Assembly (NCBI RefSeq): GCF_003449035.1
Contig: NZ_QRGB01000001.1
Span: 3,348,001 to 3,412,000, forward strand
Length of the DNA stretch: 64,000 bases
From: Pedobacter indicus
Lineage (GTDB): Bacteria; Bacteroidota; Bacteroidia; Sphingobacteriales; Sphingobacteriaceae
Direction: 5' to 3'
The position numbers and the translations under genes were made by a program. Below, piece by piece: positions 1 to 64,000 of the stretch (the stretch's first letter is position 1; each line of letters begins with the position of its first letter). A model generated the notes under the pieces. The model searched no databases. It was not told the DNA's origin and saw only the letters and a program-made list of their open reading frames with translations.

Positions 1-2063
1 CCGTAACGCACCCCCTGCCACTTCATGCTTTCCTGATTTCTCACAAGATTAATTGTCCGAAAACCATATTCATCCCAAAATAATTCTGAATACTCTCGAT
101 AGACATCGATCAGATTTTTCATTGCAAACTCCGCATTAACCGGGTAGGTAGCAACGGTTGATGACGGGGACACCCAACCTTTGGCATTAACCATTAAACC
201 TTCACCTAAGCTTATTGGAAGCTGGTTTTCTTCAAGAGATTTGCGATACTGGATTAGAACGTGGTTTTGTAGCTCATGATAATAATTGGCATATTTATCG
301 CGTTTCCCCCGTGGGTCGAACACTAAAAAAGACGACAATATTCTACTGAGCGACTCTTCGACACCCATCACAGCTAGCGGCAAACCGTAGTGAACATTGT
401 CTGCGGAACTTAACGACTCCGTCGTATCTACAAGTTGAACCATCGGCCTCAATACAGTTAAATCCGGAGCCTTTGCAGATGTCGTATCCGCAGAGGGCAA
501 GCTAAGCTCTTCTATATCATCAACAAGAGCCGTATCGACATTGTAAAACCGATTCATTGCATCATTGTAAGAATCTAGCTCGATATTATTATTGGGTGAG
601 GCCAACGCAAGTAAATAGGTTGTCAGTGCATCCCTACCAAGAAGGGGCAATGCGTTAGAAAATTCGGTCTTTTCCGACCAGTTCGTATAGAGGTATGAAT
701 CCCGTTCTGTCGTAAACTTGTTCCACTGAACCGCATTCCATATTTCATTGATCTTTTCCCTTAGTTCTGCTTCAACTTGGTTATCTGCATTCAGGTATTG
801 CTTTGCGGTTAACAAGCCCTGTATGAGCAAAGAAGTACTATTCAAATCAACCACAAAGCCCTCTTCCGCCGAATAAACACCCTCTCCTGTCCGTCCATCC
901 ATCAATGCCGGAAAGGCACCATAACGAGCCTCTGCCCCACGCAAATACCGCACGATCTTTATTACTCGCGCTGTTAATTGTTCTCGGGTAAAAATCTTTT
1001 GTTCGACACCACTGATACTGGCCATAATAGCAACGCCGGTTAATGCGGGGGAAACAATGGCACTTTTAGTTCCCGGTCTTAATAGCTGCATTCCACTATT
1101 AAACTCTGCGCCGTCAGCAAAATATTTGATATTTGCATGATGTACCATGTCTAGCAGTTCAGCATCGGTCATTGTTTTCGTTTGAACCTTCTCCACCTCA
1201 CTAAAGGGGGACTCACGATACTGGTAATCTACCCAGGCTATTTTATAATAATACTCCTTCCCTGTCTCAGGAACCACATCGCTATAACGACTCGAAAAGA
1301 CCGGCCGTATCGCCACGGGTTGGAAATCCTTATTATCCTCCGAACGGTAAATCTTTATATAACGTAGACTCGGTGTTAAAGGGAGACGCCAGGTAATATC
1401 AACATGGCGTTCAAAAGCCTTAACATGCTGCAGAACCGCTGCACCGGTTAAACGATTTTGCGGAGTTCGCCGCGGAAGAACTTCAATTTGATCAATATAA
1501 AGTAAATGATTCTTACCGTCACTCCCAGACTGGACAAAACTAATAGCGGCAATACCTTTATCAGTCTGAAATTGCCCAATCTGATTCAGCGGTATTTCTA
1601 CTGAAACCCACATATTCTCTTGATATGAATCGATATAATTCGCTAATTGTACTTGATCAGTTTTACTCGAATCAGCATGAATCAGTTGGATTGCAGGCAG
1701 TTCTGTTACTTCAGTTGGAGAATGTACGTAGAGTTTAAAAATCAAAACTGAATTATTCTCCGGAAGGTAGTTGTCCTGATAAAAGATGTCTGCATTCCAT
1801 TCACCTCCCTCAGCGGATACATACTTCAATACCAGTGAATTTTTCGGCGTAAAAAAAACGGAATCAGACACCGGCAAGTTCTTCCGTACGTTCATAATCC
1901 AACTTGACCCAGCATAGGTCACCTTACTATTCGCATAACTATATGGCAAATTGCTATTAGCAAACAGAACCTCAGGATAGGTATCAGCTTTTACAACTGT
2001 AAAAGAACAAATAAATAGGCTATAAAGGACAAAATAAAAAATTAGGTAAGTTTGTTTCATCAT
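1..2063 (-). CDS. GH144/glycoamylase-family secreted protein, 3' end cut by window
   Basis: The minus frame is open from two adjacent ATG codons (2063 and 2060) to the window edge, giving about 687 visible residues. It starts with a signal-peptide-like stretch (MMKQTYLIFYFVLYSLFICS). The first third reads as beta-rich carbohydrate-binding and fibronectin-like sequence (IYRSEDN, YYYKIAWVDY). The C-terminal half resembles the glycoamylase family (PF10091, GH144): GVAIMASISGVEQKIFTREQ, then SLLIQGLLTAKQYL, then FDPRGKRDKYANYY. GH144 enzymes act on beta-1,2-glucans or related glucans. The usual catalytic helices near the C terminus lie partly outside the window, so substrate is not assignable. 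No neighbouring SusC/SusD pair is visible. Confidence 0.72.
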   Translation of the reverse strand, partial: MMKQTYLIFYFVLYSLFICSFTVVKADTYPEVLFANSNLPYSYANSKVTYAGSSWIMNVRKNLPVSDSVFFTPKNSLVLKYVSAEGGEWNADIFYQDNYLPENNSVLIFKLYVHSPTEVTELPAIQLIHADSSKTDQVQLANYIDSYQENMWVSVEIPLNQIGQFQTDKGIAAISFVQSGSDGKNHLLYIDQIEVLPRRTPQNRLTGAAVLQHVKAFERHVDITWRLPLTPSLRYIKIYRSEDNKDFQPVAIRPVFSSRYSDVVPETGKEYYYKIAWVDYQYRESPFSEVEKVQTKTMTDAELLDMVHHANIKYFADGAEFNSGMQLLRPGTKSAIVSPALTGVAIMASISGVEQKIFTREQLTARVIKIVRYLRGAEARYGAFPALMDGRTGEGVYSAEEGFVVDLNSTSLLIQGLLTAKQYLNADNQVEAELREKINEIWNAVQWNKFTTERDSYLYTNWSEKTEFSNALPLLGRDALTTYLLALASPNNNIELDSYNDAMNRFYNVDTALVDDIEELSLPSADTTSAKAPDLTVLRPMVQLVDTTESLSSADNVHYGLPLAVMGVEESLSRILSSFLVFDPRGKRDKYANYYHELQNHVLIQYRKSLEENQLPISLGEGLMVNAKGWVSPSSTVATYPVNAEFAMKNLIDVYREYSELFWDEYGFRTINLVRNQESMKWQGVRY

Positions 2064-2212
2064 GTCGTTTAAAAAACATAATATATTACAAAAACCAAGC
2101 CATATACTAATATATCCAGATCTACCTGCGTAAAAAACAGGGACACATTTTCTTTTACCGACAAAAGTGATTCGTTCACCGATTTTTTTATGGTTTACAA
2201 CTATTTATCCTT

Positions 2213-2241
2213 TTGAACACGAGCCGATGTCGGTATATTTG
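2213..2241 (+). promoter_or_regulatory. Bacteroidota-type promoter of the LiaF-like gene
   Basis: TTG at 2213-2215 and TATATTTG at 2234-2241 match the -33 TTG / -7 TAnnTTTG promoter of the Bacteroidota primary sigma factor, with an 18-base spacer. The ATG at 2259 lies 17 bases after the -7 element, so the leader is short. The 195-base gap to the divergent gene at 2063 shows nothing else. Confidence 0.6.
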
Positions 2242-2258
2242 ATTAAAACTTTAAGAAA

Positions 2259-3128
2259 ATGAACACACAACATAAAAATAAAAACAGCAATTCTAGCAGA
2301 ACACTCATCGGTCTCATTATAATTTTGATCGGTGGCTTATTATTATTAGACAAACTCATTCCAGCCATCTATATCGGATGGCTCTTCCAGTGGCCAATGA
2401 TTCTCATTATTATTGGTGCGATAATCGGAGCCAAGTCAGGGTTTGAAAATAGAGCCTCATACATACTCATCGGGATCGGTGCTTTTTTCTTCCTTAGCAA
2501 TACCCTCGATTTTAGCATCGGACCGCTAATTTGGCCAGTACTACTAATCATTATTGGCTTCTTCCTAATAAAAGGAAAGTCTCAAAAAAGACGAATGAGA
2601 TACAGAAAAGGATCGTATACAGCAGAACCCAGTGAAGATTTTGTTTGGGATAAAAGAGTGAAAAGTGAGCCTGCCGATGACCCTGCAGACACGATAGACC
2701 CCCATAGTATGGGAGAAGAAACAAACGAAAATGAAGACAACTCACAACAAACCAAAGACGATAATCACAACGAATATGCTGGCAATCCTGATGATTTCAT
2801 CGACTCGACCTCCATATTTGGTGATGGGAAACACTACATCGTTTCTCAAAACTTCAAAGGTGGGGATATTGTTAATATCATGGGCGGATCGACCATCAAC
2901 TTAATGCGTGCCGACCTAAAAGGACCCGCTACGCTAGAAGTTGTTCAGTTATTTGGGGGCACAACCATTATTGCACCTTCCCATTGGGTTATACAACCCG
3001 AAATGGCGTCAATTTTCGGTGGTATTGAGGATAAACGCTTCCATACGCCAGCTGTACCAGACCGTTCGAAAGTTCTATATATCAAAGGGACATCAATTTT
3101 CGGTGGCATAACGATCAAAACAAGGTAA
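2259..3128 (+). CDS. LiaF-like membrane protein (DUF5668 plus LiaF C-terminal domain)
   Basis: 289 residues. Four hydrophobic helices at about 14-34, 40-57, 67-82 and 85-104 form the LiaF/DUF5668-type membrane domain. A charged, acidic linker follows (about 108-175). The C-terminal domain (about 180-289) carries repeated GG-containing strands (STSIFGDGKHYI, NIMGGSTINL, LFGGTTIIAP, SIFGGIEDKR, TSIFGGITIK), as in the LiaF C-terminal (cell-wall-active antibiotic response) beta domain. LiaF in Firmicutes inhibits its cognate histidine kinase until envelope stress. Here the gene sits 14 bases before a LytS-type kinase and its LytTR regulator, so an envelope-sensing role with that pair is a reasonable inference. 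The function in Bacteroidota is not established. Confidence 0.75.
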   Translation: MNTQHKNKNSNSSRTLIGLIIILIGGLLLLDKLIPAIYIGWLFQWPMILIIIGAIIGAKSGFENRASYILIGIGAFFFLSNTLDFSIGPLIWPVLLIIIGFFLIKGKSQKRRMRYRKGSYTAEPSEDFVWDKRVKSEPADDPADTIDPHSMGEETNENEDNSQQTKDDNHNEYAGNPDDFIDSTSIFGDGKHYIVSQNFKGGDIVNIMGGSTINLMRADLKGPATLEVVQLFGGTTIIAPSHWVIQPEMASIFGGIEDKRFHTPAVPDRSKVLYIKGTSIFGGITIKTR

Positions 3129-3142
3129 GCAAAGCAATTAGA

Positions 3143-4192
3143 ATGATCCAGGCCAACCAACAACCAACCCTACAACAAAATCGCTTCTTCCTTTTAAGCT
3201 GTTCGATTATTTTTGTTGCTTGGTCGATTATACAATGTGGTCTCTTATTCTGGTATGGGACCACATTGTATGCAGCTATTATCGACAGCCTCATATCGGC
3301 TGCTGTTATCACAATAGCTTGCTATGTTATCTCGAGTGTCCTATACTACTACCAACCTCAGAAGGAAAAAACCACTTACATCCTCGTTTGGGTTATTAGT
3401 CTGACAATTATTGTTCTCGCTGTAGTCCGCTATGCCATCGGCTGGGTCATTGCATCAGATGAATACCAAGAGTTTTTAGACTATTCACTACCCTTAAGAT
3501 TTCTCGCAGCCGGATTACTGATTGGCTGCATGGCCGTCATCAATGTCTTGTGGAATATACAGCAAAACAATCGAGAAAACGAGAACCGAAAAGCGGATAC
3601 CGAAAAAATGGCACGGGAGGCAGAGCTCTACAGCTTACGACAAAAGCTTCAGCCACATTTTTTATTCAATAGTTTAAACTCTATCATCGCGCTCATCACC
3701 CAAAAGCCTGAGCTTGCAAGAACCATGGTCTTTCAATTATCAGATTTTCTGCGAGGCACGCTACATATGGATGATCAGCAATTACTCGACATTGACGACG
3801 AGCTCGAACACTTACAACTTTACATCGATATCGAAAAAGTCCGCTTCGGACATCGTTTAAATATTACGATTAATAAAGAAGAAGTTGAAAACGTACAAGT
3901 ACCGGCGATGATCATTCAGCCACTTCTTGAGAATGCGATTAAATACGGCTTGTATAATATCACCGGTCAAGTTGACATTCAAATCAATATATACAAACAG
4001 GATAATTTACTTAATATCCGTGTCAAAAACCCATTTGATCCAGACAGTCAAAGCAAACAGAAAAGTTCCGGGTTTGGTTTAAGGAGTATCGAACGCAGGC
4101 TCTTTCTCATATATGGCAGAACCGATTTGTTGCATACAAATGCAGGAAAACATATCTTTACTGCAACAATCTCTATCCCCCAACCAGAATGA
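3143..4192 (+). CDS. LytS-family sensor histidine kinase
   Basis: 349 residues. Four transmembrane helices at about 15-37, 42-68, 77-98 and 115-138 with very short loops suggest intramembrane sensing and no large periplasmic domain. A short coiled coil leads to the His_kinase domain (PF06580), with phospho-acceptor His172 in LRQKLQPHFLFNSLNSII. The ATPase domain has the N-box IIQPLLENAIKYG and a G-box (SSGFGLRSIERR). It ends in a 4-base ATGA overlap with the response regulator, so the two are translationally coupled. The LiaF-like protein just upstream is its likely partner. The input signal cannot be read from the sequence. Confidence 0.85.
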   Translation: MIQANQQPTLQQNRFFLLSCSIIFVAWSIIQCGLLFWYGTTLYAAIIDSLISAAVITIACYVISSVLYYYQPQKEKTTYILVWVISLTIIVLAVVRYAIGWVIASDEYQEFLDYSLPLRFLAAGLLIGCMAVINVLWNIQQNNRENENRKADTEKMAREAELYSLRQKLQPHFLFNSLNSIIALITQKPELARTMVFQLSDFLRGTLHMDDQQLLDIDDELEHLQLYIDIEKVRFGHRLNITINKEEVENVQVPAMIIQPLLENAIKYGLYNITGQVDIQINIYKQDNLLNIRVKNPFDPDSQSKQKSSGFGLRSIERRLFLIYGRTDLLHTNAGKHIFTATISIPQPE

Positions 4193-4932
4193 TCAAAGCT
4201 TTAATCATAGACGACGAACCGTTAGCACGCAGTATCATAAGCGAATACCTCGTTGATTATCCACAAATAGAGGTTATTAAAGAATGTGGCGATGGTTTCG
4301 AAGCCGCAAAAGCCATTGCTGAAATAAGCCCCGATTTGATTTTTTTAGACGTTCAAATGCCAAAAATAACTGGCTTCGAACTATTAGAATTAATAGATGA
4401 ACCTCCGGCCGTTATTTTCACAACAGCCTTTGAAGAGTTTGCTTTACGTGCTTTTGAACAACATGCAGTTGACTATTTATTAAAGCCTATCAGCAAGGCA
4501 AGGTTTGCGAAAGCCATCGAAAAGTATTTATCTCAAAACCCAAATACCGGAAAAGAAAAGACGAAATCGTTTATCGAAAAAGTAAAAGAAGAGGAAGATA
4601 CCAGACTCGATCGTGTATTGGTACGCACTGGAAACAATATAAAAATAATTCCGGTAGAAAAAATAAACTACCTCGCGGCAGATGACGACTATGTGTCAAT
4701 CCACACAGACGAGGGAAGCGCCTTAAAAAAAAGCACCTTAACTTTTTTTGAAAAGAATCTAAATCCCGATGAATTTGTAAGGGTACACCGATCGTTTATC
4801 GTCCGTATCGATCAGATAATACGCATAGAACCTTATGAAAAGGAAAGTCACAAGGTTATACTTAAAGATAAAAGCTCTATTAGTGTAAGCAAATCTGGAT
4901 ACGCAAAACTGAAAGCAGCGCTCGAAAAATAA
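4189..4932 (+). CDS. LytTR-family response regulator
   Basis: 247 residues. The receiver domain (1-120) has the acidic pair DDE at 8-10, phospho-acceptor Asp54 in LIFLDVQMPK and the conserved Lys in LLKPI. The LytTR DNA-binding domain (about 140-247) has the YLAADDDYVSIHT and VRVHRSFIVRIDQI signatures. It is the cognate regulator of the overlapping LytS-type kinase. LytTR proteins usually bind paired short direct repeats upstream of their targets. No obvious pair is visible upstream of the LiaF-like gene. Stop codon is followed by convergent transcription after only 22 bases. Confidence 0.88.
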   Translation: MIKALIIDDEPLARSIISEYLVDYPQIEVIKECGDGFEAAKAIAEISPDLIFLDVQMPKITGFELLELIDEPPAVIFTTAFEEFALRAFEQHAVDYLLKPISKARFAKAIEKYLSQNPNTGKEKTKSFIEKVKEEEDTRLDRVLVRTGNNIKIIPVEKINYLAADDDYVSIHTDEGSALKKSTLTFFEKNLNPDEFVRVHRSFIVRIDQIIRIEPYEKESHKVILKDKSSISVSKSGYAKLKAALEK

Positions 4933-4954
4933 CGATTGCTATTTCATCATCATC

Positions 4955-5449
4955 CTATTGATTCACAGCAGCAAGGATCTTATCGAGTCCATTTTCACCG
5001 TCCAGATAACTTTTCAGTTTCCGGTCTGGCCCATACACATAGAGTGCTGGATACTGAACCGGTTGAAATTTAGCTAAAAACTCATAACGGTTATCTAGCA
5101 GAACATGCACATTTGGTTTACCTTGAAGTCCCTTTCCATAGGTATTCATAAAATCTGCTACAATAGCCTTGTCTTGCTGAGATACCATATAGAATGTTGC
5201 ATTCTTGAATTGATCAAAATTTTCGCCCATCATCGCGATCTCATTTCTGCAATGAATACAGCCTGTATCGAAAAATAAGAACACAACATTACCTTCAATC
5301 GCCAAACTTGTTCTCGTGATCGGTTGATTATCAACTATGTTAAAGAAAGTAAACTCCGGAACCATTTCTGGCACGTTCGCTGGTTTTGAATTTGAACAGG
5401 CAGAACCTATTAAAATAATCAGTGAAAATATCAATAAAGTGCGTTTCAT
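4955..5449 (-). CDS. TlpA/thioredoxin-like lipoprotein
   Basis: 164 residues from ATG at 5449. A longer reading from 5485 would bury the signal peptide, so the internal ATG is preferred. Residues 1-17 form a lipoprotein signal with Cys18 (LIGSACSN). The thioredoxin-like fold follows, with a CIHC redox motif at 64-67 (FLFFDTGCIHCRNEIAMM) and a cis-Pro loop near the end (FQPVQYPALYVYG). It is probably an outer-membrane or periplasm-facing thiol reductase or resolvase. Its partner is unknown. It is transcribed divergently from purN across 120 bases. Confidence 0.75.
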   Translation of the reverse strand: MKRTLLIFSLIILIGSACSNSKPANVPEMVPEFTFFNIVDNQPITRTSLAIEGNVVFLFFDTGCIHCRNEIAMMGENFDQFKNATFYMVSQQDKAIVADFMNTYGKGLQGKPNVHVLLDNRYEFLAKFQPVQYPALYVYGPDRKLKSYLDGENGLDKILAAVNQ

Positions 5450-5544
5450 GTCTAGTGCTTTGAATTCAATCGCTAAATCGACCAAAATTATAAAAATAAA
5501 TCAATTTACTGCTCCGTTACTTTTTCTTTGTCGCGTGATATTAA

Positions 5545-5552
5545 TATCTTTG
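5545..5552 (+). promoter_or_regulatory. Candidate -7 element for purN
   Basis: TATCTTTG matches TAnnTTTG exactly. The nearest TTTG (5527-5530) is only 14 bases away, closer than usual. If real, transcription would start near 5559, which rules out the TTG at 5528 as translation start and favours the TTG at 5570. Confidence 0.4.
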
Positions 5553-5569
5553 AAGAAAAATTTCATAGT

Positions 5570-6142
5570 TTGAAAAAGCGTATCGCAATATTTGCATCCG
5601 GATCAGGATCCAATACCCAAAAAATTCTGGAATACTTCAAAGACCATGAGTTGGCCGAGATATCGATCATTCTCAGTAACAATCCAGATGCATACGTTCT
5701 TCAGCGAGCTGATAACTTCGAGACACCATCACATGTTTTTGATCGCAATGAGTTTTATAAAACAGACTCGATCGTTCAATTATTAAAAAACTTAGAAATA
5801 GACCTGATTGTCCTTGCAGGATTTCTTTGGTTGGTACCTCAAAACCTATTAAATGCTTTCCCCGACCGGGTCATTAATATCCATCCTGCCCTCCTGCCTC
5901 ATTATGGTGGTAAGGGAATGTATGGAGATCATGTTCATCGTGCTGTATTAGATGCAAAAGAGAGCGAATCGGGCATAACCATCCATTACGCTAACGACAA
6001 GTTTGATGAAGGTAAAATCATTTATCAAGCAAAATACAAGATCGACCCAGACGATACCATCGAATCAATTAAGTTCAAAGGACAACAGCTAGAACATCAG
6101 CATTTCCCTAGAATTATTGAGTCCATCGTCAAAGAACTCTAA
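5570..6142 (+). CDS. purN: Phosphoribosylglycinamide formyltransferase
   Basis: 190 residues from TTG at 5570, so the protein begins MKKRIAIFASGSGSN, where PurN proteins usually start. Another TTG at 5528 is in frame but lies upstream of the likely transcription start. It transfers a formyl group from 10-formyl-tetrahydrofolate to GAR in step three of purine synthesis. The phosphate-binding loop ASGSGSN, the folate-site motif NIHPALLPHYGGKGMYG with its catalytic His, and DEGKIIYQ with the catalytic Asp are visible. It lies 25 bases upstream of purH, and both use 10-formyl-THF. Confidence 0.9.
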   Translation: MKKRIAIFASGSGSNTQKILEYFKDHELAEISIILSNNPDAYVLQRADNFETPSHVFDRNEFYKTDSIVQLLKNLEIDLIVLAGFLWLVPQNLLNAFPDRVINIHPALLPHYGGKGMYGDHVHRAVLDAKESESGITIHYANDKFDEGKIIYQAKYKIDPDDTIESIKFKGQQLEHQHFPRIIESIVKEL

Positions 6143-6167
6143 TCGTTTAACTTTTTGATTATATATA

Positions 6168-7700
6168 ATGAGCCAACCTGTTAAAATTAAAAACGCACTG
6201 ATATCTGTTTACTACAAAGACAACCTAGAGCCTATTGTTCAACAATTGGATAAATATGGTGTCAATATCTACTCAACCGGAGGAACTGAAAAATTCATCA
6301 AAGATCTTGGGATTAATGTAATACCTGTAGAGGATCTGACTGGCTATCCATCTATCTTAGGCGGGCGCGTCAAAACCCTTCACCCGTCTGTATTTGGAGG
6401 TATCTTGTCGCGGCGTGATCATGCAGGCGACAAAGAGCAGATTAATGAATATGAGATTCCGGAAATCGACCTGGTTATTGTCGACCTTTATCCCTTTGAA
6501 GAAACAGTTAAGTCTGGCGCAACCGAACAAGACATTATCGAAAAAATTGATATTGGTGGAATATCGTTAATTAGGGCGGCAGCAAAAAACTATCAAGACG
6601 TAACGATTTTATCTTCGAAGGATGATTATCGGGAGTTTGAGATGTTTTTTGTCGAAAACGAAGGATATACAACCTTGGAACAACGAAGATATTTTGCAAA
6701 GCGAGCCTTCCATATATCTTCACATTACGATACAGCTATCTTCAACTATTTTAACTCCACCACCGAAGAACCTCTAACCTTATTCAAACATAGCGAAAGC
6801 CAGTTCAAAGCACTGCGTTATGGTGAAAATCCTCATCAGAAAGCCGTTTTCTATGGAGATCTGGATGCCATGTTCGAAAAACTAAATGGCAAAGAACTCT
6901 CTTATAACAACCTGGTTGATGTTGATGCTGCGGTCGCGCTGATCGATGAATTCAGCACACCTACATTTGCGATTTTGAAACATACAAATGCGTGCGGTGT
7001 AGCTAGTAAAGACTCGATTTTCGACGCGTGGAAATCTGCGCTCGAATGTGATCCCGTTTCCGCTTTTGGAGGTGTACTGATCGCAAATGGAACGATCGAC
7101 GAAGAGACAGCGCAAGACATTAACAAACTATTCTTTGAAGTCTTAATCGCGCCTGAATTTAGTGACGAGGCTTTGCGTGTTTTAACAAGTAAAAAGAACC
7201 GGATTATTTTGCAGCGCAAAGACGTTGAGCTTCCTAAAAATCAGTTCAAAACACTATTGAATGGTATTATTCAGCAAGACAAAGACCTAGCAATAGAAGG
7301 CGTTGAACAGATGGAGTCTGTTACCGAGAGGCAACCCGAAGCAAGAGAACTTGATGACCTCGCCTTTGCTAATAAAATTGTAAAGCACACCAAATCGAAT
7401 ACGATTGTTCTTGTTAAAGATCAGCAGCTTTTAGCAAGTGGAGTTGGTCAAACCTCCAGGGTAGATGCACTTAAACAAGCGATCGAGAAAGCAAAACATT
7501 TCAAGTTTCCGCTAGAGGGTTCTGTAATGGCCTCTGATGCCTTTTTCCCATTTCCAGACTGCGTTGAAATAGCTAGCAATGCGGGTATCAAAGCGATCTT
7601 ACAACCGGGCGGTTCAATCAAAGACAAAGAATCGATCGAAATGGCCAACAACAGGAATGTTTCGATGGTTTTAACTGGTGTTCGTCATTTTAAACATTAA
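6168..7700 (+). CDS. purH: Bifunctional AICAR transformylase / IMP cyclohydrolase
   Basis: 510 residues, typical for PurH. It catalyses the last two steps of IMP synthesis. The N-terminal MGS-like cyclohydrolase domain (about 1-145) has YSTGGTEKFIKDLGI and GGRVKTLHPSVFGGIL. The transformylase domain contains RYGENPHQKA, the KHTNACGVAS segment with the Lys-His pair of the active site, CDPVSAFGGV, and near the C terminus SDAFFPFPDC. It follows purN closely and is probably co-transcribed. No terminator hairpin is evident in the 143 bases before mreB. Confidence 0.95.
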   Translation: MSQPVKIKNALISVYYKDNLEPIVQQLDKYGVNIYSTGGTEKFIKDLGINVIPVEDLTGYPSILGGRVKTLHPSVFGGILSRRDHAGDKEQINEYEIPEIDLVIVDLYPFEETVKSGATEQDIIEKIDIGGISLIRAAAKNYQDVTILSSKDDYREFEMFFVENEGYTTLEQRRYFAKRAFHISSHYDTAIFNYFNSTTEEPLTLFKHSESQFKALRYGENPHQKAVFYGDLDAMFEKLNGKELSYNNLVDVDAAVALIDEFSTPTFAILKHTNACGVASKDSIFDAWKSALECDPVSAFGGVLIANGTIDEETAQDINKLFFEVLIAPEFSDEALRVLTSKKNRIILQRKDVELPKNQFKTLLNGIIQQDKDLAIEGVEQMESVTERQPEARELDDLAFANKIVKHTKSNTIVLVKDQQLLASGVGQTSRVDALKQAIEKAKHFKFPLEGSVMASDAFFPFPDCVEIASNAGIKAILQPGGSIKDKESIEMANNRNVSMVLTGVRHFKH

Positions 7701-7801
7701 TTTTCTATTTTAGGGCTTTCGTTGCAGAACAATGTTTTTTTGACACCACGTTTATTGAATCTTTTTTATAGATTTAGTAAGCTTCTTTTGTAAAAAGCGA
7801 T

Positions 7802-7809
7802 TAACTTTG
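7802..7809 (+). promoter_or_regulatory. Candidate -7 element for the mre/rod operon
   Basis: TAACTTTG fits TAnnTTTG and lies 34 bases before the mreB ATG. A TTTG at 7787-7790 is too close to serve as a normal -33 box, so only half of the promoter is supported. Confidence 0.4.
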
Positions 7810-7843
7810 CAATCTATTTTATAAATTCTTAAAAGAAATCCGG

Positions 7844-8866
7844 ATGGGATTATTTAACTGGTTTACTCAAGAAGTTGCCATTGATTTAGGTACTGCTAAT
7901 ACACTCATAATACATAACGACAAAGTTGTTGTTGACGAACCTTCCATCGTAGCATTCGATCGCACTACCAACAAGGTAATCGCCATCGGCCGTCAGGCTA
8001 TGCAAATGGAAGGAAAAACCCACGCAAATATTCGAACTGTTCGCCCTTTAAAAGATGGTGTGATCGCTGATTTTAATGCAGCAGAACACATGATCAGGGG
8101 GATGATCAAAAAAATTAATAATGGAAAAGGCTGGTTTTTCCCATCGTTACGGATGGTAATATGTATCCCATCAGGGATTACGGAAGTTGAAAAACGTGCG
8201 GTGCGAGACTCTGCCGAAATTGCAGGCGCAAAAGAAGTATACCTTATCCACGAACCGATGGCTGCGGCTGTCGGAATTGGAATTGACGTAGATGAACCAA
8301 TGGGGAACATGATCATCGACATCGGTGGGGGTACAACGGAAATTGCAGTTATTGCCCTTTCAGGTATTGTCTGCGACCAGTCTATACGTGTAGCAGGTGA
8401 CAACTTCGATTCAGATATTATCAACTACATCCGCCGTCAACACAACATCATGATCGGCGAACGTACTGCAGAAAAAATTAAGATCGAAGTAGGCTCCGCC
8501 CTACCCGAACTTCAGGATCCACCAGAAGATTTCGCTGTTCAGGGACGAGACCTGATGACCGGTGTCCCTAAACAAATCACCGTCTCTTATACAGAAATTG
8601 CCCACTGTCTGGACAAATCTATTTCGAAAATAGAAGAAGGCATCCTGAAAGCGCTAGAGATCACACCTCCGGAACTTTCGGCCGATATCTATCAGACAGG
8701 GATCTATCTAACGGGCGGGGGCGCTTTGTTACGTGGACTCGATAAACGTGTGCATTCAAAAACCAAATTACCGGTTCATATTGCTGAAGACCCTTTACGT
8801 GCAGTTGTAAGAGGAACAGGGATCTCATTAAAAAATATCGGTAGTTTTAAATTTTTAATGCAATAG
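7844..8866 (+). CDS. mreB: Rod-shape-determining actin homologue MreB
   Basis: 340 residues, full length. MreB forms membrane-bound filaments that direct the elongasome. Actin-fold nucleotide signatures are clear: phosphate-1 loop DLGTANTLI near the N terminus, phosphate-2 DIGGGTTEIAV near the middle, and the adenosine motif YLTGGGALLRGLD near the C terminus. The N-terminal MGLFNWFTQE is a plausible membrane-anchoring amphipathic segment. It is first in a five-gene set (mreB, mreC, mreD, mrdA, rodA). An 80-base gap to mreC holds a 9-bp inverted repeat, unlike the overlapping junctions further on. Confidence 0.96.
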   Translation: MGLFNWFTQEVAIDLGTANTLIIHNDKVVVDEPSIVAFDRTTNKVIAIGRQAMQMEGKTHANIRTVRPLKDGVIADFNAAEHMIRGMIKKINNGKGWFFPSLRMVICIPSGITEVEKRAVRDSAEIAGAKEVYLIHEPMAAAVGIGIDVDEPMGNMIIDIGGGTTEIAVIALSGIVCDQSIRVAGDNFDSDIINYIRRQHNIMIGERTAEKIKIEVGSALPELQDPPEDFAVQGRDLMTGVPKQITVSYTEIAHCLDKSISKIEEGILKALEITPPELSADIYQTGIYLTGGGALLRGLDKRVHSKTKLPVHIAEDPLRAVVRGTGISLKNIGSFKFLMQ

Positions 8867-8946
8867 AAAGAATTGAGATATGAGCTCAAACCCTTAGAGG
8901 TCAACTAGCTGCCGGCTAACTCATATCTTCAGCTGAATGATAAGAT

Positions 8947-9783
8947 ATGCGAAACCTTTGGATATTCATTAACAGATACAGCACATTCTTCTTGTTTATC
9001 CTTTTTTTTGCGCTATCTTTTATCTTAACTATCAGAAACAATTCATTTCAGCGTGCAAGTGCGATAAACTCGTCTAACGAGGTGGTCGGACGAGCATACG
9101 AAAAGGTTGATTATTTTAAAGCTTACATCGATCTTAATGAAACAAATTTAACACTTGCTCATGAGAACGCTGCTTTGCGCGCACTATTAAAAAGTTCCAA
9201 TTACGATAATGAGATGATATCTCGCACCATACGAGATACATTGCTCGAGCCACAATATAGCTATACAGAAGCGCGAGTGATAAACAACAGTATTAATCAA
9301 AAAAACAACTATCTAACCGTTAATCGCGGTTCTCGTCATGGAATCAAAAAAGGCATGGGAGTTATCTCATCAAATGGTGTCGTCGGGATTGTTCTAAATG
9401 TTTCGCCCAATTTTTCAACTGTTCAATCGCTTCTGCATTCTGACACCAGAGTCAGTGCCAGCTTATCAAAAAGCGAGGCTTTTGGTTCGCTCGTATGGGG
9501 ACAAAATGCGGTTGATCCCCAATACGCCGTTTTAAGGGATATACCCAATCACGTAGAAGTTGAGAAGGGAGAGAGGGTAGTCACATCTGGTTATTCTCTT
9601 TTTCCACCCGGTATCATCATCGGACAAGTGGAAGAGACCGGCATTACAAGCGGAAGTAGCTTCCTGGATATCAAAATTAAACTGAACAATGACTTCAGTA
9701 CGTTACGTTATGTATATATTGTAACGGACAAACTAGCAACGGAAAAGGAACAACTAGAGGAACAAAACACGGACAATGGCTAA
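8947..9783 (+). CDS. mreC: Rod-shape-determining protein MreC
   Basis: 278 residues. A short cytoplasmic start is followed by one transmembrane helix (about 12-29, STFFLFILFFALSFILTI), a coiled coil (about 60-88) and the periplasmic double beta-barrel domain (YTEARVINNS, GSRHGIKKGMGVISSNGVVG, VTSGYSLFPPGIIIGQV). MreC bridges MreB/MreD to PBP2 and activates it. The end overlaps mreD by 8 bases. Confidence 0.93.
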   Translation: MRNLWIFINRYSTFFLFILFFALSFILTIRNNSFQRASAINSSNEVVGRAYEKVDYFKAYIDLNETNLTLAHENAALRALLKSSNYDNEMISRTIRDTLLEPQYSYTEARVINNSINQKNNYLTVNRGSRHGIKKGMGVISSNGVVGIVLNVSPNFSTVQSLLHSDTRVSASLSKSEAFGSLVWGQNAVDPQYAVLRDIPNHVEVEKGERVVTSGYSLFPPGIIIGQVEETGITSGSSFLDIKIKLNNDFSTLRYVYIVTDKLATEKEQLEEQNTDNG

Positions 9784-10291
9784 GTTACTAATAGAGAATA
9801 TCATACGATTTCTGGTGCTTATTCTTGCTCAGGTCTTTCTTTTCAAAAATATCGGTTATTACAACCTGGCATCTCCCTTTCCCTACATCATGGCGCTGAT
9901 GTTACTGCCGGCACGAATACCCAAATTTTTTCTTTTCACGATCGCTTTCCTCACAGGAATCACAGTTGATGCATTTTACGACACCTTAGGGGTTCATGCT
10001 GCTGCCTGCGTTACTCTCGCTTGGGCTCGCATTGTTTTCATTAATCTCACCCTTCAAGATGATGATTATGAAACCTCGTCCACACCCGGTATCAGTCAAA
10101 TATCGTTCCGATGGTTTTTTATCTATGCATTCGTTCTCAGCTTTTTCCATCATTTCACACTCTATTTATTAGAAGTGTTTTCTTTAAATAACTTCCTCTA
10201 TACATTAACTAGCATTCTTTTTAGTTGTATCTTTACCACCGTTCTGATTGTTTTATTTGAGTTGATCTTATATAGAAGGAAAAAGCGGTGA
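9776..10291 (+). CDS. mreD: Rod-shape-determining protein MreD
   Basis: 171 residues and strongly hydrophobic, with about five or six transmembrane helices and almost no soluble sequence, as in MreD. The motif FLTGITVDAFYDTLGVHAAA is a typical Bacteroidota MreD segment. The identification rests mainly on topology and its position between mreC and mrdA. It overlaps both neighbours (8 bases with mreC, 4 bases with mrdA). Confidence 0.88.
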   Translation: MAKLLIENIIRFLVLILAQVFLFKNIGYYNLASPFPYIMALMLLPARIPKFFLFTIAFLTGITVDAFYDTLGVHAAACVTLAWARIVFINLTLQDDDYETSSTPGISQISFRWFFIYAFVLSFFHHFTLYLLEVFSLNNFLYTLTSILFSCIFTTVLIVLFELILYRRKKR

Positions 10292-12129
10292 ACAGTTATT
10301 TTGCACGAAAATACATTATCCAAGGTATCATCATTGCAGCTGCCGCAGTCATTCTTTTGCGACTTTTTTACATCCAGGTTATTGATGACTCCTACTACCT
10401 ATCCGCGGAAAACAACGTTTTAAGAAAGATAGTTATCTATCCCGCACGCGGGGTTATCCTTGACAGGAACTCCGAAGTCCTCGTTCAGAATGAACCGGTT
10501 TACGATCTGATGGTAACGCCTCGCGAGGTTAAAGAAATGGATACAACACTTTTTTGTGAACTGGTGGGTATTGACAAAGAAGGGTTTGATAAGCGTTTTC
10601 TTAAAGCAAAAAATTATTCACCGTACAAGGCGTCCATTTTCGAAAAACAATTATCCGCCGAAACCTATGCCCGACTGCAAGAACACCTTTATGAGTTTCG
10701 GGGCTTCTATGTTCAAAACAGAACCGTACGAAATTATCCAGATAGCATTGCTGCCCAATTTCTTGGGTATATCAATGAAGTCACCGAAAAGGATATTGAA
10801 CGAAGCAATGGCTTTTATAGACCGGGCGACTATATCGGCGTAAGCGGTGTCGAACGAGCGTATGAAGAGTTGCTCCGCGGTCAGCGTGGTGTCCAAAACG
10901 TTATGGTGGATGCCTTCAACCGTCCGAAAGGGCATTTTGCAGACGGCAAGTACGATACCCTGGCAGTTGCCGGAGAAGAATTAATGTCTTCGCTCGATAA
11001 AGAGTTACAACAACTCGGCGAAACGCTTATGAAAAATAAGCTGGGTAGTATCGTTGCTATTGAACCTGCCACTGGTGAAGTTTTAAGCTTTGTAAGCAGT
11101 CCGTCTTACAACCCCAATATGATGGTGGGTCGGGAACGTGGAAACAACTATATGAAGTTGCTTTACGACCCGTTAAAGCCTATGTTCATACGCCCTATGC
11201 AAGCGCAGTACCCCCCGGGATCGGTTTTTAAAGTAATATCCGCCCTTGTAGCCCAACAAGCGCAGGTAATCGATAAAGATATGAGGTACCATTGTGTAGG
11301 TGGCTATCGGTACGGACGGAGCGGCTATATGCGTTGTACTCACGTCCATGGCTCCATCAATCTGGCAACCTCTATCCAGGCTTCGTGTAACCCATACTAT
11401 GCTTTTGCATTTGCACGGATGATTGATGGCCGCGGCAAGAAGCCGTCAGAGTCCTACAAAGATTGGCATGAAGCGATCCAGCGTTTCGGAATCGGTAAAG
11501 AGCTCGGTATCGATCTCCCAGGTGAAAACGCTGGAAACTTACCCACATCAGAATACTACACCAAACACTTCGGCAGCGACAAGTGGACCTCCGCTTATAA
11601 TATCTCTTTATCCATCGGACAGGGAGAGATGGGGATCACCCCTCTTCAAATGGCAAACGTCATGGCGATCGTAGCCAATCGTGGCTTTTACTATCGTCCA
11701 CACTTGATTAAATCCATCGGCGAAAAGAAAATCGTCAAACCTGAGTTTTCCGAAAAAATACCCGTTGGCGTAGACGCACAGTATTTTGAACCCGTAATCG
11801 AAGGAATGAGCCGTGCGGTCAATCAACCTGGCGGAACAGCTTATTCCGTTAAAATCAAAGATATTGAAATGGCCGGAAAAACCGGGACCGTACAGAACCC
11901 TCACGGTACAAATCACGCAGTTTTCTTTGCATTTGCACCAAGGGAAAACCCTAAGATAGCAATTGCCGTTTTCGTTGAAAACGCAGGCTACGGAGGGGTT
12001 TGGGCAGCACCAATAGCAAGCATGATGGTTGAAAAATATCTGAAAGATACAATTACACTACCAAAACACATCCAAGATCGTATCTACAAAGGGAGCATTT
12101 TACCAGATATAAAAAAAGCAGCAGAATGA
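10288..12129 (+). CDS. mrdA: Penicillin-binding protein 2 (elongasome transpeptidase)
   Basis: 613 residues, GTG start inside a GTGA overlap with mreD. One N-terminal membrane anchor (about 8-25) precedes the PBP dimerisation domain (RGVILDRN, then GVSGVERAYEELLRG). The transpeptidase domain has all three motifs: SVFK at 312-315 with nucleophile Ser312, SCN (in QASCNPYYAF) and KTGT at 531-534. It cross-links peptidoglycan during side-wall growth with RodA as glycosyltransferase partner. It ends in an ATGA overlap with rodA. Confidence 0.95.
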   Translation: MNSYFARKYIIQGIIIAAAAVILLRLFYIQVIDDSYYLSAENNVLRKIVIYPARGVILDRNSEVLVQNEPVYDLMVTPREVKEMDTTLFCELVGIDKEGFDKRFLKAKNYSPYKASIFEKQLSAETYARLQEHLYEFRGFYVQNRTVRNYPDSIAAQFLGYINEVTEKDIERSNGFYRPGDYIGVSGVERAYEELLRGQRGVQNVMVDAFNRPKGHFADGKYDTLAVAGEELMSSLDKELQQLGETLMKNKLGSIVAIEPATGEVLSFVSSPSYNPNMMVGRERGNNYMKLLYDPLKPMFIRPMQAQYPPGSVFKVISALVAQQAQVIDKDMRYHCVGGYRYGRSGYMRCTHVHGSINLATSIQASCNPYYAFAFARMIDGRGKKPSESYKDWHEAIQRFGIGKELGIDLPGENAGNLPTSEYYTKHFGSDKWTSAYNISLSIGQGEMGITPLQMANVMAIVANRGFYYRPHLIKSIGEKKIVKPEFSEKIPVGVDAQYFEPVIEGMSRAVNQPGGTAYSVKIKDIEMAGKTGTVQNPHGTNHAVFFAFAPRENPKIAIAVFVENAGYGGVWAAPIASMMVEKYLKDTITLPKHIQDRIYKGSILPDIKKAAE

Positions 12130-13409
12130 CAAATTTAAACAGGAAGTTCTTCGGCTCAGGGATCGATTGGTTAACCATATTGCTATGGTTAGCACTTTGC
12201 ATTATTGGCTGGTTTAATATTCATGCTGCCGTTTACGACCCTGAACATCCAAGTCTGCTTAGTATTGATACTAATTATGGAAAGCAGTTCATTTTTATTG
12301 TATCGGCAGTTATCCTGGCTGCCGTCATTCTGATTATCGATAGCCGGTTCTATAGTTCGGTCGCCCCTATTTTCTACGGAATCACCATTATATTATTGAT
12401 TGTGGTATTAATTGTAGGCCGAAATGTCGGTGGTAACCAAGCTTGGATCCCGCTCGGGTCATTCCGTTTACAACCATCCGAGTTTGCCAAGTTAGCATCC
12501 TGCCTGATACTCGCTAAATACCTCAACGCCCACAGTAATAAAAACCCTAACCTCCAAACCCTTCTTGTAGGGTCTTTACTACTCCTTCTGCCTGTTGGAT
12601 TAATCATGTTACAACCCGATACAGGATCAGCCCTAGCTTTCTTTGCTTTAATTTTCGTATTCTATCGTGAGGGTTATGTGTCCGGTATCTTTTTACTTAT
12701 TGGCGCTTCGGCAATTGCCCTCTTTATCTTATCCTTGCTGTTCCCTCAATGGACCGTTATTCTGGGCGTAGCCGTTGTTTGTGCTATCCTTGTTTACTTT
12801 ACCAAAAGATCTCGCAAAGCGATCATTACCGGAGTGACACTGTTCGGAGCAGCGACGATCTTTATTCTAGGGGTCGATTTTGCCTATAATGAGATCTTAC
12901 AGAGCCATCAACGTAACCGAATCGAAGTAATGCTCGGAAAGATCGATGACCCACGTGGCGAAGGCTATAATGTCAACCAGTCATTGATCGCTATCGGCTC
13001 CGGCCAGCTTTTAGGCAAAGGCTATTTGCAGGGTACACAGACAAAATACAACTTTGTACCTGAACAGAGTACCGACTTTATTTTTTGTACGATCGGCGAA
13101 GAATGGGGCTTCTTAGGATCATCGATTATGGTTCTGACATACCTGGGGCTTCTTTTGCGGCTGATCCATATCGCAGAGCGACAACGATCACATTTCGCCC
13201 GAATCTATGGTTATGGGGTCGTCTCTATCCTCTTCTTCCATTTTTTCATCAATATCGGGATGACCCTGGGGGTTGTTCCTGTGATCGGGATACCATTGCC
13301 ATTTATTAGCTACGGAGGGTCATCTTTGTGGAGTTTCACAATCTTGCTTTTTATCCTGCTGAAGCTAGATGCAAATAGAAAAGGACTGTTCAATATACAG
13401 TCCTTCTAA
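12126..13409 (+). CDS. rodA: Peptidoglycan glycosyltransferase RodA (SEDS family)
   Basis: 427 residues with about ten transmembrane helices. SEDS family marks include NVGGNQAWIPLGSFRLQPSE, IMLQPDTGSALAFF with the catalytic-site Asp in its usual loop, QSTDFIFCTIGEEWGFLG, and the C-terminal GIPLPFISYGGSS. It polymerises lipid II and pairs with the PBP2 encoded immediately upstream. The last codons lie in a hairpin (13381-13405) that may act in transcription termination. Confidence 0.95.
   Translation: MTNLNRKFFGSGIDWLTILLWLALCIIGWFNIHAAVYDPEHPSLLSIDTNYGKQFIFIVSAVILAAVILIIDSRFYSSVAPIFYGITIILLIVVLIVGRNVGGNQAWIPLGSFRLQPSEFAKLASCLILAKYLNAHSNKNPNLQTLLVGSLLLLLPVGLIMLQPDTGSALAFFALIFVFYREGYVSGIFLLIGASAIALFILSLLFPQWTVILGVAVVCAILVYFTKRSRKAIITGVTLFGAATIFILGVDFAYNEILQSHQRNRIEVMLGKIDDPRGEGYNVNQSLIAIGSGQLLGKGYLQGTQTKYNFVPEQSTDFIFCTIGEEWGFLGSSIMVLTYLGLLLRLIHIAERQRSHFARIYGYGVVSILFFHFFINIGMTLGVVPVIGIPLPFISYGGSSLWSFTILLFILLKLDANRKGLFNIQSF
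13381..13405 (+). terminator. Weak hairpin overlapping the rodA stop region
   Basis: AAGGACTG (13381-13388) pairs with CAGTCCTT (13398-13405) around a nine-base loop, with the rodA stop at 13407-13409. No T-run follows directly, so a termination role is uncertain. Confidence 0.3.
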
Positions 13410-13467
13410 ATCCGATCATCTTAAAAAACACTTCATTTTTTGGATGAAAAGAAAAGTTAATCCGTAA

Positions 13468-14784
13468 CTAACCGTATCTTTTTCGCAAAATCGCGTACAG
13501 TTTTTCAACTGTTGCCTGCTTTGTTCCCCAATTGTTTTTCGCAGCATAGTTGGTCTGCAGAAAACGATCAGCATCCTCCATTGTTTCAAAACGATTTAAG
13601 AGCTCAATTGCTTCGCTGTATGCCAAACTATAACCATTAAATAAATCTTTAATAAAAAGCAGCTTGTCGTTTAAATTGATCCCCGATTTGATATCGCGAA
13701 TACGCTGCTGTTTGGGCAGAGTAGGTTTTGCAATACTTGCAGACTGATTAAGTGAAACAGGCTTCTCTTCAGGCGTTGCGCTTTTTCTCTGTGCAAAAAG
13801 GCGCTCATTCAAACTCATCGGGCGCTCCGGCTCTACGCTGACAGTCTTCTCTTCAATCACTACTTCTGAAGTAACTTTCTTTTCCTCTTCTTTATCTGTT
13901 TTACTATCTGCTTTTTCGGCTGCTACCTCTTTTGCTTCAGGTTCTACTTCCGTTTTGTCTTCTGGTTGGCTTTTGTTCGAATCCTCTCCAGCCGAAGTTG
14001 ATTCTTCTGAATCTGTATTACCCGTCACTTGGTTAGCTAATTCAGCCGGAACATCAAAAGGCTCAAAAAATGATTTCAACTTCGAATGATCTTCTTCCTC
14101 ATCCGTTTGATCTTCTACCGCCGGTGAAGAAGCTGTTTGATCTGCGGCGTCCTGCTTATCCTGTTGTTCCTCTTCCTGTTGTTTCTCTTCTTGCTTTTGA
14201 TTCTCTTCTTCGCTAGTATCTTCTACCTCAGAGTCCCGAGTATCTTTCTCTTCTGGACTATCCTTCTCCTCCTCCTTCGCTTCCTCTGTCTCTGCCTCTT
14301 CAACCTCGGCGGACACATCCTCGCTAGCCCGCTCATCACTTAAGTTCTCATCATTACTAGCATCCTCTTTGTCTGAATCCTCTTTTTCTTCCGGAATCTC
14401 ATCTACCGTTTGCTGCTCATCTGCCTTTTCGTTTGAATCACGATTTTCAATCGGTGGTGTGAAAAAGATAGCTTCCCGTTGCTCTACCGCACCCTCGCTT
14501 TCCTCCTCTTTCGAGTCGCTAATCTCGTTTACTTCCTCGCTGCTTTCCGCAAGCTGCCCAACCGTCTCCAAGTTTTCCTTATCGCTGCTCTTATTCAGAT
14601 AACTTTCCTCCTCGAGCTTGCGCAGGATGGTCGTATGTTCTGTAAAGTAAGTTGCATTCGCTTCAAACAGTTGAAACTCCAGCGGATGGACATCTTTTTC
14701 TGAATCTGATATATGATCAAATGATTCAGAAAGCTCCTTCATTAATACACGTATTTTATCGATAATCTCTTCTTTCGATATCAT
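13468..14784 (-). CDS. Acidic, largely disordered protein with conserved C-terminal domain
   Basis: 438 residues, no enzyme family recognised. A short N-terminal helical segment (1-60) precedes a long Glu/Asp/Ser/Lys-rich region (about 70-310) with almost no hydrophobic residues (for example [18 protein letters not shown]), which should be disordered. The C-terminal 110 residues look folded: [20 protein letters not shown], then [20 protein letters not shown], then [19 protein letters not shown]. No signal peptide or membrane helix, so it is probably cytoplasmic. It is convergent with rodA. A TAAATTTG element on this strand (14821-14828) may drive it. Function unknown. Confidence 0.7.
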
Positions 14785-14820
14785 AATAGCTACTCTTTTC
14801 TTTCGTGAAATTTAGTTTAT

Positions 14821-14828
14821 CAAATTTA
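14821..14828 (-). promoter_or_regulatory. Candidate -7 element for the acidic protein gene
   Basis: On the minus strand this reads TAAATTTG, matching TAnnTTTG, 36 bases before the start codon at 14784. No -33 TTG is found at normal spacing, so support is partial. Confidence 0.35.
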
Positions 14829-14872
14829 ATTAAATTAATAGAATTTATTCCTACCAATACTATTGTTTAACA

Positions 14873-16432
14873 TCACTTAACATTTGGCCGGTCGCCTACT
14901 TTCGTAAAAGTAGATTCATCCGTTCTCACCTTCGTAAAATCATCCAGATAGTTCGGGAAATAGATATCTGACAAATGCATAAATTCATCTCCCCTCATAA
15001 ACATATCCATACTGATATCACCAAAACTTTTCTTCCCACACGCCGCCAATAATTCCATTGCTGCGTGTAAGGTATTATGGTGAAAATGATATACACGATC
15101 TTTCTTTTCCCTAACAACAAGCCCTTTTGCAAGCACCTTATCTTGCGTCGCCACTCCCGTCGGACAATCATTTGTATTACACCTCAAAGCCTGAATACAC
15201 CCTAACGAAAGCATAAACCCACGAGCACTGTTTACAACATCCGCACCCAAAGACAACGCTTTCAAGAACGATGCGGCTGAAATAATCTTACCACTACATA
15301 TTAAACGAAGTCTTTTACGTATTCCGTATTTCTCCAACGATTGATGTACGAAAATAAGTGCCGGCTCCAACGGTATACCTACAGCGTCCGAAAACTCCAG
15401 TGGAGCCGCCCCAGTTCCACCCTCTGCGCCATCAACGGTAATAAAATCAGGATATATCTCCAATTCATTCATGACCTCACAAAGCTCAATAAATTCATCA
15501 GTACGACCAATACAGAGCTTAAAACCAACAGGTTTACCACCCGAAAGATCTCTTAATGTACCGATAAACTGTATCAACTCCCTCGCATTTGAAAACGCCC
15601 GGTGATGTTGAGGTGACAGCACCGTCGTATACGGTATAAGCCCCCGAATCTTGGCGATCTCTTCCGTATTCTTCACTGCTGGCAACACGCCACCATGCCC
15701 CGGCTTTGCACCCTGAGACAGTTTCAGCTCAATCATTTTCACTTCTTTCAACGCGGCTCTCTCCTTAAACATCTCAGGATTAAAGTTACCATCTGCGTCA
15801 CGGCAGCCAAAATACCCAGTTCCAATCTGCCAAACTAAGTCACCGCCCTGCAGATGATACTCTGAGATCCCGCCTTCTCCGGTATTATGATAAAACTCAC
15901 CTCGTAAGGCCCCCAAGTTCAATGCTCTTATCGCATTCGAGCTTAAACTCCCATAACTCATAGCCGATATATTCAAGCGCGACGCACTATAAGGTTGTTT
16001 GCATTGCTCCCCACCAATTGTAATCCGGGGCAGCTCCTCTGTAATCGGAGCAGGATATATCGAGTGACGAAGCCCTTCATAGTTACGATGATTAATTTCC
16101 AGTTGCGTGCCAAAAGCCACGGTCGACTCAATATTCTTTGCCCGCTGGTAAGCTATAGACCGGATCGTTCTCGGAATGGGTTTCCCGTCGGTATTTCGCT
16201 CAATAAAGTACTGTTGTAGTTCAGGTGAAATAAACTCAAAGAAATAACGAAAATAACCTAACACTGGGAAGTTTCTCAGAATCGTATGCCTTTCTTGAGA
16301 GATGTTATAAATCCCGACAAGAAAAAGCAGCAATACAACGACAGTTAACCATATCAACCCTGGGTAAAACCATGTAAAGATTAATAACAATGCTACTAAT
16401 GAACCTCCAATATAAAGAAATAGATTTCTCAT
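14873..16432 (-). CDS. FMN-binding glutamate synthase-family oxidoreductase, membrane-anchored
   Basis: 519 residues. Two hydrophobic helices at the N terminus (about 7-24 and 26-43) anchor a domain resembling the FMN domain of glutamate synthase large subunit (PF01645). Family marks: NISAMSYGSLSSNAIRALN, GTGYFGCRDADGNFN, KLSQGAKPGHGGVLP, TVDGAEGGTGAAPLEF, and a cysteine cluster in CIQALRCNTNDCPTGVATQ that matches the [3Fe-4S] ligand pattern of GltB. It lacks the glutaminase domain, so it is not a full glutamate synthase. The physiological substrate of these stand-alone proteins is unclear. Confidence 0.85.
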   Translation of the reverse strand: MRNLFLYIGGSLVALLLIFTWFYPGLIWLTVVVLLLFLVGIYNISQERHTILRNFPVLGYFRYFFEFISPELQQYFIERNTDGKPIPRTIRSIAYQRAKNIESTVAFGTQLEINHRNYEGLRHSIYPAPITEELPRITIGGEQCKQPYSASRLNISAMSYGSLSSNAIRALNLGALRGEFYHNTGEGGISEYHLQGGDLVWQIGTGYFGCRDADGNFNPEMFKERAALKEVKMIELKLSQGAKPGHGGVLPAVKNTEEIAKIRGLIPYTTVLSPQHHRAFSNARELIQFIGTLRDLSGGKPVGFKLCIGRTDEFIELCEVMNELEIYPDFITVDGAEGGTGAAPLEFSDAVGIPLEPALIFVHQSLEKYGIRKRLRLICSGKIISAASFLKALSLGADVVNSARGFMLSLGCIQALRCNTNDCPTGVATQDKVLAKGLVVREKKDRVYHFHHNTLHAAMELLAACGKKSFGDISMDMFMRGDEFMHLSDIYFPNYLDDFTKVRTDESTFTKVGDRPNVK

Positions 16433-16483
16433 AGAATTTGATTTTATTAATAAAACATGGTCACTCTGTCAGCTCCAAGCACT

Positions 16484-18148
16484 TTATTTTTTCAACGCCT
16501 CAATAATAGGCTTGCCAATAGTGCCATTCGGTGTCTGAATATTTAAAAGAGCCGCAACAGTTGGTGCAACATCGGTCATGTGCGTCGGACGACTGGTTTT
16601 ACCCTGTTCAATTCCCCAGCCCATAAATACTAATGGAATGTGGGAGTCATAGGGGTTCCAAGCTGAGTGCGAGGTACCAGTCGGTCTTTCCGACCCACTA
16701 CCGTACCAAGCCGGGTCCAAAATAACCTGAATACTTCCACTACGCTTATGGTTATAACCGTTTACAATTCGCTCTCTTATCAGTGTCGGAATCGCGGCAG
16801 AAGCTGCCTTCTCCATATCTACAACATAACTAACCCCTTCTTGTTTTTTCAGAAAACCAATAGCCTCTTCTTTAATTGCCTCCACATCCATTTGTTGTTC
16901 ATTAATAAGCGGATTATTCAAATGAACCTGATAGTTGGATAAACTTATAACCAATTTTTCTGCAGAAAATTTTTCCTGTAATGCAGCATTTAAGTCTTTA
17001 AGTATCTTCCCCGACTGCCATGCTCCGGCCGGCAAACGATTGTCTTGCATAAACGATACATTATGCGCCCCACCGTGGTCTGCTGTCAAAAACACCGTAT
17101 ACTCACCGGCTCCAACCTTTTTATCCAAGTAGTTAAAGAATTCTTCCAAACTCTTGTCCAATCTTAAATAAGTATCCTCTACTTCAATCGCGTTTGGCCC
17201 AAACCGGTGCCCGACATAGTCAGTAGAAGAAAGACTCAGCGCCAAGAAATCAGTTACATCATGATCCCCCAGGCGTTCGTTTTCAATTGCAGCTTTCGCC
17301 ATTTCGATACTCAAGGTATTACCATGAGGTGTCGAGCTGATCATCCCCGGCCCTTGTTCCTGAAAGAGTTTAGCGGTATTAATTGGAAATGTAGGCGCTT
17401 CTGTCCCACTGAATTTACCTTCATAAGCATTGTCATCATCCGAACTTTGCACGTAGGTATCAATCGGGTAGAGCGTCTCCCACCCTTCTTTCATTAATTT
17501 CTCAACCCATTTGTGTTTATTAAAATTACTCACCCAAGCCGGCAATTCATTCATATAATAAGTAGATGTAATAAAATCGCCGGTTTTACCATCAAACCAA
17601 TAAGCCGCATCGGCCGCATGCCCTGCCGGCAAGATACTACCCCGATCTTTGATTGCAACGCCAATAACCTTCGACCGGAAGTTCGTCGCCAGCTTTAACT
17701 CGTCCGTAATCGTACTTGTCAATAAATTACGTGGTGACATTTTACCAGCATCCGTATTACTCCCCACGGTTTCTACAGATGAGTCTTCCGCACAGTACAT
17801 CCGCTGCCCCGTAGCCTGGATTATAAAGTCATTACCCGCAATCCCATGGATCGAAGGAACAGATCCGGTATATACTGTACTATGTCCAATCGCGGTAACC
17901 GTTGGCACATAATCAATATTCGTATTATTTGCACTAAAACCTTCATTTAACATTCGTTTAAATCCACCCTCTCCGTACCTATCATAATAACGGTAGAGAT
18001 AATCCCAGCGCATCTGATCGACTACAATGCCCACCACGAGCTTCGGTCGCTCCAAGTGATGACCTGAACGATTCCGTTGCGCATATGATGTAAAAGAAAT
18101 TAATAAGAAAGTGATTAGTGCTGAGCACCAGATAAGTTGTTTTTTCAT
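16484..18148 (-). CDS. pafA: PafA-type alkaline phosphatase
   Basis: 554 residues with a signal peptide (1-23, ending SYAQ). It belongs to the Zn-dependent alkaline phosphatase superfamily that uses a threonine nucleophile. Visible elements: metal ligand Asp44 in VVDQMRWDY, the nucleophile segment IDYVPTVTAIGHSTVYTGS (83-85 region), KDRGS supplying the Lys/Arg phosphate-binding residues, DYVGHRFGP, LTADHGGAH, and THMTDVAPTVAALL with further metal ligands. PafA from Bacteroidota is a periplasmic phosphomonoesterase that releases phosphate from many organic esters. No Pho-box-like element was recognised upstream. Confidence 0.88.
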   Translation of the reverse strand: MKKQLIWCSALITFLLISFTSYAQRNRSGHHLERPKLVVGIVVDQMRWDYLYRYYDRYGEGGFKRMLNEGFSANNTNIDYVPTVTAIGHSTVYTGSVPSIHGIAGNDFIIQATGQRMYCAEDSSVETVGSNTDAGKMSPRNLLTSTITDELKLATNFRSKVIGVAIKDRGSILPAGHAADAAYWFDGKTGDFITSTYYMNELPAWVSNFNKHKWVEKLMKEGWETLYPIDTYVQSSDDDNAYEGKFSGTEAPTFPINTAKLFQEQGPGMISSTPHGNTLSIEMAKAAIENERLGDHDVTDFLALSLSSTDYVGHRFGPNAIEVEDTYLRLDKSLEEFFNYLDKKVGAGEYTVFLTADHGGAHNVSFMQDNRLPAGAWQSGKILKDLNAALQEKFSAEKLVISLSNYQVHLNNPLINEQQMDVEAIKEEAIGFLKKQEGVSYVVDMEKAASAAIPTLIRERIVNGYNHKRSGSIQVILDPAWYGSGSERPTGTSHSAWNPYDSHIPLVFMGWGIEQGKTSRPTHMTDVAPTVAALLNIQTPNGTIGKPIIEALKK

Positions 18149-18268
18149 TTTTTTATGTAGGATGAATTGTTTTGTAAGTCTAAGCTACAAAATTTGAAAT
18201 AAAATACCCGTTCGAATCGGATTAATCTTGATTTTCATGTACATGGAATAGACATCGTGTAGTCCCTT

Positions 18269-19081
18269 TTATGCCCCTTTATTCCTAAAAAGCCATCGCA
18301 AAAGTTTAGGTTCTGCAAAGGCATTGTCCCAACTGTTATGGTCGACGCCCGGATACAAGTTAAAACGGGGTTTTGAGCCCAACTCCTTCAGTTTCTCCAC
18401 GATGGTGATCGAGTGACTTGCGGGAACAATGGAATCATCCTCGCCATGGAAAATCCAGAGAGGCACATCTTTATAATGCTTTACATTTTCTACATTATCT
18501 CCGCCACAAATGGCAAAAGCTGCAGCAAACACATTTGGCCGGCGACGTAATAATTCAAACGTACCCATACCGCCCATGGACAAGCCTCCCAGATAAATCT
18601 GATCTTGATTTACATAAGTCTTTTTCTGAAGGTCATCAACCAAAGCCAATACCCCTTCCATCGCTTTTGTCGGCTCCCCATCCGTACCAAAATGAAAGCT
18701 ACGTTTCCCGTTCTGATCCGCTTCGATATCAACGTTCGACCAATAGCTATCGGTCGGGCATTGTGGGAAGATCACAATAGCGGGATATTTCTTTCGGTTA
18801 GTCTTTTCTAAAAAAAGACCAGCGCCGTGTGTAAGCTGCTTCTGATTGTCATTCCCACGTTCACCAGCACCGTGCAAAAACAAGATAACCGGATATTCCT
18901 TATTCTTATCAAAATTTTCAGGATACAAAATACGGTATGATAATTTCCCTCCATTGTACTCAAGTTGCTCACGCTGATAAAGACTGGTATCGGGTATGGC
19001 GTCTTGTGCTTTTAAAAGATTAGGACCTGCAAACACAGGCAGAATATAAAAGAGTAAGGCAAGATTCAGTAAGACTTTCAT
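18269..19081 (-). CDS. Secreted alpha/beta-hydrolase (phospholipase/carboxylesterase-like)
   Basis: 270 residues with a signal peptide (about 1-25). The alpha/beta-hydrolase core has the oxyanion segment PVILFLHGAGERGNDN, the nucleophile elbow GGLSMGGMGT, the Asp segment LWIFHGEDDSIVPASH and the catalytic His in PGVDHNSWDNAF. These match the predicted-peptidase / LpqC-Poly branch of secreted esterases common in polysaccharide-degrading Bacteroidota. Substrate is not assignable. It lies 120 bases upstream of pafA on the same strand, but no shared function is evident. Confidence 0.8.
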   Translation of the reverse strand: MKVLLNLALLFYILPVFAGPNLLKAQDAIPDTSLYQREQLEYNGGKLSYRILYPENFDKNKEYPVILFLHGAGERGNDNQKQLTHGAGLFLEKTNRKKYPAIVIFPQCPTDSYWSNVDIEADQNGKRSFHFGTDGEPTKAMEGVLALVDDLQKKTYVNQDQIYLGGLSMGGMGTFELLRRRPNVFAAAFAICGGDNVENVKHYKDVPLWIFHGEDDSIVPASHSITIVEKLKELGSKPRFNLYPGVDHNSWDNAFAEPKLLRWLFRNKGA

Positions 19082-19196
19082 AACTTATAATTTTAAGTGG
19101 AACCAATATCGACAAAATAAACAAAAAACAAATCATTCGGAATATTCTTACTATCTTAGTCTATAGTCAATTAGCATCAACCAAATACCAAAAATT

Positions 19197-19442
19197 ATGG
19201 CAAAACAAAAGACTGGTGGCTCTCAACACGTCCTGCATTATCGGAAGAAGAGTATTGAAAAACAGTTAGAAAATCACATCAAGGAGATTGAAAAAGAAAT
19301 TCTAGTTCTCCAAGAAAAACTGGATGTAGCGAAGCAGCATCACAAAAACTACCTTGAGCACAAAGATACGATTGAAACGATCTTAACTTTACTGGAAGAA
19401 TCAAAGCCTACGAGAAGGTCTTATAAAAACAAAACTGATTAA
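19197..19442 (+). CDS. Small coiled-coil protein, function unknown
   Basis: 81 residues. Lys/Glu-rich with a continuous heptad pattern from about 18 to 70 (KSIEKQLENHIKEIEKEI, then LQEKLDVAKQHHKNYLEHKD), so probably a helical coiled coil. No signal peptide. It has an ATG start and its own intergenic space, just before tRNA-Phe. I do not recognise a family. Codon usage looks like the core genome, which supports a real gene. Confidence 0.55.
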   Translation: MAKQKTGGSQHVLHYRKKSIEKQLENHIKEIEKEILVLQEKLDVAKQHHKNYLEHKDTIETILTLLEESKPTRRSYKNKTD

Positions 19443-19563
19443 GCTCATTTTCAATTATAAAAGAAAAATATTGGATTATTTTGCACAAAAATTTTCCATA
19501 TATCAAAAAAGAAGCTACATTTGCAATCCCAAAACAAAGGAAACGAAAGTTTTAAATGTTTGA

Positions 19564-19636
19564 GGTACCATAGCTCAGTTGGTAGAGCAAAGGACTGAAA
19601 ATCCTTGTGTCGCTGGTTCGATTCCAGCTGGTACCA
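19564..19636 (+). tRNA. tRNA-Phe(GAA)
   Basis: 73 bases fold into a full cloverleaf: acceptor GGTACCA/TGGTACC, anticodon stem AAGGA/TCCTT with loop CTGAAAA (anticodon GAA), and T arm GCTGG-TTCGATT-CCAGC. Discriminator A at 19636 is followed by CCT, so the CCA end is not encoded. The 3' side borders a remnant island. Confidence 0.97.
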
Positions 19637-19640
19637 CCTC

Positions 19641-19673
19641 AAAGCCCCTTACAACAACGTAAAGGGCTTTTTT
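19641..19673 (+). terminator. Terminator of tRNA-Phe
   Basis: AAAGCCCCTTAC and GTAAAGGGCTTT pair with one C-A mismatch around a six-base loop and run into TTT. This is a normal intrinsic terminator right after the tRNA. Confidence 0.8.
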
Positions 19674-19698
19674 CGTTTAATAGGTGAACACTTAAAGA

Positions 19699-19736
19699 GG
19701 ATCAGTGCAAAAAGTTGGGATCAATGCAAAAAGTTG
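19699..19736 (+). repeat. Two tandem 19-bp repeats, left end of a possible IS remnant
   Basis: GGATCAGTGCAAAAAGTTG (19699-19717) is followed directly by GGATCAATGCAAAAAGTTG (19718-19736), one difference. The first copy recurs exactly, inverted, at 20693-20711. Multiple short repeats at the ends are a feature of IS21-family elements, but no transposase is present between the two ends. Confidence 0.65.
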
Positions 19737-19866
19737 TGGACTAGGTTGCAATTTAAGCATAGATATTCGTTAGTCTGGATTAGTCTGGATCAAGCAAAAA
19801 AATTTGGGGGGATAGTACCGGAAGAGTATTTCTGCGCGCTGCCACTGACCTAGCGTCCAGATTTCT

Positions 19867-20147
19867 TTAAAATAAGTCAGCGTGGGTACCTGTACGCACG
19901 AGTTCAATCAGCATCAATTCCTCGTTTTCGTCCCAAATTAATAATAGGTCGGGCTTTACATGGCATTCCCAATAGGCTTTGTAATTTCCGGAAAGCCGGT
20001 GCGCCCTGTGTTTTTTGTCCAGTCCTTTGTGTCCGTTTTCAGCCAGCACTTCTACCACTCCCTCCAAACGCAGAAAGTCTTGAGGCGAACGCTTTTTGAG
20101 CCGTCTTAAGTCCTTTAAGAACTTATTTGAAGTCCTGATTTATACAC
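19867..20147 (-). pseudogene. YafQ-family mRNA-interferase toxin, frameshifted at codon 4
   Basis: The frame ending at 19867 encodes a RelE/ParE-superfamily YafQ-type toxin: SNKFLKDLRRLKKR, then HRLSGNYKAYWECHVKPDLL, then LIWDENEELMLIELVRTGTHADLF, with the conserved C-terminal His and Phe. It has no ATG or GTG start. A stop (TAA, 20140-20142) sits just before the first toxin codon. A GTG at 20147, two bases after the antitoxin stop, would give M-Y-K-I-R-T-S-N-K if one A were restored in the AAA run at 20139-20141. This looks like a single-base deletion. A TTG at 20067 would yield only the last 66 residues and omit the N-terminal helix. Confidence 0.7.
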
Positions 20148-20149
20148 GG

Positions 20150-20269
20150 CTATTTAATACTTGCAAACAATTCTTTCGCACTATTAAATATGTTTCCTTT
20201 GCCCGCTTTGAGCTCTTCCATTGCCTGGATGGTCTCTGCATTGGGGATATGTATGGTCAACTTTGTCAT
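20150..20269 (-). CDS. Small antitoxin-like protein paired with YafQ-type toxin
   Basis: 39 residues (MTKLTIHIPNAETIQAMEEL, then a Lys-rich helix ending LFASIK). The N-terminal strand followed by a helix is typical of short ribbon-helix or neutralising antitoxins encoded before YafQ-type toxins in Bacteroidota. Its stop lies two bases before the GTG of the toxin, the usual spacing of a toxin-antitoxin operon. The open frame is intact while the toxin is frameshifted. Assignment rests on position and size more than on motifs. Confidence 0.6.
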   Translation of the reverse strand: MTKLTIHIPNAETIQAMEELKAGKGNIFNSAKELFASIK

Positions 20270-20379
20270 TGTATCTTTTATTTGTTACATCTTTACGAAG
20301 ATACAGATTAGATTTTAGATACTGAACCCTGACAGGGCAAATGAACCAACTTCTCCCTTATAAAACGTGTAAACCAAGA

Positions 20380-20700
20380 TGTCAAAGAACGGTGTGGCAA
20401 CGCTCGCCGTTGCCGGTCAGGATATTTTCCTTGGCCAGCTGTACCGTCTCGGCGTTGGTTATAGCTCTTACCGTGATGACATCATAATCGGCAGATCCGG
20501 ATGGCCTTGTCAGCATCAACGTCATGGGGCTGCCATTCAGCATGGTCTGGGTGCCCGATGTCGGCTGCCAGCGCATGTGAGCCCCTGTCGTGCGTCAGCG
20601 GGGTCAGCTACTGGTCTATGACCTGCAAGTACCCGTTGGATGCTTGAGTATTTTCAGACAGCACCCGGACACTAACCGAAAATACCCCCCTACAACTTTT
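20380..20700. other. G+C-richer remnant segment, no recognisable gene
   Basis: This stretch is visibly richer in G+C than its flanks. On the minus strand two adjacent frames read as parts of one protein-like sequence: a segment ending NGYLQVIDQ (in one frame), then MRWQPTSGTQTMLNGSP through ADYDVITVRAITNAETVQLA in another, ending near 20382. They look like a decayed coding region of foreign origin. I do not recognise a family. Confidence 0.4.
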
Positions 20701-20711
20701 TGCACTGATCC
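20693..20711 (-). repeat. Inverted copy of the 19-bp repeat, right end of a possible IS remnant
   Basis: Read on the minus strand it is GGATCAGTGCAAAAAGTTG, identical to 19699-19717. Together they bracket about 1.0 kb holding the toxin-antitoxin pair and the G+C-rich remnant. Confidence 0.65.
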
Positions 20712-20770
20712 GATAGTTTCGGATATCAAACAGTTACGCTATCCAAGGTATTCGTTCAGAGACCCTTGTA

Positions 20771-20826
20771 TGCCCCCGGTATGGACATACTGGAATAGCC
20801 CTACGAGTATGTCCATACCGGGGGCA
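20771..20826. repeat. Perfect 21-bp inverted repeat (large hairpin)
   Basis: Arm 20771-20791 begins TGCCCCCGGTATGG and is exactly complementary to 20806-20826, separated by 14 bases. No T-run follows, so it is not a standard terminator. It may be a recombination, transfer-origin or protein-binding site left from a mobile element. Confidence 0.7.
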
Positions 20827-20839
20827 CCGACCGGCCACC

Positions 20840-21287
20840 ATGGAGGCATGTATAAGCAGTCGTTGAGAAATTAACGATTTGAAGTCATTTGATCCTTGCA
20901 TGATGTTATCAATATAATTGATAGGTGTATTTTTGAAATGTCAGACAGAAACGTCCTGACCGGTACTAAAACATTGTCAATATATTGGTCAGTATATCAA
21001 CGGTTTGCCGTGATCGCATTTTGAGAATAAGGTTTTGATTTGCCCCAATGTCAATCGGCTTGTCCAAGCTCACGAATAAACTATAATTTCCAGCTGAGTT
21101 GGGAGAATTAGCTAAATAATGTGTCCTGCTTTCAACTCCATATTCATATTTATAAATATGGGCGCTTTGTCTTTGTTGTTGTAACTAAAATTGAGGTTTC
21201 TAATGTTATCATATTACAGAAAATTTAACTGTCAAAATTTTTCTGCAATTTTATTTTTCAATTTTGCCTTGAAGAGGTTTTGTATTT
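20840..21287. other. AT-rich gene-free stretch with small palindromes
   Basis: No coding region is supported. It contains TATCAAT-ATA-ATTGATA (about 20908-20924), a related imperfect copy ATTGTCAATATATTGGTCA near 20973, and the perfect palindrome CATATTTATAAATATG (21145-21160). Confidence 0.5.
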
Positions 21288-21842
21288 TTAATATTCACTG
21301 CTCAGAAGCCCGTATATCACTGTATCACGAAATTCTCCTTTATAAAAGATATTTTCTCGGAGGTGTGCTTCCTTTTTAAAAGCATGACGCTCCAAAAGTT
21401 TCTTTGAACCTTCATTATCCGGGTCTATTACTGCTATAATTGAATTAAAGTTCAGATTCAGAAAAGCGTAGTCCAGAATTTTTCTCAACGCTTCTGACAT
21501 AATTCCCTGCCCTCTATGATGCTCGTGGAGAATGTAACCAACTTCTGCGCGGCGATTACTTGCTTTTATTCGTACCAGACCAATTAAGCCAATCAGCTTA
21601 TCAGTTCCTTTTAGTGTTATTCCCCAATTAATAGATCTATTTGCCTGAATTTCATCATTGACCATGTGTATGTGATCCAGAGCATGCTCTCGGGTCTGTG
21701 CAAGTGGCCGTGGTATGTATCGCATGGTTTCTCTATCGGATCGGAGTTCATAAACCTCATCGACGTCAGTATCATGCAATTGTCGCAAGATTAGTCGTTC
21801 GGTCTGAAATTCTGGAAATGGCGTAAATTGAAGATCTATCAT
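21288..21842 (-). CDS. GNAT-family N-acetyltransferase (RimJ/RimL type)
   Basis: 184 residues covering a complete GNAT domain (PF13302 type). Features: FQTERLILRQLHDTDVDEVY at the N terminus, IGLIGLVRIKASNRRAEVGY in the central strands, the acetyl-CoA loop HEHHRGQGIMSEALRKILDYAF and NEGSKKLLERHAFKKEAHLREN near the end. RimJ/RimL-like proteins acetylate ribosomal protein N termini or small amines, and the substrate here is unknown. It is the first intact gene after the remnant island. Confidence 0.85.
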   Translation of the reverse strand: MIDLQFTPFPEFQTERLILRQLHDTDVDEVYELRSDRETMRYIPRPLAQTREHALDHIHMVNDEIQANRSINWGITLKGTDKLIGLIGLVRIKASNRRAEVGYILHEHHRGQGIMSEALRKILDYAFLNLNFNSIIAVIDPDNEGSKKLLERHAFKKEAHLRENIFYKGEFRDTVIYGLLSSEY

Positions 21843-21985
21843 AACTCATAATCGGTTGACCGCGATACTTCTCCTACAAGTATTGATTGTTAATATTCAA
21901 AACTTGTCTTAATATAGTAAAAATGAACATTTATTCATCATACTACTTACATTTTTTTAAATTCGCTGAAAGAAATCATATTTTG

Positions 21986-22015
21986 TTTGATGTTTCCAAA
22001 CCGGATTTAGATTTC
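21986..22015 (+). promoter_or_regulatory. Candidate promoter of the aldo/keto reductase gene
   Basis: TTTG at 21986-21989 and TAGATTTC at 22008-22015 (one change from TAnnTTTG) are 18 bases apart. They lie 27 bases upstream of the ATG at 22043, which supports that start over an upstream one at 21887. Confidence 0.4.
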
Positions 22016-22042
22016 ATCGTTAATAATTTAAAAAATCTCAGA

Positions 22043-22930
22043 ATGAAAAGTATATACCTAAGTGACGCCGGGCCGAAAGTTTCCCCGGCGATATATGGAT
22101 TCTATCGATGGAATGACATTACGAATATTTCCCAGACGATGGAGCGCATCGTCCGCCTTTGTCTTGAACTCGGAATTAACACTTTTGATCATGGTGATAA
22201 CTACGGCTCCTATCATTGCGAGGAGGTTTTCGGTGATCTTATCGGCAAGAATGTCATCAACCGAGAAGAAGTTGTTTTATTTACAAAATGCGGTTTAAAC
22301 TTACCAAACAAGGACAATCCAGAAATACGTGTTCCGCATTATAATACTTCTGCTGAGCATATTATTAAAAGTGTAGAAAGCTCGCTTAAAAAGCTAAAGA
22401 CCGACTATATCGATATTTTTCTTCTTGATCATTTAGACCCAATTTCAGATTTGGAAAAAACAGCCCAAGCGCTGGAGAACCTAAAGAGATCTGGGAAGAT
22501 CAAAAATATCGGTGTCGCTAATTTTTCTGTCTTCGAACACCAACTGCTCGCCACGTATCTTAGTACTCCTATCGTCACAAATCATGTCGAGTTAAACCTC
22601 TTAAATGTTGAAGCTTTAGATAACGGACAGGTCGACTATATTAAACAGCGGTATATGCGACCACTTGCTTCTACGCCGTTAGCAGGTGGAAGGATTGCTA
22701 CGGGCAACGACCCTCAGGCACAACGCGTACGTGAGAAACTTGAGGAAATCAGCCCGAAATACAATGCGGACATTGAATCTGTTGCAGCTGCGTGGTTAAT
22801 TAAACTGGGTGCGCTACCCTTAATCGGGACAACGGAAGAAAAACGTATTAGAAACATAGCCAAGGCCTTTGATATCGACTTAGATCATCAAGACTGGTAT
22901 GATCTATACAATACAACCCGTGGCAAATAA
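22043..22930 (+). CDS. Aldo/keto reductase, YdhF-like
   Basis: 295 residues from ATG at 22043. The longer frame from 21887 adds a 52-residue leader that does not look like this family, whose members start near MKSIYLSDAGPKVSPAIYGF. The TIM-barrel NADPH reductase shows the catalytic Asp and Tyr in NTFDHGDNYGSYHCEE, the Lys in VVLFTKCGL and the substrate-side IDIFLLDHLDP. Cofactor segments include PLASTPLAGGRI and LPLIGTTEEKRI. It reduces aldehydes or ketones of unknown identity. The gene is convergent with the trans-sulfuration gene, with two bases between stops. Confidence 0.85.
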   Translation: MKSIYLSDAGPKVSPAIYGFYRWNDITNISQTMERIVRLCLELGINTFDHGDNYGSYHCEEVFGDLIGKNVINREEVVLFTKCGLNLPNKDNPEIRVPHYNTSAEHIIKSVESSLKKLKTDYIDIFLLDHLDPISDLEKTAQALENLKRSGKIKNIGVANFSVFEHQLLATYLSTPIVTNHVELNLLNVEALDNGQVDYIKQRYMRPLASTPLAGGRIATGNDPQAQRVREKLEEISPKYNADIESVAAAWLIKLGALPLIGTTEEKRIRNIAKAFDIDLDHQDWYDLYNTTRGK

Positions 22931-22932
22931 AA

Positions 22933-23997
22933 CTAAATCAACGCTTTTTCCAAATCATCAATCAAGTCATTAATATTTTCTAAGCCGACTGAAACCCTGA
23001 GTAAATTTCTTGGGGTTTTAGTATCGGGTCCTTCAATTGAAGCACGGTGTTCAATCAAACTTTCTACGCCGCCTAAACTGGTTGCCTGAATAAAGATTTT
23101 TGTCGAGTTAACGAGTTGTTTTGCTGCTGTCTCTCCTCCTTTTACAGTAAAAGAAAGCATTCCACCGAAGCCTGGATAAAAAACATCTTCAACTCCAGCA
23201 TGTGATCTGAGAAATGCAACAAGCTGTTTAGCGTTTGCATCATGCCCTTTCATGCGATAAGGCAAGGTTTTTATCCCCCTCACGGTTAGATAACAATCAA
23301 ATGGAGAAATCACCGCTCCGGAATGCTCTTGAATGGCTCTTACTTTATCCCAGAAGGCATCCTTTTCCTTCGTAATTAAACCACCACCCAAAGCATCACT
23401 ATGGCCACCCAGGTATTTAGTTGTAGAATGCATCACCAAATCAGCACCTAGCTCCAGAGGGTTCTGAAAAACAGGAGTAGCGAAAGTATTATCACAACAG
23501 ACTTTAACGTCTTTATCTTTAACTAGCTTGCATATCGCTTCAATATCACTTATTAACAATAAAGGGTTCGACGGAGTTTCTATCCAGATTAACTTGGTGT
23601 TCGGCTTAAGTGAACCTTGGATAGCTTTCAAATCTGACATATCGACGAACTCGACATCCAAAACTCCCTTGTAAACTACCTTTAATTGGTTTCTTAACCC
23701 GTGATACATATCGGCAGGGGCGATCACATGACTGCCTGGTTCTAAGGCTTGAAAAACTGCGCTTCCCGCTGCGTTTCCAGAAGAAAACGCACAGGCGTCT
23801 TCTCCTTTTTCCAACATTGTCAATACCTTTTCTAATGCAACCCGGTTCGGATTGGAAATCCGGGTATACATATAGCCGCTTGGGTAAGCCCCCTCGGCAT
23901 CTCGTTGAAAAGTTGTAGATAAGGTTATTGGCTGGATTGCTGCACCTCCAGGCGTGATTAAATTTCCCGCGTGTATTGCGATAGTTTCAAGCTCCAT
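22933..23997 (-). CDS. Trans-sulfuration PLP enzyme (MetB/MetC family)
   Basis: 354 residues, slightly shorter than the 380-400 usual for the Cys/Met metabolism PLP family (PF01053). It contains YTRISNPNRVALEKVLTMLE, the cofactor stacking region FSSGNAAGSAVFQAL, CCDNTFATPVFQNPLELGAD and the PLP-binding Lys in MHSTTKYLGGHSDALGG. The C-terminal SLGGVESLIEHRAS is typical. Likely activities are cystathionine gamma-synthase or gamma-lyase, or O-acylhomoserine sulfhydrylase. Sequence alone does not decide. A CBS-like gene at 44904 could supply cystathionine to it. Confidence 0.82.
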   Translation of the reverse strand: MELETIAIHAGNLITPGGAAIQPITLSTTFQRDAEGAYPSGYMYTRISNPNRVALEKVLTMLEKGEDACAFSSGNAAGSAVFQALEPGSHVIAPADMYHGLRNQLKVVYKGVLDVEFVDMSDLKAIQGSLKPNTKLIWIETPSNPLLLISDIEAICKLVKDKDVKVCCDNTFATPVFQNPLELGADLVMHSTTKYLGGHSDALGGGLITKEKDAFWDKVRAIQEHSGAVISPFDCYLTVRGIKTLPYRMKGHDANAKQLVAFLRSHAGVEDVFYPGFGGMLSFTVKGGETAAKQLVNSTKIFIQATSLGGVESLIEHRASIEGPDTKTPRNLLRVSVGLENINDLIDDLEKALI

Positions 23998-24085
23998 TTA
24001 TTTCTCGCGATATATTTCAATGCGACACTGCATTTATTTATAAAATTAGCAATTTAAATACCAACGAAACAAATTAAAAGAAAGG

Positions 24086-24118
24086 AAAAAAAAGGCAGCC
24101 AAAATATAGCTGCCCTTC
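24086..24118 (-). terminator. Terminator of katA
   Basis: On the minus strand GGCAGC (24109-24114) pairs with GCTGCC (24094-24099) across a nine-base loop and runs into eight Ts. It sits 28 bases past the katA stop. Confidence 0.7.
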
Positions 24119-24145
24119 AACTCAATTATTATTATTATGAAAAAA

Positions 24146-25663
24146 TTAAGGTTTCTTGACCATAAACTGTGGGTTTGCTCTAAACCAGTCACAAAGTTCC
24201 TTCGTGACTACTTTATCAATATCCAGACCCATCGCTTTCGCCACACCTTCTCCGTATGCAGGGTCGGCGATGTAGCAATTCTGAGCATGGCGAATCTTTA
24301 CATATTCCTCTGCGCCATCGATCGCTCTCGCAGTGTTTCCAAATAACAACTGTTGTTTCTCAGGAGTCATTAAGCGAAACAAGTTACCCGGTTGCGTGTA
24401 GTGGTCATTATCATCTTCATAGTGATTCCAATGATCCGCATCGCCATGGATAGCCAACGGCGGTTCCTTTACTTCAGGGCTCTCATTCCAAGCACCCTGA
24501 CTATTTGGAGTATAATGGACTTTCGCACCATAATTTCCATCGACTCGCATTGCCCCATCCCGATGGAAGGAATTTACCGGACATCTTGCTTGGTTTACCG
24601 GAATTTGATGGTGGTTCACACCCAGACGATAACGCTGCGCGTCGCCGTATGAGAATAAACGTCCTTGTAACATCTTATCTGGAGAAAAGCCAATTCCTTC
24701 AACAATATTAGCGGGAGTAAAGGCCGCTTGCTCCACCTCTGCAAAATAGTTTTCAGGATTTCTGTTCAATTCAAAATAACCTACATCAATTAACGGGTAT
24801 TCGCCTTTAGGCCAAACTTTTGTCAAATCAAATGGATTATGGTAATGATTTCTCGCTTGTTCTTCAGTCATTACCTGAATTTTCATATTCCAGCGAGGGA
24901 AATCACCCTTCTCAATTGCCTCGAACAGATCCCGTTGTGAGCTTTCGCGGTCATTTCCTACTACTTTAGCTGCTTCTTCATCACTTAAGTTTTCTATACC
25001 CTGCTGCGTTTTGAAATGGAACTTCACCCATACTCGTTCATTATTGGCATTGATCATACTAAATGTATGGCTTCCAAAACCGTGCATATGGCGCATTCCG
25101 CGTGGAATACCACGATCACTCATAACAATCGTTACCTGATGCAGTGACTCAGGGATCGATGTCCAGAAGTCCCAGTTATTTTGTGCACTTCGCATATTGG
25201 TTTTCGGATCCCTCTTTACCGCGTGGTTTAAATCCGGGAAACGCAATGGATCCTTAAAAAAGAACACAGGAGTGTTGTTACCGACTAAATCCCAATTCCC
25301 CTCATCTGTATAGAACTTCATTGCAAAACCTCTGATATCTCGCTCAGCATCAGCTGCTCCACGTTCTCCCGCAACCGTAGAGAAACGGACAAACATATCG
25401 GTCTGTTTTCCAATTTCAGAGAACAAGCTCGCTTTCGTATATTTTGTAATATCATGAGTCACGGTAAAGGTTCCGAAAGCACCCGACCCTTTGGCATGCA
25501 TTCTGCGCTCAGGGATCACTTCGCGATCAAAATGAGCTAATTTTTCTAAAAACCAAACATCTTGCAATAATACCGGACCTCTGGGACCTGCTGTCTGAGT
25601 GTTTGTGTTATCAGCAATAGGTCTTCCATTAATTGAGGTAAGTCTGTCGTTTTTCTTTTCCAT
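24146..25663 (-). CDS. katA: Haem catalase, small-subunit type
   Basis: 505 residues, typical of clade 3 catalases. Catalytic His lies in [25 protein letters not shown] and haem-pocket segments include [13 protein letters not shown] and [20 protein letters not shown]. The proximal haem Tyr is in [14 protein letters not shown] (R-x-F-x-Y-x-D). It breaks down hydrogen peroxide in the cytoplasm or periplasm-facing space (no signal peptide seen). It is divergent from a 1-Cys peroxiredoxin over 312 bases, an arrangement that fits common control by OxyR, but no binding site was positively identified. Confidence 0.95.
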
Positions 25664-25736
25664 GATTTTAATTTTTCAGTTTTTTCAGAGAGCATAATTG
25701 AATCTCTTAAAGATAATAACTTATTTGTACGTTTAT

Positions 25737-25744
25737 CAAATATA
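25737..25744 (-). promoter_or_regulatory. Candidate -7 element for katA
   Basis: Reads TATATTTG on the minus strand, 73 bases before the katA start. No TTG is visible at the -33 position, so an activator may be needed. Confidence 0.4.
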
Positions 25745-25889
25745 AAGAGCCTTCTCCCTTGTTTTACATCTTTTTAAATGATACCCCATAAACAAAAACT
25801 ATTAATTAGCAAATATTGCATTGTTAAAAGCTATAGGTTATTCACGTCTAATTTTTATTATTTGATTGTTGAATTGAAAAATTATTTAG

Positions 25890-25920
25890 TTGAAATCTCA
25901 AAACGAAATTAGTATATTTG
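25890..25920 (+). promoter_or_regulatory. Promoter of the peroxiredoxin gene
   Basis: TTG at 25890-25892, 20-base spacer, TATATTTG at 25913-25920. This is a close match to the Bacteroidota consensus. The predicted leader is about 50 bases. Confidence 0.6.
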
Positions 25921-25975
25921 ATTTATTGTCTACAAATTTTATAGTTTATTAAACAATTTTTTAAATCAAATTGAT

Positions 25976-26611
25976 ATGAGTTTAAGATTAGGGGATACGG
26001 CACCCAACTTCAAAGCCGTTACAACTGTTGGAGAAATTGACTTCTACGATTACCTAGGGGATAGTTGGGGGGTTCTGTTTTCTCACCCCGCTGATTATAC
26101 ACCTGTATGTACTACTGAATTGGGAAGAACAGCGCAACTTGATGAAGAATTTAGAAAGCGGAATGCGAAGGTTCTTGCGGTGAGTGTTGACCCCATCGAA
26201 GATCATCACGGTTGGGTGAAAGATATTAATGAAACACAAAATACGGAAGTTAAGTTCCCGTTGATTGCTGACAAGGATCGAAAAGTATCTGAACTTTATG
26301 ACATGATACACCCCAATGCTTCAGCAACCGCAACGGTGCGTTCGGTATTCTTAATCTCTCCTGATAAAAAAGTGAGACTTACATTAACCTACCCTGCCTC
26401 CACTGGCCGTAACTTCACTGAAATATTACGAGTACTTGACTCGCTTCAATTAACCGATCAGCATAGCATTGCTACTCCGGTAGATTGGAATAAAGGAGAT
26501 GATGTTATCGTCTCTCCTGCTATCCCGACTGAAGAAGCGAAAAACAAATTTCCGAAGGGTGTCAAGGAAGTAAAACCATATTTGCGTTATACTGCTGACC
26601 CTTCAGCCTAA
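25976..26611 (+). CDS. 1-Cys peroxiredoxin (Prx6 type)
   Basis: 211 residues. The peroxidatic Cys45 lies in LFSHPADYTPVCTTELGRTA, the Prx6 signature. No other cysteine occurs, so it is a true 1-Cys enzyme needing an external reductant. The C-terminal part (WNKGDDVIVSPAIPTEEA and KEVKPYLRYT) is the extended Prx6 domain. It reduces hydrogen peroxide or organic hydroperoxides. It is divergent from katA and ends in a strong terminator. Confidence 0.92.
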   Translation: MSLRLGDTAPNFKAVTTVGEIDFYDYLGDSWGVLFSHPADYTPVCTTELGRTAQLDEEFRKRNAKVLAVSVDPIEDHHGWVKDINETQNTEVKFPLIADKDRKVSELYDMIHPNASATATVRSVFLISPDKKVRLTLTYPASTGRNFTEILRVLDSLQLTDQHSIATPVDWNKGDDVIVSPAIPTEEAKNKFPKGVKEVKPYLRYTADPSA

Positions 26612-26624
26612 ACCTGACCTACAG

Positions 26625-26670
26625 AAAGAACGAGGGGTTTGCCTAAACAGCAAACCCCTCGTTCTTTTCA
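26625..26670 (+). terminator. Strong terminator after the peroxiredoxin gene
   Basis: An 18-bp perfect stem (26625-26642 with 26650-26667) and a seven-base loop are followed by TTTC. It is flanked by A and T runs on both sides and may serve convergent transcripts too. Confidence 0.85.
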
Positions 26671-26719
26671 TAATTTTTTCGCAAACAGCGTGTCAACTCC
26701 CGATGACCCTCCAATTAGT

Positions 26720-28648
26720 TTATTGATCTGAAAATATTTTCCTTATGATTTTTTCATAAGCAACGGCGTGCTCCATCATACCGATGTCATTTGGATGAGA
26801 TCCGTCGACTGTTGAATTAATCCCCATTCCAATATCTTCGGTTTTTAAGAGGTAAATGTTCTTTATCTTCTGCTCTAGCAGCTCTCCGAAGACCTTTTCC
26901 ATATAAGCAGTTGTACGTCTGATTTGGTTATTTCTTGAGGTATCTATTACCAAATCTGTCCCCCCGCTACTGTTTTCCACAAAGAGAATTGGCGTACCGG
27001 GATGTTTCGTTCGTATGGAAGTAACTGCCGCCGTTACCTTTTGTCTAATATCCTCTTCGGAATAATTATCTGAGCTTAAGTTAGGGAGGCAGTCGAACAC
27101 ATATAAAGGAGCCGCGACATCGCCGATTACTTCAATAATCGGTTCCTCCATTCGTCCGTTACCTGAAAAGCCAAGATTAACAATTGGCATACCGAGTTTC
27201 CGTCCTAATATAGACGTCCACGCTAAACCAGGTCGACTAGCACACGCACCCTGGGCTATCGAGGTCCCATATACAATAATTGGTTTTTGCTTATCACGTG
27301 TAACGAAAGAAACCCCATCGGTTGTTCTTACCCCAATTTCCATCCAGGAGACCTGATTATATAAAGGCAGGTACAACCTAAATATTTGGTCCCCTGTGTT
27401 TTTCAATGTCGAAAACGTGTAAGTAATCGTGTCCTGAAACCGATGCCTGCCGGGCGCCCACTCCCATTGACCTGCTCCGTTTTTAGCATAAAGATCGACA
27501 CCACTAACGCCTGTAGCCGGCATATGTGGCATTTCTAGTCGTTTCGTAACTTGATATCGAACCACCACTTCGGTAGCTTCCGTTGTAAACTCGATATACT
27601 CGCCCGCATTATCTTTAGATAAGCTCCAGACGGGTTTACGCACATCGTCTTTCATATTAGCGGGCAGCCGATCAAAACTGTCAGGGATACCGGGCAATTG
27701 TCCATTAACCACCGGCACACTTTCATCCAATGGATTTTTCCACGTAATTTCTGTTCGTTGACCCAACCAAACCAGAAACTCATCCATCCACTTCCTGTCA
27801 GATGTCGAATTATTCATCCCAAATCCATGACCTCCTTTTTCGTAAATGAGAAACTCGACAGGCACATCATTCTCTTTGAGTGCATCTACAAAACGCACAC
27901 TGTTCTCGATGGGAACAGCCCCATCATCCTCAGCATGAAAAATAAATGTCGGAGGCGTATTTTTATCTACCTGTTCCTCATTTGAATACTCAGTCACCTG
28001 ATCACTTGTTGGATTTTCACCGACTAGCCGATCTCTTGACCCCTTATGCGTAATATTCGGATCAAGACTAATTACCGGATAGCCTAATACCATGAAATCA
28101 GGACGTAAGCTGATATTCTTAGGATTAGGGATCAATGCCTTTTCATAATGAGTACCTAAAGTGGATGCCAGATGGCCGCCAGCAGAAAACCCCATAATAC
28201 CAATCTGATCTTCAGCAAGACCCCACTCTCCTGCACGTTCACGAACTAGCTGAATGGCTCGTTGCGCATCTTGCAAAGGGCCTATGCTCTTATCCTCCAT
28301 CGTCAAATCGCTCGGCAACCGGTACTGCACAACAAAGGCAGCAACCCCTTCCTCGTTTAGTCTCTCAGCCACCAAATGCCCCTCATGTGAAACAGCTAAG
28401 ATAGAATAACCACCACCAGGAAAAATAATAACTGCCTGACCATTCCTCTTTGCTTTATCGGGAAGATAAGCTGTCATTTTTGGTACCGTAACGCCAGATA
28501 CTCGCGTAATACCATCAGATCCCGTCACGCTCTTCTCATCCACTTGATTGATTTTCGAATTCGGAATTTCCTGATACAAGTCAATTGTAGTTTGCGCCAT
28601 TGACGGCACACTGATCATGGTCATGAGTACTATAACTATGTTTTTCAA
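26720..28648 (-). CDS. Two-domain secreted esterase (alpha/beta-hydrolase plus SGNH hydrolase)
   Basis: 642 residues with a signal peptide (1-19). Domain one (about 22-305) is a BD-FAE-like alpha/beta-hydrolase: oxyanion segment VIIFPGGGYSILAV, Ser155 in MGFSAGGHLAS, Asp in FIFHAEDDGAVP and His in YEKGGHGFGM. Domain two begins with a GxDLY-type module (SGVDLYAKNGAGQWEWAPG), then an SGNH hydrolase with PIIVYGTSIAQGACAS, LGFSGNGRMEE and the Asp/His pair in DGSHPNDIGM. Such fusions remove acetyl or other acyl groups from plant polysaccharides. Both catalytic sites look intact. Confidence 0.85.
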   Translation of the reverse strand: MKNIVIVLMTMISVPSMAQTTIDLYQEIPNSKINQVDEKSVTGSDGITRVSGVTVPKMTAYLPDKAKRNGQAVIIFPGGGYSILAVSHEGHLVAERLNEEGVAAFVVQYRLPSDLTMEDKSIGPLQDAQRAIQLVRERAGEWGLAEDQIGIMGFSAGGHLASTLGTHYEKALIPNPKNISLRPDFMVLGYPVISLDPNITHKGSRDRLVGENPTSDQVTEYSNEEQVDKNTPPTFIFHAEDDGAVPIENSVRFVDALKENDVPVEFLIYEKGGHGFGMNNSTSDRKWMDEFLVWLGQRTEITWKNPLDESVPVVNGQLPGIPDSFDRLPANMKDDVRKPVWSLSKDNAGEYIEFTTEATEVVVRYQVTKRLEMPHMPATGVSGVDLYAKNGAGQWEWAPGRHRFQDTITYTFSTLKNTGDQIFRLYLPLYNQVSWMEIGVRTTDGVSFVTRDKQKPIIVYGTSIAQGACASRPGLAWTSILGRKLGMPIVNLGFSGNGRMEEPIIEVIGDVAAPLYVFDCLPNLSSDNYSEEDIRQKVTAAVTSIRTKHPGTPILFVENSSGGTDLVIDTSRNNQIRRTTAYMEKVFGELLEQKIKNIYLLKTEDIGMGINSTVDGSHPNDIGMMEHAVAYEKIIRKIFSDQ

Positions 28649-28737
28649 TGTTAAGATATTTAGGTAAATAAATGTATTACGTTAAAGATTATGGGTAAAT
28701 TTAAAGAATGATTTTAGAAAGACGACGAATTATTCCG

Positions 28738-28745
28738 TAATTTTG
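28738..28745 (+). promoter_or_regulatory. Candidate -7 element immediately before ndh
   Basis: TAATTTTG matches TAnnTTTG and ends three bases before the ATG at 28749. If used, the transcript would start at or within the start codon, giving a leaderless message. No -33 TTG was found. Confidence 0.35.
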
Positions 28746-28748
28746 GGC

Positions 28749-30050
28749 ATGGAAACAAAAACGGAACGAGTAGTTATCGTTGGTGGCGGTTTTGCTGGAG
28801 TAAATCTGCTAAAAAAGCTGGCGAATGATCCTCAATTTGAAATTATACTTGTCGACAAAAATAATTACCATTTTTTCCCTCCACTAATCTATCAGGTATC
28901 TACTGCCTTTATAGAAAACTCAAATATCAGCTACCCTTTTCGACGGATGTTCCAGAACATGAATAACGTTCGTTTCCATATGGGATCGTTGTTAAATGTG
29001 AACCATGAAGAAAACACCATTGAAACAAGTTCGGGAACACTGAGCTATGATTACTTGGTTTTAGCATTAGGAACAGAGACTAATTACTTCGGTATGGAGA
29101 ACGTAAAGCAACATGCTTTACCAATGAAGACAATTAGAGATGCCCTAAAGCTTCGCGACCATCTGCTTTTGATGATGGAGAAGGCTGTCCGTGCGAAAAA
29201 CAAATTTGAAAGGAACAAATACTTTAATATCGTTATATCCGGCGGAGGGCCAACAGGCGTAGAGATTGCGGGAATGTTAGCGGAGATGGTACATAAAATT
29301 GGCGCCAAAGACTATCCGGAAATTACGGATAGAAACGTGAATATTTATCTTATAGACGCAGCTCCCACGTTATTGGGACCAATGACTAGTAAGTCACAAC
29401 AAGAGGCCGCGGATGTATTAACTAAATTGGGTGTTATTATTAAACTAAATACCCCAGTGAAAGACTATGTGAACGGTAAGGTGATGCTTGGCAGTGGTGA
29501 AACCATTGCGACCAGTGCATTGATCTGGACGTCTGGTGTAATTGCCTGTGAGATTCCGGGCTTACCCGCTTCTGCGATTGGTCGTGGAAGAAGAATATTG
29601 GTAAACGAGTTCAACCAGCTCACCGCGCCAGGCGAAAATATGCCTGATAACATTTATGCAATTGGCGATATTTCATATCAAACAACAGATAAAAATTTCC
29701 CCAATGGGCATCCGCAACTGGCACAGGTAGCTATACAACAGGGAAACCTACTAGGCGCCAATTTAAAAAGAATGAATAAAAGCGAGGCACTTAAACCTTT
29801 CTCTTATAATGATAAAGGCAGCATGGCGATTATTTCTAAATACAAAGCTGTTGTGGATCTTCCTAAAGGACATTTTAAAGGTTTCTTTGCTTGGTTAGTT
29901 TGGCTATTTATCCACTTAATACCTATTGCGGGCTTTAGAAACAAGTTTACTTTAACGTTCAACTGGTTTTGGGCATTCGTCACCAATGACCCTACGCTTC
30001 GCTTGATCATTGGTTCGGGTAAAAGAGAAGAAGAAAACTCAAGAGACTGA
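28749..30050 (+). CDS. ndh: Type II NADH dehydrogenase (NDH-2)
   Basis: 433 residues from ATG at 28749 (METKTERVVIVGGGFAG), since a TTG two codons earlier adds nothing. It has the FAD-binding GGGFAG Rossmann motif at the start, DKNNYHFFPPLIYQVST typical of NDH-2, the NADH-binding GGGPTGVEIAGMLAEM and the second FAD motif NIYAIGDISYQ. The C-terminal hydrophobic stretch (FKGFFAWLVWLFIHLIPIAG) should bind the membrane. It passes electrons from NADH to menaquinone without proton pumping. Confidence 0.9.
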   Translation: METKTERVVIVGGGFAGVNLLKKLANDPQFEIILVDKNNYHFFPPLIYQVSTAFIENSNISYPFRRMFQNMNNVRFHMGSLLNVNHEENTIETSSGTLSYDYLVLALGTETNYFGMENVKQHALPMKTIRDALKLRDHLLLMMEKAVRAKNKFERNKYFNIVISGGGPTGVEIAGMLAEMVHKIGAKDYPEITDRNVNIYLIDAAPTLLGPMTSKSQQEAADVLTKLGVIIKLNTPVKDYVNGKVMLGSGETIATSALIWTSGVIACEIPGLPASAIGRGRRILVNEFNQLTAPGENMPDNIYAIGDISYQTTDKNFPNGHPQLAQVAIQQGNLLGANLKRMNKSEALKPFSYNDKGSMAIISKYKAVVDLPKGHFKGFFAWLVWLFIHLIPIAGFRNKFTLTFNWFWAFVTNDPTLRLIIGSGKREEENSRD

Positions 30051-30121
30051 CCGACTCGATTATTTTCACCGATTATTTAGGCGTCTTTACCGATTACTCG
30101 ATTCAGAGTACCTAATTTAGG

Positions 30122-30152
30122 TTGTGAAACGGTCTCGGAGGTTCTAGTTTTG
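30122..30152 (+). promoter_or_regulatory. Promoter of the TonB-dependent receptor gene
   Basis: TTG at 30122-30124, 20-base spacer, TAGTTTTG at 30145-30152. This is a good consensus match, 17 bases before the ATG at 30170. Confidence 0.55.
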
Positions 30153-30169
30153 ATTCAAAATATAGAACT

Positions 30170-32635
30170 ATGAAACCTTTTTTACTACCGATGAGAAATC
30201 TTATTAAAGTCTCCACAAGCCTACTATGCTCTCTTGTCTTTTTATTTCAAAGCTTCGCTGTTAGCGCACAGCAAGCTCCCAATTATACGATTGAAGGAAA
30301 AGTAACAGACACGCTCAACCGCTCACTCGACTACGCAACCATTAACCTTTTACAGGCATCAGACTCTTCTGTAGTAAAAGTAATGTTCACAGATGAAAAC
30401 GGAGATTACCGCTTGAGCGACTTAAAAGAAGGAAATTATCTCGTACAAGCAGAATTACTTGGTTTTGCAAAAAATACGAGTCAACAAATCATCTTATCCC
30501 CGACAAGGCCTTATAAGAAGATTGACAACATCGTCCTTCATCTTGCAAACAATGAATTGAATGCTATTGTCATCACTGGCCAGCGTCCATTGATAGAGCG
30601 AAAATCAGATATGCTGGTAGTCAACGTTGAAAGCTCTACACTCGCAGCGGGAAACAATGCGATGGATATTCTTGAGCGCTCACCTGGCATTACAGTAGAC
30701 AAAGACGACAACATCAGTCTTAATGGAAAGAAAGGGATCATGGTAATGATTGACGGAAAACAGACCTATCTGTCGTCAGAACAGCTCGGAAGTCTATTAC
30801 GATCTACCGATGGGAACACGATTCAATCCATTGAAATTATTAACAACCCCTCTTCTAAATATGACGCTGCCGGAGGGCCAGGCATTATCAACATTAAACT
30901 CAAGAAAAACAAAATGAGCGGAACAAACGGTTCTTTCAATGCCGGAGCTGGTTACGGTAATGGGCACAAAGCAAACACATCGTTAAATGTCAATCATAAA
31001 AGTGGAAAATTCAATGTCTTTGGAACCTATTCTTATCAAGAGAATGACAGAACAGATATCATTAATATATATCGAATCGTAGGTGGCGAAAATCAATTTA
31101 CAAGTTTCGATCAAGGCAACTCGATGACAATGTTACGGAAAAACCATTCTCTACGAGCTGGTGTAGATTATCAAACTTCAGAAAAAAATACAGTGTCATT
31201 TCAAGCGAGCGGACTTCTAACTGATGCAGGAAACGAAAATATAGGTGGTGTACAAATCGGTTCTTTTCAATCACCGCTAGACTCTACACTAATCGCCAAC
31301 ACATTGTTAGACGAAGACTTCAGAAGTCTCTCTTTCAACCTTAATAACACCTATAACATCGATACCTTAGGTAGAAAACTCTCCGTAGATGCCGACTATT
31401 CAAGCTTTTTTGAAGATGCATCTGCCAACTACACCAATACCTTCTACAATCCGGATGGCAGTCTACTGCATGAGCCACTGGAATCAAGGAGCTTGATGCC
31501 ATCAAAAATATACATCCAAGCTTACAAGGCTGACTATACCCACCCCCTCAATGAGAATTCCGGACTTGAGGCTGGTTTAAAATATGCAAACGTAAAAACA
31601 GACAATGACCTGAAGTTTTCTGAAAGGACAGACGGTCAATGGATAAATGATGAAAACAGGAGCAACCACTTCGTTTACAGAGAACAGGTAGCGGCGGGTT
31701 ACATAAGCTATCATACAACGCTCGATAAATTTGGCTTCAAGGCTGGTCTCCGTTCCGAATATACCATTTCCGATGGAAATTCGCTTACACTGAGCAATCG
31801 AGTAAAACGAGATTATATTGACTTCTTTCCGAACGCATCGGTAAGTTACAATCCCTCTGACGATCACCAATACAGCATCAGCTATTCCAAAAGAATTAAC
31901 CGTCCACGTTATAATAATTTAAATCCATTCAGTTATTTTCTAGATCAATACACTTCCGTACAGGGCAATCCGTACCTGCAACCTGAGTATACCCACGCCT
32001 TAGCTGTTAACTATACATTATTGAAACGCTTCAACTTTTCCACAGGGTATGAAATCACGAAAGATGCGGTTGTCGAGATCATGAAACAGAACGATGTGAG
32101 CAAGTCAACTTTCATTACAAACGAAAACATAGCACAACAAAAACAGTGGTTTCTTAATGTGAATGCTCCCGTTCGCTTCACGAAGTTTTGGAATTCAAAT
32201 ACCAATATCACCGGCTTTTACCTAGGGTTTGAATCAGAAAATGAAAACAGTATTAATTATGGTCAGTATGCTATGCAGTTAACGAGCAATCAGAATTTCA
32301 CGATCCTACCTAGCCTGACAGCCGAAGCTACGCTCAACTACCAATCGGGATTACAATACAGCATCTACAAAATAGCCGATGCTTGGAGTATTGACGCGGG
32401 AATCAACAAATCATTCAACAACAAAAAAGCCAATATTAAATTATCGGTGTCCGATGTATTCAACACGCGCGATCAATATGTGACTACTCAACACGCCAAT
32501 TTAAACGCTATTATCGATCAAAAAAGAGAAACCAGAGTCTTCCGTTTATCACTTACATATAATTTCGGGAATACCAAGATCGGTTCATCAAAGCAATATG
32601 AAAAATCTGATGAAGAAAAGAGAATTGGAAAATAA
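30170..32635 (+). CDS. TonB-dependent outer-membrane receptor (OMP_b-brl_3 type)
   Basis: 821 residues. Signal peptide about 1-34 (ends VSAQQ). A carboxypeptidase-regulatory-like domain (about 37-120: YTIEGKVTDTLNRSLDYATI) precedes a plug (NAIVITGQRPLIERKSDM, then NAMDILERSPGITVDKDDNI) and a 22-strand-type barrel of the OMP_b-brl_3 family (PF14905), ending with aromatic-rich strands (RLSLTYNFGN). No SusD partner follows, so it is not a standard SusCD glycan importer. The ligand is unknown. It abuts the next gene with no intergenic base. Confidence 0.88.
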   Translation: MKPFLLPMRNLIKVSTSLLCSLVFLFQSFAVSAQQAPNYTIEGKVTDTLNRSLDYATINLLQASDSSVVKVMFTDENGDYRLSDLKEGNYLVQAELLGFAKNTSQQIILSPTRPYKKIDNIVLHLANNELNAIVITGQRPLIERKSDMLVVNVESSTLAAGNNAMDILERSPGITVDKDDNISLNGKKGIMVMIDGKQTYLSSEQLGSLLRSTDGNTIQSIEIINNPSSKYDAAGGPGIINIKLKKNKMSGTNGSFNAGAGYGNGHKANTSLNVNHKSGKFNVFGTYSYQENDRTDIINIYRIVGGENQFTSFDQGNSMTMLRKNHSLRAGVDYQTSEKNTVSFQASGLLTDAGNENIGGVQIGSFQSPLDSTLIANTLLDEDFRSLSFNLNNTYNIDTLGRKLSVDADYSSFFEDASANYTNTFYNPDGSLLHEPLESRSLMPSKIYIQAYKADYTHPLNENSGLEAGLKYANVKTDNDLKFSERTDGQWINDENRSNHFVYREQVAAGYISYHTTLDKFGFKAGLRSEYTISDGNSLTLSNRVKRDYIDFFPNASVSYNPSDDHQYSISYSKRINRPRYNNLNPFSYFLDQYTSVQGNPYLQPEYTHALAVNYTLLKRFNFSTGYEITKDAVVEIMKQNDVSKSTFITNENIAQQKQWFLNVNAPVRFTKFWNSNTNITGFYLGFESENENSINYGQYAMQLTSNQNFTILPSLTAEATLNYQSGLQYSIYKIADAWSIDAGINKSFNNKKANIKLSVSDVFNTRDQYVTTQHANLNAIIDQKRETRVFRLSLTYNFGNTKIGSSKQYEKSDEEKRIGK

Positions 32636-33721
32636 TCATAGACAACTGAGAAGATAACGTAAATCCGCTTCTGTATGAAGACTGTTTATAACGATGCGGT
32701 TCATCAAAGGGTCTGATGCCTGGGGATAATTAAAACTGGAAATAACAACGCCTTTCTTAACAAGTTGTTCATATAACTCGGGGTTTTCAGCGTAAAAAAC
32801 TGGAAACCCTTTTGTATATTGTAGCTTATCCGAGATGTGTTCAGCAAAAAACATCATATTAGATTTAAGACGTTCCCTATTCTCTTGATAGATCTCTTCC
32901 GATTTAATAAACGCATATAGGAATGCTGGAGACGGCGGTGATGCAGCCGAAAACATCGGAGAAGCTTTCAGTTGATCTATTATACCTTGTTTTGCTAATA
33001 CGACACCTCCGTCAATCCCAATACCCTTAGCCAAAGAGGCCACAACAATTTTTTGAATATGCGGAACCGATGGCAAAGCGTTATATATGCCCTTGCCATC
33101 GTACGTAACTCCTATACCATGAGAATCATCAACAAGCAAAATAACTTCTTTGGTTTCGCTTATTTTAGAGAAAGGGGTAAAATCAAAAAGCTGAGGATGG
33201 AAATTATTAAGCGAATCACTAATAATTAAAAATCGAGTTTTGTCACTATGATTGATATATTTTACTGTTTTAAGAATCCAGTCATCAAATGTTGAATAAC
33301 TAATAGGTTTTTCATCTAGCCAGAGAGCAGGATGACTGTTTGGCCCATAAATAATTTCGCCAAAGTTAGCAAAGTAACGAACGACCAACTGACCAGCTAA
33401 AAATCCACTTGACGACAGCAATGCGCCGCCTGCCGCAAAGCGCACTGCCATTTCTGATTCCGCACGTTCAAAAATACCTAATTGCACATTGTTGCTTCTC
33501 GACGTACCATTACTGAATCCATATTTTCGTACCCCCTCTATACAATGCTGTTGAAACTTTTTACAACCACCTATTCCCAAATAAGAAGTACCACCAAAAA
33601 AAAGATATTCTTTGCCATTAATCTCCAGGGTTCGGGAAGGTGCCTTATTCAGTCTAGAGAAAGAATCCATACTTTTTTCAAATGAAAAGAGCTCCCAATT
33701 GGTAGGAGCTCCTTCGATCAT
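32636..33721 (-). CDS. AONS-family PLP enzyme (BioF-like)
   Basis: 361 residues, alpha-oxoamine synthase fold (PF00155). Recognisable parts: GTSYLGIGGCKKFQQHC, GFSNGTSRSNNVQLGIFERAE, LLVDDSHGIGVTYDGKGIYN with the PLP-contact Asp and His, and the Schiff-base Lys in VVASLAKGIGIDGGVVLA. It is shorter than typical BioF or serine palmitoyltransferase and there are no biotin genes around. The acyl substrate cannot be called. Its stop codon is directly against that of the convergent receptor gene. Confidence 0.75.
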   Translation of the reverse strand: MIEGAPTNWELFSFEKSMDSFSRLNKAPSRTLEINGKEYLFFGGTSYLGIGGCKKFQQHCIEGVRKYGFSNGTSRSNNVQLGIFERAESEMAVRFAAGGALLSSSGFLAGQLVVRYFANFGEIIYGPNSHPALWLDEKPISYSTFDDWILKTVKYINHSDKTRFLIISDSLNNFHPQLFDFTPFSKISETKEVILLVDDSHGIGVTYDGKGIYNALPSVPHIQKIVVASLAKGIGIDGGVVLAKQGIIDQLKASPMFSAASPPSPAFLYAFIKSEEIYQENRERLKSNMMFFAEHISDKLQYTKGFPVFYAENPELYEQLVKKGVVISSFNYPQASDPLMNRIVINSLHTEADLRYLLSCL

Positions 33722-33742
33722 AATTAGGTTAGCAATGTGTTT

Positions 33743-34402
33743 TTATTGAAGAAAAGGAAGCAAACTATCAGCTACCAGTTGATTGCCTTTTTTATTTAAA
33801 TGCACCCCGTCGGTTGTAAGCACATCCTTTTCCTGGTTATTTTTATTATTTGTTTTTTCGTAATCACTGAATATTGAGCGAAGATCGCAAAGTGGCGCAT
33901 TGTTTTTCTCTGCCAGCTCCCTGATGGCGCCCGCGTACTTATCTAAGTCCTCGTCAAGTTCATTTTGGCCGTTTACCTTTTCGCCGATAACAGAAGGCGT
34001 GCATAATACAACATCACTTCCATTTTCTTTGATCCTATCAATAATAGCCTGGTAAAACATGATATACTTATTGTAATCCGTTCCTGTATGGCTTGTTTTT
34101 TTATGCCAAACATCATTGATACCGACATAAACTACAACAATATCCGGTTTCTTAGCAAGAACATCATTCTCTATACGTAGATATAAGTCGTAAACTTTGT
34201 TGCCCCCTATGCCTGCACCGATCAGTTCATAGTCGGGCGCTTTCAGCTTGTCAGACAAGATTGTTATATAGCCTTCCGGCTTCACTCCAGCCTGCGTAAT
34301 AGAGTCACCAAAGAACACAATACGCTTAGTTTTCAGCGCCATAGAGCTGAAGACAAGTAGAGAAAGACATAAGATAAATGGAACGTAAAACTTTATTCTC
34401 AT
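33743..34402 (-). CDS. Secreted SGNH/GDSL hydrolase
   Basis: 219 residues from ATG at 34402 with a signal peptide (about 1-23). All four SGNH blocks are present: VFFGDSITQAG (Ser), GAGIGGNKVYDL (Gly), VVVYVGINDVWH (Asn) and DGVHLNKKGNQLVADSLL (Asp/His). Members of this TesA/acetylxylan-type group cleave acyl esters. It is 21 bases downstream-facing of the AONS-like gene on the same strand, possibly co-transcribed. Confidence 0.85.
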   Translation of the reverse strand: MRIKFYVPFILCLSLLVFSSMALKTKRIVFFGDSITQAGVKPEGYITILSDKLKAPDYELIGAGIGGNKVYDLYLRIENDVLAKKPDIVVVYVGINDVWHKKTSHTGTDYNKYIMFYQAIIDRIKENGSDVVLCTPSVIGEKVNGQNELDEDLDKYAGAIRELAEKNNAPLCDLRSIFSDYEKTNNKNNQEKDVLTTDGVHLNKKGNQLVADSLLPFLQ

Positions 34403-34408
34403 ACACAA

Positions 34409-34770
34409 CTGTTAACGTATTTAAAATTAAATGTAGCATATTTTTTTTATAACATGAAATTAATTGAAAAATAACAACAATAAATTTAATACATCATACT
34501 TAATCATATACCTATTAAATAAAGTTCAACTTTTTTTGATCAATTAAAAAATTGAACAATAACGAACAATTCCTTTTCAGCACAAGATAAAAAAGCAATA
34601 AAACAAAGCTCTTCAATAACAAACAGTCATTTTTGACGATCAAAATTCAAAAAAACCATACTTTTCTCAATATTTGACTAAAAAAAAATTAGTAATTATC
34701 GAAAAAAAATACTGATTTTTGCTTAAGACTACCAATAAGTCAAAAAAAGATAAATAAAATTAATAAAAAA
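34409..34770. other. AT-rich intergenic stretch before glnN
   Basis: About 360 bases with long A and T runs and no coding potential. It probably holds the glnN promoter, but no exact TAnnTTTG element was found. TACTGATTTTTG near 34711 is the closest. Confidence 0.4.
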
Positions 34771-36957
34771 ATGAACAACCTAAGGTTCGATGCAGTAGAA
34801 ACTGTTTTATCACGTGAAAAAATCGACTTTGTTATTCCCAAAGGAAAACCGTCAAGCTTTTATGGACAGAATGTTTTTGGTATTAAGAAGATGAAGGACT
34901 TCTTACCCAAAAATGCATATGAAAAACTTTTAAACGCCGTAGAAGGTAACGATGTAATTGACCGTGATCTGGCCGAACATATTTCCCAAGCTATTAAAGG
35001 CTGGGCAATTGCCAACGGTGCCACTCATTATACACACTGGTTTCAACCCTTAACAGGAAGCACAGCTGAAAAGCACGATGCGTTCTTCGAACCTGACAAT
35101 GAAGGTGTCGCCATAGAAAAATTTACGGCAGACGCATTGATTCAACAAGAACCAGATGCCTCTAGCTTCCCTAACGGTGGAATCAGAAATACATTTGAAG
35201 CCCGTGGATATACGGGTTGGGACCCAACCTCACCTGCTTTTCTGTTTGAGACCGCAGCTGGAAAGACACTTTGTATACCAACCGTATTCCTATCCTATAC
35301 CGGTGAAGCTTTAGACTACAAAGCTCCTTTATTAAAGTCGCTCAACGCGCTGGACAAAGCAGCAACGGATGTTTGTCAGTATTTCAGTAAAAGCGTTACC
35401 CGGGTTTCAGCATCATTAGGAATTGAACAAGAGTACTTCTTGGTTGATCTTTCTCTATTCAACGCACGGCCAGACCTTCTCTTGACAGGAAGAACCTTGT
35501 TTGGTCATATGTCGGCAAAAGGTCAGCAGCTTGATGATCATTATTTTGGATCCATACCCGAGCGTGTGATGGCCTTTATGGTTGATCTTGAAAATGAAGC
35601 ATTAAAGCTCGGAATACCCTTAAAAACCCGGCATAACGAAGTAGCACCGTCGCAGTTCGAGTGTGCTCCTATGTATGAAGAAATGAATTTGGCGATTGAC
35701 CATAATCAGCTTCTTCTAAACATCATGGAGCAGGTCGCACTACGCCATAAATTTAAAGTCCTTATCCACGAGAAGCCATATGCTGACATTAACGGATCAG
35801 GCAAACATAACAACTGGTCATTAATTACCAGCACCGGAGTAAACCTGTTATCACCCGGCAAGACTCCGAAAACCAATTTGATGTTCCTGACCTTCTTTGT
35901 CAACACGATCAAAGCCGTATATGAGTATAATGACCTCATGAGAGCATCAATAGCTTCAGCTAGCAATGATCATCGTTTGGGTGCAAACGAAGCGCCGCCA
36001 GCCATTATATCAATCTTTATTGGAAGCCAATTAAGCGATATGCTGGATGAGGTTGAAACTCCGAGGATAGCGAAAATCGTAAAGGCTGAAAGCATGCTAT
36101 GGCATGGTATTCCGAAAATACCTGAGTTAAACCTGGACAATACAGACCGTAACCGCACCTCCCCTTTTGCATTCACAGGCAACAAATTCGAATTCAGAGC
36201 TGTAGGCTCTTCGTCTAACTGTGCAAGCTCCATGACGGTGCTCAATGCAATTGTGGCTGATCAACTTATCAAATTCAAAACAGAAGTTGATAAGTTGATT
36301 GCAAAAGGAACGAAAAAGGATCTAGCCCTCCTAAATGTAATCCGTAAGTACATCAAGCAATCTAAGAACATACGTTTTGAAGGCAACGGTTATAGCAAAG
36401 AATGGGAGATTGAAGCAGAAAAAAGAGGCCTCTCGAATATAAAAACTACACCAAAAGCCCTTGACGTTTATACCGAGGAAAAATCAGTGAAGCTTTTTGA
36501 ATCGCTCGGAATCCTCAACCGACGTGAATCCATCGCCCGTCATGAAATTTTACTGGAAAGCTATTATAAAAAGATTCAAATCGAGGCGCGTGTCATCGGT
36601 GAAATTGTCAATAGCATGCTCGCTCCGGCATCAATCACCTACTTAAATGAGCTTATTGAAAATGTCAAAGGTCTAAAAGACCTGGGACTTCCAAAAGAGT
36701 CCTATAGCTCCCAACTGAACCTGGTAGAACGGATTTCCTCTTTAATTAATAATATTTTAGAGCTTACCGAAGAAATGCGTCAGGAACGGAAAAAAGCCAA
36801 CACGATCGAGGATATCCGTGAACGCGCGATTGCCTATGATGAAAAGGTTAAGGTATATTTCGATCAGATTCGCTACCATATCAACAAACTGGAGCAAATT
36901 GTAGACGATAACAAATGGCCTGTACCAAAGCTACGCGAGCTTTTATTCGTTAAATAA
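34771..36957 (+). CDS. glnN: Glutamine synthetase type III
   Basis: 728 residues, the size of GSIII (other types are about 350-470). The N-terminal GSIII domain includes THYTHWFQPLTGSTAEKHD. The catalytic region has SLGIEQEYFLVD, the metal-binding KTRHNEVAPSQFECAP, INGSGKHNNWS and FRAVGSSSNCA. A helical C-terminal region (about 560-728) follows. It makes glutamine from glutamate and ammonia. GSIII is the main form in many Bacteroidota. It ends in a terminator at 36983-37012. Confidence 0.95.
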   Translation: MNNLRFDAVETVLSREKIDFVIPKGKPSSFYGQNVFGIKKMKDFLPKNAYEKLLNAVEGNDVIDRDLAEHISQAIKGWAIANGATHYTHWFQPLTGSTAEKHDAFFEPDNEGVAIEKFTADALIQQEPDASSFPNGGIRNTFEARGYTGWDPTSPAFLFETAAGKTLCIPTVFLSYTGEALDYKAPLLKSLNALDKAATDVCQYFSKSVTRVSASLGIEQEYFLVDLSLFNARPDLLLTGRTLFGHMSAKGQQLDDHYFGSIPERVMAFMVDLENEALKLGIPLKTRHNEVAPSQFECAPMYEEMNLAIDHNQLLLNIMEQVALRHKFKVLIHEKPYADINGSGKHNNWSLITSTGVNLLSPGKTPKTNLMFLTFFVNTIKAVYEYNDLMRASIASASNDHRLGANEAPPAIISIFIGSQLSDMLDEVETPRIAKIVKAESMLWHGIPKIPELNLDNTDRNRTSPFAFTGNKFEFRAVGSSSNCASSMTVLNAIVADQLIKFKTEVDKLIAKGTKKDLALLNVIRKYIKQSKNIRFEGNGYSKEWEIEAEKRGLSNIKTTPKALDVYTEEKSVKLFESLGILNRRESIARHEILLESYYKKIQIEARVIGEIVNSMLAPASITYLNELIENVKGLKDLGLPKESYSSQLNLVERISSLINNILELTEEMRQERKKANTIEDIRERAIAYDEKVKVYFDQIRYHINKLEQIVDDNKWPVPKLRELLFVK

Positions 36958-36982
36958 ATTCCAATCCACCGATATAATCATG

Positions 36983-37012
36983 AAAGGTCAGCATTGTCTG
37001 ACCTTTTATTAT
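36983..37012 (+). terminator. Terminator of glnN
   Basis: AAAGGTCAG (36983-36991) pairs with CTGACCTTT (36998-37006) around six bases and is followed by TATTATTT. Confidence 0.75.
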
Positions 37013-37038
37013 TTACCATAATTTCAATTCATATTGCT

Positions 37039-37046
37039 TATTTTTG
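37039..37046 (+). promoter_or_regulatory. Candidate -7 element immediately before purM
   Basis: TATTTTTG matches TAnnTTTG and ends five bases before the ATG at 37052, so the mRNA may be leaderless. No -33 TTG is visible. Confidence 0.35.
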
Positions 37047-37051
37047 TGGCA

Positions 37052-38227
37052 ATGTCTGATTTAAAATATAACCAACGCGGCGTATCCGCTGGCAAAGAAG
37101 ATGTGCATAATGCCATCAAAAACATAGATAAAGGTTTGTTCCCTCAAGCGTTTTGTAAAATTATTCCAGATATTCTCGGAAACGATGAGGCATACTGCAA
37201 TATTATGCATGCAGACGGAGCCGGAACGAAATCCTCCCTAGCCTACCTCTATTGGAGGGAAACCGGCGATACCAGCGTTTGGAAAGGGATTGCACAAGAT
37301 GCTATTATTATGAACCTGGATGATCTTCTTTGTGTTGGTGCAACAGACAATATCTTATTGTCTTCTACTATTGGAAGAAATAAGAACCTGATACCTGGCG
37401 AAGTTATCGCAGAGATCATCAACGGAACAGAAGAGATTCTACATGAACTTCGGGAACTTGGTATCGGAATTTATTCTACAGGTGGTGAAACCGCCGATGT
37501 AGGCGACTTGGTGCGCACCATCATTGTAGACTCCACGGTAACCTGCAGAATGAAACGCTCCGATGTTATTTCGAATCATACAATTCAGGAAGGTGATGTC
37601 ATCGTCGGACTCGCCTCTTTCGGGCAGGCTAACTATGAAAGTGAATATAACGGCGGTATGGGGTCAAATGGATTGACTTCTGCTCGCCACGATGTCTTTT
37701 CAAAAGAAAATGCCTCACAGTACCCTGAAAGCTATAACCCTTCCATTCCTTCCAATCTGGTTTTTTCAGGCAGCCGATCGCTTACTGACCCAATCGATAT
37801 TGGAGAAGGAAAAACGGTTACAGCAGGGAAATTAGTCTTATCGCCCACTCGCACATACGCACCGGTCATCAAAAAAATCTTGGATTCTCACCGTGCAGAC
37901 ATTCACGGCATGGTGCATTGTAGTGGTGGCGCGCAAACCAAAGTATTGCATTTTATAGAGAAGCTCCATGTCATCAAGAATAATTTATTCCCCCTACCCC
38001 CTCTTTTCAAGTTAATCCAAGAAGAGTCAGGAACGGATTGGCAAGAAATGTATAAAGTCTTCAATATGGGTCATCGAATGGAAATCTATATTCCCAGTCA
38101 CCTGGCTGAGGAAATTATCCAGATTTCTGAAAGTTTTGGAATTCCTGCGCAGACGATTGGTTATGTAAAAGGGGCAGATTCTAAGAAAGTGACCATCGAG
38201 AGCGAGTTCGGCACGTTTACATATTAG
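37052..38227 (+). CDS. purM: Phosphoribosylformylglycinamidine cyclo-ligase (AIR synthetase)
   Basis: 391 residues from ATG at 37052 (MSDLKYNQRGVSAGKEDV). An upstream TTG at 37034 is unlikely because the promoter element lies after it. PurM/AIRS fold: DGAGTKSSLAYLYW near the substrate loop, IIMNLDDLLCVGATDNILLS, YSTGGETADVGDLVRT and the C-terminal HCSGGAQTKVLHF. It closes the imidazole ring to form AIR in purine synthesis. This longer Bacteroidota form differs from the roughly 345-residue enterobacterial PurM. Confidence 0.88.
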   Translation: MSDLKYNQRGVSAGKEDVHNAIKNIDKGLFPQAFCKIIPDILGNDEAYCNIMHADGAGTKSSLAYLYWRETGDTSVWKGIAQDAIIMNLDDLLCVGATDNILLSSTIGRNKNLIPGEVIAEIINGTEEILHELRELGIGIYSTGGETADVGDLVRTIIVDSTVTCRMKRSDVISNHTIQEGDVIVGLASFGQANYESEYNGGMGSNGLTSARHDVFSKENASQYPESYNPSIPSNLVFSGSRSLTDPIDIGEGKTVTAGKLVLSPTRTYAPVIKKILDSHRADIHGMVHCSGGAQTKVLHFIEKLHVIKNNLFPLPPLFKLIQEESGTDWQEMYKVFNMGHRMEIYIPSHLAEEIIQISESFGIPAQTIGYVKGADSKKVTIESEFGTFTY

Positions 38228-38284
38228 AATGATATAAGTTTCCATGTAATCTTTGGAACGAACCGTTATAAAAAAGTTAATCAA

Positions 38285-38725
38285 ATGAGAAGAATAGGCT
38301 GGAAAGAATTAGTCGATTTTATTGATTTTGAACTCTTAGAGGTACCCGCTAAAGTCGATACTGGAGCCAAGACTTCCGTTTTGCATTGCGAGTATATCGA
38401 GTTGATTAAGAAAGGCAGAAAGCAATTTGTTAAATTCAGTCCGTTGAACGAGGAGATGTCCGGAGGGAAAACCTTCATCCTGCCCTTTCATAAGGAAAGA
38501 AAAATAAAAAACTCGTTCGGATTGGAAGAAAACCGTTACATTGTCCACACCCGAGTACGGATGTTCAATGAGATCTATGACATCGAGATATCGCTGAGAG
38601 ATCGGTCCAATATGGAATTCCCAATGCTATTAGGCAGAAGCTTTATACGCAGGAAATTTTTGGTGGATGTCAGCCGCGCTAACTTAGCCCAGCGGAAAAA
38701 GAAGAAAAACGACGGAGTAAAATAA
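38285..38725 (+). CDS. RimK-associated ATP-dependent zinc protease-like protein
   Basis: 146 residues of the RimB/RimK-associated retropepsin-like family (PF05618). It has the DTGAKTSVLHC motif at the aspartic-protease position and MLLGRSFIRRKFLVDVS near the C terminus. The next gene is a RimK-type ATP-grasp ligase 20 bases on, a widespread pairing. In Pseudomonas the homologous RimB cleaves glutamate tails added by RimK. It has no obvious zinc motif, so an aspartic-protease-like mechanism is likelier than the family name suggests. Confidence 0.8.
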   Translation: MRRIGWKELVDFIDFELLEVPAKVDTGAKTSVLHCEYIELIKKGRKQFVKFSPLNEEMSGGKTFILPFHKERKIKNSFGLEENRYIVHTRVRMFNEIYDIEISLRDRSNMEFPMLLGRSFIRRKFLVDVSRANLAQRKKKKNDGVK

Positions 38726-38745
38726 AACATTCAAATTATTAAGAA

Positions 38746-39675
38746 GTGAAAATCGCAATCCTTTCAACCAATAAGAATTTATATTCTACCAAAAAACTAT
38801 TTGAGGCTGCTGAAAATCGTGGACATGAATGCCTGATCCTCGATCATAGAAAATGTTATGTTGGTATTAAACAAGGGCAACCCAGCATTCATTATAACGG
38901 GCAGGATGTATCGGATATCGATGCGATTATTCCGCGAATCGGCGCTTCCCTCACCTTTTATGGGTCTGCCATCGTTCGTCAGTTTGAAGTGATGGGTGTT
39001 ATATCAGCCAATCCCAGTCAAGCCATTACACGATCACGAGATAAGCTGCGTTGCATGCAAATTCTCTCTGGCGCGGGTATTGGGCTTCCGGTCACCGGTT
39101 TCGCCAGAAACACCCATGATGTAGATGATCTTATTAAAATGGTAGGTGGCGCTCCCCTGGTAATTAAATTACTCGAAGGCACTCAAGGTATCGGTGTTGT
39201 ATTGGCTGAAACCAAAAAAGCAGCCAGCTCCGTTATTGAAGCTTTTTTCGGGTTAGGGAACAACATCCTTATCCAGGAATATATTAAAGAGGCAAGAGGA
39301 ACGGATATTCGTGTTTTTGTTGTTGATGGAAAAGTAGTTGGAGCGATGAAACGCACCGCCAAAGAAGGCGAATTCCGCTCGAATCTCCATCGTGGCGGAA
39401 CAGCCGAACTAATCAAACTGACTAAAGCAGAGCGTGAAACCGCGCTGAAAGCCGCCAAAGAATTAGGCTTAACGGTCTGCGGTGTTGATATGCTGCCATC
39501 CGACCGTGGTCCCTTAGTTTTGGAAGTCAATTCATCACCAGGGCTGGAAGGAATCGAGAAGGCTACTAACCGGGACATCGCAGCCAAGGTGATCGAATTC
39601 GTCGAAAAACAGCACGCACTCAAACTCCAAAGCGTGAAGAACGTGAGAAAATCATCAGGTCGCCATAAATTATAA
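38746..39675 (+). CDS. rimK: RimK-type ATP-grasp ligase
   Basis: 309 residues, GTG start with AAGAAG just upstream. ATP-grasp fold: [59 protein letters not shown] and [18 protein letters not shown] with the metal ligands Glu and Asn. The closest known function is addition of glutamate residues to the C terminus of ribosomal protein S6. It has a Lys/Arg-rich C-terminal tail. With the preceding protease-like protein it would form a modify/trim pair. Confidence 0.88.
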
Positions 39676-39711
39676 TTTGTAAATTAGGTCAAAAAAAGAA
39701 GAGGTACAAAC

Positions 39712-42003
39712 TTGGATTATTTAGAAGGATTAAATCCATCTCAACGAGCAGCAGTAGAACAGATAAATGGGCCAGTAATGATTGTGGCCGGCGCAGGTTC
39801 AGGAAAAACACGCGTCATTACCTACCGGGTAGCACACCTTATCCGAAACGGAGTCGATCCTTTCAGTATTTTGGTACTAACCTTTACCAATAAAGCTGCC
39901 AGGGAAATGAGAGAACGGATTACCAGTGTGGTTGGCGATGCAGCCAGAAATATTTGGATGGGTACTTTTCACTCCGTATTCGCCAGAATCTTACGTGTCG
40001 AGGCGCAACACATAGGCTACCCCTCTAATTTCACCATCTATGATACAGATGATTCAAAAAGCCTGATCCGGACAATTCTAAAAGAAATGCAACTCGACGA
40101 TAAGCTGTACAATGCTAACTTCGTCTATAATCGTATATCGTCCGCAAAAAACAACCTCATATCAGCAGCGGAGTATCAGAAGAATGAGCACATCCAAGCG
40201 GAAGACAACTCGACCGGCAGATCTTTCCTTGGTCAGATATACCAGACTTATACGCAGCGCTGTTTTAAAGCAGGGGCGATGGATTTTGATGATCTCCTTT
40301 TTAAAACCAATGTATTGCTAAAAGATCATCCAGAAATTCTCTATAAGTATCAAAACAAGTTTAAATATTTAATGCTCGATGAGTACCAGGATACCAACTT
40401 CTCACAATACCTTATTGTTAAAAAACTGGCGGCTATTCATGAAAACTTATGCGTTGTAGGTGATGATGCACAGAGTATCTATGCTTTTCGCGGCGCGAAC
40501 ATCCAGAACATTCTGAACTTCGAGAAGGATTACCCCGACTTAAATGTCTTTAAACTGGAGCAGAATTACCGTTCTACTCAAAACATTGTCAATATTGCCA
40601 ACAGCATTATCGCTAGAAACAAAAATCAATTAAAAAAGGATGTCTTCTCAAAAAATGAGACGGGTGATAAAATCAAGATCATGCGCGCATTCAGCGACAA
40701 TGAAGAAGGAAAAATTGTAGCAGAAAATATTGTACAGAAGCGTTCCTTATCTGGCTCTCAATACAAAGATTTCGCTATTTTATACCGTACCAACGCGCAA
40801 TCTCGTGCAATGGAAGAGGCATTGCGAAAACTTGGCGTTCCATACAAGATCTACGGCGGCACATCATTTTACCAACGGAAAGAAATCAAAGATCTGATTG
40901 CATATTTCCGGCTAACCTACAATCCTAACGACGAAGAAGCTATTAAACGGGTTATCAATTATCCGCGGCGCGGCATCGGCAATACATCCGTAGAACGGAT
41001 TATGATTGCCTCAGATCAGCATAATACAGGACTTTGGGATATTATCAAAGAAGCTCCGCGCTACCTTGATGGTCGAATTGCTTCTGCTATTGGTTCTTTT
41101 TCAACTCTAATCCAGAGTTTTCAGGCTATAGCAAAGGATCATAGTGCTTTTGATACCGCTATGCATATCGCTCAACACTCTGGCCTGTTACGCGATCTAT
41201 ATGAAGATAAATCAGTAGAAGGTTTAAGTCGTTACGAAAACATTCAAGAACTATTAAACGGGATAAAAGAGTTTAGCGAGCGCGAAGATATCGAAGAAAA
41301 AGGGCTTGATATATTTATGCAGGATATTGCCTTGCTGACAAACGAGGACAATGATAAGGATCCGAATGCCGATACCGTGTCATTAATGACGATCCACTCT
41401 TCAAAAGGACTGGAATTCCCATACGTTCATATTGTTGGTCTGGAAGAAAACCTGTTCCCGTCGCAACGTTCCCTAAATTCCCGAAGCGATCTTGAAGAAG
41501 AACGCCGCTTATTTTACGTAGCGCTAACTCGGGCCGAAAAAAACGTGTATATCTCTTACGCGACATCGCGTTATCAGTGGGGAACACTCAACAATTGCGA
41601 ACCCAGTCGGTTTATTGATGAATTAGATCCGCAATACCTCGATCTGGATTTCAAACCACGCATGGAAAGCAGCCCGACCGCCTCAAGCTTTGCATCGGAA
41701 AGAACGGGCTGGCAGCAAAACCAATCGAACGGCCAGGGCGACTCATACTTTAAACCCAAACCGAAGATTAAGCAAAAAACAACTACGATCCTACCAAGAG
41801 CTCATGTACCGACAGCTAATTTCAGTCCTTCGGATACCAGCAACCTGCAGGTAGGCATGGAAGTTGAACATGAAAGATTCGGTTTCGGAAAAGTAGTTAA
41901 TGTCGAAGGGAAAAAACCGGACATAAAAGCGACTATTTTCTTCAAAGAATTAGGACAGAAGCAATTGTTGCTTAAATTTGCAAAACTTAGAATTATAGAT
42001 TAA
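39712..42003 (+). CDS. UvrD/PcrA-type DNA helicase
   Basis: 763 residues. The TTG at 39712 gives MDYLEGLNPSQRAAVEQ, the usual N terminus, and is preceded by AGAGG at a good distance. Superfamily 1A motifs: Walker A GAGSGKTRVITYR, Ia LTFTNKAAREMRERI, II LMLDEYQDTN, III GDDAQSIYAFRGAN, IV LEQNYRST, V LMTIHSSKGLEFPYVHIVGL, VI RRLFYVALTRAEKNVYI. The C-terminal 50 residues (GMEVEHERFGFGKVVNVEGK) form the PcrA-type Tudor-like RNA-polymerase-binding domain. It acts in nucleotide excision and mismatch repair and in removing RecA filaments or stalled polymerase. Confidence 0.93.
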   Translation: MDYLEGLNPSQRAAVEQINGPVMIVAGAGSGKTRVITYRVAHLIRNGVDPFSILVLTFTNKAAREMRERITSVVGDAARNIWMGTFHSVFARILRVEAQHIGYPSNFTIYDTDDSKSLIRTILKEMQLDDKLYNANFVYNRISSAKNNLISAAEYQKNEHIQAEDNSTGRSFLGQIYQTYTQRCFKAGAMDFDDLLFKTNVLLKDHPEILYKYQNKFKYLMLDEYQDTNFSQYLIVKKLAAIHENLCVVGDDAQSIYAFRGANIQNILNFEKDYPDLNVFKLEQNYRSTQNIVNIANSIIARNKNQLKKDVFSKNETGDKIKIMRAFSDNEEGKIVAENIVQKRSLSGSQYKDFAILYRTNAQSRAMEEALRKLGVPYKIYGGTSFYQRKEIKDLIAYFRLTYNPNDEEAIKRVINYPRRGIGNTSVERIMIASDQHNTGLWDIIKEAPRYLDGRIASAIGSFSTLIQSFQAIAKDHSAFDTAMHIAQHSGLLRDLYEDKSVEGLSRYENIQELLNGIKEFSEREDIEEKGLDIFMQDIALLTNEDNDKDPNADTVSLMTIHSSKGLEFPYVHIVGLEENLFPSQRSLNSRSDLEEERRLFYVALTRAEKNVYISYATSRYQWGTLNNCEPSRFIDELDPQYLDLDFKPRMESSPTASSFASERTGWQQNQSNGQGDSYFKPKPKIKQKTTTILPRAHVPTANFSPSDTSNLQVGMEVEHERFGFGKVVNVEGKKPDIKATIFFKELGQKQLLLKFAKLRIID

Positions 42004-42016
42004 CCCAAAATTCATT

Positions 42017-42673
42017 ATGGAATTTGATTATAATAGTACACGTTCGCCCCTTATTCTTGCCGAATACGGTCGCAACGTGCAAAATATGGTAGATTACATT
42101 TGTACACTACCAACCCGAGAAGAAAGAAATAAATATGCTCAGGTAGTTATCGACCTTATGGGCTTCTTAAATCCACACTTACGTGATGTGTCTGACTTTA
42201 AGCATAAGCTTTGGGATCATCTTCATATCATTTCTGACTTCAAAATCGATGTTGATTCGCCCTATCCTGTTCCTGAAAAAGAATCTCTCCGCTCAAGACC
42301 AGAAATATTGGATTACCCTCAACACCGTATACGTTATAAACATTACGGAAAAACGGTAGAAAAGCTAATCGATTCAGCGAAAAAGATTGAAAACCCGGAT
42401 AGTCAGAAAAAAATGGTCACCTCAATTGCCAATTTCATGAAAATGGCTTACGTTACCTGGAACAAAGATTCTGTGGCGGATGAGACCATTATCAACGACC
42501 TGAAGGAGTTATCTAATGGCGAACTATTGATTGACGAAAACATATCTCTGAATAAGGTGGAATTCAAAACCCCGCCCCCAGGAAGCCGTACCCGCTCAAA
42601 CCAAAGTTCAAAAAGCAACAAGAGCGGAAAAAATCAAAACGGAGGCAAAAAAAGAAACGGTAAGCGCCACTAA
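42017..42673 (+). CDS. DUF4290 domain protein
   Basis: 218 residues. DUF4290 is confined to Bacteroidota: MEFDYNSTRSPLILAEYGRN, then LPTREERNKYAQVVIDLMGF, then RIRYKHYGKTVEKLI. The last 30 residues are a Lys/Asn/Ser/Gly-rich basic tail (SKSNKSGKNQNGGKKRNGKR) that could bind nucleic acid. Located 13 bases after the helicase and 27 before murA, so probably in their operon. Function unknown. Confidence 0.85.
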   Translation: MEFDYNSTRSPLILAEYGRNVQNMVDYICTLPTREERNKYAQVVIDLMGFLNPHLRDVSDFKHKLWDHLHIISDFKIDVDSPYPVPEKESLRSRPEILDYPQHRIRYKHYGKTVEKLIDSAKKIENPDSQKKMVTSIANFMKMAYVTWNKDSVADETIINDLKELSNGELLIDENISLNKVEFKTPPPGSRTRSNQSSKSNKSGKNQNGGKKRNGKRH

Positions 42674-42700
42674 TTTTAAATACATCGTAAATACATATTG

Positions 42701-44023
42701 ATGAGCAAGAATTCTTTTGAGATTATAGGAGGCAAACCACTAAAGGGAGAGATCATCCCTCAGGGTGCAAAAAATGAGGCATTACAAATTATTTCAGCGG
42801 TACTATTAACCAAAGAAAAGATAACGATCAGCAATGTTCCCGACATCAAGGATGTTAATAAACTAATCGACCTCCTTAGCAACCTTGGCGTAGCCGTCGA
42901 ACGTCTCAATAAGGATACTTACACATTCCAAGCAGAAAACATCAACACAGAATATTTCCAAACGGAGGAATTCAAAACAAAAGGAGGTAGTTTACGCGGC
43001 TCCATTATGATTGTCGGTCCGCTGTTAGCGCGCTTTGGAAAAGCTTCTATTCCGAAACCGGGTGGTGATAAGATTGGACGCCGACGTTTAGACACCCATT
43101 TTATTGGTCTGGAAAAGCTCGGTGCTAAATTTGTATACGATGCAGAGAATCACTTCTTTGATGTCGACGCGACTGACCTAAAAGGGACCTACATCCTAAT
43201 GGACGAAGCTTCTGTTACGGGTACAGCCAATATTGTGATGGCTGCTGTTTTGGCCAAAGGAAAAACTACGATCTACAACGCTGCTTGTGAGCCTTACCTG
43301 CAGCAACTTTGTAAGATGCTAAACCGTATGGGAGCAAAAATCAGTGGTATAGGCTCTAATTTATTAAACATCGAAGGTGTCGAAGAGCTAGGCGGCACAG
43401 AACACCGAATGCTTCCCGATATGATCGAAATCGGTTCCTTTATTGGTTTAGCGGCAATGACAGGTTCGGAAATAACCATTAAAGATGTGCATTTTCATGA
43501 GTTAGGTATCATTCCAACTATTTTCTCTCGTCTGGGGATTAAGTTTGAACTTCGGGGTGACGATATTTATATCCCTGCTCAGGATAGTTATGAGATTGAG
43601 ACATTCATTGATGGCTCGATCCTAACCGTAAGTGATGCCCCCTGGCCCGGATTCACTCCTGATCTTCTGAGCATTATTCTAGTTGTGGCCATCCAAGCGA
43701 AAGGCAATGTTCTGATCCATCAGAAGATGTTCGAAAGCCGCTTATTTTTTGTGGATAAGCTTATCGACATGGGCGCACAGATCATCCTATGTGATCCACA
43801 CAGGGCTACCGTGATTGGCCTGAACAATGAGGTCCGTTTACGTGGAATCGAGATGTCCTCTCCCGATATTCGTGCCGGAGTGTCTCTCCTTATTGCAGCA
43901 CTTTCCGCACAAGGCAAGTCGATTATCCATAATATAGAACAGATTGAAAGAGGATATCAGGATATCGAAGAGCGTCTCCGTGCCCTGGGTGCGGATATCA
44001 AACGAATTAGTTCTGATAATTAA
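42701..44023 (+). CDS. murA: UDP-GlcNAc 1-carboxyvinyltransferase, Cys-to-Asp active site
   Basis: 440 residues from ATG at 42701. An adjacent TTG at 42698 adds only one residue. EPSP-synthase-type fold: GAKNEALQIISAVLL with the Lys-Asn pair near the start, ASVTGTANIVMAAVLAKG and the C-terminal DIRAGVSLLIAAL. It transfers enolpyruvate to UDP-GlcNAc, the first committed peptidoglycan step. The fosfomycin-target loop reads SIPKPGGDKIGRRRLDTHF, with Asp123 where Escherichia coli MurA has Cys115. Asp at this site occurs naturally in Mycobacterium and Chlamydia and prevents alkylation by fosfomycin. Confidence 0.95.
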   Translation: MSKNSFEIIGGKPLKGEIIPQGAKNEALQIISAVLLTKEKITISNVPDIKDVNKLIDLLSNLGVAVERLNKDTYTFQAENINTEYFQTEEFKTKGGSLRGSIMIVGPLLARFGKASIPKPGGDKIGRRRLDTHFIGLEKLGAKFVYDAENHFFDVDATDLKGTYILMDEASVTGTANIVMAAVLAKGKTTIYNAACEPYLQQLCKMLNRMGAKISGIGSNLLNIEGVEELGGTEHRMLPDMIEIGSFIGLAAMTGSEITIKDVHFHELGIIPTIFSRLGIKFELRGDDIYIPAQDSYEIETFIDGSILTVSDAPWPGFTPDLLSIILVVAIQAKGNVLIHQKMFESRLFFVDKLIDMGAQIILCDPHRATVIGLNNEVRLRGIEMSSPDIRAGVSLLIAALSAQGKSIIHNIEQIERGYQDIEERLRALGADIKRISSDN

Positions 44024-44100
44024 AAGATAACAAAGCCCTTCCATATTAATATCATGTTAACGAAGCATCATGAATTTGTCATGAAATAAACTCGTTGAAC

Positions 44101-44108
44101 TATATTTC
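44101..44108 (+). promoter_or_regulatory. Candidate -7 element for the yceI gene
   Basis: TATATTTC differs from TAnnTTTG by one base. TTTG at 44075-44078 is 22 bases upstream. The start codon is at 44171. Confidence 0.35.
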
Positions 44109-44170
44109 CGTGAAAATGTCGTTTTTTGAAGATTGGTTATTAAAAATAGGAAAAAACAATTTTTAGAAAA

Positions 44171-44803
44171 ATGAGAAAAATTTTAGTTTTATTAAGCGCA
44201 CCAGCTATCTTTTTAGCTTCTTGTGTAAGTAACCCTGAAGGTCAGAAAGCTGAAACCTCAGATGCCGTTGAAAGCACGGTAACTACTGAGGGTAACGAGT
44301 TGATCGTTGATACCGCTGAATCTACCGTTAAATGGCTCGGACAAAAAGTTACCGGCAAGCACCATGGAGAAGTTGATATAACTTCAGGCTCTCTAATCGT
44401 TTCATAAGACGGACACTTAACGGGAGGTAATTTTGAAATTGACTTGAACACCATCGATGTTCAGGATCTTGAAGGAGAAATGAGAGATAAATTGATGGGT
44501 CACTTGAGGAGTGAGGATTTCTTTCATGTAGAAAATCACCCGAGCGCTACTTTTGAAATAATAGAAGTTACAGAAGGGGCTACCGCTACTGATCTAGTTG
44601 TATCAGGAAACTTAACCATCCGCGGCGTTACGAAGAACATCAAATTTGATGCTACTGCTTCCGATCTATCTGCTGAATCTGCAGTTCTTGATGCTAATTT
44701 CAACATCGCTCGTGAAGACTGGGGAGTTAGCTACCAAGGAAAAGCGGACGACCTTATTAGTAAAGAAATCAATTTCGAGGTACACTTAGTAGCTAAAAAA
44801 TAA
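44171..44803 (+). pseudogene. YceI-family lipoprotein gene interrupted by one stop codon
   Basis: One continuous frame codes for a lipoprotein of the YceI family (PF04264) except for TAA at codon 79 (44405-44407). Before the stop: signal with Cys18 (FLASC), then TAESTVKWLGQKVTGKHHGE and SGSLIVS. After it, in the same frame: DGHLTGGNFEIDLNTIDVQD, MGHLRSEDFFHVENHPSATF and VSGNLTIRGVTKNIKFDA, to a normal end. A single substitution (from AAA, GAA or CAA) explains it. Two later TTG or internal starts would give only a fragment without export signal. YceI proteins are lipocalin-like and bind isoprenoid quinones. Promoter and terminator are intact, so loss looks recent. Confidence 0.85.
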
Positions 44804-44814
44804 TATCTATTTTA

Positions 44815-44840
44815 TCTAAGCAGGCACGAGCCTGCTTAGA
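44815..44840 (+). terminator. First of two back-to-back hairpins after yceI
   Basis: TCTAAGCAGGC (44815-44825) pairs perfectly with GCCTGCTTAGA (44830-44840) around ACGA. It is immediately followed by a second hairpin. Confidence 0.7.
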
Positions 44841-44889
44841 AATAACAGGGCCGGATGACGAGTGTCATCCGGCCCTGTTATTTAATTTC
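44841..44889. terminator. Second hairpin, 19-bp perfect stem, bidirectional
   Basis: 44841-44859 pairs with 44864-44882 without mismatch around GAGT. A rich flanks and TTTAATTT on the right make it a likely terminator for yceI and, in the other direction, for the convergent CBS-like gene ending at 44904. Confidence 0.85.
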
Positions 44890-44903
44890 TTAATGAAGTC
44901 ATT

Positions 44904-45884
44904 TTAATCTTTTATAAAGCCTTTTTCCTTCATCCAATCATCATTAAACATCTTACCCATATAACGGGAACCATGATCATGAAAGATCACCACAACTACA
45001 TCGTCCTCTTTTAATTGATCTTTCATTTGTATCACGCCTGCTAATGCTGCCCCCGCTGAATTACCAACAAAGATTCCTTCTTTCCGGGCAAGCTCCATAG
45101 TCATAATCGCCCCATCTTTATCAGTTACTTTTTCAAAATGGTCAATAAGATCAAAATCTACATTTTTAGGTAGAAAATCTTCACCAATCCCCTCCGTGAT
45201 ATAAGGATATATCTCGTTCTTATCGAAAATACCTGTTTCTTTATATTTTTTAAAAACCGATCCGTATGAATCAACTCCCCACACCTTGATGTCAGGATTT
45301 TGCTCCTTCAAGTATTTTCCCGTACCGCAGATTGTTCCCCCTGTACCTACCCCAACAACCAAATGCGTCACTTTCCCTTCCGTTTGCTCCCAAATTTCCG
45401 GACCTGTCTGCTCATAATTTGCCTGAGTATTTGAAAGATTGTCATATTGATTGGGTTTCCAAGCATTAGGAGTCTCTTCCACCAAGCGGCTTGATACCGA
45501 ATAATATGAACGTGGATCTTCAGGATCCACATCCGTCGGACATACGATTACCTCTGCCCCAAAAGCCTTCAAGGCGTCGATCTTTTCCTTTGACTGTTTA
45601 TCCGTTGTGGTAAAAATACACTTATACCCCTTAATAATAGCAGCCATTGCCAGGCCCATTCCCGTGTTCCCTGATGTTCCCTCGATGATTGTTCCTCCCG
45701 GCTTTAGGAGTCCCGCTTGCTCCGCATCCTCAATCATTTTCAGTGCCATCCGATCTTTAATCGAGTTACCCGGATTAAAGGACTCGATTTTAGCCAACAC
45801 TGTTGCTTGGATATCTTTTGTAATCGAATTGATCTTTACCAATGGCGTGTTACCGATCGTTTCTAAAATATTATTATACCACAT
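44904..45884 (-). CDS. Cystathionine beta-synthase-like / cysteine synthase-family enzyme
   Basis: 326 residues, fold type II PLP enzyme. Schiff-base Lys43 in NPGNSIKDRMALKM, substrate loop EGTSGNTGMGLA and the phosphate cup GVGTGGTICGTGKYL are present. The segment YYSVSSRLVEETPNAWKPNQ YDNLSN resembles cystathionine beta-synthase (serine plus homocysteine) more than CysK. It lacks the regulatory CBS domains of animal enzymes. Near the C terminus, EGIFVGNSAGAALAG is typical. Together with the MetB/MetC-type enzyme at 22933 it could provide reverse trans-sulfuration from homocysteine to cysteine. Confidence 0.82.
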   Translation of the reverse strand: MWYNNILETIGNTPLVKINSITKDIQATVLAKIESFNPGNSIKDRMALKMIEDAEQAGLLKPGGTIIEGTSGNTGMGLAMAAIIKGYKCIFTTTDKQSKEKIDALKAFGAEVIVCPTDVDPEDPRSYYSVSSRLVEETPNAWKPNQYDNLSNTQANYEQTGPEIWEQTEGKVTHLVVGVGTGGTICGTGKYLKEQNPDIKVWGVDSYGSVFKKYKETGIFDKNEIYPYITEGIGEDFLPKNVDFDLIDHFEKVTDKDGAIMTMELARKEGIFVGNSAGAALAGVIQMKDQLKEDDVVVVIFHDHGSRYMGKMFNDDWMKEKGFIKD

Positions 45885-45936
45885 CGTATTTATTTTCCTG
45901 CTTTGTTATTATTACTACTAAAATCTCAAATGATTT

Positions 45937-46755
45937 CTAAAATTTCAAATGTTTCACCGTTAACTTATGTTCAATTAATTGCTTCAACGATTCGATACCG
46001 ATTTTCAGGTGAGACTCAACAAAGTCAGCACTAACTTTTGAATCGCTTTCTCCTGTTTTCACTCCTTCTGGAACCATTGGCTGATCCGATATCAAGAGCA
46101 GAGCGCCCGTCGGTATCTTGTTAGCAAATCCGACCGAGAAAATAGTTGCCGTCTCCATATCTACCGCCATTGCTCTCAATTGTTTAAGGTACTTTTTGAA
46201 ACCTTTGTCATGCTCCCAAACACGTCTGTTCGTCGTATATACTGTGCCGGTCCAATAATCAAGTGAATGGTCACGAATAGTCGTCGAAATTGCCTTCTGT
46301 AGCGCAAAGGCAGGTAAAGCCGGAACTTCGGGCGGGAAATAATCATTCGACGTACCTTCACCCCGTATAGCAGCAATTGGCAGCACCAGATCTCCTATAT
46401 TATTCTTTTTTTTAATGCCCCCCGCCTTACCCAGAAACAATACCGCTTTCGGTTGAATTGCAGATAAGAGATCCATTACTGTGGCAGCAACCGGGCTTCC
46501 CATCCCAAAATTGATGATCGTGATCCCATCTGCGGTGACACTCTGCATCGGCTTATCCAATCCGAAAATCGGTGCATTGTCATGCCATTCTGAAAACAAC
46601 TTCAAATAGTTCGAAAAATTAGTCAGCAAGATATAACTACCGAACTCATCCAAAGATCGACCTGTATATCGGGGCAACCAATTTTCAACGATTTCCTCTT
46701 TCGTTTTCAGTCCAACTTGGACGGGGCTTTGATTTATATCTTCTTTCTCATTCAT
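45937..46755 (-). CDS. amn: AMP nucleosidase
   Basis: 272 residues of the phosphorylase/nucleosidase superfamily (PF01048). It resembles the short AMP nucleosidase of Bacteroidota: IINFGMGSPVAATVMDLL, VLFLGKAGGIKKKNNIGDLV, AIRGEGTSNDYFPPEVPA, AMAVDMETATIFSVGFANKI and LLISDQPMVPEGVKT with the catalytic Asp. It hydrolyses AMP to adenine and ribose 5-phosphate, recycling adenine nucleotides. It lacks the long N-terminal domain of the Escherichia coli enzyme. Confidence 0.85.
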   Translation of the reverse strand: MNEKEDINQSPVQVGLKTKEEIVENWLPRYTGRSLDEFGSYILLTNFSNYLKLFSEWHDNAPIFGLDKPMQSVTADGITIINFGMGSPVAATVMDLLSAIQPKAVLFLGKAGGIKKKNNIGDLVLPIAAIRGEGTSNDYFPPEVPALPAFALQKAISTTIRDHSLDYWTGTVYTTNRRVWEHDKGFKKYLKQLRAMAVDMETATIFSVGFANKIPTGALLLISDQPMVPEGVKTGESDSKVSADFVESHLKIGIESLKQLIEHKLTVKHLKF

Positions 46756-46779
46756 GACTATTTACAGCTATTTATAAAT

Positions 46780-46811
46780 ATAAAAAAAGTCCCCGTAATT
46801 ACGGGGACCTT
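46780..46811 (-). terminator. Terminator of clpPX
   Basis: The 20-base perfect palindrome GTCCCCGTAATTACGGGGAC (46789-46808) is followed on the minus strand by seven Ts. It separates clpX from amn. Confidence 0.85.
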
Positions 46812-46852
46812 GCAATTTTAATGACGGATACTTACCAATTTATGAGTGAAAA

Positions 46853-48100
46853 TTACGCAGCCCTCAGCTTATCGACATCTGATTTATCGAACTTCTCCCG
46901 TGCATATTCCAAGGTAATCCGCAGCGTATCTTCATTTTTATTTTTTTGAGATGGCACCTCAAACATAGCGTCCAACATAATTGCTTCACAGATTGCCCTT
47001 AATCCACGCGCTCCCAAATTGAACTCCATCGCTTTATCTACTATAAACGCAAACACTTCCTCATCAAACTCAAGCTTTACGTTCTCATAAGCAAATAACT
47101 TAACATACTGCTTGATTAAGGCGTTCTTTGGTTGCGTTAAGATACTTAGAAGCGTATCCCGATCCAGCGGATTTAAAAATGTAATTGCCGGTAATCGGCC
47201 AATCAATTCCGGTATTAAACCAAATGCCCTTAGATCCTGGGGAGTAATGTATTTATGCAAGTTATCTAAATCAATATCTGCTCCGTTAGATGACATTTTA
47301 TAACCAACCGCTGTGGTACGCAAACGCTTCGCTATCCGCTTCTCGATACCATCGAAAGCCCCACCGCATATAAATAAGATATTCGTCGTATTAACAGCAA
47401 TCATCTTTTGATCCGGGTGCTTACGTCCACCCTGGGGTGGTACATTCACGCTTGTTCCCTCTAGAATCTTCAACAATGCCTGCTGAACACCCTCACCAGA
47501 AACATCCCTCGTTATTGAAGGATTCCCGCTTTTACGAGCTATTTTATCAATTTCGTCAATGTATACAATCCCTCGTTCTGCTGCCGCTACATCATAATCA
47601 GCTGCCTGCAGCAAACGTGTCAAAATACTTTCAACATCCTCACCAACATAGCCAGCTTCTGTTAATACCGTCGCATCAACTATACTAAAAGGTACATTCA
47701 GCACCTTTGCAATCGTTTTTGCCAACAAGGTCTTACCTGTTCCCGTCTGTCCTACCATGATGATATTAGACTTTTCAATCTCAATCCCATCTTCATCCAC
47801 CTTCTGGCTTAGTCGCTTATAGTGGTTATAAACAGCAACCGACAATACGCGTTTTGCTTCGTTTTGTCCAATCACGTACTCATCAAGATGCTTTTTTATA
47901 TCTGCAGGCTTCAAAAGCTTCAACGCACCTTCAATAGCCCTGCTTTTTTCAGCACCCGTAGCTTCGGCGAGCAACTCATTTGCCTGCGTAATACATTTAT
48001 CACAAATGTAGACACCATCACCATTAATCAGCAACATGGTATCCTTTCGGGCCCGGCCACAAAAAGAACAAACTACTTCTTTTTCCTTACTTTTTGCCAT
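46853..48100 (-). CDS. clpX: ATP-dependent unfoldase ClpX
   Basis: 415 residues. N-terminal zinc-binding domain with C-x2-C...C-x2-C ([10 protein letters not shown], then YICDKCI), AAA+ Walker [14 protein letters not shown], Walker [12 protein letters not shown], pore loop [10 protein letters not shown] and the sensor segments in [12 protein letters not shown] and [12 protein letters not shown]. The IGF-like ClpP-docking loop is not confidently identified. It unfolds tagged substrates for ClpP. It overlaps the end of clpP by 14 bases. Confidence 0.96.
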
Positions 48101-48797
48101 TGTCTTTTTTCTTTCCTTTTAATACTTCATCAACCATCCCATGCTCCTTCGCTTCTTCAGAAGTCATCCAGAAATCACGGTCAGAAGATTTTTCTACCCA
48201 CTCGTATGATTTTCCCGAATGCCTTGAAATAATCGAATAAAGTTCCTTTTTCAATTTTAGCATCTCTCGTAGGTTGATCTCCATATCAGAAGCCACACCT
48301 TGTGCACCACCTGATGGCTGATGGATCATAACGCGGGAGTGTTCCAATGCCGCTCGTTTACCTTCAGCTCCAGCCACCAATAGAACTGCCCCCATCGAAG
48401 CAGCCATCCCCGTACAGATTGTTGCAACATCAGGAGAAATGTATTGCATCGTGTCATAAATCCCCATACCAGCATATACACTACCCCCCGGAGAGTTGAT
48501 ATAAATCTGAATATCACGCTGATTATCTGCTGATTGAAGAAACAAAAGCTGAGCTTGAATGATATTGGCGACATGATCTGTCACTGCATCCCCTAAAAAG
48601 ATGATGCGATCCATCATCAAACGTGAAAACACGTCCATCTGAGCAACATTTAATTGTCTTTCTTCAATGATATATGGAGTCATTGATAATGGCACGTGCT
48701 TATTTTCCACTCTGGAAATAAACCCATCAACATGTTGACTACCTATGCGGTGATGTTTGATTGCATATTTTCTAAATTCTTTTTTATCGATACTCAT
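48087..48797 (-). CDS. clpP: ATP-dependent protease proteolytic subunit ClpP
   Basis: 236 residues. Catalytic Ser134 in [15 protein letters not shown], His159 in [11 protein letters not shown] and the Asp in SDRDFWM. It is about 40 residues longer than Escherichia coli ClpP because of a charged N-terminal extension (1-40) and a Lys-rich tail ([11 protein letters not shown]). It forms the tetradecameric chamber with ClpX. The operon is clpP-clpX with tig one transcript upstream. Confidence 0.95.
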
Positions 48798-48943
48798 AAT
48801 GATTTGTTTTAATATTTAAGACGAATAAATATATAGATTAAGGATAAGCAAAAAAACTAGAATTACAAAAACTGAGCCATCGAGTATCCAACGCCAAAAG
48901 CTGCCAAAATGCCCGACCGTCAGAGTTATAACGTCTATTATAT

Positions 48944-48977
48944 CAAAAAAGCCATACTGGAATCAGCATGGCTTTTT
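48944..48977 (-). terminator. Terminator of tig
   Basis: On the minus strand AAAAAGCCATGCTG pairs imperfectly with CAGTATGGCTTTTT, followed by T-rich sequence. It lies between tig and clpP. Confidence 0.75.
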
Positions 48978-48994
48978 AAATTTTTTCTAAAATT

Positions 48995-50332
48995 TTACTT
49001 TAATTCAAGAAACTCGTTGTACGGAATTTCTTTCTTTTCAAGTTTTACGATACCTTTCAAATGATCGAATACTTTCAACGCTTTTACCTCTTCAAACAAA
49101 CGATTTGCTTGTTCTTTATCCTGAAGCAATTGCATGGCATATTGTGATAATTGCTCGTCAGGAAGATCCTGCTGTCCGTACATTTTTAGCTGGGCAGACA
49201 ACCGATCTTTTGCAGCAGCTACCACTTCTTCGTACTGGATCTCCAATTTATTTTCGTTGATGATCTTGTTCTCTATCAAAGTCCATTTCAGGTTCTTTAC
49301 GAAATCATCATAGCCTTCTGCTATTTCTTCATCCGTCAACTTTTCATTCGTTGCTTTTAACCAACGCTTCAAAAATTCATCCGGGAATTCTGCTTTCACA
49401 CGATCCATTCCCATTGTATACATATCATTCTGAAGCTTTTGATCTGCGTTTTGAACGAACATGCTTTCAATTTCTTCTTGTACTTTCGCCTTGAATTCTT
49501 CTTCAGTTTTTACCGTTCCTTCACCGTAAATTTTATCGAAAAACTCTTGATCCATCTCAGCTTCTTCTAGACGGTTCACATTTTCAACCTTCAGGTTAAA
49601 TGTTCCCACTAAGTCCGCCACTTGGTCTTCCTCAATATCCAAAAGTCTGGCAACAGTGCTCTCATCATACGCTTTCTTCAAATCGATCAGAACAACATCA
49701 TCCTTTTTCAATCCTACTAAGTTCTTTTTGATTTTCTTATCATCGATGATATCTGTTCGTACGGATGTTGTCTTCACGATACCGTTCTCAATAGATTCAC
49801 CCTTCGCATCCACCTGAGTCAACTCACCATATAGTACATCGTTCTCTTCTGACACTTCTGGGTTCGAACGCTTACCATAGCTTTTTCTTAAGTTAGAAAT
49901 ACGGGAGTTCAATGTCTCGTCATCTGCCTTAATCACATACTCTGTAAGCGTATCTTTTTCAGTGAATGGAATCTCTACTTTTGGGGCTAAACCAATTTCA
50001 TATTTGAAATTATAATCATCTTCAAAACCCCATGTATACTGTGTATCCTCTTCTTTTGGAAGTGGCTGACCCAAAATCTCTAATTTATTTTCAGTAAGGT
50101 AATCGTTTAAGCTATTGCTTACTAGTTTATTAATCTCATCGATCAAAATCGCCTTACCATACGTTCTTTTAATATGTGAAACAGGTACCATTCCCGGACG
50201 GAACCCTGGTAACTTAGCTTGCTTTGCCTGACTTTTTATAGCACTGTCGACTTGACTTTTATAGTCTTCCGGTTTTAATTCGATACTGACTACTGCATTC
50301 AAGTCATCGATGTTCTCTTGAGAAATATTCAT
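48995..50332 (-). CDS. tig: Trigger factor
   Basis: 445 residues. The ribosome-binding domain carries LPGFRPGMVPVSHIKRTYG, the equivalent of the GFRxGxxP signature that docks at the tunnel exit. The central PPIase-like domain (about 150-250) is degenerate, with VLYGELTQVD as its start, and may lack isomerase activity. The C-terminal helical chaperone domain follows. It binds nascent chains. Position before clpP-clpX is common across bacteria. Confidence 0.9.
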   Translation of the reverse strand: MNISQENIDDLNAVVSIELKPEDYKSQVDSAIKSQAKQAKLPGFRPGMVPVSHIKRTYGKAILIDEINKLVSNSLNDYLTENKLEILGQPLPKEEDTQYTWGFEDDYNFKYEIGLAPKVEIPFTEKDTLTEYVIKADDETLNSRISNLRKSYGKRSNPEVSEENDVLYGELTQVDAKGESIENGIVKTTSVRTDIIDDKKIKKNLVGLKKDDVVLIDLKKAYDESTVARLLDIEEDQVADLVGTFNLKVENVNRLEEAEMDQEFFDKIYGEGTVKTEEEFKAKVQEEIESMFVQNADQKLQNDMYTMGMDRVKAEFPDEFLKRWLKATNEKLTDEEIAEGYDDFVKNLKWTLIENKIINENKLEIQYEEVVAAAKDRLSAQLKMYGQQDLPDEQLSQYAMQLLQDKEQANRLFEEVKALKVFDHLKGIVKLEKKEIPYNEFLELK

Positions 50333-50409
50333 AGCTGCTATTACGTTTGTCTTTACGTTAATTATTTATTTAACAAAAATTCCCCCCGATTATGTCGAGA
50401 GGAATCAAG

Positions 50410-50491
50410 TGCGGAAGAAGGGACTCGAACCCCCACGCCGTGAGGCGCCAGATCCTAAGTCTGGTGCGGCTACCAATTACGCCACTTCCGC
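50410..50491 (-). tRNA. tRNA-Leu(UAG)
   Basis: 82 bases. Acceptor GCGGAAG/CTTCCGC, anticodon stem CCAGA/TCTGG with loop CTTAGGA (anticodon TAG) and a T arm GGGGG-TTCGAGT-CCC. No CCA is encoded. It lies directly upstream of tig on the same strand. Confidence 0.95.
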
Positions 50492-50852
50492 AGGTATAGG
50501 ACTAATTATGGATTGCAAAGGTAGTACCTTTTATTAAAAATCAAAAACATTTTTAATATTTTTCTTCTCCCTAGATTCATTATTAAACCTACCCCGAATT
50601 CATTATTAAATCGATCTGATGATGTTTCTCACTCGTTCATAACAAAGCGTGGTTTAACGGTGGTTAAACTGACGTTAAACAGTCCTTTTACTACAGTTTA
50701 ACCACTGTTAGAGGACTGTTCAACCACTGTTTGACCACTGTACTTCTGGTACAAGTTAAGAATCTTTCCTTAAAGTGTATCGTCCGTAATTACATTCAGA
50801 TTTCTATGCTCCTTTATTTTTTATTATTTTTAGCCATTCAATCAATGTAAGC
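50492..50852. other. Gene-free stretch with repeated TTTAACCACTGT motif
   Basis: About 360 bases between tRNA-Leu and the lipoprotein gene. It holds the repeat cluster at 50657-50741 and otherwise only AT-rich sequence. Confidence 0.5.
50657..50741 (+). repeat. Cluster of four 12-bp repeats
   Basis: Three direct copies (TTTAACCACTGT at 50697-50708, TTCAACCACTGT at 50719-50730, TTTGACCACTGT at 50730-50741) and one inverted copy (ACGGTGGTTAAA at 50657-50668). Spacing of 22 bases between the first two suggests protein-binding sites on one helix face. Confidence 0.6.
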
Positions 50853-51485
50853 ATGAAAGCATTCCCTGTATTTATCATCGCACTCTTATTATTTGCGTCT
50901 TGTAACAATCGCAACAACCAACAAGGCGGCGATCAGGCTGACTCCGCAAACGTGTCAGCTGATACTACGAACATGCGCGTAGACAAAACAGACCTGACTC
51001 AGCTAAGTCTTGAGATCCTAAAGGATTTTAAAAACAAGAACTATGAGGCGCTTGTCCAGTATATTCACCCTGATGAAGGCGTTCGCTTCTCACCTTATGC
51101 ATTCATAGAGCCCGATACGCATGTTCAACTGTCGTCAGCTGACTTTCTCTCGGCGGTCAATAGCAATGAAAAAAGAATCTGGGGCAGTTTTGACGGTACG
51201 GGGGATGAGATTAATATGACAGCAAAGGAATATTTTGAGAGGTTTGTCTATGATGTTGATTTTCTTGAACCCGAGACCTTTAGTATTAATGAAACCATAT
51301 CATCAGGGAATAGCCTAAACAACCAAGCCGAGATTTACCCGGGAACGCAGTATACTGAAAGTCACTTTTCCGGCTTTGAAGAAAAATACAACGGAATGGA
51401 CTGGCGTGCGCTCCGGTTGATCTTCAAACAAGTAAACGGCAACTACTACTTAGTGGGTATTGTGCATGACGAGTGGACTATTTAG
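50853..51485 (+). CDS. Lipoprotein of unknown function
   Basis: 210 residues. Signal with Cys17 (LLLFASCNNR) and an Asn/Gln/Asp-rich linker (18-45). The rest looks like a single small domain (LEILKDFKNKNYEALVQYIH, then YNGMDWRALRLIFKQVNGNYY ending in GIVHDEWTI), reminiscent of NTF2-like folds. I do not recognise a family. It has its own upstream region with the repeat cluster. Confidence 0.65.
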   Translation: MKAFPVFIIALLLFASCNNRNNQQGGDQADSANVSADTTNMRVDKTDLTQLSLEILKDFKNKNYEALVQYIHPDEGVRFSPYAFIEPDTHVQLSSADFLSAVNSNEKRIWGSFDGTGDEINMTAKEYFERFVYDVDFLEPETFSINETISSGNSLNNQAEIYPGTQYTESHFSGFEEKYNGMDWRALRLIFKQVNGNYYLVGIVHDEWTI

Positions 51486-51584
51486 GGCAAATAGCGATCA
51501 GGCTGTGAATAACAAACCCATTGTTGATAAATAATTGTTCGGCTCACAGAATAAAACAATAGATTTGTCTTGATGTAAAATCAT

Positions 51585-51690
51585 AGCGATCAGGTATTAC
51601 ACTGGTAATAAAAAAGGGGAATCGTGTGAAATTCATGAGCTGTCGCGCAACTGTAAGTAGGAAATTTTCTATAAGCCAGATCACCTTCCT
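51585..51690 (+). ncRNA. Cobalamin riboswitch
   Basis: The core matches the cobalamin aptamer: GGGGAATCGTGTGAAATTC (51616-51634), AGCTG and GCAACTGTAA (51647-51656), then AAGCCAGATCACC (51673-51685), the B12-box region. The expression platform should lie in 51690-51830. The next genes are nrdB and nrdA, so B12 would control class I ribonucleotide reductase. The core boundaries are approximate. Confidence 0.82.
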
Positions 51691-51830
51691 TTTTCGCTAG
51701 ACTTTGCTTTCGCAAAAAAAGTAAATGTCCGAATGAATACTTAAAGGTATTATTTTAACACCCTGCACCCGTATCCGTTTGTACATCCTACTTTTTTGAA
51801 TTGAGTTTTCAAATTAAAATACAAAGTAGT

Positions 51831-52805
51831 ATGAGCATTTTTAACAAAAGGGTAAACTACAAGCCTTTCGAATACCCCGAGATCCTGAGTTTCACAGAGG
51901 CTATCAATCGGTCATTCTGGGTACATTCTGAAGTAGATTTTACGGCCGATATCCAAGACTTCCATTCACATTTAGATGATAATGAGAAAGAGGTGATCAA
52001 GAAAAGTTTATTGGCTATTGCCCAAATAGAGGTGGCTGTTAAATCTTTTTGGGGAAACCTTTACCATCACCTTCCAAAGCCTGAATTCAATGGTTTGGGA
52101 AGTACCTTTGCTGAATGTGAATTCAGGCATTCAGAGGCCTATTCAAGATTATTGGATGTATTGGGATATAACAATGAATTTGAAGAATTGATTAATGTCC
52201 CGGTGATTAAAAAGCGGGTCAACTACCTTTCGGAGGCTCTGGCACATACCAAATCTGAAGATGAGAAAGAATACCTTTTTTCGTTGATTCTGTTTTCTAT
52301 CCTCATCGAGAATGTATCCCTGTTCAGTCAATTCGCTATTATCTTGTCCTTTACACGTTTTAAGGGCGTGATGAAAAATATAAGCAACATTATTGCCTGG
52401 ACATCGGTCGACGAACAGATTCATGCCAATGCGGGTATTTACATTGTCAACAAAATCAAAGAAGAGTTTCCCGAATATTTTGATGAGGGTACGAAAAAAC
52501 GTATTTCTGACATTGTATTAAATTCAATTGAGGTCGAAGCAGAAATCCTTGACTGGATTTTTGAACGAGGGGAAATCGAAACGGTCAATAAAACCAATCT
52601 CCTGAACTTCATGAAATATCGTGCAGACGATAGCTTACGCCGAATTGGTTTACCGAGGGTCTTCAATGTATCGGAGAGCGACTACCAACCTATGGTATGG
52701 TTTGAAGAGGAGGTCTTTGCCAACAGCATGGACGATTTCTTTGCAAAGCGGCCAGTGGACTACACAAAACATGATAAAAGTATTACGGCAAACGATCTGT
52801 TCTAA
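51831..52805 (+). CDS. nrdB: Class I ribonucleotide reductase, small (R2) subunit
   Basis: 324 residues from ATG at 51831 (MSIFNKRVNYKPFEY). A start 30 bases earlier is less likely. Ferritin-like R2: ligand Asp36 in SEVDF, then E97-F-R-H100-S-E-A-Y104, which aligns with the Glu, His and radical Tyr of Escherichia coli R2, and later Glu in SILIENVSLFSQF and the Glu/His in DEQIHANAGIY. The Tyr indicates a tyrosyl-radical (class Ia-like) enzyme. It has no N-terminal ATP-cone. It precedes nrdA, the reverse of the usual order. Confidence 0.92.
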   Translation: MSIFNKRVNYKPFEYPEILSFTEAINRSFWVHSEVDFTADIQDFHSHLDDNEKEVIKKSLLAIAQIEVAVKSFWGNLYHHLPKPEFNGLGSTFAECEFRHSEAYSRLLDVLGYNNEFEELINVPVIKKRVNYLSEALAHTKSEDEKEYLFSLILFSILIENVSLFSQFAIILSFTRFKGVMKNISNIIAWTSVDEQIHANAGIYIVNKIKEEFPEYFDEGTKKRISDIVLNSIEVEAEILDWIFERGEIETVNKTNLLNFMKYRADDSLRRIGLPRVFNVSESDYQPMVWFEEEVFANSMDDFFAKRPVDYTKHDKSITANDLF

Positions 52806-52846
52806 AAAACGCATAATTCCTGTTAAAAAATATATAATTGACGAAG

Positions 52847-54493
52847 ATGGAAAGACTTTGGTGGTTAAATGAAGAAAGTCAGCAAATCCTGAACCGGGGC
52901 TATTTGTTGAAAGGAGAAACGACTAAAACGGCTATCGAGCGGATAGCAATGGCAGCTGCCAAACGACTCTATAAGCCTGAACTTTGCGAACCCTTTATCG
53001 AGATGATCGAAAAAGGATGGATGAGCCTAAGCTCACCCATTTGGGCCAATATGGGTACAGAAAGAGGTCTACCGATCTCTTGTTTCAATGTGTATGTACC
53101 TGATTATATTGAAGGCATCACCCATAAACTCGGCGAAGTAATCATGCAGACCAAAATTGGCGGGGGGACGTCGGGTTATTTTGGCGAGCTTCGCGAACGT
53201 GGCAGTGCGGTTACTGATAATGGCAAAAGTAGTGGAGCGGTAAGTTTCATGAAACTATTTGATACGGCCATGGACACCATCTCGCAAGGCGGTGTGCGGC
53301 GCGGAGCATTCGCTGCTTATCTGGATATTGACCATCCGGATATCGGTGAGTTCCTGGAGATCAAGAACATTGGAAATCCCATACAAAATCTATTCACCGG
53401 TATCTGTATACCCGATTACTGGATGCAGGATATGATCGATGGCGATATGGACAAACGTAAGATTTGGGCGAAGGTACTGGAAAGCCGCCAGCAAAAGGGT
53501 CTACCCTATTTATTGTTCTCCGATAATATTAACCGAAATAAACCCCAGGTTTATAAGGATAAGAACCTGAAAATATATTCAAGCAATCTGTGTTCAGAGA
53601 TTGCCTTACCGTCGAGTATCGACGAGTCCTTTATTTGCTGCCTATCATCGATGAACTTAGAGCTTTATGATGAATGGAAAGATACGGGAGCGGTTCGACT
53701 GGCGACTTTCTTTCTGGATGCCGTGCTTCAAGAGTTTATTGCTAAAACAGAAGACAATTACTACTTAGCTTCAGCAAATCGCTTTGCGAAAAGACACCGT
53801 GCGCTAGGATTAGGTGTGATGGGCTGGCATTCATACCTTCAAAAAAACATGATCCCCTTCGAGGGCATGGAGGCCAAGCAACTGACTACAAAAATTTTCA
53901 AAGATATCAGCGAAAAAGCAGAAAAAGCCAGTGCGGAGCTAGCAAATATCTATGGTGAGCCCGATCTGTTAAAAGGTTACGGAAAAAGAAATACCACCTT
54001 AATGGCAATTGCTCCTACCACTTCTTCTTCAGCAATTCTAGGTCAAACGTCACCAGGGATCGAACCTTTCAGTAGCAACTATTACAAAGCCGGCCTTGCG
54101 AAAGGTAATTTTATGCGGAAAAACAAATACCTGCGCCAGCTTTTGATTGAAAAAGGCATAGACAATGAGGATATTTGGCGCAGTATCATGTTGAACCATG
54201 GTAGTGTACAACACCTTACCGAATTGAGCGACGAAGAAAAATCTGTTTTCAAAACATTTAAAGAGATCAGTCAGCTTGAGATCATCCAACAGGCGTCTAT
54301 CCGACAAAAGTACATTGATCAGGCGCAAAGCCTCAACCTCAATATTCCGTCGAACCTGCCGGTTAAGGATGTCAATATGTTAATGATAGAAGCATGGAAA
54401 TTGGGGGTCAAGAGTCTTTATTACCAACGTAGCCAAAGTGTTTCGAAGGAGTTCATAGCCAATATGGTCACTTGCGTAAGCTGTGAAGCTTAA
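52847..54493 (+). CDS. nrdA: Class I ribonucleotide reductase, large (R1) subunit, no ATP-cone
   Basis: 548 residues from ATG at 52847 (MERLWWLNEESQQIL). Active site: Cys79 in LPISCFN, thiyl Cys249 and Glu251 in SNLCSEIALP, and a CC pair in SFICCLSSMNL. The C-terminal CVSCEA (Cys543 and Cys546) is the shuttle that passes electrons from thioredoxin or glutaredoxin. It is about 200 residues shorter than Escherichia coli NrdA because the N-terminal ATP-cone is absent. It makes deoxyribonucleotides with the R2 encoded just before it. Confidence 0.92.
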   Translation: MERLWWLNEESQQILNRGYLLKGETTKTAIERIAMAAAKRLYKPELCEPFIEMIEKGWMSLSSPIWANMGTERGLPISCFNVYVPDYIEGITHKLGEVIMQTKIGGGTSGYFGELRERGSAVTDNGKSSGAVSFMKLFDTAMDTISQGGVRRGAFAAYLDIDHPDIGEFLEIKNIGNPIQNLFTGICIPDYWMQDMIDGDMDKRKIWAKVLESRQQKGLPYLLFSDNINRNKPQVYKDKNLKIYSSNLCSEIALPSSIDESFICCLSSMNLELYDEWKDTGAVRLATFFLDAVLQEFIAKTEDNYYLASANRFAKRHRALGLGVMGWHSYLQKNMIPFEGMEAKQLTTKIFKDISEKAEKASAELANIYGEPDLLKGYGKRNTTLMAIAPTTSSSAILGQTSPGIEPFSSNYYKAGLAKGNFMRKNKYLRQLLIEKGIDNEDIWRSIMLNHGSVQHLTELSDEEKSVFKTFKEISQLEIIQQASIRQKYIDQAQSLNLNIPSNLPVKDVNMLMIEAWKLGVKSLYYQRSQSVSKEFIANMVTCVSCEA

Positions 54494-54564
54494 TTTTATT
54501 TTAAGAAGCTCTCGTTAGGGAGCGAGCTGCATTTAATTATTATATTAGGGTAAATTTTGTTTGT

Positions 54565-55149
54565 ATGAAAGCATCCATATTTACCCTTTTTTTATGTGTC
54601 TGCATTGGCAGCCTTCAGGCTCAAGAAATACCTTTTAACAAGGAGAGCGGAAAAATAGAATATGCTGGTACTGTAACCAAACAGGGAACGCAAGATGCCT
54701 TGTATTCGGAAATAAAGGCATGGATAACGCAGACCTTTAAGTCGGCCGAGGAAGTTATGTTGACAGATGACCCGCAAGCAGGCAAACTAAGCTTACAGGG
54801 TTTGAGTTATATCAGTCTTGATCCAGCTAGTGACCAAGACACAGCCCTGATAGATGTCCCCGTGCACTTCAACCTATTATTCGACGTACAGGACAATGGC
54901 TATCGTTATTTAATTAGTGATATCTATTTTGAATATCAAGAACTGATCATACCTATGGAAGAAACCTTACTGACCCCTACTCAGCAAGAGCGGATCATCC
55001 GAGACAGATTGATCGAAAGTCCCCTTTCCGAAGAAGAGACTGCAGCTCTGGTACGTGAAGAACTTGACCGTTACCGACAGTATAAGAATAAAAGTCGGTC
55101 AACGTTTAATGGGATTGAATGGTTGATAAAGGAGGGGCTGGCTGAGTGA
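54565..55149 (+). CDS. DUF4468 domain protein
   Basis: 194 residues with a signal peptide (1-19, ending LQAQ). The DUF4468 (TBP-like fold) region covers about 24-130: IPFNKESGKIEYAGTVTKQG, YSEIKAWITQTFKSAEEVML and VHFNLLFDVQDNGYRYLISD. A charged C-terminal part with SPLSEEETAALVREEL follows. Exported, function unknown. It stands 71 bases after nrdA but has no clear link to it. Confidence 0.75.
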   Translation: MKASIFTLFLCVCIGSLQAQEIPFNKESGKIEYAGTVTKQGTQDALYSEIKAWITQTFKSAEEVMLTDDPQAGKLSLQGLSYISLDPASDQDTALIDVPVHFNLLFDVQDNGYRYLISDIYFEYQELIIPMEETLLTPTQQERIIRDRLIESPLSEEETAALVREELDRYRQYKNKSRSTFNGIEWLIKEGLAE

Positions 55150-55192
55150 AAGAAGACATAAAACAACATATCTTTATTTGACAAACAAATAT

Positions 55193-55200
55193 TATCTTTG
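55193..55200 (+). promoter_or_regulatory. Candidate -7 element for the LRR lipoprotein gene
   Basis: TATCTTTG, 21 bases before the ATG at 55222. The inverted repeat GGTTTA-CGC-TAAACC (55200-55214) overlaps its end and could be an operator. Confidence 0.4.
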
Positions 55201-55221
55201 GTTTACGCTAAACCAATATAA

Positions 55222-57084
55222 ATGAACCTCTATATACGATGTTTATTAACATGTTTGTTAATATTTTTATTTTCGTGTAAAAAAGAACAGGAGCCTGTCC
55301 CAGAAATCGACATTCCCAGTGCAGGAATTGATATCTCAAATATCAAAGATTTTCAAACACGACTGAACGCCGACACGCTAACGGGCCAAGAAAAAGGCCA
55401 ATGGTCAATACTAAGTGGAATGATTGATGATAAAGTATACTTTGACAACGACGAAGACCCCCGTACTATTTTTCATGGTTTACCCGGTGAGACCTATGAG
55501 CTAGAATGGTCAGTTATTAATCCAAAAGAAAATAACAAAGTAACAAAGTCTACAGTAAAAGTTTCATTCAATGAATTAAAGGTCTCAATTACAAATGAGC
55601 GACCCGAACTTTCTACTCGATTTCTACTGACGACCACAAGATACGACCATGGCGAATGGACGATCGAAGGGGCGCCTGTTGCCCAGATTTGGCCCTCGGC
55701 TTCGGGTGGTTATATTGGACCAACGTTGAATTTTCCAGGAATCAACATTCAAGGGTATGCTAATAAAACCTATACGATTACCTGGACAACTAATTACGGA
55801 AGTAAGTCAGCTTCAGCAACGATTACTCTGAAAGCGGGGGAATACCTCGAAAGCGAGGCTATAGAAGACTTAATATTACTCCCAAACTCACCTCGTATAA
55901 CATATAACGATGAAGGTAGAGTTGTAGAATTGGACTTAAGTGCTAAAGGGAGTGCATGGAGATTGGGAGATACAGTACTTTATCCGACAATGCAGGCATT
56001 TACAGAATTGAGAAAACTAAACTTAGATGGTTCTGCGGTGGGAGATATGCCTGTTGTATTTGGAGAAAAATATTTAAAACTTGAGGAGCTTAATATAAGC
56101 CATGTCGCAATTAGTCATGTGCCGGAAAATATAGGTAATTTAAAACAGTTAAGGATTTTACGTATGAACGTCGCACAAAGCGGTAAGAAACTAACGTCAA
56201 TTCCCGATACTTTTGGAGACCTTGAAAGCCTCGAACTCCTCGAGCTGATGTCATTAAGTCTTGAAGAACTACCCGAAACTATATCCAACCTTAAAAACCT
56301 TAGATCATTTGATTTTCAAGGAAACGACATAAAAAAACTCCCCGACGCGTTAGGGGACATGGTGAATCTTGTGGAGCTAAAGGGTTATACGTCGCAAAAT
56401 ATCCCAAGTTCGGTTACCGAGCTTCCCAAGTTAAAAATATTATATTTTTTAACTGGTGCGACCAATGCATCTTTACCAGATGATTTCGGCAATATAAAAA
56501 GCCTGGAGATATTTAAATTGGGAGGTGACTTCAAAAAACTTCCCAATAGTTTTTGTGATCTTCCAAATTTATATGATGTTGAATTGGGTGCAGGAATGGG
56601 CACTTCATTAGAACTGCTTCCAGAAAACATTGGTAATCTTAAGTCACTCGTGAGCCTCACAGTGAATGGTCATTTACGTTCGATTCCCGAAAGCTTTAGC
56701 AATCTCACAAATCTAGAGAATCTAGTAATTACTGGAGGAGAATTCGAAACCCTTCCGATCGGTTTTGGAAACCTGAAGAAGCTAGCTTGGTTTAGTTCAG
56801 AGTTTGGCAAACTGAGAACGTTACCTGATTCTTTTGGAGGGTTAGAAAATCTTAAAACTCTATATCTTTATTACAATCAGCTTAGCGAACTTCCTGAAAG
56901 CTTTTTTAATTTATCGAACCTGTTTCGAATCAATATTGGCGGTAATAACTTTAAATCGTTCTCATCAAGTTTTTCTAAACTCAATTCTAACCTTTATGAT
57001 ATCGCTATCTATGAAAATCCTTGTTCAGAAGAAGAGGTAGAGAAATTAAAAAAACTGTTGCCGGATGTCGGGGTCACCTTTTAG
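55222..57084 (+). CDS. Leucine-rich-repeat surface lipoprotein
   Basis: 620 residues. Lipoprotein signal with Cys19 (LFSCKK). Two Ig/PKD-like beta domains (about 30-120 and 125-215: TIEGAPVAQIWPSASGGYIG) precede about thirteen leucine-rich repeats of 22-24 residues (for example LKQLRILRMNVA, LESLELLELMSLSLEELPET, LKNLRSFDFQGNDIKKLPDA). The repeat pattern LPxxFGNLxxL matches plant-intracellular/bacterial-type LRRs. It is likely displayed on the cell surface and binds protein or glycan. No export tag such as a T9SS C-terminal domain is seen. Confidence 0.82.
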   Translation: MNLYIRCLLTCLLIFLFSCKKEQEPVPEIDIPSAGIDISNIKDFQTRLNADTLTGQEKGQWSILSGMIDDKVYFDNDEDPRTIFHGLPGETYELEWSVINPKENNKVTKSTVKVSFNELKVSITNERPELSTRFLLTTTRYDHGEWTIEGAPVAQIWPSASGGYIGPTLNFPGINIQGYANKTYTITWTTNYGSKSASATITLKAGEYLESEAIEDLILLPNSPRITYNDEGRVVELDLSAKGSAWRLGDTVLYPTMQAFTELRKLNLDGSAVGDMPVVFGEKYLKLEELNISHVAISHVPENIGNLKQLRILRMNVAQSGKKLTSIPDTFGDLESLELLELMSLSLEELPETISNLKNLRSFDFQGNDIKKLPDALGDMVNLVELKGYTSQNIPSSVTELPKLKILYFLTGATNASLPDDFGNIKSLEIFKLGGDFKKLPNSFCDLPNLYDVELGAGMGTSLELLPENIGNLKSLVSLTVNGHLRSIPESFSNLTNLENLVITGGEFETLPIGFGNLKKLAWFSSEFGKLRTLPDSFGGLENLKTLYLYYNQLSELPESFFNLSNLFRINIGGNNFKSFSSSFSKLNSNLYDIAIYENPCSEEEVEKLKKLLPDVGVTF

Positions 57085-57116
57085 ATCTTCGCACCCAATT
57101 ATCTTCGCACCCAATT
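57085..57116 (+). repeat. Exact tandem 16-bp duplication after the LRR gene
   Basis: ATCTTCGCACCCAATT occurs twice in direct succession (57085-57100 and 57101-57116), starting on the base after the stop codon. Confidence 0.8.
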
Positions 57117-57145
57117 AAGATGTTTTAGAAGAGAAATCCCTAGGA

Positions 57146-58279
57146 TCATCGCGCAACAGCATCTAATTTCACCCGATAAACCCGATAGGGATATGTGGCT
57201 TTATCAAGACCGCCATTCCATTGTGGAAGACGATTAACCTGCGCCGCTGAGACGTAGAGGTAACCGTCAGTGCCAATACCGATTGAGTCTGGCCAAATTA
57301 GTCGCTTATCAGTAACAAGCGTCTTCAATTCTCCTTTCGGTGTTAAATATTTTATACTATAATCCATTGATGAGGTAAAATAGATATTTCCAGCAACGTC
57401 CATGGCCATACCGTGGCAAACAACGGTCTCACCCATATCCTCGACTAAGCCCATCAAGTCATCATCGCTTAAACTCAGGTCGGCCAGGTGTTCTGTAGCG
57501 ATCCGATACAAATGCAAACCATTAATCGGCCGAAAATAGAAATACTCGTTATCTTTACTCAAAGCGACACCATTAATATTGGACTTGAAAATATTGCCTT
57601 GCTTATCAGCCATTTCTTTTCCTTCATAAGAAAGACTGAAACCCGGTACCGCTTGGGTCATCGGTCGATCTTTTAATACGGATCTTGTTTTACCGCTTTT
57701 TAAATCTAGTATGACAATAGCAGCCTGACCAGGGTCGGAAAGGTAAGCCAATTGTTTATCTGTGTCTACACGCACATCGTTTAATCCGGATTTTTCTTTT
57801 GGTAGATCTTCAAAACGAAAGATATTCTTTACCTCATTACTTTTCAAATCAATTTGGAGTAATTTAAATTTTCCTAGACTTTCCTCTTCACCCCCATCCT
57901 TCCCAAATACGGAGTTTTTAGAAGCCGGCTTGGAATCCAACACCCAAAGCTGATCATCGGTGTCTACATAAAGGTCTTGTACATTGACAAAAACTCGATC
58001 TTCTGACCCTCCCTTTTGATTCCATTCTTCGTTTGGAAATGGCACCCGCTTGCCGTTTTTTATCTCGGTCAGACCGTAAACATAGGGCTCTCGTTTGGGA
58101 AAAGAAACAAACAACCGATTGTCAGAAGAGACGCTCACTCCGATAGGTTGAGATTTGCCAAGTTCAGCAGCCACTTCTAGCTTGTTCGACGGAGAGTGCT
58201 GAGCTGATACTTGCAGGGGGTTGGTTATTATCGCACAAAAAACAACGGTTACGCAGGTTGCTATCTTTTTATATTTCAT
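57146..58279 (-). CDS. Major royal jelly protein / yellow-family protein
   Basis: 377 residues with a signal peptide (about 1-26). Six-bladed propeller of the MRJP/yellow type (PF03022): RLFVSFPKREPYVYGLTEI, NVQDLYVDTDDQLWVLDS, LNDVRVDTDKQLAYLSDPGQ, NGVALSKDNEYFYFRPINGL and the end YLYVSAAQVNRLPQWNGG. Bacterial members are secreted; some are related to gluconolactonases but no activity is established. Divergent neighbour is tRNA-Leu. Confidence 0.8.
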   Translation of the reverse strand: MKYKKIATCVTVVFCAIITNPLQVSAQHSPSNKLEVAAELGKSQPIGVSVSSDNRLFVSFPKREPYVYGLTEIKNGKRVPFPNEEWNQKGGSEDRVFVNVQDLYVDTDDQLWVLDSKPASKNSVFGKDGGEEESLGKFKLLQIDLKSNEVKNIFRFEDLPKEKSGLNDVRVDTDKQLAYLSDPGQAAIVILDLKSGKTRSVLKDRPMTQAVPGFSLSYEGKEMADKQGNIFKSNINGVALSKDNEYFYFRPINGLHLYRIATEHLADLSLSDDDLMGLVEDMGETVVCHGMAMDVAGNIYFTSSMDYSIKYLTPKGELKTLVTDKRLIWPDSIGIGTDGYLYVSAAQVNRLPQWNGGLDKATYPYRVYRVKLDAVAR

Positions 58280-58440
58280 AGAATATCAATTTGACTACCG
58301 TATGAATATACTATATTTAAAAAGAAAACATTGAAACCGTTTAAATAGTTTAGCAATTTCTATTATACCCTTAAACTTTTTTACTTGACCCCTTTTTTGC
58401 TTGATCCCAAAACACGTGTGCAATACCGTATATTCTAAAA

Positions 58441-58479
58441 AAAGAAGCCCTGTAAGCAATGAACTTACAGGGCTTCTTT
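58441..58479. terminator. Terminator of tRNA-Leu(CAA), bidirectional
   Basis: A 16-bp perfect stem (58441-58456 with 58464-58479) around seven bases, with A and T runs on both sides. On the minus strand it directly follows the tRNA. Confidence 0.85.
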
Positions 58480-58490
58480 TGTACTAGCTG

Positions 58491-58570
58491 TACCCAGGGC
58501 CGGGATCGAACCGGCACGGTTTCCCATTGGTGTTTGAGACCAACGCGTCTACCAATTCCGCCACCTGGGC
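58491..58570 (-). tRNA. tRNA-Leu(CAA)
   Basis: 80 bases. Acceptor GCCCAGG pairs with CCTGGGT, ending in a G-U pair, anticodon stem TTGGT/ACCAA with loop CTCAAAC (anticodon CAA), T arm GCCGG-TTCGATC-CCGGC. CCA is not encoded. Confidence 0.93.
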
Positions 58571-58632
58571 ATTGTTTTGTGTGGGGATGCAAATGTATTT
58601 ATTTATCCTCCAAACACAAAATTTTATTTCAA

Positions 58633-59955
58633 CTATTTTTGAACCAATTTCAAGATATCATTGCCCATAACAAAGATCATGAGGGCGACAATAATAACAA
58701 AACCCACCAGTTGCGCTCTTTCCATAAACTTATCACTCATCGGTTTTCCTTGCACCATTTCAATCAATAAAAAGAGGGTGTGACCGCCGTCAAGCCCCGG
58801 TATGGGCAACAAGTTCATCAATGCCAATGCCATGGACAGTAAACCTACCAGCGTCCAAAAACGAATCCAATTTACTTCAGCTCCAAACATCTCTGCAATA
58901 CCGACAGGTCCGGATAAGGCTTTCGATGCTTTTACTTCTCCAGCTGCTATTTTACCCAACCCTTTGGCATTGTCGATCAATGAGCCCCAGGCAACCGAAG
59001 CGCCAACCGGCAAAGCTTCAAAGAAGCCATATTTTACTTGATCTATCGGGAAATATCGTGGAAAAACCACACCAAGAATACCGTCATCAGAGATGTTGGC
59101 TGTCAATTCAACCTCTTTACCATCACGGTAGACCAGGAAATCGACCGCCTGCCCTTTTTTATCGGCCATAACATCGGTAAACTCATCAGCGTAAGTAACG
59201 GGCTGCCCTTCTACCCGTAGAATACTATCACCTTCCATAAATCCGGCTTTTTCAGCTGCGCCCCCTTCCTGAAGGGATTGAATGGCATTCAAATAAGCTC
59301 TGGGTGCCACAAATTCATCTACACCGTGATCAGAAATATCATTTAGAATATCGAGAGGAACCGAGATATGTTGTGTCTGCCCTCCTCTTTCCACGGTTAG
59401 ATCTACACCACCCATCAGTACATCCGAGCTTCGGATATCTTCAAAGTGGACAACCTTCTCGCCGTCTATTTCTAAAATACGGTCACCTGTCTGCAATCCG
59501 ATCTCTTTACCAACTATACCTGGAACAATCCCCTGTGTTAGCTTCTCATTGCTGATGAAGGTATCACCGTATTTGAAGGTCAGCATCCAGAAAATAAAGA
59601 TACCCAGAACGATATTAACGAAGATACCCCCTAACATAACGATCAGGCGTTGCCATGCTGGTTTAGATCGAAACTCCCACGGTTGCGGCGGCCCCGCCAT
59701 TTGCTCTGTATCCATTGATTCATCAATCATCCCCGCAATCTTTACATAACCTCCTAAAGGCAACCAGCCGATTCCATATTCACAACCTTTATAATTAAAT
59801 TTAAACAACTTTACACCCCAAGCATCAAAGAACAAGTAGAACTTCTCTACCTTGATACCGAAAGCCCGAGCAGCTAAAAAGTGCCCCAATTCATGTAAAA
59901 CTATTAGTATTGAAAGGCCCAGAATCAACTGCCCCGTCATAATCAAACCATCCAT
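58633..59955 (-). CDS. rseP: RIP metalloprotease RseP
   Basis: 440 residues. Site-2 protease motifs: HExxH as H21-ELG-H25 in LIVLHELGHFLAARAFG, and LPIPGLDGGHTLF with the third zinc ligand Asp. Two PDZ-like segments lie in between (GIVPGIVGKEIGLQTGDRIL and AAEKAGFMEGDSILRVEG). Four transmembrane helices. It cleaves anti-sigma factors and remnant signal peptides within the inner membrane. It is downstream of dxr by 23 bases, as in many Bacteroidota. Confidence 0.93.
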   Translation of the reverse strand: MDGLIMTGQLILGLSILIVLHELGHFLAARAFGIKVEKFYLFFDAWGVKLFKFNYKGCEYGIGWLPLGGYVKIAGMIDESMDTEQMAGPPQPWEFRSKPAWQRLIVMLGGIFVNIVLGIFIFWMLTFKYGDTFISNEKLTQGIVPGIVGKEIGLQTGDRILEIDGEKVVHFEDIRSSDVLMGGVDLTVERGGQTQHISVPLDILNDISDHGVDEFVAPRAYLNAIQSLQEGGAAEKAGFMEGDSILRVEGQPVTYADEFTDVMADKKGQAVDFLVYRDGKEVELTANISDDGILGVVFPRYFPIDQVKYGFFEALPVGASVAWGSLIDNAKGLGKIAAGEVKASKALSGPVGIAEMFGAEVNWIRFWTLVGLLSMALALMNLLPIPGLDGGHTLFLLIEMVQGKPMSDKFMERAQLVGFVIIVALMIFVMGNDILKLVQK

Positions 59956-59978
59956 ATGCTATTTTTATTCTTTTTCTA

Positions 59979-61145
59979 TTAATGTCTTTGTTTTTTGATT
60001 GCTTCCCTTGTGTAAGCTCTACTTTGATGATCAATTTTCGAAAATGTTTCTAGATCTGGATTTTTCTCATGATCAATTTTCACCATCGTTTCTTCAATCA
60101 ATTCACTCATTTGTAAAAAGCCAATCTCTTGGTTCAAAAACGCTGCCACAACAATTTCGTTGGCAGCATTTAATACACAAGGCATAGATCCACCTTTCTC
60201 TAACGCTTGGTAAGCTAACCGAAGATTAGAAAATGTATCCATGTCTGGCTTTTCAAATGTCAGCTGTGATAATGTATTAAAATCTAATCGCGGAAGCTTA
60301 TTCTCTACTCTTTCGGGATAAGCAAGCGCATATTGAATAGGAAGTTTCATATCTGGCAAACCCAACTGAGCCTTGATAGAACCATCTGAAAATTGAACCA
60401 TAGAATGAATAATGGACTGAGGGTGGACCACCACGTCAATTTGACATGCTTCTACCCCAAAAAGCCAATGAGCTTCGATTACCTCTAACCCCTTATTCAT
60501 TAAGGAAGCAGAGTCTATTGTAATCTTTTGCCCCATAGTCCAGTTAGGGTGTTTCAACGCATCCCTGAAAGAAACGTTACGTAGGTAATCACGGTTTTTC
60601 CCACGAAACGGACCACCAGAAGCCGTCAGGATGAGCTTCTCTACAGACTCAGACCTTTCTCCCATTAAGCATTGGAAAATTGCCGAATGCTCAGAATCGA
60701 CCGGCAAAATGTCAACATCATTCTGTTTCGCGAGTTTGGTAATCAGTTCGCCAGCTACGACCAGTGTTTCTTTATTGGCCAGTGCAATTGCTTTTTTTGC
60801 TTTTATCGCATTGAATGTAGGCACTAAACCAGAAAACCCAACCAAAGCGGTCAGTACAACATCGATCGAAGGAATTTGTACTACTTCCGAAAGTGCATCA
60901 GTACCAGCGTAAACTTGGACATTTTCGTTAGCTAAAGCCTCCTTTACCGTGCTATAGTGCTCCGGATTGCTAATTACAACAGCTTGAGGTTTAAATTCCA
61001 ATGCCTGATCAATTAGCAATCTGTAATTATTAGCCGCCGTCAGCACATCAGCTTTAAAGAGATCGGGATGACTCTTAACAACCTCCAAAGTTTGTGTCCC
61101 GATACTTCCTGTAGACCCGAGTATGGCGATATTTCTTTTGTTCAC
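59979..61145 (-). CDS. dxr: 1-deoxy-D-xylulose 5-phosphate reductoisomerase
   Basis: 388 residues. NADPH-binding GSTGSIGTQTLEVVKSHP at the N terminus, VVLTALVGFSGLVPTFNAI, ALANKETLVVAGELIT, metal-binding Asp and Glu in VDSEHSAIFQCL, and the substrate loop LTASGGPFRGKNR. MEP pathway step to 2-C-methyl-D-erythritol 4-phosphate, supplying isoprenoids including the undecaprenyl carrier. The start overlaps the end of the GH3 gene by four bases. Confidence 0.95.
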   Translation of the reverse strand: MNKRNIAILGSTGSIGTQTLEVVKSHPDLFKADVLTAANNYRLLIDQALEFKPQAVVISNPEHYSTVKEALANENVQVYAGTDALSEVVQIPSIDVVLTALVGFSGLVPTFNAIKAKKAIALANKETLVVAGELITKLAKQNDVDILPVDSEHSAIFQCLMGERSESVEKLILTASGGPFRGKNRDYLRNVSFRDALKHPNWTMGQKITIDSASLMNKGLEVIEAHWLFGVEACQIDVVVHPQSIIHSMVQFSDGSIKAQLGLPDMKLPIQYALAYPERVENKLPRLDFNTLSQLTFEKPDMDTFSNLRLAYQALEKGGSMPCVLNAANEIVVAAFLNQEIGFLQMSELIEETMVKIDHEKNPDLETFSKIDHQSRAYTREAIKKQRH

Positions 61146-62641
61146 AGGATATATTTTTCTAATTCTTCTGCCATTGATCGATCATTGGATAAACGGGGTA
61201 ATTTATTCTGACCACCCAGTTTCCCTTTCGATTTCATGTAATTTATAAATGCTCCTTTCTGCACAGGGCTAATTTTTAAGGGTTGCAAAACTTTACCTTC
61301 GATCAAATCAAAATAATACGAATTCTTCTTCTGCAAGGCTTCGTCTACTCTAATCCGAAATGATTCCAGATCTTCCGGAAGTTTATTAAACTCAATAAAC
61401 CATTCATGATAAGGCAGTTCATCACCACCTGGTGTTACCTGCGGTGCTACTGTAAACTCAACAATCTCAACTTTTTCGTCTTTAGCCACCGACAGTAGGG
61501 CATGCTCGACCTCTTCTCCTATCACATGTTCACCAAATGCAGAAATGAAGTGTTTAATTCTCCCGCTTACAATAATACGATAAGGATTTAAAGAAACAAA
61601 TTTTACGGTGTCACCAATACTGTACCCCCAGAGTCCCGCGTTGGTATTTAAAACCAGGGCATAGTTAACCCCCACTTGCACGTCTGCCAGCGATAAGCGG
61701 GTTGGTTTTTCATTAAAAAAATCATCTGCGGGAATAAACTCGTAAAAAATACCCGAATCTGGCAAAAGGAGCATACTCCTTTCATCTTGCTTGTCCTGAA
61801 AAGCGATAAAACCTTCAGAAGCCGGATAGGTTTCTATAGAATCTACCTTCTTTCCAATACTTTCTTCCAATTTGGCCCGATAGGGTTCGAAATTTACACC
61901 GCCATATACGAACAGGCTAAAATTCTTAAAGATATTTTTTATTCTTTCACCATCGGCCCTAGCGATCAATCGATCGAAATACATTTGTACCCAGGGTGGG
62001 ATACCCGAAATAAGCCGCATATCCTGCTCTATCGTTTCATCGACAATTGCCTCAATCTTGGCTTCCCAATCCTCAATACAATTTGTTTTATATGATGGTA
62101 GGCGGTTTTTTTGTAGATATGAAGGGATATGATGTGCTACAATACCAGACAATCTACCAAAATCGACTCCCTTCTTCTTTTCTAAAATGGGGCTCCCCTG
62201 AACAAATATCATCTTCCCATCAACGAAATCAGATTTCCCTGTTTCATAAATATAATTAAGCAGTGCATCTCTCGCCGCGCCTATTTGCTCAGGAAGAGAT
62301 TCTTTTGTCAAAGGGATATATTTCACTCCCGACGTAGTACCTGATGTTTTTGCTAAATAAGAGGGTTTACCAGGCCATAAAATGTCCGCTTCTCCATTTA
62401 CGATCCGATCAATGTATTTTCTCAGATCTTCGTAATCTTGAACCGGAACATACTTTTTAAAATCTTGGTAATTTTTTATTTCATCAAAATGATGGTCTTG
62501 ACCAAAGGCGGTATTTCTGGCGGTTGAAATCAGCTTCCGGAACGTCTTCTCTTGTAAAAAAACAGCATCTTTACGCCAGCGACCTATTTTTCGTGAATTA
62601 TACGCCGCGTATATTTTACTTAATGATGCTTTTATACCCAT
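61142..62641 (-). CDS. GH3 auxin-responsive promoter family protein (bacterial)
   Basis: 499 residues from ATG at 62641, preferred over TTG at 62650. ANL-superfamily fold (PF03321): SYLAKTSGTTSGVKYIPLTK is the ATP motif, FVYGGVNFEPYRAKLEE and ETYPASEGFIAFQDKQD follow, and the C terminus has PVQKGAFINYMKSKGKLGG. In plants GH3 enzymes link amino acids to hormones. The bacterial function is not established. Conserved with dxr and rseP downstream in the present run. Confidence 0.85.
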   Translation of the reverse strand: MGIKASLSKIYAAYNSRKIGRWRKDAVFLQEKTFRKLISTARNTAFGQDHHFDEIKNYQDFKKYVPVQDYEDLRKYIDRIVNGEADILWPGKPSYLAKTSGTTSGVKYIPLTKESLPEQIGAARDALLNYIYETGKSDFVDGKMIFVQGSPILEKKKGVDFGRLSGIVAHHIPSYLQKNRLPSYKTNCIEDWEAKIEAIVDETIEQDMRLISGIPPWVQMYFDRLIARADGERIKNIFKNFSLFVYGGVNFEPYRAKLEESIGKKVDSIETYPASEGFIAFQDKQDERSMLLLPDSGIFYEFIPADDFFNEKPTRLSLADVQVGVNYALVLNTNAGLWGYSIGDTVKFVSLNPYRIIVSGRIKHFISAFGEHVIGEEVEHALLSVAKDEKVEIVEFTVAPQVTPGGDELPYHEWFIEFNKLPEDLESFRIRVDEALQKKNSYYFDLIEGKVLQPLKISPVQKGAFINYMKSKGKLGGQNKLPRLSNDRSMAEELEKYIL

Positions 62642-62661
62642 AAATATCAAATTCTATTCTT

Positions 62662-63447
62662 CTATATAATATTCTGCATGATCGACGGATCTGAATCACC
62701 TTTATAATCATGAACCATTTTTCGATAGGCAATAATGAATGTCACGCTGGATAAAGGAATAATCACAAATGAGTTTATGAGACTTAATATAGTCGAAATA
62801 AAGGGATAACCACGATAGCTAAAATATAAATAGAGCGATCCCGATAACGCAAAAAAGGCGATAATTAAAATAATCTTTACAAAATTTCCACGGGTTACAG
62901 CCAAACTTAACCGTATAGACTTAAAAGGCGATTCTTTTTTGTCCAGAATGAAGAATGGGAAAAACGCTATCCGCAGAAATGTATAAGAAAAAAGAATAAT
63001 GGTTATTACGTAGACCATGTTAACCATCATCTCTATGTCGACCAAATAGATCAAAGGAAAAAACACGACAGAAATGATCAAATAACCTAAAAAGGTACCG
63101 ACTGTAATGGTCAATACACAAGCAAAAAAATAGATAATCTCTTTTAAAGTCGGGAAGCTTTTTCTGAGCTTAACTTGGTCTGCAGACTTATCTAAAACCT
63201 GAAAAATGTGCTTGAAAAGCGTAAGTTGGATACTGAAATACAAGAATAAGAACAACAGAGCCATAAAGACGCTGAGTACGATGTTTACACTGCTTAAATA
63301 GGCGGCAAGTATACCGGAGATATTAGAAACAATAAAGAGTGAAAAACAGATGCCTGCGATTGCTAAGTACCGCTTTTTTAGAACATCCCAAGCATCACTA
63401 ATAACATCGTTTACGACAAAAGTGCTCTCTTTTAAATAATCAATCAT
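62662..63447 (-). CDS. Multi-pass membrane protein, unknown function
   Basis: 261 residues with about six transmembrane helices (for example YLAIAGICFSLFIVSNISGI, IIYFFACVLTITVGTFLGYL, IVKIILIIAFFALSGSLYL-like and IPLSSVTFIIAY). It resembles the membrane domain of glycerophosphodiester phosphodiesterase-associated proteins but lacks a catalytic domain. It lies 20 bases before the GH3 gene, so is likely the first gene of that operon, with a TAATTTTG element at 63473-63480. Confidence 0.65.
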   Translation of the reverse strand: MIDYLKESTFVVNDVISDAWDVLKKRYLAIAGICFSLFIVSNISGILAAYLSSVNIVLSVFMALLFLFLYFSIQLTLFKHIFQVLDKSADQVKLRKSFPTLKEIIYFFACVLTITVGTFLGYLIISVVFFPLIYLVDIEMMVNMVYVITIILFSYTFLRIAFFPFFILDKKESPFKSIRLSLAVTRGNFVKIILIIAFFALSGSLYLYFSYRGYPFISTILSLINSFVIIPLSSVTFIIAYRKMVHDYKGDSDPSIMQNII

Positions 63448-63472
63448 GAACCCCGCTTGGAGAAATATTATA

Positions 63473-63480
63473 CAAAATTA
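63473..63480 (-). promoter_or_regulatory. Candidate -7 element for the membrane protein-GH3-dxr-rseP run
   Basis: Reads TAATTTTG on the minus strand, 25 bases before the start at 63447. No -33 TTG is visible. Confidence 0.35.
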
Positions 63481-63498
63481 GATAAATAATACGATAAA

Positions 63499-64000
63499 TT
63501 AATAAGGTTGGTCGCGTTTTAGCGCTTCCGTACCCTTCGCTGGCTCCCAATTAGCCTTTGGTTCAAAATGATGCCAGACAGCGGCTGAAATATCCCTCAT
63601 TAACTGGCTCGCTTCGTTGTCATAAGTCCAGCTGCGATCCTTATTATTTTTCGTGCCAATGTATAGAACATAGTCGCCATGCGGCGCATTGACCATGATC
63701 AACTCAGACCGCGAGGCATCTACCGCACCCGTTTTAGACGCCTTCTGAACGTATGGTGGAATTTGCGAAGCCGCATTATCTACATAAAAGCCGCTTGTCA
63801 TTAACCGATACATCTGCTCGCTCGCCACCTTATCAATTAGTTCGCCGTTGCGAATTTTAATCAATAAAGATGCCATCTCTCGTGGCGTGGTTTGTCCCCA
63901 ACCATAAATTTCCCAAATTTTCTCCCTACCTTCAGTTCTAGAGTTCACACGCGTATCTTTAAGACCGATGTCAGCCATCACCTTATTGATTTCTGCACCT
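63499..64000 (-). CDS. Class A beta-lactamase-like serine hydrolase, 5' end cut by window
   Basis: The minus frame is open to the window edge. The first visible residues are GAEINKVMADIGLKDTRV, matching the part of class A beta-lactamases after the SDN helix. The KTG motif is in VQKASKTGAVDASRSELIMV, followed by GDYVLYIGTKNN. The active-site Ser and SDN motif would lie beyond the window. A GTG at 63981 is not a real start. It may be a PenP-like beta-lactamase or a non-lactamase serine hydrolase; the sequence here does not decide. The C-terminal tail (KANWEPAKGTEALKRDQPY) is longer than usual. Confidence 0.75.
   Translation of the reverse strand, partial: GAEINKVMADIGLKDTRVNSRTEGREKIWEIYGWGQTTPREMASLLIKIRNGELIDKVASEQMYRLMTSGFYVDNAASQIPPYVQKASKTGAVDASRSELIMVNAPHGDYVLYIGTKNNKDRSWTYDNEASQLMRDISAAVWHHFEPKANWEPAKGTEALKRDQPY

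Follow-up and report, generated by a model that had tools for sequence, protein, structure and literature searches.

A cobalamin riboswitch precedes a class Id ribonucleotide reductase operon in Pedobacter indicus and is predicted to act on translation

The window analyzed here, a 64,000-nucleotide stretch of the Pedobacter indicus genome (NZ_QRGB01000001.1, positions 3,348,001 to 3,412,000), contains a cobalamin riboswitch upstream of the nrdB-nrdA operon, which encodes a class Id ribonucleotide reductase (RNR). Comparative analysis and folding energies of leader RNAs, together with the gene content of the genome, make it likely that this riboswitch is translational and represses NrdBA in the presence of B12, deoxynucleotides then being made by the B12-dependent RNR, NrdJ.

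Results

nrdB and nrdA encode a class Id RNR

51831..52805, + strand: nrdB, class Id radical-generating subunit, 324 aa (PF00268, 237 bits; PDB 6CWO, 553 bits; residues E67, K71, Y104, and T191)
52847..54493, + strand: nrdA, class Id catalytic subunit, 548 aa (NF006577, 771 bits, and TIGR02510, 717 bits, both above cut-off; PDB 6DQW, which we take to be a class Id subunit, 1061 bits)

The alignment of NrdB with 6CWO, the class Id NrdB of Flavobacterium johnsoniae, was gapless across 324 residues (PMC6754362). The residues described as distinctive of class Id, namely a Glu as first metal ligand, a second-sphere Tyr, a Lys near the metals, and a Thr partner of the Tyr (PMC8463856), are present in the window NrdB (E67, K71, Y104, and T191) and conserved in all 81 NrdB sequences compared. 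NrdA displays a minimal architecture of 548 residues with no Pfam match to the ATP-cone domain. A search of the whole genome for NrdI (PF07972) returned no match, the same search being positive in 3 of 14 controls. The original prediction of a class I RNR downstream from the riboswitch can thus be refined to class Id, based on the scores against 6CWO and 6DQW, the four residues, and the lack of an NrdI match. By its sequence, nrdBA is of the class Id type, and the switch therefore sits on an enzyme expected, from its family, to be dimanganese and superoxide-activated.

A cobalamin riboswitch aptamer lies upstream of nrdB

51560..51567, + strand: candidate −7 promoter element TAGATTTG (TAnnTTTG, the Bacteroidota-type −7 promoter motif), a motif match preceding the aptamer
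51576..51706, + strand: cobalamin riboswitch aptamer, compact form, 131 nt (RF00174; own covariance model; pair counts)
51643..51647, + strand: L5 loop UCGCG, predicted kissing partner of L13 (3 contiguous pairs with L13 in the window)

Scanning the whole window with cmscan identified a single cobalamin riboswitch, which matched the full RF00174 model (positions 1 to 189) at 51576-51706 on the + strand with 42.9 bits (gathering threshold of 31.5; E = 1.9e-7). The nrdB ATG (51831) follows the end of the match by 124 nt. The original prediction that a cobalamin riboswitch precedes nrdB-nrdA was thus borne out, and its placement of the aptamer core 140 bases upstream was a fair one. In the congener, an RF00174 aptamer (45.9 bits) is likewise located upstream of nrdBA. 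Related loci were surveyed in the best 80 of 281 NrdB relatives using a covariance model trained on 29 leaders, that of the window among them. In 42 of these 80, nrdB was immediately preceded by a riboswitch (62 to 167 bits). These counts replace those of a regular-expression aptamer screen, which had retrieved 29 of the 80 loci and missed 13 that were recovered by the covariance model. Since the aptamer recurs at this position in the congener and in 42 related loci, the match in the window is not due to chance, and the presence of a riboswitch, with cobalamin as its predicted ligand, is confirmed at the sequence level. The covariance model assigned 144.9 bits to the window aptamer, a score obtained with the window itself among the training sequences. 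Other clear matches of this model were the metE and TonB-receptor copies of the window genome and a second copy in L094, a Polaribacter MAG in which the nrdB riboswitch is immediately preceded by a TonB-receptor/DUF5074 operon that has a riboswitch of its own.

In the alignment of the 29 leaders, window included, 99.6% of the cells of the aptamer helices were paired. Six of the 23 pairs were changed on both sides (2.3 in shuffled alignments; none of 500 shuffles reached the observed value); kin sequences can exceed shuffles without structure, and slid versions of the alignment scored far lower. With G-U pairs counted, L5 and L13 can form 3 or more contiguous kissing pairs in 42 of 43 leaders. 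The window has only 3 contiguous pairs and a mismatch, 4 pairs being formed in 34 of the 43 leaders.

The motif TAnnTT[TC]G was present 45 to 95 nt before the aptamer GGGAA in 23 of 43 riboswitch leaders, compared with approximately 5% of windows drawn at random from these loci. This promoter-like motif suggests that the transcript starts near the 5' end of the aptamer. Matches to sigma-70 promoters were disregarded (3 found for 1.9 expected).

The genome encodes a class II RNR and two other cobalamin riboswitches

In Streptomyces, the nrdABS operon, encoding a class Ia RNR, is reportedly subject to transcriptional control by a B12 riboswitch, as described by Borovok et al. in 2006. The Streptomyces genome also encodes a class II NrdJ. 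Reasoning from this system, the original prediction anticipated a class II nrdJ elsewhere in the window genome. The assembly (3.47 Mb, 99.99% complete) indeed encodes a class II NrdJ of 853 residues (TIGR02504, 557 bits for a cut-off of 399.95), so that another RNR is available; neither a class III NRDD nor a second NrdB was found in the genome, leaving nrdBA and NrdJ as the two RNRs detected. The RNA switch probably shuts off the manganese RNR when B12 is available, which would be affordable because the B12-using NrdJ can take over.

Three cobalamin riboswitches were found in the genome, preceding nrdB, metE, and a TonB-receptor operon, respectively. The metE gene, whose product contains the cobalamin-independent synthase domains Meth_synt_1 and Meth_synt_2 (Pfam), is located behind its own riboswitch, and the genome also encodes the B12-dependent MetH. 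The same isozyme logic thus appears to be repeated, a parallel that, together with the presence of NrdJ and the lack of class III or second NrdB matches, supports the Streptomyces-type reasoning. The third riboswitch precedes an operon for a TonB-dependent receptor, two DUF5074 proteins, and one PKD-like protein; this location suggests that the receptor is BtuB-like. A search for one corrin-ring enzyme, CobJ/CbiH, gave no match above the cut-off in the genome (41.8 for a cut-off of 246), and B12 is therefore probably scavenged by the host.

The nrdB aptamer is compact (131 nt) in comparison to the metE (192 nt) and TonB-receptor (198 nt) copies, and compact aptamers preferring methyl- or hydroxocobalamin exist. 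The switch could accordingly sense mainly these forms rather than adenosylcobalamin, thereby reporting B12 uptake generally and not the cofactor of NrdJ. We consider this rather unlikely: physiological logic would favor adenosylcobalamin, and, as the P6 accessory region differs greatly from one cobalamin riboswitch to another (PMC9600662), aptamer size does not settle the ligand.

Riboswitch and NrdJ co-occur across related loci

NrdJ scored over the cut-off in 41 of the 42 surveyed genomes with the riboswitch and in 6 of the 38 genomes without it (Fisher p = 4e-15, a value that ignores relatedness). The remaining riboswitch-bearing genome, L083, contains an NrdJ fragment cut by the end of a contig. 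The NrdJ absences are soft since many of the surveyed genomes are MAGs and their completeness was not given. Rescanning the six NrdJ-positive loci devoid of a riboswitch with filters off returned at best 14 bits, so that, at this sensitivity, these loci have no riboswitch nearby. In the clade that carries the riboswitch, the members lacking it (L057, L107, L074, and L076) also lacked NrdJ. On a quick NrdB tree, in which 38 of 77 inner branches are poorly supported, 4 changes of state were counted for the riboswitch and 8 for NrdJ, providing 2 independent pairs on supported branches and 4 on all branches, too few for significance. Because the riboswitch changed state only 4 times, the co-occurrence is suggestive and does not amount to a corrected correlation.

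Predicted competing pairings link P13 to the nrdB start codon

51700..51729, + strand: P13 hairpin, with L13 core CGCAA at 51711-51715 and strand B (loop plus 3' part) at 51711-51729 (alignments; A:B swap test; helix pair counts)
51784..51798, + strand: strand C, pairing with B (predicted ON state) or D (predicted OFF state) (swap tests)
51823..51833, + strand: strand D, AAAGUAG just before the start codon plus AUG, pairing with 51784-51794 and predicted to mask the translation start

P13 directly follows the aptamer, and its core is nearly invariant in the leader alignments. It contains a small AUG (51725) followed by a stop, a possible uORF that several leaders do not have. The 5' strand of P13 is referred to as strand A. 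In the window, strand B is predicted to pair with strand C through 51715-51723 and 51789-51797.

Co-adaptation of the strands was assessed by comparing the energies of duplexes formed by the partners of the same genome with those obtained after swapping partners between genomes, with permutation p values, for 43 leaders and for 24 de-duplicated leaders (one per genus or MAG). The partner designated leader contains strand C. Own partners formed more stable duplexes than swapped partners, on the 24 leaders, for A:B (−7.67 versus −5.92 kcal/mol, p<0.0001), B:leader (−11.88 versus −9.26 kcal/mol, p<0.0001), and leader:D (−7.37 versus −6.05 kcal/mol, p=0.0004); the p values for the 43 leaders were <0.0001, <0.0001, and 0.002, respectively. 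The control pairings A:leader, A:D, and B:D showed no co-adaptation (p=0.72, 0.82, and 0.98 for 24 leaders; 0.79, 0.91, and 0.998 for 43 leaders). Shared ancestry is not fully corrected in these tests, and the control pairings share the same ancestry. In a run of 30 leaders based on chosen columns, the means agreed, the exceptions being L098 (poor B:C pairing) and L042, the Albibacterium bauzanense record with 85% NrdB identity (poor C:D pairing).

The cost of opening the start region was computed against plain shuffles. With P13 formed, the mean cost was 6.57 kcal/mol, versus 4.69 kcal/mol with the leader shuffled, and it was higher in 35 of the 43 leaders, the remaining 8 being no more closed than shuffled. 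With B free, the mean cost was 2.94 kcal/mol, versus 6.10 kcal/mol with B shuffled; the native B gave the lower cost in 41 of the 43 leaders, and the 2 others did not open when B was freed. Dinucleotide shuffles of 30 leaders led to a similar difference (7.4 versus 4.5, the native leader costing more in 28 of 30). In contrast, the 38 riboswitch-free nrdB leaders were unusually open (2.04 versus 3.36 kcal/mol for plain shuffles, with a cost above that of shuffles in only 3 of 38). In the window, opening cost 9.0 kcal/mol with P13 formed, 5.4 with the leader shuffled, and 5.0 with B free. Folding of the whole leader to its minimum free energy was uninformative (z of −1.44 and −0.15 relative to shuffles), and no terminator-like site was found at 51400-52000.

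The co-adapted pairings, the opening costs, the lack of a terminator-like site in this region, and the L5-L13 complementarity together support the prediction that the riboswitch acts on translation as an OFF switch. Early termination of nrdBA transcription, intrinsic or Rho-dependent, with the start-codon helix playing a secondary role, would be closer to Streptomyces nrdABS, described as transcriptional control according to the title of the report mentioned above. The 124-nt leader has room for Rho, and mRNA whose translation is blocked can become accessible to this factor as a secondary effect. Termination as the primary event nevertheless seems improbable, as 51400-52000 yielded no terminator-like site and the start codon is where the co-adapted helix ends. 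Activation of nrdBA by B12 would be scarcely plausible: activating corrinoid riboswitches do exist (PMC10653944), but the layout of P13-B, B-C, and C-D pairings predicts repression, a B12-independent enzyme would have no clear use solely in the presence of B12, and the metE and MetH genes of the same genome fit a repressing logic.

In the window, the B:leader and leader:D duplexes were estimated at −8.3 and −8.0 kcal/mol, respectively. The B:C duplex falls short of the 43-leader average in stability (−8.3 versus −12.0 kcal/mol), and its strand-C register is unlike most. This weakness, the modest Rfam score, and the L5-L13 mismatch could be taken to indicate a decaying relic that no longer regulates nrdBA in the window genome. 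Such decay is very improbable, however, given that the riboswitch is kept in the congener at 85% NrdB identity, that the promoter motif is retained, and that the start-codon hairpin, whose sequence is unlike that of other genera, is still harder to open than shuffled leaders (9.0 versus 5.4 kcal/mol).

The operon was probably acquired horizontally

Among 200 other genomes sampled from the same order, those listed all belonging to the same family, an NrdB of the window type was found only in the congener (G172, 85% identity). Of the remaining 199 genomes, 178 contained weak matches (best E of 1e-20; 22-27% identity among the matches listed) and 21 contained none. Among the best 80 of the 281 relatives, the closest NrdB sequences from elsewhere came from Saprospiraceae and Flavobacteriaceae. 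Because only the congener has an NrdB of this type in the 200-genome sample, nrdBA was probably acquired horizontally by the host lineage. Acquisition by this lineage (Albibacterium) combined with loss of the usual NrdB of the family would be the simplest reading.

Discussion

In the proposed mechanism, transcription would start close to 51576, as suggested by the promoter motif. In the cobalamin riboswitch family, B12 binding and L5-L13 kissing stabilize P13. In the nrdB leader, the aptamer would likewise bind B12, L5 would kiss L13, and P13 would be stabilized. Comparative data support the prediction that P13 then holds strand B, which leaves strand C available for pairing with strand D over the nrdB start codon, so that translation stops. 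Without B12, B would leave P13 and pair with C, and the start codon would be open, a prediction with the same comparative support.

The nrdBA switch resembles Streptomyces nrdABS in that a cobalamin riboswitch lies upstream of a B12-independent class I RNR, and differs from it in that the enzyme is class Id rather than Ia, the control apparently translational rather than transcriptional, and the host a member of the Bacteroidota rather than the Actinomycetota. Control of B12-independent isozymes by B12 riboswitches is established (PMC3766115). In the metE riboswitch of Priestia megaterium, the 3' side of P13 is likewise a competitor for the 5' side of a hairpin located downstream, and L5-L13 decides the outcome; that hairpin is a terminator, whereas the hairpin of the window covers the start codon (PMC10653944). 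In E. coli btuB and env8HyCbl, the kissing loop likewise stabilizes P13 and the translation start is masked, but other alternative pairings have been proposed, in contrast to the predicted competition between the 3' strand of P13 and a co-adapted strand C (PMC10653944). A cobalamin riboswitch also precedes another RNR gene in Chlorobi, from the neighboring phylum Chlorobiota, this gene being nrdD, for a ribonucleoside-triphosphate reductase, and not class Id nrdBA (PMC8620254). Class Id RNRs are present in F. johnsoniae and Leeuwenhoekiella blandensis (PMC8463856, PMC6754362, PMC5794259). The latter also has a class II RNR, as does the window genome, and its NrdB carries an ATP cone, unlike that of the window. 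The word riboswitch is absent from the text of PMC5794259, and the riboswitch discussed alongside class Id RNR in passages of PMC9936198 is a manganese riboswitch. As far as we found in the open-licence literature, the class Id target, the distribution in Bacteroidota with NrdJ, and the co-adapted translational platform are new.

A broader reading, which we regard as evenly balanced between right and wrong, is that the operon is a portable regulated cassette. For DNA synthesis, its hosts would rely on cobalt (B12 and NrdJ) when B12 is present, turning to manganese and superoxide (class Id) only in its absence. The choice would be made by a translational riboswitch in which a P13 strand and a start-codon strand, co-evolved across Bacteroidota, compete for one partner. 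The cassette would have passed horizontally into the host lineage (Albibacterium), replacing the ordinary NrdB of the family.

How a kissing loop is converted into a translation block is described as not known in PMC10653944, and the 43 leaders provide natural variants for testing this conversion. PMC9936198 raises the question of whether a class Id enzyme, which scavenges superoxide, can be sufficiently relied on in vivo; class Id may be a backup for the B12 enzyme in many hosts, which bears on this question. If the proposed mechanism is correct, loss of nrdJ should stop growth in the presence of B12 despite intact nrdBA, and loss of nrdBA should stop growth in its absence. Since RNR is essential and the B12 switch is located on one of only two such enzymes, DNA synthesis in this organism would depend on vitamin supply.

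A short reading frame downstream of the aptamer

A three-codon open reading frame (51725-51736) has its AUG inside the 3' strand of P13, the hairpin that follows the aptamer, and its stop codon overlaps a further AUG. An AUG at the P13 position of 51725 was present in several relatives and absent from others. The reading frame is possibly a leader peptide or a chance occurrence.

Cobalamin riboswitches and nrdJ in related loci

The following features were located outside the window:

L008 9935-10132, - strand, full-length cobalamin riboswitch
L008 10175-10366, + strand, full-length cobalamin riboswitch
L094 1470-1619, second cobalamin riboswitch, preceding genes for a TonB receptor and a DUF5074 protein
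G240:C4:615827-618070, NrdJ of Filimonas zeae, in the genome of L081

The riboswitches of L008, a stretch of the same genome as the window, are divergently oriented and separated by 42 nt, one serving metE and the other a TonB-receptor/DUF5074 operon. In L094, from a Polaribacter MAG, the nrdB riboswitch lies directly downstream of the riboswitch/TonB receptor/DUF5074 unit. L071 has a riboswitch-nrdB arrangement of Bacteroidota type, although binning assigned its contig to Thalassovita, an alphaproteobacterium, perhaps in error.

The Filimonas zeae NrdJ frame is unusually long (1123 aa) and matched in two pieces overlapping each other at model positions 490-532; the extra length is perhaps an insert. 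In five Paenimyroides-type genomes (L047, L056, L060, L063, and L067), nrdJ is encoded on the opposite strand at a distance of about 2 kb from the match to nrdA, thus bringing both isozymes and the switch together in one locus.
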